A DNA stretch of 27,311 bases from positions 1 to 27,311 of the IMG/VR virus record IMGVR_UViG_3300028569_000143. The stretch is one strand, 5' to 3'. Position 1 is the stretch's first letter. Every line of letters starts with the position of its first letter. Shown in pieces: positions 1-27,311 of this stretch. This DNA comes from a virus. The notes under the pieces were generated by a model, which did not search any database, was not told where the DNA came from, and was given only the letters and a program-made list of their open reading frames with translations. Both the position numbers and the translations under genes were made by a program.

Positions 1-650
1 ATCTTTTCACTCAAAAAATACTTTTCATCAACCGAATTTTCAAGAACGTCTTGCAACCGCTTGTTCAAATGTTCTTCGACCGGGAATCGAAAATGATTGT
101 CTTGGTCGTCACGAATTCCAACCAAGAAAACTCGTTCACGGTTTTGCGGAATTCCGTGATCCTTGGCATTCAATACTTTCCAATACAAATGGTAAGGAAC
201 GGATTCTTTGTGTGGAAACAATACGGCGTTTCCATTAACCGATTTGCCACCGAGAAAAATGACCCATTCATTAAAAGTGTTTCCATTGTCATGAGAAAGC
301 AATCCTTTGACGTTCTCAAAGATGAAGAAACGCGGTTGATTCTTTTGGATGAATTCGTGTGAATTAAAAAACAAAACACCACGCTTGTCGTCTTTTCCAA
401 GTCGCTTTCCAGCTAACGAAAACGCTTGACATGGTGGTGAAGTCATATAAACATCAAGTGATTCGTATGGAATTTCACGTTCATAAACATCCGAAGGAAA
501 ATAAGACGGTTCACCATAGTTGTGAATAAATGTTTGGCGTGCAAATTTGTCCATGTCACAAGCAAAGATTTCATGATATTCTATACCTAATCTTCGAAGT
601 GCTTGGTTGAAAGCACCAACACCTGAAAAGTCGCTTCCAACGGTCAACAT
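1..650 (-). CDS. DNA (cytosine-5) methyltransferase, 3' end cut by window edge
   Basis: This gene is open from an ATG at 650 to the window edge without a stop, giving about 216 residues of a longer protein. The C5-cytosine methyltransferase motifs are in canonical order: motif I DFSGVGAF (residues 7-14, AdoMet binding), motif IV SPPCQ with catalytic Cys74, motif VI ENV (112-114) and motif VIII QNRERVF (169-175). The target-recognition domain and motifs IX-X lie outside the window, so the recognised site cannot be told. By family it transfers methyl from AdoMet to C5 of cytosine in duplex DNA; in a phage the usual role is protection from host restriction. It is the last visible gene of the small-gene cluster starting at 1700, and its start overlaps the stop of the 48-aa gene before it. 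No partner restriction endonuclease is seen, so an orphan enzyme is likely. Confidence 0.93.
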   Translation of the reverse strand, partial: MLTVGSDFSGVGAFNQALRRLGIEYHEIFACDMDKFARQTFIHNYGEPSYFPSDVYEREIPYESLDVYMTSPPCQAFSLAGKRLGKDDKRGVLFFNSHEFIQKNQPRFFIFENVKGLLSHDNGNTFNEWVIFLGGKSVNGNAVLFPHKESVPYHLYWKVLNAKDHGIPQNRERVFLVGIRDDQDNHFRFPVEEHLNKRLQDVLENSVDEKYFLSEK

Positions 651-790
651 ATTTTCTGTATTTTAAATGTGCCTGACAAATGGGTGCGTTGCGCGATTAG
701 TTGATTGCGTTTCCAAAATGCAAGTGCTTTGGAAGGAAATTCATAGGATTCGACAATCCTCGTTCCGTGTAAATAAATAAGTTTATACAT
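644..790 (-). CDS. Hypothetical small protein (48 aa)
   Basis: This short basic protein starts MYKLIYLHG and ends in KIQKIC. I do not recognise it. The sequence looks like a folded mini-domain: an N-terminal strand (KLIYLHG), then a stretch with FPSKALAFWKRNQ suggesting a helix. The case for a real gene is positional. It fills the gap between its neighbours exactly, its stop overlaps the methyltransferase start by 7 nt, and the preceding 35-aa ORF overlaps its start by 8 nt. The upstream region is A-rich without a Shine-Dalgarno sequence, as elsewhere in this window. It may be an anti-defence or host-takeover protein given its place in a cluster of tiny genes, but that is inference only. Confidence 0.6.
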   Translation of the reverse strand: MYKLIYLHGTRIVESYEFPSKALAFWKRNQLIAQRTHLSGTFKIQKIC

Positions 791-890
791 TGTTTTTGAT
801 TTTAATTTCACATATTTTCAAGTAAAGCTGGACATTGAACGAACCACCTTTGTCATGCGTAAAGCTTTGACGTGACCACCACCGAACCAT
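783..890 (-). CDS. Possible very small protein (35 aa)
   Basis: A 35-codon ORF with an ATG at 890 starts 15 nt after the stop of the 116-aa gene and ends 8 nt inside the next gene's start. It is basic with an aromatic N-terminus (MVRWWSRQSF) and a strand-like segment FNVQLYLK. No family is recognised. It is in the same frame as the upstream 116-aa gene, so the region could instead be a remnant of a once longer C-terminus. Without this ORF about 115 nt would be non-coding in an otherwise gapless cluster, which is the main argument for it. Confidence 0.4.
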   Translation of the reverse strand: MVRWWSRQSFTHDKGGSFNVQLYLKICEIKIKNNV

Positions 891-905
891 CGTCGGCAAT
901 GTCTT

Positions 906-1256
906 TTAGAATTTGTCTTCATTTGCTTGTTGGATTTGTTGTTGTTCCCATGCGTGCCATTTCCAGCGTTCTTCGTCCGACATGAATTCGTGTGCGTCGA
1001 ATTCGAACGGTTCTTCAAGAATTTGTCGCTTGACTTCGCTTTCCAGTTCTTTCCATTGTTCTTCGTTCATGATGTAATCGATTTCGATTTCACCGATGTG
1101 TTGTGTCGTCCAGACGTTTTCGAATTGAATGGTTACGTCAACGATGTCATGGTCAAGACATTTCACGTTGATGAAGTTGAATTCACCTTCACCGAACTTG
1201 TTGAACTCGAATTCAAAGGTGAAGTTTTCCTTGTTTTTGTCGAATGTTACTTTCAT
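906..1256 (-). CDS. Hypothetical acidic protein (116 aa)
   Basis: This very acidic protein has an N-terminal half made of alternating F, E and K strands (FTFEFEFNKF), suggesting a beta-sheet. The C-terminal half is helical and rich in E, W and Q (EEQWKELESEVKRQ, then EERWKWHAWEQQQ). No enzyme motif is seen. The ATG at 1256 overlaps the stop of the 39-aa membrane peptide by 4 nt (ATGA), so translation is probably coupled. Acidic small proteins in phage accessory clusters are often DNA mimics that inhibit host nucleases or regulators; that is a possibility from charge only, not shown. The open frames on the other strand here are mirror images of its codon bias. Confidence 0.8.
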   Translation of the reverse strand: MKVTFDKNKENFTFEFEFNKFGEGEFNFINVKCLDHDIVDVTIQFENVWTTQHIGEIEIDYIMNEEQWKELESEVKRQILEEPFEFDAHEFMSDEERWKWHAWEQQQIQQANEDKF

Positions 1257-1372
1257 ATTATGTAAATTAAGTAAAGTGAAACGATTGTCAATACACTAAT
1301 TAAGGTGGTGAACTTGACGAATTCACCAAGTTGTTTCAAAAATTCTTTTGCTTCAGGATCAAGATTTTTCAT
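1253..1372 (-). CDS. Small single-pass membrane protein (39 aa)
   Basis: The 39 residues comprise a short charged N-terminus (MKNLDPEAKEFLKQLGEF) followed by a hydrophobic C-terminal helix from about residue 21 to the end (TTLISVLTIVSLYLIYII). This fits a C-tail-anchored inner-membrane peptide. Both ends are 4-nt overlaps of the ATGA type with neighbours, strong evidence for a real coupled gene despite the size. No family is recognised. Possible roles include superinfection exclusion or modulation of membrane-bound host systems, by analogy with other tiny phage membrane proteins. Confidence 0.65.
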   Translation of the reverse strand: MKNLDPEAKEFLKQLGEFVKFTTLISVLTIVSLYLIYII

Positions 1373-1542
1373 TGTTGTTCGATTTGTAGTTTATCAATTA
1401 AAATGCTAATAACACACCATTGCGCGATTGCTCGTTTTGTTCCTTCGTCTTGACGACCGAAGGCGTCAATCATTTCGTTCATTAATTCACGCGCTTGACG
1501 TTCTTCGCTAAGAATGATTTCAATCATTTGTTCTTGGTTCAT
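1369..1542 (-). CDS. Hypothetical small helical protein (57 aa)
   Basis: This 57-residue protein looks all-helical: an amphipathic first half (NQEQMIEIILSEERQAREL), then a Gly break at residue 29 (AFGRQDEG) and a second helix with a hydrophobic patch (AQWCVISILIDKL). The two-helix layout is typical of small dimeric phage proteins, but no family is recognised. Its start overlaps the stop of the first gene of the operon (ATGA), and its stop overlaps the start of the membrane peptide in the same way, so these genes form one translationally coupled unit. Confidence 0.65.
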   Translation of the reverse strand: MNQEQMIEIILSEERQARELMNEMIDAFGRQDEGTKRAIAQWCVISILIDKLQIEQQ

Positions 1543-1700
1543 AATTCAGTTATTTGAAAGGTTGATAAGTCGTTGATGTTGCTGGTTGCAATGTAAAGTT
1601 CCGCGAATAGTTCAGCGCTTTCGATGTTTACGAATTCGTCCACTTTTGTGAACAATTCGTTGCGGTCATCGTCTTGAAATTCAATTCTAAAAGTTTTCAT
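1539..1700 (-). CDS. First gene of the early-type cluster, hypothetical (53 aa)
   Basis: This 53-residue acidic protein begins MKTFRIEFQDDD and continues with a helical part (ELFTKVDEFVNIESAELFAELY). It is the first gene behind the Bacteroidetes-type promoter at 1737-1766, about 37 nt downstream of the -7 box. The leader is A-rich, with no Shine-Dalgarno sequence, as is normal for Bacteroidetes translation starts. No family is recognised. Its stop overlaps the next start by 4 nt. Confidence 0.65.
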   Translation of the reverse strand: MKTFRIEFQDDDRNELFTKVDEFVNIESAELFAELYIATSNINDLSTFQITEL

Positions 1701-1736
1701 TTTGTTTTGTTTTAATTATGTGCCTTATTGACCTTA

Positions 1737-1766
1737 CAAAGATATATAACTTTTTATATATGCAAA
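1737..1766 (-). promoter_or_regulatory. Bacteroidetes-type sigma promoter for the cluster 1700-1
   Basis: On the minus strand a TTTG (1766-1763) is followed after 18 nt by TATCTTTG (1744-1737), an exact match to the Bacteroidetes primary-sigma -7 consensus TAnnTTTG with near-standard spacing. The spacer is very A+T-rich. Transcription would begin near 1730 and give a leader of about 30 nt before the ATG at 1700. It is the clearest promoter in the window and a main reason for assigning the host phylum. Confidence 0.75.
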
Positions 1767-1844
1767 ACTTTATGAACATTCTTAACAATAATTTAACATT
1801 GGAAGTTGCTAAAATGAACCACGATAAACGGGGAAAATCCGATT

Positions 1845-1870
1845 ATGTAAGGGAATAATGTAAGGAAATA
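1845..1870. repeat. Tandem 13-bp direct repeat in the intergenic region
   Basis: ATGTAAGGGAATA (1845-1857) is followed directly by ATGTAAGGAAATA (1858-1870), matching at 12 of 13 positions. The pair lies in the only sizeable non-coding stretch of the left end, between the end of the structural/lysis operon and the promoter at 1737-1766, about 80 nt upstream of the latter's -33 box. Tandem near-identical 13-mers are typical of binding sites for a regulator or an iteron-like protein; which one cannot be told. Confidence 0.5.
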
Positions 1871-1880
1871 AAGATTTTTT

Positions 1881-1902
1881 TACATGACACCGAGGTCATG
1901 TA
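1881..1902. other. Perfect 8-bp inverted repeat (hairpin) just after the late operon
   Basis: TACATGAC (1881-1888) and GTCATGTA (1895-1902) form a perfect stem around a 6-nt loop, five bases past the stop of the metallophosphoesterase gene. Position suggests transcript termination or 3'-end protection for the leftward operon. However, on the minus strand the stem is followed by seven A residues rather than a U-tract, so it is not a canonical rho-independent terminator. It may instead be an operator or a processing site. Together with the adjacent tandem repeat it makes this intergenic region look regulatory. Confidence 0.5.
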
Positions 1903-1907
1903 TAGAT

Positions 1908-2942
1908 CTAAAACAAATGCGTCAACCGTGCAATTTGACCGTGTTCAGGATGGTGAATGAATCCTTCAATCGCCTTCGGTGAATGTTGGTAACCGTTGCG
2001 GTGATGCCAAGAATCCGTTCCTGAAGGTGAACGAAGCGATTCGACGGTCACACCAATAAAGTCCTTCGACATCTTGTGGTGAACGTGGTGTGTGTACACA
2101 TAACGGTGTTTCGTTTGTGACCATTCAAGCGGGAATTCTTGCGCCATTAACAAAGGCAAGTCCTGAAGCTTCGCGCCGTCGCCGTGTGTCGTTCCGATTA
2201 AACTTGTTCCGTACTGGAACGCCTTTCGATGTGAAATCGAACAATCGAAAGTGATATTCGGACAATTACGAAACCATGATTGAATCACGTCCGCAAGGAA
2301 AAAGCCGTTCGTATAGTCGTGATTTGAAGGATTGAATGTGAAGTGAACGTCCGCGATCGTGACAAGTTTTTCAAGGATGTCAACATAAAGCCGTTTCGCG
2401 TTTATGAAATTTTCATACCACATGCCGTCGGTGTCTTGTGGTGTTCCAGCGGTCGTTTGACGTTTCGGTGTGTCAATGTGAAGGATGTCATTTCCACCAA
2501 TGAACAGAATCTTGTCAATCTGGAATCCGCTTGACTTGTCAAGAATTCCTTGAACACCTTCGTGAACGCGTTTGACCGCAATTTGTTGATTGTAATCTTC
2601 GCCAGTTTCAAAGGACGTCGCCAGCTTTCCGATGTGAACGTCCGCTGGATCAATGACAAGCAAATGACCTTCACTTGATTTCGTTCGATTGATTGCTGGA
2701 TAAACTGGTGAATGTTCTTCGATTGCTTTGAGAATGTCAACCTTTAGGTTATTAAGTTTTGTTGTTTCCTTAGCTTCGAAGTTAGGATTCTTGAAAAACA
2801 ATGAAGTGTTCTTCGATTTCAACCAGCCGTGTTTGACCGTCTTCAGGTCGATGTCTTGGTCGTCACATTCGCGCTTGATTGCTCGGTATTGATTGACAAC
2901 GTCCATTTCATCGCGCGTCAATCGTGGTCGAAATTTAGCCAT
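1908..2942 (-). CDS. Calcineurin-like metallophosphoesterase (344 aa)
   Basis: The protein shows the spaced motifs of the calcineurin-like phosphoesterase superfamily: DVH (101-103), GGND (149-152), SNHD (206-209, the GNHE/D-type motif), THGDG (252-256) and HHVHH (285-289). These residues bind two metal ions and hydrolyse phosphomono- or diesters; relatives include Mre11/SbcD nucleases. The N-terminal about 90 residues are basic and helical and may bind nucleic acid. The ATG at 2942 shares one base with the stop of the spanin-like gene (TAATG), so it is read as the last gene of the lysis/late operon; an upstream in-frame start would overlap that gene by 80 nt and is not preferred. Substrate is unknown: DNA processing, RNA 3'-end work or a nucleotide signal are all possible. 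Confidence 0.8.
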   Translation of the reverse strand: MAKFRPRLTRDEMDVVNQYRAIKRECDDQDIDLKTVKHGWLKSKNTSLFFKNPNFEAKETTKLNNLKVDILKAIEEHSPVYPAINRTKSSEGHLLVIDPADVHIGKLATSFETGEDYNQQIAVKRVHEGVQGILDKSSGFQIDKILFIGGNDILHIDTPKRQTTAGTPQDTDGMWYENFINAKRLYVDILEKLVTIADVHFTFNPSNHDYTNGFFLADVIQSWFRNCPNITFDCSISHRKAFQYGTSLIGTTHGDGAKLQDLPLLMAQEFPLEWSQTKHRYVYTHHVHHKMSKDFIGVTVESLRSPSGTDSWHHRNGYQHSPKAIEGFIHHPEHGQIARLTHLF

Positions 2943-3370
2943 TAAAGGTGTTTTGTCAAGACAAGCTTGATTAATTTTGGCAAAAAGATACCAAGAATAA
3001 ATGAAACTAACAACATCCACCAATTCGTTCGGTATTTGACAACCTCGTGATTCTTCGTTATTATCTTTCCTTGAATGCGCTCAATCTTCACCCGCTCCTT
3101 GTATTCGATTCGTGTCTGGAATCTTGTCTTCGGAACGTAAACATTGCGGAATGAAACGATTGTGTCCTTCGTCGTTATGAACTTTTCGTATATAATCGAA
3201 TCATTTCGTATCACGGGAAACGAATCAATGGTTGTGATTCGTATCGTGTCGGTGTCTTGTGTTAATTTTGCGCCATGTTTGAGCGCTTTTTTAACGTGAT
3301 ATTGCGCTTTCCTTTCGGATGAACACGAAACGACGGTAAACGTGATTAAAATGGCGTAAATTATTTTCAT
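2942..3370 (-). CDS. Putative unimolecular spanin (lipoprotein with C-terminal membrane helix)
   Basis: The protein has two membrane anchors. At the N-terminus a lipoprotein signal (MKIIYAILITFTVVSC) puts the lipidated cysteine at residue 16, predicting outer-membrane attachment. At the C-terminus a hydrophobic helix (about 117-135, WWMLLVSFILGIF) is followed by basic residues. Between them is a charged, strand-forming periplasmic domain of about 100 residues. Lipobox plus C-terminal transmembrane helix is the architecture of single-protein spanins such as phage T1 gp11, which fuse the inner and outer membranes in the last step of Gram-negative lysis. It directly follows holin and amidase genes, with a 4-nt overlap to the amidase. 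The function is inferred from topology and context. Alternatively it is an ordinary Rz1-like lipoprotein. Confidence 0.65.
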   Translation of the reverse strand: MKIIYAILITFTVVSCSSERKAQYHVKKALKHGAKLTQDTDTIRITTIDSFPVIRNDSIIYEKFITTKDTIVSFRNVYVPKTRFQTRIEYKERVKIERIQGKIITKNHEVVKYRTNWWMLLVSFILGIFLPKLIKLVLTKHL

Positions 3371-4023
3371 AAGTTATTTAGCATTTCAATTAATCGTGGA
3401 CATGGATATACGTCCGACTTGTCACGACGAACGGAATTGTGTGTGAAGATTCCTTTTTCATTCTTCAGCGCGAACAAATCAATGTCCCAAATCGATTCGT
3501 TGTAATCCATAGGGATGTCGTATGTTTCACAAAGGTAAATTAAAAGCTTTCGTGTCGATTCAATTTGTGCGTCCGTATATTTGAACCAAAACTTGTGACC
3601 TTTGAATGCTCGTTCAAGTTCAGTCACCATTGACGAAGGAACAACGCGGTTGACGTAGTTGTAAAACTTTCCGTTCACTTGTTTCAACATACCCCAGTTC
3701 GTCAATTCGATTCCGATTGATGTCTTGTTTAAGTCGCGGAATGGAACGTGGTTCGCCTTGAAGATTTCCGAACCGACACCCAAGTGCCACGCCCAGTGTT
3801 TCGAACTGAAGCATTGAACGATTTCGCCACGTTCACCAACAACGAACGCGGTCGCAATCTTTGACTTATTCGAATTCCAGAATCTTGACACGCTTCGAGC
3901 GTCACCACCACCAGCAGTGTGATGAAGATACACTTGTGTTTTTGGATGTTCTTCAGCGATGAATTGTCCCGGTGACAATCGTTCCTGAATCAAGTTCAAA
4001 TCTTTTACTTGAATTCGTCCCAT
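3367..4023 (-). CDS. Endolysin: N-acetylmuramoyl-L-alanine amidase (Amidase_2 type)
   Basis: The fold is recognisable from VYLHHTAGGG (31-40), which carries the first zinc histidine, an internal SIGIELTNWG strand, and the C-terminal THNSVRRDKSDVYPC (194-208), which supplies the second histidine (195) and the acidic/Cys ligand region after a Lys. The family cleaves the amide bond between N-acetylmuramate and L-Ala in peptidoglycan. At 218 residues it is a single catalytic domain without an evident cell-wall binding domain and without a signal peptide, so release depends on the holin encoded next door. The ATG at 4023 overlaps the holin gene by 19 nt, and its stop overlaps the spanin-like gene by 4 nt. 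Confidence 0.92.
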   Translation of the reverse strand: MGRIQVKDLNLIQERLSPGQFIAEEHPKTQVYLHHTAGGGDARSVSRFWNSNKSKIATAFVVGERGEIVQCFSSKHWAWHLGVGSEIFKANHVPFRDLNKTSIGIELTNWGMLKQVNGKFYNYVNRVVPSSMVTELERAFKGHKFWFKYTDAQIESTRKLLIYLCETYDIPMDYNESIWDIDLFALKNEKGIFTHNSVRRDKSDVYPCPRLIEMLNNL

Positions 4024-4430
4024 TCTTGTTTTTTTGCTTTTATAAATTCTTTGAATGATTTCAACACGTCCTTCTTTGTTACGTCGAAATAAGATTCATT
4101 GATTGATTTCATTTCGATAAACACACAAAAGAACGTGAACGCCTTGGTCAACACAAGGTCAACGCTTATGAAAATACCAATCAAGTCGGCAATAACATAT
4201 TTTTCCAACATGAACACGGCGACAATACCACCTGAATAAATCAATGACTTTGAAATAGTCCTTGCAAGTCCGCGCGAACGGATTGATTTCCAACCTTTCA
4301 AACGTACACTTCGCCAAACACCGACGCAAAGGTCAAGCCAAATGAAACAAATCGCAATCAACACCATTGGCGTTACTGGTGCGAGAATGCATAAAAGCGA
4401 AATAGAAAAAAGAAGGATGTTAGTTTTCAT
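4005..4430 (-). CDS. Holin-like membrane protein (141 aa)
   Basis: An N-terminal hydrophobic region (about residues 4-38, with two helices packed around a proline) is followed by a basic loop (WRSVRLKGWKSIRSRGLAR). Two more hydrophobic segments follow at about 64-100 (SLIYSGGIVAVFML; FISVDLVLTKAFTFFCVF), and a charged cytoplasmic tail. The topology and basic loop resemble the Bacteroidetes/Firmicutes class of phage holins. The gene lies immediately upstream of the amidase with a 19-nt overlap, which supports a role in timing of lysis by forming lesions in the inner membrane. The small membrane gene just upstream could be a holin partner. Confidence 0.75.
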   Translation of the reverse strand: MKTNILLFSISLLCILAPVTPMVLIAICFIWLDLCVGVWRSVRLKGWKSIRSRGLARTISKSLIYSGGIVAVFMLEKYVIADLIGIFISVDLVLTKAFTFFCVFIEMKSINESYFDVTKKDVLKSFKEFIKAKKQEWDEFK

Positions 4431-4605
4431 TATTTATTTGATTATCATGTAATTCACTGAAGATTTGATAAGTGTTGAAAAGAAAAATTGTCCAGCCGAA
4501 AAGAATCATGTGTATTTCATGACTGAACCAAAGTGAAAACGCTGTTCCGTAGCTAACAAGATAGTAAGCAATTCCAAGAAATCGAAGGTGGTCTTGATTA
4601 ATCAT
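4420..4605 (-). CDS. Small membrane protein next to holin (61 aa)
   Basis: The chosen start is the ATG at 4605 (MINQDHLRFLG), which overlaps the stop of the preceding structural gene by 8 nt. A start 19 codons upstream would overlap by 65 nt and give a non-hydrophobic extension. The protein has two hydrophobic segments (about 9-24 and 29-45) and a polar C-terminus. By position, between head genes and the holin and overlapping the holin start by 11 nt, it may be an accessory holin or an antiholin. No family is recognised. Confidence 0.65.
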   Translation of the reverse strand: MINQDHLRFLGIAYYLVSYGTAFSLWFSHEIHMILFGWTIFLFNTYQIFSELHDNQINNEN

Positions 4606-5062
4606 TTCCGTAGCTGTATTGATCCATAGGTATTTGACACCAGTCTTCGTTGTCATATACATTCATCGCGATGTTCATCGTCCAGCCAGCCGTCACGTCG
4701 TGTGAACGGTTGATGAATGGCGTCGTTGCCATTGTTCCAGTGACGTCAAGGAAATCTTCAAAGCGCCATTGTTTCAAGATGACATGAATGTCCTTGCAAA
4801 TCGAAAGACAATCGGAATGGATTTCGTTTATTTGTCGGTATTCTTGAATGTTGTACTTGTCCGCGATTGAAATGATTGCGTTCACCTGAACACCGAAGTC
4901 GTTAATTTGTCCCGGTTGCAACGTGACAACCATTAAAGGATAGTCAACCGCGTCGCGTGACACCGCGTCAAGATAGTCACCTTGAAAGAAGCTGTTTATT
5001 TGTCGGTGTTCCGTTGCAATTATTTCGAATTCCTTCATTAACTGGTTTAACGTCTTTTCCAT
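4598..5062 (-). CDS. Conserved phage structural protein, putative head-tail/tail completion
   Basis: This 154-residue protein resembles a family I know from Bacteroidetes phages near portal and connector genes. It has a start of the type EFEIIATEHRQINSFFQGD, a DYPLMVV strand, a central helix (ISICKDIHVILKQ preceded by a diagnostic Asn/His/Ser run), and a C-terminal DVTAGWTMNIAMNVYD region with the conserved AGW. Length and location, directly after the connector and before the lysis genes, suit a tail-terminator or neck protein acting in virion assembly. No catalytic residues are seen. The functional label is contextual. Confidence 0.6.
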   Translation of the reverse strand: MEKTLNQLMKEFEIIATEHRQINSFFQGDYLDAVSRDAVDYPLMVVTLQPGQINDFGVQVNAIISIADKYNIQEYRQINEIHSDCLSICKDIHVILKQWRFEDFLDVTGTMATTPFINRSHDVTAGWTMNIAMNVYDNEDWCQIPMDQYSYGND

Positions 5063-5123
5063 TTTTTAGGTATTTGTTCAATTTTTCAATGTCTTTTTTG
5101 CTTGGTGTAAAGCGTTTACTCAT
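4977..5123 (-). CDS. Possible small basic protein (48 aa)
   Basis: An ATG at 5123 overlaps the stop of the connector gene in the ATGA manner that recurs throughout this window, and the first 24 residues (MSKRFTPSKKDIEKLNKYLK) look like a basic helical protein. It then runs 86 nt into the next gene in another frame before stopping, and the C-terminal half is of shadow-like composition. Either the gene is real with a long overlap, or only its start serves to reload ribosomes. No family is recognised. Confidence 0.35.
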   Translation of the reverse strand: MSKRFTPSKKDIEKLNKYLKNGKDVKPVNEGIRNNCNGTPTNKQLLSR

Positions 5124-5638
5124 ATAATCCAGTTTAACGGCGAATAACCAGTGTTGTCCTTTGTTACTTTTTCATGACAAATCGACGGAGAACCACAACA
5201 ATCAATGTATTCAGGATAGTTGTCGCCGTTGTCATCCATAAGGAATCCTATAAGACGTTCTTTATAGAATTGTGCGTCCTTCAAAAGTTGGTCACGAAGA
5301 ACGAAAGTCATCTTGTCGTCGTTTGCTTGGATGTGTTCGTCGTTCACACGTCCGACCGATTTGTTTGTCAGCTTTTCGTTCAATAGTAACGCGCAACGGT
5401 AGTCAACGTAAGCAACCAAACAAGGCACGACGTAATCGTTCATCAACGTCAAGTAAGTCGGTGACCATGTGTTGTTTTGAACGCGTAATAAAAGCGCTTT
5501 GTACAAAGGTGTTCCGAGCGCTGGTTGAACGTGGATGTCTTGACTTCGACGAATCGCAACCGCGAGAATCTTTGTGTCGGTGTTTTGGTGAATAAGACCT
5601 AATTTTTTTAGGTTTTCAACGGAAAGTAGATAGTTCAT
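5120..5638 (-). CDS. Head-tail connector / head completion protein
   Basis: The 172-residue protein begins MNYLLSVENLKKLGLIH and has the pattern DTKILAVAIRRSQDIHVQPALGTPLY (about 20-45), then NDYVVPCLVAYVDYRCALL. The alpha-helical PALGTPLY signature with the VVPCL helix is, to my knowledge, typical of head-completion (adaptor) proteins in Bacteroidetes phages (DUF6712-like). These sit between portal and tail in the neck. It directly follows the portal gene (one base between the portal stop and this ATG). A cysteine pair near the C-terminus (DCCGSPSIC) is unusual for the family and could bind metal. Confidence 0.65.
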   Translation of the reverse strand: MNYLLSVENLKKLGLIHQNTDTKILAVAIRRSQDIHVQPALGTPLYKALLLRVQNNTWSPTYLTLMNDYVVPCLVAYVDYRCALLLNEKLTNKSVGRVNDEHIQANDDKMTFVLRDQLLKDAQFYKERLIGFLMDDNGDNYPEYIDCCGSPSICHEKVTKDNTGYSPLNWII

Positions 5639-5639
5639 A

Positions 5640-7403
5640 TTATTGTGCAATTACAAGTTGTTGAATCCATTCGTGACGGCAAAACGGTGTCGTCGCTCCC
5701 GTGTCTGGATTTGTGTACCAGCCACCACGATAACGCCACACATCGCGGTCAACGCGTGTGGAAATGTTGTCAATGTCTTGACGGGAATAACTTCGATTCA
5801 ATTCAATAAGCTTCACGCAAAACGCGCGTGATTGCGTAATCGGATCAGGTACGTTCGGACGCGTTCGGTAAGTGTACCTAACTTCGAACCTTGAAATTGG
5901 AATTTCAATGTTTTCAATTACGGACTTTCCCAGCGTGTTCACTTCACCCCCCTTCGTGAGAATTTCAAGTTCACGAAGCGTCGCGATTCTTTTCGCAACG
6001 TCTTCAATGGATGTGTTCAACGCCTTCGCGATTGCTTCGCTTGATTCGCCGTCGGAAAGTAGTTTCAAAACGTCCTTGTCGCCACCAGCCAACACGGCGG
6101 AAATTTCGCCAACCTTGTCGAATAGTTGTTGACTTCGTGAAAACACTTGTTCACTTGGTGTGTCCCACGCAATCGGTTCGGAATGAAGCACGATGAAATT
6201 GTCATTCGATTCACCGAATTGTTCGAACACTTTGATTTCGTCGGTGCTGAAGTTGTTGTTGTGACATGACTGAACAATCGGTGTCGGTGCTGGTGCTGGT
6301 GTCGGAACGTCCTTCGGTAACGGATCAACGTCACGAAGCTTCACTTTGCCAACGTACCCACCAAGTTCAAGCATTAAGTTCAACATCCATTCGATTCGTC
6401 GTTGCTTTGTGTTCACATAAGTCGCTTTGAAAATGTTGAACAAATCCGCGCTTTCCGCTGAATTGAATGAACCTTCAAGACGAACACCGAAAAGTTGCGG
6501 TGAAGTAATTGCATGCGCCACAAGAATGTTTTGTTGAACGCTTTTTTCAGTTGCCAAATAACGTTGGTCAAGGTTGTTCCCGTTCAACGACAACACCGTC
6601 GGCGCTTCGTCTTGTCCGTTGCTGAATGTCAAAATGATTTCACCAGCGTCTTCGACGGATTGCGAACGACCTTTGACGTTTTCCTTCAATCGATTCAATT
6701 CTTCGGTTGTTTCGGGATAACCTGAAGGAAAGTTTATCAATGTGCCTGACTTAAATCCATTTTGAAGTTCGTACATGTGGAACTTCGAAATGTCAACGTC
6801 GGTTTGAATCGCCGTGATTCCACCGTAATACGAAGGCTTCGGATAAACACCAAGTTCCTTTCGACCTTTCAGGTGCGGTTCTTTATAGTAAAGAATGAAC
6901 GAACCAGTTCGGTTGTTCTTGTCGTAAGCTGGTAAAATTCGAAGGTTCGTTTTTTCAGGCGATTGATTCAACGCCAACCAATCGTCCGAAATAAAATAAG
7001 TCAATTCATCAACCGACGCGCGAATCATGTCAATCGGAATGTGTTCCCACAATACCACCTTCGTTTGTTCCTTGTTCCACGTTCCTTTGATTGCAAATCC
7101 ACCGAACAATTCTTGGTCGAACGCCATTCGTTCATTGATTTCGTTCATGTCGAAGTCCGACCATTTGTTATCAATGAATGATTGAACCATTCCTGAAACG
7201 ATTTCAAGACCACCACCAGCAATGTAGAATGTTTTATTCTTGATGATTCCTTGGTGGTAAGCCGAACCGTTGTAAAGGTCAATCAAAAAAAATGGATAGT
7301 CGTTCTTTTTTCCCCACTTCGTGAATCCGAGTGAACGGTCTTTTTCTTCTTCTGGTTTAATAAATTCTTTGCGAAAAGACAAAGACGTAATTTTGTTATT
7401 CAT
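5640..7403 (-). CDS. Portal protein with C-terminal HTH and CRHxW domains
   Basis: The 587-residue product has an N-terminal portal-like half: KKNDYPFFLIDLYNGSAYHQGIIKNK-type opening, the wing and clip region with DVDISKFHMY, and the ITSPQLFGV..SFNSAESADLFNIF stem that is usual in Bacteroidetes phage portals. The portal forms the dodecameric ring at one capsid vertex through which the terminase pumps DNA. After a Pro-Ala linker (PAPAPTP, near residue 390) comes an extra C-terminal part. It has a winged-helix-like segment (LKLLSDGESSEAIAKALNTSIEDVAKR) and a final domain ending TPFCRHEWIQQLV, where the Cys-Arg-His-x-Trp motif recalls minor-head (MuF-type) C-termini. The start at 7403 overlaps the upstream stop by 8 nt; an alternative start at 7457 overlaps by 62 nt. 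Confidence 0.85.
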   Translation of the reverse strand: MNNKITSLSFRKEFIKPEEEKDRSLGFTKWGKKNDYPFFLIDLYNGSAYHQGIIKNKTFYIAGGGLEIVSGMVQSFIDNKWSDFDMNEINERMAFDQELFGGFAIKGTWNKEQTKVVLWEHIPIDMIRASVDELTYFISDDWLALNQSPEKTNLRILPAYDKNNRTGSFILYYKEPHLKGRKELGVYPKPSYYGGITAIQTDVDISKFHMYELQNGFKSGTLINFPSGYPETTEELNRLKENVKGRSQSVEDAGEIILTFSNGQDEAPTVLSLNGNNLDQRYLATEKSVQQNILVAHAITSPQLFGVRLEGSFNSAESADLFNIFKATYVNTKQRRIEWMLNLMLELGGYVGKVKLRDVDPLPKDVPTPAPAPTPIVQSCHNNNFSTDEIKVFEQFGESNDNFIVLHSEPIAWDTPSEQVFSRSQQLFDKVGEISAVLAGGDKDVLKLLSDGESSEAIAKALNTSIEDVAKRIATLRELEILTKGGEVNTLGKSVIENIEIPISRFEVRYTYRTRPNVPDPITQSRAFCVKLIELNRSYSRQDIDNISTRVDRDVWRYRGGWYTNPDTGATTPFCRHEWIQQLVIAQ

Positions 7404-7764
7404 ATATGTTGAAATAAATCGGTGAATCGTATTCGTATGAAGGTGAATCGGCTTCAATCACATGAGCGCGTCCAGTTTCGACAAGTCCTTGAGCGTTGAC
7501 TGGATCAAGATTCGCTGGTGAAGATTGTTGGTATATATTATAAATATAAAAGCCGTCGTAAATAAAAGACACATCGACGCCGTCAATCAAGACAAATTCA
7601 TCGTAACGCGGAACGCCTTGTGAAATGTTCGTCAAGACACATGTTTGTGTGTTGAACGATTGTTCATGAATGAATTCAAATAGATAGTTCGGATTCGGAA
7701 TCGTTGTCAATTCCGTCACCGTTACCACCAGCGGTGTTGTTCCGTTTCTTTGTATTTTTAACAT
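7396..7764 (-). CDS. Virion-associated beta-rich protein (122 aa)
   Basis: The protein opens MLKIQRNGTTPLVVTVTELTT and continues with alternating strands (NYLFEFIHEQSF; DEFVLIDGVDVSFIYDGFYIYNIYQQ), then a final VIEADSPSYEYDS segment. The layout is that of an all-beta domain. I recognise the pattern as a short conserved protein often found beside portal and capsid genes in Bacteroidetes phages, function unknown. It lies between the tail-tube-like gene and the portal, overlapping the portal start by 8 nt. A head or neck structural role is inferred from position. Confidence 0.65.
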   Translation of the reverse strand: MLKIQRNGTTPLVVTVTELTTIPNPNYLFEFIHEQSFNTQTCVLTNISQGVPRYDEFVLIDGVDVSFIYDGFYIYNIYQQSSPANLDPVNAQGLVETGRAHVIEADSPSYEYDSPIYFNIYE

Positions 7765-7918
7765 AGTTTATTTTTACAAGGTTTGGTGTGTCAAATTCAT
7801 AAATGTAAAAAATTCCAAGCGCCATGTAAAGTTCACCTTTGTCCGCTTCAATTTTGACGTATCGTTCAAGCGTTGGCGACCAACATTTGCAACCGATAAA
7901 TTCTTTTTTTATTTGCAT
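7676..7918 (-). CDS. Small conserved phage protein (80 aa), C-terminus overlaps next gene
   Basis: The first 50 residues (MQIKKEFIGCKCWSPTLER, then IEADKGELYMALGIFYIYEF) form a compact, protein-like domain with a CKCW motif, of a type seen as short conserved genes near capsid genes. The last about 29 residues (TAGGNGDGIDNDSESELSI) are read from DNA that also encodes the N-terminus of the next gene in another frame. They look low-complexity, so the natural protein probably tolerates an arbitrary tail. It is the first gene after the terminator at 7934-7965. Confidence 0.55.
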   Translation of the reverse strand: MQIKKEFIGCKCWSPTLERYVKIEADKGELYMALGIFYIYEFDTPNLVKINYVKNTKKRNNTAGGNGDGIDNDSESELSI

Positions 7919-7933
7919 GCGACTAAATTAAAC

Positions 7934-7965
7934 AAAAAAAAGGGACGGGACAACGCCCATCCCTT
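7934..7965 (-). terminator. Rho-independent terminator, leftward
   Basis: On the minus strand a 10-bp stem (AAGGGATGGG / CCCGTCCCTT, one U-G pair) with a 6-nt loop CGTTGT is followed by an uninterrupted run of eight T residues. In the other direction the wobble becomes a C-A mismatch and no T-run follows, so it is directional. It lies between the tail-tube-like gene (stop 7985) and the next small gene, thereby separating the abundant capsid/tube transcripts from the portal-lysis genes downstream. Confidence 0.85.
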
Positions 7966-7984
7966 AAATTTGCGGTAATTAAAA

Positions 7985-8518
7985 TTAAATGACTGGTGAT
8001 TGTTGTGCTAACAAGGTATTGTAAAGCGTCGCATTCACGTCTGGAACCTCGTCGTTTTCCATTCCTCGCATAAGGATAACGTGACCTTTTCGGTCGCTTT
8101 TCAACACGCCTGAACTATATTCGTTTGCGTCAGCAACCTGAAGACCTTCACCAAGACCAAGCGCAACGATTGTTCCGTCAGCGTTTTCAACCAAACAAAC
8201 ACATTCGTTTTGTGCAAGCAAGTGAATTTCTTGACGCAATTCTTTTGAATCACTTGCAAGAATCATGGACAATTCGTGTTCGTACCAAAGCGTTCCGTTA
8301 TTTTTATCAACGCGAACTGGTGCGGTGAAGCTTGATAAGTTTGACTTTAATTTGTAAAGGAATGTATCACCAGTTACGGTCAAAGAAGTCAATTCGTTTG
8401 TTCCAGAAACAACCGCGCCTAAAGTCGCACCCAAAGGAAACAACAACACACTTTTGATTCCACCTTTCCCGTTTGTACACGTTCTATCGTTGTACCCGGT
8501 TGTCATATTACAAGACAT
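7985..8518 (-). CDS. Tail-tube-like virion protein (177 aa)
   Basis: The N-terminus MSCNMTTGYNDRTC with a Cys-containing Gly-rich stretch leads into KSVLLFPLG, then TGDTFLYKLKSNLSSFTAPVRV, LWYEHELSMIL, KELRQEIHLLAQNECVCLVENADG and GLGEGLQV. The closing KSDRKGHVILMRG strand is typical. This succession (YEHEL strand, long helix, LLAQN, VEN/DG turn, GxGLxV) is what I know from tail-tube-like major structural proteins of Bacteroidetes phages. It follows the major capsid gene after a hairpin and precedes a strong terminator, fitting a highly expressed protein. Assignment as tube versus capsid decoration protein is not certain. Confidence 0.6.
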   Translation of the reverse strand: MSCNMTTGYNDRTCTNGKGGIKSVLLFPLGATLGAVVSGTNELTSLTVTGDTFLYKLKSNLSSFTAPVRVDKNNGTLWYEHELSMILASDSKELRQEIHLLAQNECVCLVENADGTIVALGLGEGLQVADANEYSSGVLKSDRKGHVILMRGMENDEVPDVNATLYNTLLAQQSPVI

Positions 8519-8547
8519 AATTTTTTATATTTTTAGGTTTAACAAAT

Positions 8548-8565
8548 GGCGCGCCGAAACGCGCC
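8548..8565 (-). other. GC-rich hairpin between capsid and tube-like genes
   Basis: GGCGCG (8548-8553) and CGCGCC (8560-8565) form a six-pair all-GC stem with a 6-nt loop, placed 15 nt after the capsid stop codon. On the minus strand it is followed by ATTTGTTAAA, a weak T-containing tract. It could partly terminate transcription, so that the downstream gene is made at a lower level, or stabilise the 3' end of the capsid mRNA. The rest of 8519-8579 is A+T-rich leader for the next gene. Confidence 0.5.
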
Positions 8566-8579
8566 GTTAATTTTGTTGA

Positions 8580-9539
8580 TTATAGTCCTTCGTATGTTCC
8601 GACTTGATTCAAGAATGGTACTTGAACACCAGCGCGGAATTTAGAACGTAAATAAATCACATCGTCATCGAATGAATACCACAAATCGTATGATTCGAAG
8701 TCACTTGATAAGTCAGTTCCGAAGTAGAAGTGTGAAGCGCGACCAGTGTAAATCTTAGTCGTTCCGTTCAATCCGTTCACTTTGACAACACGCATATTTG
8801 TTCCCGGTAAAAGTATTTCATTCATTGTTCCGATTTGCGCTGGATTGTAGTGGAATAAATTGTCGTCAACCAAGTTCTTTAATAAGAAGTTAAAGTTTTC
8901 ACGACCAGTAAAGCAAATGAAATCTTGACCTTCAGCGATGTTCGAAGGTGTGTTTGTAAAGGCTTCGTAGAAAATATCATAAGCGTTTGTCGCGTTGATT
9001 GTCGTCGCACCTGACAAGTTCAAGTTAACACAACCATTTACAACGGTTAGGAATTGATTGAATCCGTTCATGAACGCTAAGTTGCCAGCACCAGAAACTT
9101 TGTTTCCTTGCCAAATTAATTTCTCTAATTCGAACGCGTGAAGTTCTAATAAATAGTTAATTAAAATTTGCTCAAATGGTAAGGTCTTGTCTTCAGCCAT
9201 TGCACCCGGACGAAGCGCAAGTTGCGTCCAGAAACCAGCCAAATCTTTTTGACAAAACTTCTTCAAGTAACCGATTGTTTCAACGGAAATCTCACGATCC
9301 GTGAAGATTGTGTCGCCTGAAGGTGACATTGAACAATCGCCAGTTTGATAAACGATTGAATCGTTTAACAATTTAAGGTCTTCAGTTCCTTTGATTCCTT
9401 GTTGAATCGCAATGTACTGAAGTGTTTGCGCTTCAGTTACTGAACGGTGAATAAGGTCTTCGCGTTGGTCGTCAACGTATGGTGACAATCCAGACACATC
9501 ATAGTCGAAATTCGATTTTACATACTTTTTAATAGACAT
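8580..9539 (-). CDS. Major capsid protein (HK97-like fold likely)
   Basis: At 319 residues, the protein has an N-arm helix region (DDQREDLIHRSVTEAQTLQY), an LNDSIVYQTGDCSMSPSGDTIFTDREI segment matching an E-loop-like region, QILINYLLELHAFELEKLIWQGN (spine-helix region), NAYDIFYEAF, and a C-terminal EILLPGTNMRVVKVNGLNGT and FGTDLSSDFESYDLWYS region. This order is typical of the Bacteroidetes branch of HK97-fold capsid proteins. It follows scaffold and protease genes (gap of 2 nt to scaffold). A possible proteolytic processing site is not apparent. It forms the icosahedral shell. Confidence 0.88.
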   Translation of the reverse strand: MSIKKYVKSNFDYDVSGLSPYVDDQREDLIHRSVTEAQTLQYIAIQQGIKGTEDLKLLNDSIVYQTGDCSMSPSGDTIFTDREISVETIGYLKKFCQKDLAGFWTQLALRPGAMAEDKTLPFEQILINYLLELHAFELEKLIWQGNKVSGAGNLAFMNGFNQFLTVVNGCVNLNLSGATTINATNAYDIFYEAFTNTPSNIAEGQDFICFTGRENFNFLLKNLVDDNLFHYNPAQIGTMNEILLPGTNMRVVKVNGLNGTTKIYTGRASHFYFGTDLSSDFESYDLWYSFDDDVIYLRSKFRAGVQVPFLNQVGTYEGL

Positions 9540-9541
9540 TT

Positions 9542-10282
9542 TTATAGGTTTTTGTATTGTTTTAAAAATTGTTGTTTAGCAGTCAAGTTGCCAGCTCGTG
9601 AAAATTTTTCACCTTCTTTTGTTTCATTCGACGGCATCGCCTTGAAGCTTTCGAAGTCAGCTTTCAAAGACGCGATTTCGTTTCGAAGTGACGCGTTGTC
9701 ATCGGAAATACTTTTCAAGCTTTCAACAACCGCTTCGAAAGTAGTTGTCAAGGTTGAAAGTTTTCCATTGATTATTCCTTCAATCGCTTCAGCGCTCATT
9801 GATTCTTCAACCATTTCAGGTTCTTCGCTTGAAGTCATTTCGTTTATTTTGGTAATTACAGCGCTTGCGACATCGTAAGCTTTTTCCATTTCAAGACCAA
9901 GTTCGGTCGCGATTATTTCCGTTATTCCTTCAAGTACAGCTGGTAAAATGTCAGCGGACACCGCTTCGAATTCGGCGCTTGTTTCTTCGGTTGCTGGTTC
10001 TTCAGTTCCACGTTCGTCGGTAACTTCGGAAATAAATCCGTCAGCGTCAACGGTGATTGTCACACCAGTGTACTCGCCACCAAGCGCGTGTGTTCCTTCA
10101 GGTGCTGGAATTCGACCTTCGTCGGTTACGATGAAAACTTCTTGACCAGCTTCAAGCGAATCAAATTCAATGGTTGTTTCACCGTCTAATAAAGTAGCCG
10201 TTTCGAACGTTTGTTCGGTTGCCGTTTCGAACATTGACTTGATTTTACCAAGTTCGTTCATAACTTTTTCGTATGCGTTCAT
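9542..10282 (-). CDS. Putative capsid scaffold protein (246 aa)
   Basis: This strongly acidic protein opens with a helix (MNAYEKVMNELGKIKSMFET). A short beta domain with a duplicated turn pattern follows (LLDGETTIEFDSLEAGQEV; EGRIPAPEGTHALGG; DADGFISEVTDERG), then an Ala/Glu-rich linker and a long coiled coil (about 185-220, DDNASLRNEIASLKADFESFKA). The C-terminus is basic (TAKQQFLKQYKNL). Acidic coiled coil plus basic C-tail is the scaffold hallmark: the tail contacts capsid protein while the coil fills the prohead, to be removed by the protease. It lies between protease and capsid genes, as scaffolds do. No sequence family is assigned with certainty. Confidence 0.75.
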   Translation of the reverse strand: MNAYEKVMNELGKIKSMFETATEQTFETATLLDGETTIEFDSLEAGQEVFIVTDEGRIPAPEGTHALGGEYTGVTITVDADGFISEVTDERGTEEPATEETSAEFEAVSADILPAVLEGITEIIATELGLEMEKAYDVASAVITKINEMTSSEEPEMVEESMSAEAIEGIINGKLSTLTTTFEAVVESLKSISDDNASLRNEIASLKADFESFKAMPSNETKEGEKFSRAGNLTAKQQFLKQYKNL

Positions 10283-10319
10283 GTAGTGTTTTTTATATTA
10301 TGTAATGTTGTTCGAGAAT

Positions 10320-11225
10320 TTAGATTTCACCAAGTTCCTTTAATTTAGATTCCGACCAGCGAAGTCCAGCTTTGCCACCCCACAACAAGAATGAAATCGT
10401 TCCACAAGCGGAGGTGTCGCTTTCGTTATAGTAAGCTTCAGCGCGTGACAAATACGAATACATTCTTTTTATGATTGCAACCGATACGGTGTCACGGTTC
10501 GCCAATGTCGTTGCGCGTAAACGACCGACACGCGTCGCACATTTGTTGCCGTTGTTTTGATTCAATTCGATTCCGCGTTTTGCGTTGTTCGAAACGGCTT
10601 CAGGATAGTCGTTGAACATTCGGATTCGTTCGATGTTGCGTCGCCACATTTGAACTTCTTTTAAGATTGCGTTGAATTCGGATTCTTTCGTCTTGTCCGT
10701 TTCAAGTAAAGTGAACACGCCTTCAATACTGAAGCCATTGAATTCACCGTTCTTTGCTTTTTCAAACAAAGCTTTGTCAGTAACTTTGTAACTAACCAAC
10801 CATGAACCGTCGTTCGCGTCCTTGAATCTTTCGGGTGCGGTGAATCCACGTTCATTGTCAATCTGGTAACTCATTATCATGAACACGCCGTCAACCACCT
10901 TGTGTGGATTGTGGTCAAGGTTGACATTGTTAAAATTATTCCGACGTGCGTAATCAAGCACGATGTCGCGAATGGCGTCCTTCGTGAACACGACATAGTA
11001 TTCTTCTTTGCTTTCGTCGTCGTATCGATAAATCGGTGTGTCCGCTGAAATCGCTATTCCCGTGATGACTTGTTGTTCTTCGTTGAATTCGTATTTCACT
11101 TTACGCCCGAACATTTCGAAGTTCTTTTCGTGCGCTGGAAATTCAACCAATGAATTGAAATAAACGGTCGTTTCTGGATCGTTCAAGTCAATCATGATTT
11201 CGTAAACTGGTAGTTCTTTTCTCAT
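10320..11225 (-). CDS. Prohead protease (XkdF-like) fused to a C-terminal head domain
   Basis: The N-terminal about 180 residues match XkdF/U35-type head maturation proteases. There is a VEFPAHEKNFEMF opening (the V-x-x-PA pattern), ISADTPIYRYD, the NVNLDHNPH strand with a candidate catalytic His, and NGFSIEGVF with the candidate catalytic Ser. The protease removes scaffold and capsid delta-regions during maturation. A second domain follows (about 210-301): YPEAVSNNAKRGIELN, VGRLRATTLANRD, IKRMYSYLSRAEAYY, ACGTISFLLWGGKAGLRWS. The last motif is conserved in other phage head proteins I have seen fused to proteases or portals, function unknown. The ATG at 11225 is preferred over a start at 11312, which would run into the divergent gene. 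Confidence 0.8.
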   Translation of the reverse strand: MRKELPVYEIMIDLNDPETTVYFNSLVEFPAHEKNFEMFGRKVKYEFNEEQQVITGIAISADTPIYRYDDESKEEYYVVFTKDAIRDIVLDYARRNNFNNVNLDHNPHKVVDGVFMIMSYQIDNERGFTAPERFKDANDGSWLVSYKVTDKALFEKAKNGEFNGFSIEGVFTLLETDKTKESEFNAILKEVQMWRRNIERIRMFNDYPEAVSNNAKRGIELNQNNGNKCATRVGRLRATTLANRDTVSVAIIKRMYSYLSRAEAYYNESDTSACGTISFLLWGGKAGLRWSESKLKELGEI

Positions 11226-11247
11226 GTTAATATAATATGTAAATTTG
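11217..11247 (+). promoter_or_regulatory. Candidate Bacteroidetes-type promoter for the plus-strand gene
   Basis: TAAATTTG (11240-11247) matches the TAnnTTTG -7 consensus, with a T-rich TTTT (11217-11220) 19 nt upstream at the -33 position and an A+T-rich spacer. It ends only 4 nt before the ATG at 11252, so the transcript would start at or within a few bases of the start codon (leaderless or nearly so). The -33 box lacks the G, so the match is partial. The promoter would lie over the 5' end of the divergent protease gene. Confidence 0.4.
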
Positions 11248-11251
11248 TTCG

Positions 11252-11917
11252 ATGACAAAATTTGTATTCCCCTACCGAAGAAGTCGCGATGACTTCGATA
11301 TTCAACAATCAATCCGATTCATTCGGATGTCTTTCCCTGAAGCGCACATCGTTACCGTTGGCGATAAGGTCGCGACTATTGACAACATTCCATGTCCACA
11401 ACTGAACAACATTCGTGGTGCGGACGTGACGAATAAAATGTTGACGTATGCCCGTGAACGTGGTGGTCAATTCATCTACATGAATGACGACTTTTATATC
11501 ACGCCCAAGCTTCGCGCCGACATTCCGATTCATGTTGGTGAATTCGAATTGAATCCACGACACCCGTCACACTACCGTGAAGCGATGTTCAACACGATTG
11601 AATTCTTGAAATACTATGAACGCCCGTTGTGGAATTTCGAAACACATTCGCCAGTGTTAATGGATTCGGACAAGTTGCTTGAAATCTTTGAACTGATTGA
11701 ATGGCAACGATACAACCATTTCATTAAATCAATTTACTTGAACATGAATTCACCTGAATTGATTTGCAAAGGCGTGAACGTCAAGCTTGCAAAAGACAAC
11801 ATTCCAAAAGCTGAAGAACTACTTCGAACGTATGGTTGTTTTTCAACGTCCGATTCATTCTTGACAACACGCGGTCGTTCGTGGATCAAAAACTTGTTTT
11901 GGATTCCTGAAGCTTAA
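11252..11917 (+). CDS. Stealth-like glycosyl/phosphotransferase candidate (221 aa)
   Basis: This is the only plus-strand gene in the window. The sequence resembles Stealth-type sugar phosphotransferases and related glycosyltransferases. An N-terminal SRDDFDIQQSIRFIRMSFPE (like the ELRYSLRS region) is followed by HIVTVGDKV (the strand before IVTDG). Then comes the diagnostic FIYMNDDFYITPKL (74-87) with the Asp79-Asp80 metal/nucleotide-sugar pair, and NFETHSPVLMDSDKL (128-142) resembling the later conserved His-Pro region. Family members transfer sugar-phosphate or sugar to polysaccharides. At 221 residues it is a minimal version. It faces the tape measure gene tail to tail (32-nt overlap) and the protease gene head to head (26-nt gap), as expected of an independently inserted 'moron'. 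A role in decorating the virion or host surface is inference. Confidence 0.6.
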   Translation: MTKFVFPYRRSRDDFDIQQSIRFIRMSFPEAHIVTVGDKVATIDNIPCPQLNNIRGADVTNKMLTYARERGGQFIYMNDDFYITPKLRADIPIHVGEFELNPRHPSHYREAMFNTIEFLKYYERPLWNFETHSPVLMDSDKLLEIFELIEWQRYNHFIKSIYLNMNSPELICKGVNVKLAKDNIPKAEELLRTYGCFSTSDSFLTTRGRSWIKNLFWIPEA

Positions 11918-14585
11918 CTTTGTTTTGCGTCGCTGAAATGTCGCTTTCAAGAACAAACACTTGTGATGTCGGAATGTTGCTTGTCGTCGCGCCTTGTTCA
12001 CCAGTCAAGCCAGCCGTTGACGTTCCACCAGTGTTCGAAGACGTGAATGAACTTGCGCTTGCGCCAGCGGACGCGCCACCACCAGCGGTTGAAAAGTTCG
12101 GTGCGCTTGGTGCTGAACCCGACTTGTATTGTTGGTTAGCGATTGCAAGCGCTTGCGTCACACCGATGACACCAGCCGACGCGATACCAGCGATTCCAAG
12201 CGGTGACGGTGGTGGTCCGTATTGTGCGATTGCCTTCACGATTGCGGACGCGGTGTCGATTGCAACTTGACCAAGTTTGATCGCTTTGTCCCGGTTGAAT
12301 TGCGCCTTCTTTATTTTTTCCTCGGCGTTGTACGCTTGAAGCTGAACTTGATATTTTTGTTGTGCGAACTTTTCTTCGATTTGTTTCTTTTGTTCCGCTG
12401 TTATTCCTTCGGCGTCAAGTTCCGCTTGCATTTTCGCGTCAAGGTTTGCAAGGTCTTCTTCGCGTCGTCCTTCAATATTGTTCAATCGCGCTTGGTCAAT
12501 TTCATCCATTAACGCGTCGACGGTCTTCACATGGTCAAGAACCATTTGAGAATCTTCAAGAAATTTCGTGACGTTTTTCAACGCTTCTTCGCGTTCTTTT
12601 ATTGCTTCTTCATTCCGCTTTTCCGTTGCCGTTTTATTGATTTCTTCAATCTTGTCAATTTTATTTTGCTCCAGCGCAATCAACGCAAGGTCGTGTTGTT
12701 CCTTGGTGATCCGTTCGTTTTCGTCCGTTGAATTTAATCGACGAAGCAATTCTTTTTTCGCGTCTTCGGTTGTCTGGTTCAAGTCCGCAAGCGCTTTTTC
12801 TTGGTCGTCCAAAAGAATGTCGTTCAGGAATTTTTGTCGTTCACGTCGCTTTGCTTCACGATCCGCTTCAGCTTTCAATTCAGCGTCCGCGTATTTCTTT
12901 CGAACTTCAGCTTTTTTCGTTTCTTCTTCAGCGGTTAATTTTGCGACAAGTTCTTTACCTTCTTCACCAAGTTGTTCCGCTTGTGTTCGTTTCTGGAAAT
13001 ACTCGTCTTGGATGTCGGACAATTCCAAATCACGCGCGGACATTTTTGAACGTCGGATTGCTTCGTCGTTCGCTTCTTCTTCGGCAATCATTTGAAGATT
13101 GTGTTTTCTCAAATCTTCAGCGCTTTTCTTGTCCGCGGTTGCTTGTGCTTGTTGTATTTTTTCACGATTCTTTTGCGCGGTGTCGAACGCTTTCTTTGCG
13201 TTGTCGTTCGCTTGTTTTTCAACCTCGTGGTTGTGTTCCGCAACCATTACTTCAATCGCGTTCTTCGTTGCGACATTGTCCTTGTAGCTGTCAGCAATTA
13301 TTTTCTTGGACGCTTCAAGTCGTTTTTTTAAATCTTTGTAACGGTCGGAATCTTCGTCTTCATTTTGAAGCAACAATTCCATTTCCGCTTGAATTGCTTT
13401 CATTTTCGACTTCTGAACTTCAAGGAAAACGCGTCCAGTTTTCAAGTGCGCTTGCGCCTTCATTAATTCCATTTCATAAGTGTCCTTTCCTGAAGCTTTC
13501 GCCATGTTGATTTCGTGCGTATATTTCGCGTCGGTTGCGTCTTGTTCCTTCTTGATTGCACGCGCTCGTTTATCAGCGCTTTTCGTAACCGCTTCAGTAT
13601 GGTCGTGCGCGTTCTTCTTTGCCTTCGCCGTTTGAACATCGTCCACGAATCCAAAGTATTCAAGTGCCTTCACAACGCCATAAATTACCGCAATTAACGG
13701 AGCAAACGCAATTACAGCAACCCCAATAGCAATCTTTACGCCCGGACCAAGCTTTTCAAATTCTTCACGCGCCTTCAAGACGAACGCGGACACCTTGTCG
13801 AAGTTCGCAATCAACAATCCAATACCAATGACAATCGCACCGATTCCCGTGGAAATCAACGCAAGCCGAAACAATTTCAATCCACCCGTTGCCGTTGCCG
13901 TTGCCGTTGCGCTTGCAAGTGTTGCACCCGTTTGCGCGCCTATTGCCGTTGTTTGTGCGGTTGTTGCAACCGTACCCTGAACGAAGGATGAATTCTTCAG
14001 TTTTTCCCAAGCCGTTCGAAGCTGGATTCCGAGAATTGAATCCGAATTCAATTTGTTTGCAATGGTCGTCACGGAATTCACAAGACCTTGAACCGCCTGA
14101 AGCTTGACCATTGTTTGTGTTAACTTTTCATTTTCAACACCAGCCAACGCCATTGCGCTTTGAACCCCCATGAACGCTTGAGCGCCCACTTCGACACCAG
14201 CCAATGTCGTGTCGAGCTTGACGAAGTCCGATGACAACGCGGTGGTTTGCGCTTTCAAGTCACCGATTTTGTCCTTCAATCCTGAAGCGTTTTGTAACGC
14301 TTGCGCACCAATCGGTGAACTCGCACCCGCTTGAATTGCGATGTTTTGATATTCCTTCATTGTCTTGGTCATTTCGCGCATGGAAAGACCACCAGCTTCA
14401 AGCTTCGCGTCAAGTTCCGCAAGGCGTTGCGCCAGTGCGTCCGTTCCGCTTGAATCTTTCGCGGTCGCTTGCGTTGTCTTCAAATCTTGACCAAGTTGAT
14501 TGACCGCCTTGTCCGCGTTTTGAAGGTCTTGAACCGAATTCCCGGTGTTGACCTTGACGGTAAAAACCGCTTCTTTATTTGCCAT
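11886..14585 (-). CDS. Tail tape measure protein (899 aa)
   Basis: This is the longest gene in the window. The N-terminal part is Ala/Gln/Thr-rich helix (QNADKAVNQLGQDLKTTQAT onward). Two hydrophobic segments follow at about 239-261 (LALISTGIGAIVIGIGLLIA) and 284-308 (KIAIGVAVIAFAPLIAVIYG). A very long charged coiled coil comes next (about 325-760, rich in K, E, A, D). It ends in a C-terminal AIKLGQVAIDTASAIVKAIA, a second Gly/Ala-rich hydrophobic patch (PLGIAGIASAGVIGVTQAL) and a low-complexity Gly/Ser tail. This is the standard tape measure layout: the coiled coil sets tail length and the hydrophobic parts interact with the host membrane during DNA entry. By the usual about 0.15 nm per residue the tail would be about 130 nm, a siphovirus- or myovirus-type virion; no sheath gene is recognised. 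Plus-strand frames here are mirror ORFs. Confidence 0.9.
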   Translation of the reverse strand: MANKEAVFTVKVNTGNSVQDLQNADKAVNQLGQDLKTTQATAKDSSGTDALAQRLAELDAKLEAGGLSMREMTKTMKEYQNIAIQAGASSPIGAQALQNASGLKDKIGDLKAQTTALSSDFVKLDTTLAGVEVGAQAFMGVQSAMALAGVENEKLTQTMVKLQAVQGLVNSVTTIANKLNSDSILGIQLRTAWEKLKNSSFVQGTVATTAQTTAIGAQTGATLASATATATATGGLKLFRLALISTGIGAIVIGIGLLIANFDKVSAFVLKAREEFEKLGPGVKIAIGVAVIAFAPLIAVIYGVVKALEYFGFVDDVQTAKAKKNAHDHTEAVTKSADKRARAIKKEQDATDAKYTHEINMAKASGKDTYEMELMKAQAHLKTGRVFLEVQKSKMKAIQAEMELLLQNEDEDSDRYKDLKKRLEASKKIIADSYKDNVATKNAIEVMVAEHNHEVEKQANDNAKKAFDTAQKNREKIQQAQATADKKSAEDLRKHNLQMIAEEEANDEAIRRSKMSARDLELSDIQDEYFQKRTQAEQLGEEGKELVAKLTAEEETKKAEVRKKYADAELKAEADREAKRRERQKFLNDILLDDQEKALADLNQTTEDAKKELLRRLNSTDENERITKEQHDLALIALEQNKIDKIEEINKTATEKRNEEAIKEREEALKNVTKFLEDSQMVLDHVKTVDALMDEIDQARLNNIEGRREEDLANLDAKMQAELDAEGITAEQKKQIEEKFAQQKYQVQLQAYNAEEKIKKAQFNRDKAIKLGQVAIDTASAIVKAIAQYGPPPSPLGIAGIASAGVIGVTQALAIANQQYKSGSAPSAPNFSTAGGGASAGASASSFTSSNTGGTSTAGLTGEQGATTSNIPTSQVFVLESDISATQNKVKLQESKTSF
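13887..13910. repeat. Hexanucleotide microsatellite inside tape measure gene
   Basis: CGTTGC is repeated four times without interruption (24 nt), encoding an alternating Ala-Thr stretch at about residues 225-233 of the tape measure protein, just before its first hydrophobic segment. In-frame gain or loss of units by slippage would add or remove Ala-Thr pairs without breaking the gene. Confidence 0.7.
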
Positions 14586-14778
14586 AAAGTTTTGTTAAAA
14601 AGTCGTTGATGTTGTTGAATGATTCTTTGTAGATAGTCATGGTCGTGTCACATAGAATCACGCCACGATCCGTCGGAACGTGCGCTTGTGTTTCGTTTAG
14701 AATTTCCGCTTCGCCGTCAAAAGTGTAGATGACTTCGTTCATTCGAAATCCGTCAATGGTGGTTGTTAGATTAAACAT
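14575..14778 (-). CDS. Small protein upstream of the tape measure gene (67 aa)
   Basis: This acidic 67-residue protein begins MFNLTTTIDGFRMNEVIYTF and ends with a helix (KESFNNINDFLTKLYGK). It overlaps the fibre-like gene by 8 nt at its start and the tape measure gene by 11 nt at its end, so it is coupled to both. The N-terminal half looks beta-rich. No family is recognised. The place directly before the tape measure gene is where tail chaperones normally sit, but neither size nor sequence supports that role. Confidence 0.65.
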   Translation of the reverse strand: MFNLTTTIDGFRMNEVIYTFDGEAEILNETQAHVPTDRGVILCDTTMTIYKESFNNINDFLTKLYGK

Positions 14779-15670
14779 AAGCTAAAATTTTGAAAAGATT
14801 GATGTTCGCGATGTCGGATGTTTGTTGACATTGCATTGTTAATAACACGTAATTGTCAACCGTTGCATTGAATGGAACATTGACAACCGCGCCCGTGGTG
14901 TAATCACTATACGCAGAATTCGAATAACTGGTCAAATTAGTTCCGTCGTAACTGAAATTACGTTCAACCAATCCAAGCGAATTCACAGCACCGCCGTTCA
15001 TTGTAAAGTTAGTGTTGAATAAGGTAGCACCCGTCAATGTGTTTGCGGTGTTGAAATAAATACGTCCGTACATTTGACCAAGAATTCCCGATTGACGAAA
15101 CATTCTAAATATAACCTGAAGAATGTTGTTGTTTGAAAACGTGTTTGCTGGAATCAAAACGGAATGACAAATCGTGATGACATTTGAAGTTGTTTGAGTT
15201 CCAGTAATTCCAGAAAACGCAAGCGTCCTTGGATTTCCACTAACCGAATCAAACGAAAGATTTCCACTTCCGTCCGTTACGATTGCTTGACCGCTTGTTC
15301 CGTCCGCCGTTGGAAATTTGAAAAGTTCTTCATTTGAGCGCAAACACAAACGATTCGCAAAAGCACCAACGCCCACTTGAAATTCATCCGAAGTATTTCC
15401 GTCCATTAACGCAACCCCCCCACCAGTTTCGTTGGTTGTTTTTGCCAAAATGATACATTGCTCATCCGATTCAACCTGAAGCGAATGTGTCGGTGTTTCG
15501 GTGTTGATTCCGAATTCCGTTCCGTATTTTCCAACTGATTGTTGAATGTCGCGTCCAGTGATTGACCTTGATTCAAAACCGTCTGGTGTTTCTTCAGCAA
15601 TCACGAGTAAGTCAGTCGTTGACAACGGCGCGTCCTTCGGTGTTAGTTCACTGATTTTAATTTGTCCCAT
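14771..15670 (-). CDS. Tail fibre / virion appendage-like protein (299 aa)
   Basis: The N-terminus MGQIKISELTPKDAPLSTTDLLVIAEETPDG is the attachment-type opening (ISEL..., DLLVIAEE) common in phage fibres and appendage proteins. It is followed by ITGRDIQQSVGKYGTEF and a fibre-like GTSGQAIVTDGSGNLSFDS turn repeat. The C-terminal 150 residues are a beta-sandwich-like domain, rich in Thr, Asn, Phe and Val (ITGTQTTSNVITICHSVLIP; NYVLLTMQCQQTSDIANINL), likely exposed and potentially receptor-binding. Its place between the large tail proteins and the tape measure gene supports a tail appendage. Host-range function is inferred, not shown. Confidence 0.7.
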   Translation of the reverse strand: MGQIKISELTPKDAPLSTTDLLVIAEETPDGFESRSITGRDIQQSVGKYGTEFGINTETPTHSLQVESDEQCIILAKTTNETGGGVALMDGNTSDEFQVGVGAFANRLCLRSNEELFKFPTADGTSGQAIVTDGSGNLSFDSVSGNPRTLAFSGITGTQTTSNVITICHSVLIPANTFSNNNILQVIFRMFRQSGILGQMYGRIYFNTANTLTGATLFNTNFTMNGGAVNSLGLVERNFSYDGTNLTSYSNSAYSDYTTGAVVNVPFNATVDNYVLLTMQCQQTSDIANINLFKILAYV

Positions 15671-15671
15671 T

Positions 15672-17984
15672 TTATTGTTCCCTTATTATTGTGTTATTAT
15701 TTACTTCAGTTGTAATCGGTAAAGGCGTTGAACCTTCTTCGACGAATTCGTCACCGCTTGCGATCCCTTCTCCTTGGATCAATCGCAATAATTCGACTTG
15801 CGTTGTGCGGTCTTTGGTTGAATCGTAGTCACTTATCTTTTGCAAACGATAAACAACACCATTGATGTTGATTAGGTTTCGGAAATCAAGCGTGTTGATT
15901 ATTGACGTGTCAATCTTCGCGAAGCAAGTCAACAATTTTCCGTAACGTGAAACAAGTTCTTGAATAAACGTGTTGTGATATTGCAATAAGTTGTTGTTCG
16001 TGTACACGGTTGCTGGATAATACACCGTTTGTGGAACACCGAAATTCAAGTCCGATGTCGGCGTGTCGATGTCGTCCAAGTGACCGACGTACGGATAAGT
16101 TGTCAAGTTGTGTGGATTGTTTAATTCGTCGTGATATTCCCAGTTCGCGTTTCGCATTGCACCAACGTACACGATGAACGCGCTACCTTTCTTCGGAACG
16201 ACTTGACCGTTTCCACTTGAATCGAAATTGACTTGATAAGAAGCAGGAACAATCAAGGACGGATGAATTTCGACCAGTGGCTTTTGACTGAACGGCAACG
16301 CCATTTTCGTCACTTGCGTCGCGTATTGTGATTGAGACAAGATTTGAAATTCACCGTAATTATCAAGGAATTCGTTTTGATATTGCGTATTCCAATAGTC
16401 ACCGTCTTGTTTGAAGTCGAAGTTGTATTCTTTTGACGCGTAGTTGATTGTCGGTTGAACGGTCAATTCTTTTGAGTAGTCGACAAGTTGTGTCCAGTCA
16501 AGCGCGTCTTGTGACGAATTGTAAAATTCCGACAATGGTTCGATTTCCAAAACGCTTGAATCTTGTGTTGACGGTTTGACCATTAAATTGAACATCGTTA
16601 TTATTCCCTTCAGGAAAATGTCACCAGTCATGTCAGGCAAAAATGAACCGACGGCAACCGTGCCACCCGGTGCAAGTTCTTGAATCGTCTTCATGAAGTT
16701 CACATTCACACCAAGCGAAGTCAATTCAATAGTTCGTGTCAAGTTGTCAACACCAATCGAAAGACCAGCTTCGACAACCAAAGTCAAGCCGAATTTAATT
16801 TGGTCATTTATTGCGCAATTCACTTGACGCGAATAGTTGAATGTAAATGTATTAAAGTAGTCACCAGTGGTGTTGACGACACTATCTTGATAAACGACAT
16901 CTGTCGCGATTAGTGTTCCGTTCTTGATGACCAATATATTCAACCGAACATTAAAATAATTTATTGTCGTTTGGTCGAACTTGATTTCAAGTTCGTGGTC
17001 GCCGAAGTATTCGAACGTGTACATTCCCGTCGTTCCAGCGGTTATGTTGAACGGTGAACTTGAAGTCGCTTGTGACAACGGATCACTTGTCACCGTCACA
17101 TCAACCAAGTCCGAAAGATTCGCGTCTGGAAATGAAACCGAACCTTGTCCACCACCAGTGTAATTCGTTGAACCGTTGATTATGAATCCACTTGCGTTGT
17201 TGTTTTCGATTGCAAGTACCGAATCGTTCGCTTGTTGCGTTGGTGTAATCGTCGGAAAGTTACCGCCGAAATATGCCATTAAAAGTTTCTTGAATCGTTG
17301 ACTTTCAAGGAACGTTGAATTCCATGTGATTCCAGCGTAATCGAACAGCTTCTTCAGGATTCCGTAGACAAACACTTGTGGTGGTATCTGGTCACAATCG
17401 AACTCGTCCGCGCTTGTCCTTGGATAGCCGTAATCAATCAAGCCGTAATAATACCCTTCGCCATTCCAGTCCGTTCCCGTTTTGATTGATGTCGACACCC
17501 CGTTCACTTGGTTGAACCCCGACCACGTTTCGAATTGATTCGCCTTCGTCAACGCGTGATTGAATTCACTGAAATCTAGTTCGTTAATCTTTACCTTGTT
17601 TAATCTGGAAATGTAGTCAATCGTGTCCGACACAAGCGTCAAATCAAATGACCACGTTCCGTTGATTAGTTTACATTCCTGAAGTTGTGCGATTCCATTG
17701 AATTCAAGAATCCCGTTGTTGTAATATCGTGCCGTCGCTTTGATTGAAGGATCGAAGTCCAGAATCGCCGAATTCGTTGGTGTCGTTTCGTCGGTGTACG
17801 TCAACAAGAAAATGGAACGAAAGATTGCGCTATTCGCGTTCGTTCCGGGAATCGTGATTGTCTTCGACTTATTTCCTTTCCGCGCGGACACATCGCGAAT
17901 GTCGGCAATGTTGAACGTCAACGGGAATGGCAACGTTTGGTCAATGTCAATCAATCGATTGTTTATGTATAGTTCGCCAGCCAT
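15672..17984 (-). CDS. Large tail/baseplate structural protein (770 aa)
   Basis: The protein opens MAGELYINNRLIDIDQTLPF, then SARKGNKSKTITIPGTNANS and IKATARYYNNGILEFNGIAQL. This is a pattern I know from large structural proteins of Bacteroidetes siphoviruses, where a hub-like N-terminal beta domain is followed by long insertions. The middle (about 270-430) is a beta-sandwich with many Thr/Asn strands, possibly carbohydrate-binding. The C-terminal TLDFRNLININGVVYRLQKISDYDS and TQVELLRLI region resembles tail-hub strands. The stop of the preceding gene shares a base with this start (TAATG). A baseplate/tail-tip position fits the gene order, with a fibre-like gene next. Confidence 0.65.
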   Translation of the reverse strand: MAGELYINNRLIDIDQTLPFPLTFNIADIRDVSARKGNKSKTITIPGTNANSAIFRSIFLLTYTDETTPTNSAILDFDPSIKATARYYNNGILEFNGIAQLQECKLINGTWSFDLTLVSDTIDYISRLNKVKINELDFSEFNHALTKANQFETWSGFNQVNGVSTSIKTGTDWNGEGYYYGLIDYGYPRTSADEFDCDQIPPQVFVYGILKKLFDYAGITWNSTFLESQRFKKLLMAYFGGNFPTITPTQQANDSVLAIENNNASGFIINGSTNYTGGGQGSVSFPDANLSDLVDVTVTSDPLSQATSSSPFNITAGTTGMYTFEYFGDHELEIKFDQTTINYFNVRLNILVIKNGTLIATDVVYQDSVVNTTGDYFNTFTFNYSRQVNCAINDQIKFGLTLVVEAGLSIGVDNLTRTIELTSLGVNVNFMKTIQELAPGGTVAVGSFLPDMTGDIFLKGIITMFNLMVKPSTQDSSVLEIEPLSEFYNSSQDALDWTQLVDYSKELTVQPTINYASKEYNFDFKQDGDYWNTQYQNEFLDNYGEFQILSQSQYATQVTKMALPFSQKPLVEIHPSLIVPASYQVNFDSSGNGQVVPKKGSAFIVYVGAMRNANWEYHDELNNPHNLTTYPYVGHLDDIDTPTSDLNFGVPQTVYYPATVYTNNNLLQYHNTFIQELVSRYGKLLTCFAKIDTSIINTLDFRNLININGVVYRLQKISDYDSTKDRTTQVELLRLIQGEGIASGDEFVEEGSTPLPITTEVNNNTIIREQ

Positions 17985-19207
17985 TAAGTGAGTTGTGAAT
18001 TGTAGGTGTATGTTCTTTCCATGTTGACCACTTCACGAATCAATCCGTCAACGCGTCGTTGCTTCAAGGTGAAATCTTCATTCGTGACCTTCACTGGTTC
18101 GAACGCGCCCGGTGTGACTTCAAGGTAAACTTTCGGCGATTCGTACAAATCACGAACCAACCATTGCTGAACGCTTTCGTGAATGTAATCGGAATTTAAA
18201 ACGGTCGTGTCGGTTGCGTACTTGTTGAAAGCCATTTGTTCGCCGTGGTATCGTGTATATTGCCAAGCCGTTCCAGTGTTGTTCCATTGTCCGCGCTCGC
18301 GCTGGTAGTCCGATGTCTTCACCTTGGTCGAATTCGTTGACACAAGCGTGAACGTGAAGGAGTCCCAACCACCTAACTTGTTCAACCAATGTAGTCGGTG
18401 TGTGTCGTAGCGATGACATTCGGTGTCAATCCAGAACGTAAAGGTTTCGCTTAACCCTGAAAAGATTCCAGCAAATTCAGGACCGGCTTTCGCAGTTATG
18501 GTAAAGTAAGCGCATGACTGGAAATCAAGCAACGTCACCGATGTGTTCGCAATCAAGTTTTGTGGTGAACAATCAATCACGCCAATGTTCAGCGCCAGCG
18601 TGACGTTAACAACGTCGGTCGCAATTAACGTGTTTGTAATGTCATAAAGATTCACAAAAATATCGGTTGTCGCTGAACCGCCACGATTCAAAAAAGTAAG
18701 GAAAGCGCTTTCGTAAAGTCCGACGAAATACTTTCGACTTCGTGGAAAGTCAGTCAAGAAAAGAACGTTCCCTGAATTCGGATTCAATCTTGAAATCGCG
18801 TAATCGTTGTAATCAAAAGATATAAAGTCAGGATGTCGAAGCGAAGCGTTCCACGCTCGACTTACATTCCCGTTTATGCTACCCGGTTGAATAACTGGTG
18901 GTGTCCCGTACTTTTCGTAAATCTTGATATTAACAAACGAAATCGCTGAATCGTAGAATGTAAGCAACGCGCCAGTCGTGACCATTTCACTTGTAAGCAA
19001 CGCGCGCAATTCACCGCTTGCGTCGAACTTCGCATAGTTAGCCGATTCGTTAAACACTTGATGTGTCGACACCAAAACGAAGTTAACGTACAATTCAACA
19101 ATGAAGCTGAAGTTCGGTTGCGCCGTTTGGTCGCTTTCAAAAACCCAAACGTACGGATTGCACGCTGGTTGAAATAGTTGCGGTTGTTGTGTTATACTTA
19201 TTGCCAT
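17984..19207 (-). CDS. Tail structural protein (407 aa), likely distal tail component
   Basis: The protein begins MAISITQQPQLFQPACNPYVWVFESDQT and is beta-rich throughout. It carries a middle FLTDFPRSRKYFVGLYESAFLTFLN region and the conserved-looking HRLHWLNKLGGWDSFTF at about 270-287, a motif I recognise from virion proteins of Bacteroidetes phages. It lies in a continuous run of tail genes with a 10-nt overlap to the preceding gene. No enzymatic motif is seen. Assignment as a structural tail protein is by family resemblance and position; the exact location in the virion is unknown. Confidence 0.65.
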   Translation of the reverse strand: MAISITQQPQLFQPACNPYVWVFESDQTAQPNFSFIVELYVNFVLVSTHQVFNESANYAKFDASGELRALLTSEMVTTGALLTFYDSAISFVNIKIYEKYGTPPVIQPGSINGNVSRAWNASLRHPDFISFDYNDYAISRLNPNSGNVLFLTDFPRSRKYFVGLYESAFLTFLNRGGSATTDIFVNLYDITNTLIATDVVNVTLALNIGVIDCSPQNLIANTSVTLLDFQSCAYFTITAKAGPEFAGIFSGLSETFTFWIDTECHRYDTHRLHWLNKLGGWDSFTFTLVSTNSTKVKTSDYQRERGQWNNTGTAWQYTRYHGEQMAFNKYATDTTVLNSDYIHESVQQWLVRDLYESPKVYLEVTPGAFEPVKVTNEDFTLKQRRVDGLIREVVNMERTYTYNSQLT

Positions 19208-19719
19208 TTTTCAGTTGCCTTGGTAAATTTTATTTCAAACGTCAATCCAGTTATTTCGGTCAAGTCCTTCGCAATCATTTCAAGCACCTTGTCGTTGATG
19301 ACATTCTCGGTGATGTTCTTCGCTTTCAATCCACGTTGTTTGATGTTCGAAGCGATTGCGAACGCGTGCGACATTTCAAGTCCTTTCCATTCCTGAATTG
19401 CCTTCGCCATGTTGTATGAAACGCCCGCATATCGAAACGAAAAAACGCTTGCATGATTGACGGCGATTCCGTTCACACCTTGGTCGACAAATTTATAGTA
19501 GTCGTCCGCCTGAATTTCAAAGGACAACGCGCCCGTCGGAAAGTACACGACCGATTGCGCAAGTGCGCCCGTGTTCATTGCGTTCGCCTGAATGTATTCG
19601 CGAAGGTCGGCGGTGACTTTGTTCCCGACGTTTATAATGAATTTTTCGTAAACGCTTTGTGGTTGTTCCGCTTCAGCAACCGACACCCCGAATTCTTCAA
19701 GGAAATCAAAGTCAGCCAT
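19198..19719 (-). CDS. HK97 gp10-like tail completion protein (173 aa)
   Basis: The 173-residue protein is mixed alpha/beta. An N-terminal helix region (KFIINVGNKVTADLREYIQ) is followed by TGALAQSVVYFPTGALSFEIQADDYYKFVDQGVNG. That pattern (helix, NTGxLxxS, strand, YYKFVDxGVxG) is typical of gp10-like head-tail joining or tail-completion proteins of siphoviruses. A C-terminal helix and strand follow (AFAIASNIKQRG; LTFEIKF). Its start overlaps the end of the -1 frame extension of the upstream gene by 8 nt (ATGGCTGA), a signature that the extension is translated. Confidence 0.65.
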   Translation of the reverse strand: MADFDFLEEFGVSVAEAEQPQSVYEKFIINVGNKVTADLREYIQANAMNTGALAQSVVYFPTGALSFEIQADDYYKFVDQGVNGIAVNHASVFSFRYAGVSYNMAKAIQEWKGLEMSHAFAIASNIKQRGLKAKNITENVINDKVLEMIAKDLTEITGLTFEIKFTKATEKWQ

Positions 19720-19975
19720 GGCGTTGTTTACTTAATATGTAATCTTGTTCGTCTTTCAATTTAAGGTAATTCATCCAGAACAATGTCTTCACATACGGTT
19801 GTTGAGTGATTGCGTCAATACTCGTTCCAAGTTCTTGTCCGAGTCGTTGAAGGATTCTTGTCCATGTGAACCACTCGTTGTCTTTATATTCGACATCGCT
19901 TTCCTTTGATTCATCATCGTCCGAATCGTCTGGATCGCTAATATAGCGTCGCTCCGCTTCTGAGATTCGCGCAAA
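19712..19975 (-). CDS. -1 frame extension of the tail-chaperone-like gene (87 codons)
   Basis: This open frame has no useful start of its own but continues the upstream gene after a one-base backward slip on the U9 run at 19973-19981. The fusion would be about 260 residues. The peptide looks clearly protein-like: ARISEAERRYISDPDDSDDD, an acidic linker, then DNEWFTWTRILQRLGQELG, SIDAITQQPYVKTLFWMNYL and KLKDEQDYILSKQRHG. The W..I/L...LG.....ID.IT..P...... pattern matches the small domain I know as the second tail-chaperone ORF in Bacteroidetes phages. It ends 8 nt inside the next gene in ATGGCTGA. A homopolymer sequencing error is the alternative to true frameshifting. Confidence 0.7.
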   Translation of the reverse strand, partial: FARISEAERRYISDPDDSDDDESKESDVEYKDNEWFTWTRILQRLGQELGTSIDAITQQPYVKTLFWMNYLKLKDEQDYILSKQRHG

Positions 19976-20493
19976 AAAAAACCAAAGAAGTTCATGAATT
20001 CCGCACCGTCAAATTCTTCTGTGAACGCCTTATATCTTTTGTCGTTCGGATTCAACACGCGACCACGGTCGTCTTCTTGACAGTATTCCATTCCTTCTTC
20101 AATGTAGCAAATCGCAAGCGCTTGAACGGGATCACTCGCAAGGTCTTCGATAAGCTTCAGGTCAATGATTTGTCCAGTGCTAATTAAACGGAAATCTTTT
20201 TCAAAGACGTAGCGTTGACCGTTGACCGTTACTTCACCAAGCGGTTCTGCGTAGGTATAGCTGGCAATCATTCGCGTCAAGTGACCAGACAAACGTTGAA
20301 CGTCTTCAATAGCAAGTTGCTTGACCTTCGACACCTTCATTCCTGAAAAGATTGCGATAAGCTGACATTGAAAGTCAAGCATTTGAAACAATTCATCGTT
20401 TTGCTTTTCCTTGATGACTTCAGCTAACATCAACCACTTGACAAGCTGGTCAGGTTTGCACTCGTGAATCGAAGCTGGTAGTTTTATTTTCAT
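19789..20493 (-). CDS. Tail assembly chaperone-like protein, zero-frame product (234 aa)
   Basis: The ATG at 20493 overlaps the terminase stop by 4 nt (ATGA). The protein starts MKIKLPASIHECKPDQLVKW and continues with DFQCQLIAIFSGMKVSKVKQL, RYVFEKDFRLISTGQIIDL and DPVQALAICYIEEG. This matches the general pattern of the first tail-chaperone ORF in Bacteroidetes phages (IKLP start, IFSG/LxG-x-P region, ID-L-ED/YL region, A-A-CYI..G). At residue 171-174 (GFFL) it crosses a run of nine U. Zero-frame reading goes on for about 61 residues of less convincing sequence; the -1 frame gives a better extension. Chaperones of this type coat the tape measure protein during tail assembly. Here the gene is unusually far from the tape measure gene, so the label is tentative. 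Confidence 0.6.
   Translation of the reverse strand: MKIKLPASIHECKPDQLVKWLMLAEVIKEKQNDELFQMLDFQCQLIAIFSGMKVSKVKQLAIEDVQRLSGHLTRMIASYTYAEPLGEVTVNGQRYVFEKDFRLISTGQIIDLKLIEDLASDPVQALAICYIEEGMEYCQEDDRGRVLNPNDKRYKAFTEEFDGAEFMNFFGFFLRESQKRSDAILAIQTIRTMMNQRKAMSNIKTTSGSHGQESFNDSDKNLERVLTQSLNNRM
19973..19981 (-). promoter_or_regulatory. Slippery U9 site, candidate -1 programmed frameshift
   Basis: Nine consecutive T on the minus strand are read in zero frame as GGT TTT TTT TTG CGC. A slip of one base back gives TTT GCG CGA and opens the 87-codon extension ending at 19712. A U-only heptamer is a classic slippery sequence in which both tRNAs can re-pair fully. Lambda-type G/GT tail genes use frameshifts in the same genomic setting. 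No obvious stimulatory hairpin was identified by eye downstream. Confidence 0.65.
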
Positions 20494-21692
20494 ATTCGTA
20501 ATGTGTTGTATTTCCCTTTCGACTTGTTGTTCTTCATGGAATTCCACGCAAGCGCCAATGACATGACACCGTCGTCGTGTAGTCCAGTCGGTGCGCTATA
20601 TTGCACGTTCCTTGTTTTCGGATTGTAAATATAAGTAAATGAATCGAGTTCGTCAAGCAACCATTTCACGTCGTTCACACGAATCGCTTGTTGTTCGAAC
20701 GACAACGCAAGGTCTTCAATCAACACTGGTTTCGACTTCGATGTGGTCACGAATGGAACGACCTTGTTACGCAAAGTGTTGTGAAGCATTTCGAAAAACA
20801 CGTCACCTTGGTTGTTGACTTCGACCGTAGTGATTGCGTTGAACTGGCGAATCAATCCAGCGACCTTGTCAATGATTCGTGACCAGTCGTCGTGTCGCCA
20901 CCTTTCAACGTGAACCATGTGACCGTGTTCATTCAGGATTGTCAACACCGTATAGTCATCCGCGCGTCCGATGTCCAGACCGCCATACATTCGTGACGTG
21001 AGTTCACCTTGACCGACACACAACGACACACCCTTGAATAATCCACCAGCGTTGTCAAGGAATTCCGCAAGGTATTCTTGACGGAACACATGGTCTGGCA
21101 ATGACCGACGGCGTTCTTCAAGTTCCTTCGGATCAATCATAGGATTGTCGAACGACGTGAAATGAAAGTAGCGGTAACGGTCGTCGTAGTTTTGCTGAAG
21201 ACACACCCGGTGGAAATGATTCTTTCCCTTCGGCGTTGAAATGAAGATGACCTTCTTTCCCTTGACAAGCACCGTCGCGGACAAAACTTCATCCCAAAGT
21301 TCGGGACGTGTGAACGCGAATTCATCCACGACCATGTAGTCGAATGTATTTCCACGAATGTTGTCTGGACGTTCACCTGAAAAGAATTCAATGGACGAAC
21401 CGAAGCCAGTGATTCGCAAGTCCGACTTGTTGAATTCAAATAAACCCGACTTCGCAACGGCGCGTTCAAGTTCAGCGAATACTTTCTTGCCTTGTTTGTA
21501 CACTGGTGTAACCCATGCAATCGTGCAACCTCGGTCGTTGATTGCCCAATACAAAAGTTGATTGATCCCAAGTAATGTCTTTCCAAATTGACGTCCGATG
21601 TTCAAAGAGAAATACTTTTGATTACCTTGGTTGATTGCTTGATGAATTTCAAGCTGGTGTTTGTGCGGTCGGTAACCTTTAATCGTTGACAT
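20490..21692 (-). CDS. terL: Terminase large subunit
   Basis: The 400-residue protein has the ATPase motor and nuclease of large terminases. Walker A is GRQFGKT (33-39), the adenine/Q region lies in the preceding HKHQLEIHQA, Walker B is VVDEF (121-125), and the coupling motif is ISTPKGK (151-157). The RNase H-like nuclease domain starts with GGLDIGRADDYT (Asp240) and ends with HDDGVMSLALA (Asp373/Asp374). It cuts concatemeric DNA and pumps it through the portal. The start at 21692 (MSTIKGYRPH) leaves a 14-nt overlap with the small subunit; an ATG at 21740 would overlap by 62 nt and add 16 residues. The stop overlaps the next gene by 4 nt. Confidence 0.95.
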   Translation of the reverse strand: MSTIKGYRPHKHQLEIHQAINQGNQKYFSLNIGRQFGKTLLGINQLLYWAINDRGCTIAWVTPVYKQGKKVFAELERAVAKSGLFEFNKSDLRITGFGSSIEFFSGERPDNIRGNTFDYMVVDEFAFTRPELWDEVLSATVLVKGKKVIFISTPKGKNHFHRVCLQQNYDDRYRYFHFTSFDNPMIDPKELEERRRSLPDHVFRQEYLAEFLDNAGGLFKGVSLCVGQGELTSRMYGGLDIGRADDYTVLTILNEHGHMVHVERWRHDDWSRIIDKVAGLIRQFNAITTVEVNNQGDVFFEMLHNTLRNKVVPFVTTSKSKPVLIEDLALSFEQQAIRVNDVKWLLDELDSFTYIYNPKTRNVQYSAPTGLHDDGVMSLALAWNSMKNNKSKGKYNTLRI

Positions 21693-22086
21693 CGAAATCG
21701 AACCTTTCCACGTTTCTTGTTTCGACTTGTTGGCGGTCATGCATTCCTAATTTGTTCTTTGCGTAGAAAATTCCCTTGCCTTCATTCGCCACGATGTCGC
21801 GTGCCAAAGCGTTGAAGTCGTTGTCGATTGTTTTTATAGTGTCGGACAATGGATGTGTTTCGTCCTTCATCGCATGATACCAGTTGTCCCGTTTGTAGAA
21901 ATCAAAGTGTTCCCTTCGAAGCCAATGAAGAAGGAAATAAGACACCGTCGGAATGTGTCGTTCTTTGACTTGCTTCACGCCTGAATTCGTTGCGATTTCC
22001 TTCGTTGACGCAATACAGTAGTCGCAATAGTTGTAAGCCATTTGAAGCAATTCGTCTTTGTCGATGTCGCGGTGTTTGTTTGCCAT
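21679..22086 (-). CDS. terS: Terminase small subunit
   Basis: The 135-residue protein starts MANKHRDIDKDELLQMAYNY and has the all-helical composition of small terminases. It has a helix-turn-helix-like part in the centre (TVSYFLLHWLRREHFDFYKRDNW, where an HTH selects pac/cos DNA), a coiled region (DTIKTIDNDFNALARDIVAN), and a C-terminal tail NVERFDFDVND likely to contact the large subunit. It overlaps terL by 14 nt. The chosen ATG follows an intergenic segment of 37 nt and a purine-rich stretch (AAAGGGGAAC); an extended start inside the upstream gene is less likely. It is assigned from position and domain order, since small subunits vary strongly in sequence. Confidence 0.85.
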   Translation of the reverse strand: MANKHRDIDKDELLQMAYNYCDYCIASTKEIATNSGVKQVKERHIPTVSYFLLHWLRREHFDFYKRDNWYHAMKDETHPLSDTIKTIDNDFNALARDIVANEGKGIFYAKNKLGMHDRQQVETRNVERFDFDVND

Positions 22087-22123
22087 AAGATATAAGTTCC
22101 CCTTTAATATGTTTTCTTGTTCG

Positions 22124-23200
22124 TTATTTGCAATACTTAATATAAAAAGTGTACGGAACAACCTTCATTTTTTGTAGAATCCAAAACAAGAATTTATATT
22201 TTTTGAAGTTATATTTTTTGAAATTGTTACGATTGCCAATAGGCAAAGAAATCAATTTTTTGATTCGTTCTTTGTCTTTTCCAAGCTTGTCGAAATCGAA
22301 TGATGATTTAACATTAAACAATTTGCGCGCTTGTTGTTTTGTTAGTCGACCTGAACGAACTTGCGCGGAAAGATAAACGATTCTTTTATCGATGTTGAAT
22401 TTTTCAGGCAACAAATAAGATCCCACAAATTCGGTGTAAATGTTTTCGCAATGTTTGCCTCCGTAATCTTTCCACTCAATAAGTTGTTTCATTTCCTTTT
22501 CCATTTTGTCGCGGTCAAATCCATAGTGAAACGGACGAATGTTTTCGATTCCTTTCCAAGCATAGAATAGTTGATCCTTAAATGTGAACAAGGGAAAGTT
22601 ACTCAATTCAAGACCAGTGTGTTTTTTGTACAAATCGCAAATGTATTTCGCGTCCATGTACGTCCACCCCTTCGGTGTCGAACCTTCAGTTCGGAAATCG
22701 TGACCATTCAAAATGTATTTGATTTTATATTTGTGCGCGGTGTCATACATGAGTTTTGTCATCGCGATGTCGTTTGGAATGTCCGCGTCTGGAACACCAG
22801 CGCAAAGAATTGAATCGTTCAATTTATCGTATTCTTTTTTGTTGACTTGATATGTAATTAAATCGACGTTAAGCTTAGTGATTAAGCCATTCATATTGTG
22901 TTTCGCTTCAGGTGCATTCCAGTTGTTGTCAAAGTGAATGACCAATGGTCTTAATTTCCAGTATTTCACAGCGGTGTAAAGAAGGATTGATGAATCGATT
23001 CCCCCGGATATACCCATAATGCAATCGTATTTTTTTCTACGACCTTTGTTTTTTATTTTATAAATCGTTGGCATTAATTGCGAAAAGTCCGATTGTTTTT
23101 CAAGTGAATCGTGAAGGTCACAATATTCGCATTGTTGTTCACTGATTGTTGCGAAGCTTTCATCAAACAAACATCGTTTACATTCTTTCATGTTTTTCAT
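22124..23200 (-). CDS. N-acetyl-sugar amidotransferase (WbpG/PseA-like)
   Basis: The N-terminus holds two CxxC pairs (CKRC 7-10; CEYC 24-27) as a zinc site. A PP-loop ATP-pyrophosphatase signature follows (GISGGIDSS, 63-71), then LVIHFDNNWN, ILNGHDFRTEG, and a C-terminal region with YGGKHCENIYTEFVGSYLLP, KFNIDKRIVYLSAQVRSG and RLTKQQARKLF. That order is characteristic of sugar amidotransferases (WbpG, PseA, LegG-type), which adenylate a sugar carboxylate or acetamido group and convert it to an amide or acetamidino form on bacterial surface glycans. A glutaminase partner (HisH-like) usually supplies ammonia; none is seen here. It overlaps the glycosyltransferase gene by 4 nt and is more A+T-rich than the neighbouring phage genes, suggesting transfer from a host glycan locus. 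Confidence 0.85.
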   Translation of the reverse strand: MKNMKECKRCLFDESFATISEQQCEYCDLHDSLEKQSDFSQLMPTIYKIKNKGRRKKYDCIMGISGGIDSSILLYTAVKYWKLRPLVIHFDNNWNAPEAKHNMNGLITKLNVDLITYQVNKKEYDKLNDSILCAGVPDADIPNDIAMTKLMYDTAHKYKIKYILNGHDFRTEGSTPKGWTYMDAKYICDLYKKHTGLELSNFPLFTFKDQLFYAWKGIENIRPFHYGFDRDKMEKEMKQLIEWKDYGGKHCENIYTEFVGSYLLPEKFNIDKRIVYLSAQVRSGRLTKQQARKLFNVKSSFDFDKLGKDKERIKKLISLPIGNRNNFKKYNFKKYKFLFWILQKMKVVPYTFYIKYCK

Positions 23201-23895
23201 TTTAGTAGTTGTATTTCGTTAAAATTTTCATTCAATAAATCAATGTTGCAAATTTTCGATTGCAATTTTCCATTCCAGTGATCTTCAAATTTATGTTTGT
23301 TCGTCCATTTGTTTGTCGAGATTGACAATAGTTGAATTTTTGATTGTTCTTCAAATATACCAATTTTTTGATATGTGTTCAACGCTTTCAACCACATTGA
23401 CCAATCAAGTCCAGCGTTCAAATTTTCATCAAACGGTTTCCAATTTATATCGTTCAGGAAATCACAACGCAAAACGCGACCAATTCCAATCGGTTCTTCA
23501 TGTCGCATTCCGTTACCATAGCCAGTCCAGTGAACAAGACGAATTTTGTCAGCAACATCAACGAAATGACAACCAAGCATTCCAAGTAAATTGAAATCGT
23601 TCAAGTTTTCATTCACGCTTTTAATATAATCGTCGGAACACCAATCACTTGAACCCATAAAAATAACACCATCAGGTTTGTAATTTTTGCAAGCCATGAA
23701 TCCTTTGTTCCACTTGTTTCCAAGCGGTGAATTTGGCGCTTGAATGAATTCAATGTTCAAATCGTTTGCAATTTCTTTAATTTGATTTTCATGACCGATT
23801 AATATAGGCGTGACTCCTTGACGTATTAATCTTGACGCCGTTAATTCAACCAATGGAAATCGATTGAAGCAAGGAATGGGTGCGATTATTTTCAT
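23197..23895 (-). CDS. GT-A type glycosyltransferase (232 aa)
   Basis: The protein opens MKIIAPIPCFNRFPLVELTA, like the APxYNR start of family-2-type glycosyltransferases. It then has LGNKWNKGFMACKNYKPDGVIFMGSSDWCSDDYI, where the G-x-x-N-G-x pattern and the SSDWCSDD (82-89) Asp cluster stand for the DxD metal/nucleotide-sugar site. A middle GNGMRHEEPIGIGRVLRCDFLN and a C-terminal acceptor part NAGLDWSMWLKALN (the general base-like D and W residues) follow. It would transfer an activated sugar to an unknown acceptor in the cytoplasm. It is coupled to the sugar amidotransferase gene (4-nt overlap). Together they could build an amidated sugar for virion or host-surface decoration. Confidence 0.7.
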   Translation of the reverse strand: MKIIAPIPCFNRFPLVELTASRLIRQGVTPILIGHENQIKEIANDLNIEFIQAPNSPLGNKWNKGFMACKNYKPDGVIFMGSSDWCSDDYIKSVNENLNDFNLLGMLGCHFVDVADKIRLVHWTGYGNGMRHEEPIGIGRVLRCDFLNDINWKPFDENLNAGLDWSMWLKALNTYQKIGIFEEQSKIQLLSISTNKWTNKHKFEDHWNGKLQSKICNIDLLNENFNEIQLLK

Positions 23896-24149
23896 TTTTT
23901 ACCGATGAAATGTATTTTAGATCCTTTATTTTTATCGTGTATTTTTATCGGTGGATCAATGTTGTGCTTGTTTTCGTTCAGCTTGTCCATAGCCACCCGT
24001 ACACACGTTGCGCAAGCTTTGTTAAGTTTACCGAATCCAAGCGCTTTGTAATGAACGGAAAGTTCTTCTTTCAACGTGTTGTCAAGATTCGCGTATCGGT
24101 GACGACCGAAGTTTTCCAGTTGTGTTCTCAGTGCGTTACTTATATTCAT
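23892..24149 (-). CDS. Conserved small phage protein with CxxC (85 aa)
   Basis: This basic protein contains ELSVHYKALGFGKLNKACATCVRVAMDKL, a helix-loop-helix with a CATC motif. I recognise this as a frequent small Bacteroidetes phage protein of unknown function. The C-terminus is Lys-rich (KIHDKNKGSKIHFIGKK), suggesting nucleic-acid contact. It starts within the last codons of the membrane protein upstream (14-nt overlap) and its stop overlaps the glycosyltransferase start (ATGA). Function is unknown; CxxC may bind metal. Confidence 0.7.
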   Translation of the reverse strand: MNISNALRTQLENFGRHRYANLDNTLKEELSVHYKALGFGKLNKACATCVRVAMDKLNENKHNIDPPIKIHDKNKGSKIHFIGKK

Positions 24150-24339
24150 ATATCAAAATTAAATCGGAAATAAGATAGGCAACGAACGCAAATGGAATCA
24201 TTGACCAATCGGTGAAAAGATAAATCGCCAGCGCCGTCCAGAACGACAAGCATGATTGACAATTAAATGGTTTTGTGTTTGGCAAATCAAAGGACATTAA
24301 CGCCCTTGCAATCGCCACGGCTATAATCGTGTAAATCAT
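24136..24339 (-). CDS. Small membrane protein with FNCQSCLSFW motif (67 aa)
   Basis: There are three short hydrophobic segments (N-terminal IIAVAIARAL; about 31-43 SFWTALAIYLF; about 48-63 PFAFVAYLISDLIL). A conserved-looking KPFNCQSCLSFWTAL lies between the first and second, with a CxxC pair. This pattern is widespread in small Bacteroidetes phage and prophage membrane proteins (similar to DUF1360-type). Function is unknown. It overlaps the sigma-like gene by 53 nt; a shorter form from the ATG at 24297 is possible but would lose the first helix. Confidence 0.65.
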   Translation of the reverse strand: MIYTIIAVAIARALMSFDLPNTKPFNCQSCLSFWTALAIYLFTDWSMIPFAFVAYLISDLILIYEYK

Positions 24340-24760
24340 TTTTGAATTGTTTTATTGCTTTGTGAATGGTGTCCAGTGAAATCCCCGTTTTGTTTCTAAT
24401 TTCCCTGAATGTCATTCCGCAAAGGTGCATTTTTGTTATTTCCTTGATAAATGTATCTCCGTCGTTCGAATGAAGATAAGCGTCAAGGATTTCGCTGAAT
24501 TCGTTATTCGAAGGTGAATCGTGTGAATCAATCACGTCGTTGATTCCTTCGCCGTCGCTTCGGTAAAGTCGCCAGAATTCCGACCGTTGCCAGTTCCATT
24601 GATTGAACGCGAAGCGCGCGAATATAGCTGGAATGTCGGAAAGATGAAAGTCAAAGCGGTGCATGAGAATAAAAACATGACCAACCAAATCCCCATGAAG
24701 TTCGTGGTTCGAAGTAATTTTTCGAGCGATTTGATAAGCTTCATGTTTCCAAAATTCCAT
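24287..24760 (-). CDS. Sigma-70-like transcription factor (157 aa)
   Basis: The N-terminal about 60 residues (NHELHGDLVGHVFILMHRFD, then IPAIFARFAFNQWNWQRSEF) resemble sigma region 2: an acidic helix, then a basic aromatic helix that contacts core polymerase and the -10 box. An acidic linker follows. The C-terminal KEITKMHLCGMTFREIRNKT and GISLDTIHKAIKQFKNDL (about 107-142) form a helix-turn-helix like region 4. Small phage sigma-like factors of this kind are a plausible switch to late transcription, and the gene lies just upstream of the terminase and structural genes. Without full domain scores it could also be a related HTH regulator. Confidence 0.6.
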   Translation of the reverse strand: MEFWKHEAYQIARKITSNHELHGDLVGHVFILMHRFDFHLSDIPAIFARFAFNQWNWQRSEFWRLYRSDGEGINDVIDSHDSPSNNEFSEILDAYLHSNDGDTFIKEITKMHLCGMTFREIRNKTGISLDTIHKAIKQFKNDLHDYSRGDCKGVNVL

Positions 24761-24764
24761 TGTG

Positions 24765-24974
24765 CTAATTTACAAAATAATCGAACCAAGCGATAAAAAA
24801 TTCTTGACCGACTGGTTTTTCGTTCATGAAGCGATAAAGCATTGAGTATTTCACTTTCATATCTTCGGCAAGGTGTGTCATTTTGTAACGCTTATTCAAT
24901 CGACTGGTTGTCATCAATCGCATGAAGTCAACAATGTTCTTGTCATTAGAAAGGTAAATCGTAATCGTCTTCAT
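24765..24974 (-). CDS. Small HTH-like protein (69 aa)
   Basis: This basic protein has a predicted helix-turn-helix in its second half: KMTHLAEDMKVKYSMLYRFM (LAEDMKV turn, then recognition-helix-like SMLYRFM), followed by EFFIAWFDYF. The pattern resembles Cro/C1-type XRE domains in miniature. It overlaps the SSB-like gene by 29 nt; a later ATG at 24923 would remove the overlap while keeping the HTH. It precedes the sigma-like gene by 4 nt and may regulate the module. No close family is recognised. Confidence 0.55.
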   Translation of the reverse strand: MKTITIYLSNDKNIVDFMRLMTTSRLNKRYKMTHLAEDMKVKYSMLYRFMNEKPVGQEFFIAWFDYFVN

Positions 24975-25281
24975 TCGTTGGTGCTGGTGTTGGTGTTGGT
25001 TCGCCTGAAAGATTGATTGACCACGCTTCGACCGTGTTGAAGTATTTCGTCACACCTTCAGGTGAATTCCATTCACGACCACGAAGGTTGTAATTGACTT
25101 CGACCACGTCCCCGGTGTTCAGGTTCGCGACAAGGTCACATTTGTCATTCACGACTTGAAAGGTCAAGAATTGCGGATATTTTTCATCGAATGTTTTAAT
25201 CGTGAAATCTTGTTTTCGGAATTTGTCCGAGATTGTTTGTAATGGCGTCACGTTGACAACCGTTCCTTTTTCTTTGTTCAT
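24946..25281 (-). CDS. SSB-like DUF3127 protein with acidic tail (111 aa)
   Basis: The body (GTVVNVTPLQTISDKFRKQDF, PQFLTFQVVNDKCDLVANLNTGDVVEVNYNLRGREW, YFNTVEAWSINL) is the OB-fold pattern of DUF3127, a Bacteroidetes family with SSB-like structure. A Pro/Thr linker (PTPTPAPT) leads to an acidic tip ending DDYDLPF (105-111), which closely imitates the DDDIPF C-terminus by which bacterial SSB recruits repair and replication enzymes. I infer a phage single-strand DNA-binding protein acting with the ERF annealing protein and exonuclease. It may also draw host SSB-binding enzymes to phage DNA. Confidence 0.75.
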   Translation of the reverse strand: MNKEKGTVVNVTPLQTISDKFRKQDFTIKTFDEKYPQFLTFQVVNDKCDLVANLNTGDVVEVNYNLRGREWNSPEGVTKYFNTVEAWSINLSGEPTPTPAPTNEDDYDLPF

Positions 25282-25283
25282 GT

Positions 25284-25532
25284 TTATTGTATTAAATTTA
25301 TTACTATTAAAGCGCCGACGACGTAACCGAACGCCAGCGAAAAAGCCATTTTGATTCGTTCATTCCATTGTTTGCTTTCAACCATGTAGCCATTGAACGC
25401 CAGCGACAAGAATGGCGCGATGAAAGCGAAGAACAACATTCCGAAGGTGTTCTTGTCCGAGACGAATCGAATATAAAACGTCGAACATATTTCGATGATA
25501 ACCGCGGACGTGAAAATGATTGCGTATTTCAT
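25284..25532 (-). CDS. Small membrane protein (82 aa)
   Basis: Three hydrophobic segments (about 3-20 YAIIFTSAVIIEICSTF, 32-48 LFFAFIAPFLSLAF, 63-80 MAFSLAFGYVVGALIVI), with a basic loop (KQWNERIK) between the second and third. Cytoplasmic and periplasmic turns are short. No family is recognised. It is coupled to the upstream gene by a 4-nt overlap (ATGA) and lies 2 nt before the SSB-like gene. It may work at the membrane in early infection. Confidence 0.7.
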   Translation of the reverse strand: MKYAIIFTSAVIIEICSTFYIRFVSDKNTFGMLFFAFIAPFLSLAFNGYMVESKQWNERIKMAFSLAFGYVVGALIVINLIQ

Positions 25533-25750
25533 TTGTCCAGATTAACGTCGTTGTGTTCAAGAATGGCGTGGAATGAATCGCGAATCCGTTCCACCATTTT
25601 CCATTCATCTTCGTTCAGTTCTTCGTATTTGTACATCTTGCGAAGTTCGACTTGCAGTTCCCACAAGGCGTTCAACATCGCTGTTCCTTTCGTCGCACAA
25701 TAAAATTCCGCGTCGTCTTCAGGGAGATTAAATTCAAGTGTTGCTTTCAT
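25529..25750 (-). CDS. Conserved small phage protein (73 aa)
   Basis: The chosen start is MKATLEFNLPEDDAEF at 25750 (ATG), overlapping the previous gene by 17 nt; a TTG at 25756 is less likely. The MKAT(L)EFNLPEDxxEF opening with ALWELQVELRKMYKYEE and ERIRDSFHAILEHN is a pattern I know from a widespread small phage protein family of unknown function. It is acidic and helical apart from the N-terminal strand. Its role is unknown. Confidence 0.7.
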   Translation of the reverse strand: MKATLEFNLPEDDAEFYCATKGTAMLNALWELQVELRKMYKYEELNEDEWKMVERIRDSFHAILEHNDVNLDK

Positions 25751-25949
25751 CTTCAAATGTTTGTTTTAAGTAATCTTCAGCGTCGCCATTGCAACCTTGA
25801 TTCCATTCGCCTTGTTGATAAGCTTGCGCGATTTGTTGGCGTTCCATTTCAAGCGCGTGTTGAATTTCCTTGTCAACCCACGGAATGTGTGTCGCCATGA
25901 CCTTCAATTCAAGCTTGTCGATTAGGTAAGTTAAAGCGGTTTGTTTCAT
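25734..25949 (-). CDS. Conserved small protein (71 aa)
   Basis: The start is set at MKQTALTYLIDKLELK (25949), one base after the exonuclease stop; a longer in-frame form would lie over that gene. The region AYQQGEWNQGCNGDAEDYLKQTF with a preceding ALEMERQQIAQ helix is a recurrent pattern in Bacteroidetes phages and prophages (short MKQTA..L proteins), with no known function. It overlaps the next gene by 17 nt. Confidence 0.7.
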   Translation of the reverse strand: MKQTALTYLIDKLELKVMATHIPWVDKEIQHALEMERQQIAQAYQQGEWNQGCNGDAEDYLKQTFEDESNT

Positions 25950-25950
25950 G

Positions 25951-26571
25951 TTATTTGTTATTAAGTTTCTGGATTCTCTCGACATAGTATTCCGTCGCCA
26001 GTTGACAACGTTCAATCATTTGCCGTTCAAGTTCAAGGTCGCGTTCAAATGTGATTGACGTGATTCGCTTTCGTGGATCAATGTGGTCAACCTTGTGAAT
26101 TTCTTTGTCGTCGTATTGCGTCAAGAATTCATCCCAAGTTGACACCATGCAAAAGACCAGTTCGAATTCGAAGCGGTTGAATAACATCATGTAGGCACGT
26201 CCTTGCCATTCGTAATCTTTCGCGTCGATGTCTTCAGGTAGTTCCGGGAACGTGTCCAGTGACCAGCTTGTCTTGATGTCAATGATTGATTCGTTCGTGA
26301 TTATGTCACATTCACCAGTCAAGAATTCGTTTTCAATCCGTTGGTTATTCTTTTCGTAATTCTCAAAGCGAACTGAATTCAAAAGATTGATTGATTCAAG
26401 TTCTTGGTTGATTCCTTTGTCAAGATACCGATTGACAAGCGGTGAAGTGTAACCGAAGAAATCTTCTTTCGCCAGTTGTTCAATGTAGCTTTTCGCCGTT
26501 TGCGACAACACGTCCGTTTTCGAACGGGACGTTGTCATGAGTTTACCGATTTGTGAAGCACGCCATTTCAT
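25951..26571 (-). CDS. PD-(D/E)XK exonuclease, recombination type (206 aa)
   Basis: The protein shows the PD-(D/E)XK nuclease core in the arrangement of lambda-exonuclease/YqaJ/RecB-like enzymes. It has an upstream helix with GINQELESI (Glu57), a central GECDII (Asp89) followed by IIDIKTSW (Asp98-Ile-Lys100), and the QxxxY helix EWQGRAYMML (121-130). Such enzymes digest one strand from double-strand ends, leaving 3' single strands on which an annealing protein acts. It overlaps the 67-aa gene by 4 nt and is one gene away from the ERF protein, so the two together form a two-component recombinase with the SSB-like protein close by. Confidence 0.85.
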   Translation of the reverse strand: MKWRASQIGKLMTTSRSKTDVLSQTAKSYIEQLAKEDFFGYTSPLVNRYLDKGINQELESINLLNSVRFENYEKNNQRIENEFLTGECDIITNESIIDIKTSWSLDTFPELPEDIDAKDYEWQGRAYMMLFNRFEFELVFCMVSTWDEFLTQYDDKEIHKVDHIDPRKRITSITFERDLELERQMIERCQLATEYYVERIQKLNNK

Positions 26572-26771
26572 AGTTTTAATAAGTTAAGTTTAACATTTGA
26601 CCAATAAATGAAGTCACGCGATTTGATGTCAACGTCCTTCATTAATTCTTGACAAAGAATCAACGCGCACGATTTGCGCACCATGAATGTCTTAACCTTT
26701 GAATCGTATTCGATGAATTCGAACAAGTCAAACAAATACCTTGCGCGCTGTTCCGCGTTCATTTCTTTCAT
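26568..26771 (-). CDS. Conserved small protein in the recombination operon (67 aa)
   Basis: This 67-residue helical protein has ARYLFDLFEFIE, KSCALILCQELM and a final FIYWSNVKLNLL. The CAL helix and FxxxVKxxL end resemble a small gene common in Bacteroidetes phages near recombination genes, function unknown. It overlaps both neighbours by 4 nt in the ATGA style, so it is translated with the ERF and exonuclease genes. Confidence 0.7.
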   Translation of the reverse strand: MKEMNAEQRARYLFDLFEFIEYDSKVKTFMVRKSCALILCQELMKDVDIKSRDFIYWSNVKLNLLKL

Positions 26772-27307
26772 TTCAGTTGATTGATTTGTTCAGGTGTCAA
26801 CGAATAAGTTGATTTCAATTTATCAACCGTGAACTTTCCGTCGGCGATTGCTTTCAAAGCGTTCTTGAATCGTTCTTCGTCAATGGTTGGTTTACTGGTC
26901 ATCTTTGAAGCTTCGTTCCCGTCGTCGTCGATTGCCTGAAGTGACAACAATGATTGAAGCGTTCCGCGACGAAGATACGTCACGCACGCAAGCATTTTTT
27001 GTGGATCAACAATGTTCATCGGAATTTCCATAAATGATTCAACGGAATCACCTGAATCGATGTCAGTGATTATTGTGAACACGGTGCTTGACTTGACTGG
27101 TTGCAAAAGAATCAACCCATAAGACAAAAGAATCGGTTCGACCGTTTCCAGCAACGCGTTGATGTCCGCGTAAGTTTTTTTGAAATGCGGATTCGTTGCG
27201 TTCTTCGAAACCTTTCCGATGTGTTGTTTTGCCGAATGAAGCTTGTAATAAAGTCCCTTCGGTTGTTCTTGTGTGACTTCTTCAGTCACTTTTCTTGTTG
27301 TCGCCAT
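26768..27307 (-). CDS. ERF-family single-strand annealing protein (179 aa)
   Basis: The protein has the ERF signature: LYYKLHSAKQHIGKVSKN, then NPHFKKTYADINALLETVEPILLSYGL (40-64) and the central YLRRGTLQSLLSLQAIDDDGN (111-131). The C-terminal quarter is a small helical domain (FKNALKAIADGKF; LTPEQINQL), as often found after the ERF core. ERF proteins anneal complementary single strands in RecA-independent phage recombination. It is the first complete gene of the leftward operon in the window; the operon promoter lies beyond the right edge or within the last bases. It overlaps the next gene by 4 nt. Confidence 0.9.
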   Translation of the reverse strand: MATTRKVTEEVTQEQPKGLYYKLHSAKQHIGKVSKNATNPHFKKTYADINALLETVEPILLSYGLILLQPVKSSTVFTIITDIDSGDSVESFMEIPMNIVDPQKMLACVTYLRRGTLQSLLSLQAIDDDGNEASKMTSKPTIDEERFKNALKAIADGKFTVDKLKSTYSLTPEQINQLK

Positions 27308-27311
27308 AATT

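Follow-up and report, generated by a model that had tools for sequence, protein, structure and literature searches.

A conserved run of nine T beside terL and a selected −1 frame point to a programmed frameshift in a putative phage tail-assembly chaperone gene

The DNA analysed here (the window) is a stretch of 27,311 nucleotides from a virus, positions 1 to 27,311 of the IMG/VR record IMGVR_UViG_3300028569_000143. On its minus strand, directly downstream of the gene for the terminase large subunit (terL), lies a gene whose start overlaps terL by 4 nt and whose reading frame runs into nine consecutive T (T9 in the DNA, U9 in the mRNA). The features of the locus are listed in Table 1. A sequence-only reading of this DNA had proposed a programmed −1 frameshift on this run, and the nine U and their zero-frame phase in the gene after terL were found as described. 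The U9 site contains two heptamers, U_UUU_UUU (19975-19981) and U_UUU_UUG (19972-19978). The −1 frame is open before as well as after the T9; its stop, a TGA at 19712-19714, falls 8 nt into the next gene, whose ATG is at 19719 (ATGGCTGA). The zero frame runs about 186 nt beyond the slip. The earlier count of 87 codons for the −1 frame and its end within the next gene were both correct, and recomputing the lengths of the zero-frame product and of the fused zero/−1 product (260 aa) confirmed that the two would be nearly equal. The T9 is the sole A/T run of at least 9 in the whole window. The next longest are two A8 tracts on the plus strand at 7285 and 7934, in and near the portal gene.

Table 1. 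Coordinates of the frameshift gene, its parts and selected neighbouring genes in the window
Feature	Positions	Strand	Description
Terminase large subunit gene (terL)	20490..21740	−	PHROG phrog_2, E 1.5e-45
Zero-frame product, 234 aa	19789..20493	−	ATG at 20493, stop at 19789; chaperone-like N-domain (residues 1-173) and its own C-terminal tail
U9 slip site	19973..19981	−	Zero frame GGU UUU UUU UUG, after codon 170
−1 frame tail (T-like domain)	19712..19975	−	Acidic linker, then EWFTWT...QPYVKTLFWMN...KLKDEQDYI
Dual-coded stretch, first 30 codons after the slip	19886..19975	−	Zero frame under protein-level selection, judged from substitution patterns
Rest of the overlap, to the zero-frame stop	19789..19885	−	−1 frame dominates (family 1)
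Next gene, 173 aa	19198..19719	−	Homologue of P12024S gp42; phrog_29822 E 2.9e-4, phmmer 3.7e-8
Probable tape measure gene, 899 aa	11886..14585	−	Length, charged helical-looking sequence with hydrophobic segments, position

The block order terL, putative chaperone gene, Neck1-like gene and, further on, tape measure gene is common to the window and to the cultured Nonlabens phage P12024S. P12024S gp42, the homologue of the next gene, matches phrog_5 (tail completion or Neck1) with an E value of 4.2e-4. PHROG and NCBIfam searches gave no tape measure family match for the 899-aa product, and the tape measure gene is a probable assignment made from length, sequence features and position. From the frameshift gene, this candidate is about 5.1 kb downstream, with five genes in between; gp49 of P12024S, which is phrog_58-like, lies 6.4 kb downstream. 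With the tape measure gene so assigned, the claim that the frameshift gene sits by terL and not by the tape measure gene is borne out. Between the tape measure candidate and the protease gene, a 221-aa open reading frame (11252-11917) is encoded on the plus strand, opposite to its neighbours. Upstream of terL, at 22124-23895, two genes resemble, as judged by eye, an amidotransferase (with a GGIDSS motif) and a glycosyltransferase.

Homopolymers are error-prone, and the proposal of a frameshift was initially based on a single window. An assembly or sequencing error, with a true gene of 8 or 10 T and one intact frame, had accordingly been named as the main alternative. Searching IMG/VR with the N-domain yielded 125 relatives, of which 80 were examined. 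The T9 was present in all 80 with its zero-frame phase unchanged, and both the zero and the −1 frames were open past it as far as the contig permitted. The zero-frame product was conserved in these 80 relatives. Additional IMG/VR scans, in which profiles and the −1 tail served as queries, brought the total to 257 loci representing 95 distinct sequences around the run (family 1). Exactly nine T were found at every one of these loci (257/257; 95/95 distinct), and at each the −1 frame led to the same tail. Only one other A/T run of at least 9 occurred in 708 kb of family-1 loci, which are mutually related and not independent. We reject a homopolymer error because the T9 is kept in 95 distinct relatives while other A/T runs of this length are nearly absent. 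Two results described below, the same arrangement with a T9 in a remote family (one member has a T10, by substitution) and a zero-frame wobble signature downstream of the run, also stand against it, and the probability that we would still assign to such an error is negligible. In the genome collections, one metagenome-assembled genome contig carries a relative; a weak match in a second genome (L265) looked like chance and was set aside. One family-1 contig (L144:1759-1900) keeps the T9 and lacks the core of the −1 tail, through either a real deletion or an assembly fault.

The −1 tail was aligned from 22 representatives. After a variable acidic linker, the residues E-W-F-x-W-T, Q-P-Y, W-x-N, K, and E-Q are invariant, and the mean column identity of the tail is 61%. 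The tail is predicted to be mostly helical, with low model confidence over the first 34 residues. A Foldseek search with the −1 tail gave no significant match.

A second, distant family was reached through the predicted structure. A tblastn search of the N-domain against cultured phages gave no match. The structure model of the zero-frame product (mean pLDDT, 59), compared with viral predicted structures, matched a 175-aa protein of P12024S with an E value of 6.9e-6, and this protein was assigned to gp38 by its length. In P12024S, gp38 follows terL and carries a T9, and the −1 frame passes through the deposited gp39. The record contains gp38 and gp39 as separate hypothetical proteins, without an annotated frameshift; very likely, they are the two frames of one frameshifted gene (L266:23136-23830). 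A scan with gp38 gave 63 loci, and the 63 sequences scored include 44 distinct ones (family 2). All of these have a T9 except the one with a T10 mentioned above, and an interrupted T run was found in no relative of either family. In the family-2 members that were read out, the −1 tail has the form W-x-W...D...E. The zero-frame overlap in this family ranges from 17 to 85 codons, being 56 to 85 in most members and 17 to 26 in the P12024S-like members.

Identity between the two families is only about 16%, and profile comparison joins them. Between the N-domains the E value was 1.3e-11; when the −1 tails were compared by themselves it was 0.0012, and the fused proteins, aligned over 240 columns, gave 1.3e-10. 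In both families the site of slippage is aligned, directly after an aligned FF motif. The gp38-gp39 genes of P12024S and P12024L thus resemble the window gene in encoding a homologous protein beside terL, with a T9 at the aligned place and a −1 tail, and the neck, capsid and portal genes of these phages also match those of the window, as does the protease gene of P12024S. They differ in the phase of the T run, which in family 2 is NTT TTT TTT TAY. The T's are split 1+6+2 over the codons in one family and 2+6+1 in the other; therefore, the common core is U_UUU_UUU. Family 2 includes the cultured Nonlabens (Persicivirga) phages P12024S and P12024L, and from this relation the host of the window virus is probably a member of the Bacteroidota.

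We additionally examined substitutions in the stretch where both frames are open. In family 1 (18 independent sister pairs), the share of −1-frame synonymous codons that had changed was 0.17 in the N-domain; downstream of the slip, it was only 0.03 for the first 15 codons and 0.02 for the next 15 (odds ratios, 0.14 and 0.11; p about 1e-12). In family 2 (13 pairs), the corresponding share went from 0.21 to 0.03 and 0.03. The changes that remain point to the frame under protection. Over the first 30 codons in family 1, changes at −1-frame positions 1/2/3 numbered 46/15/15, compared to 120/53/530 in the N-domain (Fisher p 1e-19); in family 2 they numbered 27/13/23, with the same trend (p 2e-7). 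Position 1 of the −1 frame is the wobble position of the zero frame. Because the remaining changes follow this position, these patterns indicate that the zero frame is selected as a protein in the first 30 codons after the slip. An RNA element acting alone, which was considered as the cause of the suppressed −1 synonymous change, was set aside for the same tracking of the zero-frame wobble position.

Further downstream, the two families behave differently. In family 1 beyond 30 codons the odds ratio was 0.63, compared to 0.57 after the zero stop; since suppression here does not exceed that past the stop, there is no clear signal of zero-frame selection in this part. In family 2, suppression holds as far as the zero stop, with an odds ratio of 0.28, and past the stop it loses significance (0.71). 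The zero frame seems to prevail first after the slip and the −1 frame further on, as the substitutions suggest. The openness of the zero frame is by itself unexceptional. When synonymous codons were resampled, the zero frame stayed open as long as observed in 2 to 41% of trials, varying by sequence. This result, together with the lack of a clear signal beyond 30 codons in family 1, would fit a zero-frame tail that is a passive by-product, with selection on the −1 frame alone and a zero frame that merely lacks stops. However, such a by-product does not account for the shift of changes in the first 30 codons toward −1-frame position 1 and away from position 3 in both families, nor for the family-2 suppression that extends up to the zero stop and is not significant beyond it, and we consider it improbable. 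The dual-coding tail proposed from the window alone therefore stands for the first 30 codons, and selection on the zero frame beyond them left no clear signal in family 1. The check that had been suggested, alignment of both tails with related phages, thus gave a −1 tail conserved along its length and a zero frame selected in its first 30 codons; relatives conserving the zero-frame tail alone were not observed.

In tail chaperone pairs of the G/GT type, both products are required in a set ratio for tail assembly and are missing from the virion. We compared the proteins of the locus with known members of this class. The top Pfam match was PF10109 (Phage_TAC_7), a weak one found in 8 of 20 members, with a best E value of 0.0028; the window protein itself scored 15.7 bits, below the curated cutoff of 25 bits, and is not filed as a member. 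Mu gp41, which belongs with P2 gpE to PF10109, was the closest known chaperone and the best of 30 proteins tested, with a marginal E value of 0.0033. Comparisons with lambda G, P2 gpE, HK97 gp13, and TP901-1 stayed at the control level, with no significant sequence match, and the NCBIfam search gave none. Foldseek, using the same model of mean pLDDT 59, matched mostly unnamed phage proteins and two named as tail assembly chaperones, both weakly (E 0.037 and 0.78), and comparison of this low-confidence model with PDB structures gave only uninformative matches, with Z of 2.1 to 2.6.

With similarity to known chaperones marginal at the sequence level, we infer the chaperone function. The same marginal likeness, and the adjoining terL gene in both the window and P12024S, could instead point to a real protein pair with another role, e.g., a packaging or head-completion factor. 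We think this quite unlikely: a −1 shift that fuses a helical N-domain with a second, short helical domain, together with the 8-nt stop/start overlap, is the layout of a tail chaperone pair, the best Pfam match, weak as it is, is Phage_TAC_7, and the neighbouring genes form a tail/neck block.

The G/GT genetic layout that had been recognized at this locus is backed by the comparisons among relatives, in which the T9 and the −1 tail recur, also in the remote family. A slippery site with an open, overlapping −1 frame is present, and the slip site and the shifted domain are kept together in the 95 distinct sequences of family 1 and the 44 of family 2. In 58/77 and 40/59 relatives, the overlap between the −1 stop and the next start measures 8 nt. 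As in lambda gpG/gpGT and in HK97 gp13 with its −1 fusion, the shift lies near the end of the N-domain gene and fuses a second domain to it. By annotated coordinates, the shifted frame of lambda likewise ends 8 nt inside the tape measure start, and the same is true of P2 gpE/gpE+E'. The slip site of P2 is also a T run, and the P2-type T_TTT_TTG is contained in the U9 found here.

Two usual features of such pairs are different at this locus, neither of them strictly defining. The gene typically lies just upstream of the tape measure gene, as in lambda and in P2, where it abuts that gene; here the next gene is Neck1-like, and five genes separate the pair from the inferred tape measure gene. The zero-frame overlap is typically short, averaging 26 nt in one set and 36 nt in another (PMC10274946), and the zero frame of lambda ends soon after the slip, as does that of P2, 20 nt past the annotated shift site. 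In contrast, the zero frame here is far longer and in part appears to be selected. In the well-studied tail chaperone frameshifts, the zero frame stops almost immediately and the gene abuts the tape measure gene. Because the layout matches while adjacency to the tape measure gene and the short overlap are absent, the locus may represent a new form of tail chaperone frameshift.

We also considered which machine slips on the run. Single-strand RNA folds near the site did not surpass those of shuffled sequences (z, −0.9 to +2.4), and the alignment fold downstream of the run (−2.67 kcal/mol, one compensatory pair) contained no stable or covarying stimulator. A small hairpin, AGCG...CGCU, located some 16 nt downstream of the run, was set aside, being broken in L068 and L070. 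The absence of RNA structure near the site would suit transcriptional slippage, in which RNA polymerase adds one U (or drops two) on the T9 and normal translation then yields the same 260-aa product. Bacterial RNA polymerases slip on long A or T runs (Wagner 1990, cited in PMC3711429), and a run of 11 A works as a polymerase slippage site in Citrobacter tssM (PMC4256274). The length of the T9 is compatible with this process, and the run is uninterrupted in every relative. However, known lambda-type pairs, whose products work together with the tail tube and tape measure proteins, are ascribed to ribosomal −1 shifting (PMC5009743), and P2 uses T6G and its relatives T7G or T7C (PMC3931495). Moreover, the core common to both families is U_UUU_UUU, and the T's on either side of it belong to codons that are not the same in the two families. 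Transcriptional slippage is for these reasons a possible but unlikely origin of the fusion, and the ribosome is presumably the machine that slips.

Comparison of the sequences establishes a conserved U9, a conserved −1 tail, selection on both frames, and homology to the P12024S-type gene beside terL. The gene very probably encodes a tail-assembly chaperone pair produced by programmed −1 frameshifting. Most ribosomes would pass the U9 without leaving the zero frame, which yields the 234-aa G-like protein, and a minority would step back by one base on U_UUU_UUU, or on U_UUU_UUG, and produce the 260-aa GT-like fusion; the ratio of the two products is presumed. The −1 tail would bring an acidic linker and a helical T-like domain to the fusion. 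By analogy with lambda and P2, the common N-domain may coat the tape measure protein, with the less abundant fusion bringing in the tail tube subunit so that tails reach their proper length. Unlike in lambda and P2, the zero-frame protein would keep its own selected C-terminal segment, and because of this segment the slip may be closer to a switch between two C termini than to a simple extension. A further reading combines the U9 as a polymerase slippage site that sets the chaperone ratio with near-equal products whose alternative C termini are separately selected, a switch and not a G-to-GT extension; in this combined form we hold it to be rather unlikely.

The frameshift arrangement is thus retained in two very remote phage families, one of which, at least, infects a member of the Bacteroidota; the gene lies beside terL and has a long stretch with both frames under selection. 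Reading the frames jointly accounts for hypothetical proteins deposited as if unrelated, such as P12024S gp38 and gp39. Searches keyed on proximity to the tape measure gene or on a short overlap would miss some such pairs. The locus also offers a clean natural test of two proteins sharing one stretch of DNA. In a literature search, we found no paper joining a tail assembly chaperone frameshift with a Flavobacterium phage. The N-domain is related to gp10 of Flavobacterium phage 6H (E 1.3e-6). In this phage (L267:10047-10927), the gap before gp09 contains a tail-like sequence in another frame, and two frame changes are apparently needed to reach it; the frame path of gp10 would reflect either two shifts or a sequence error.
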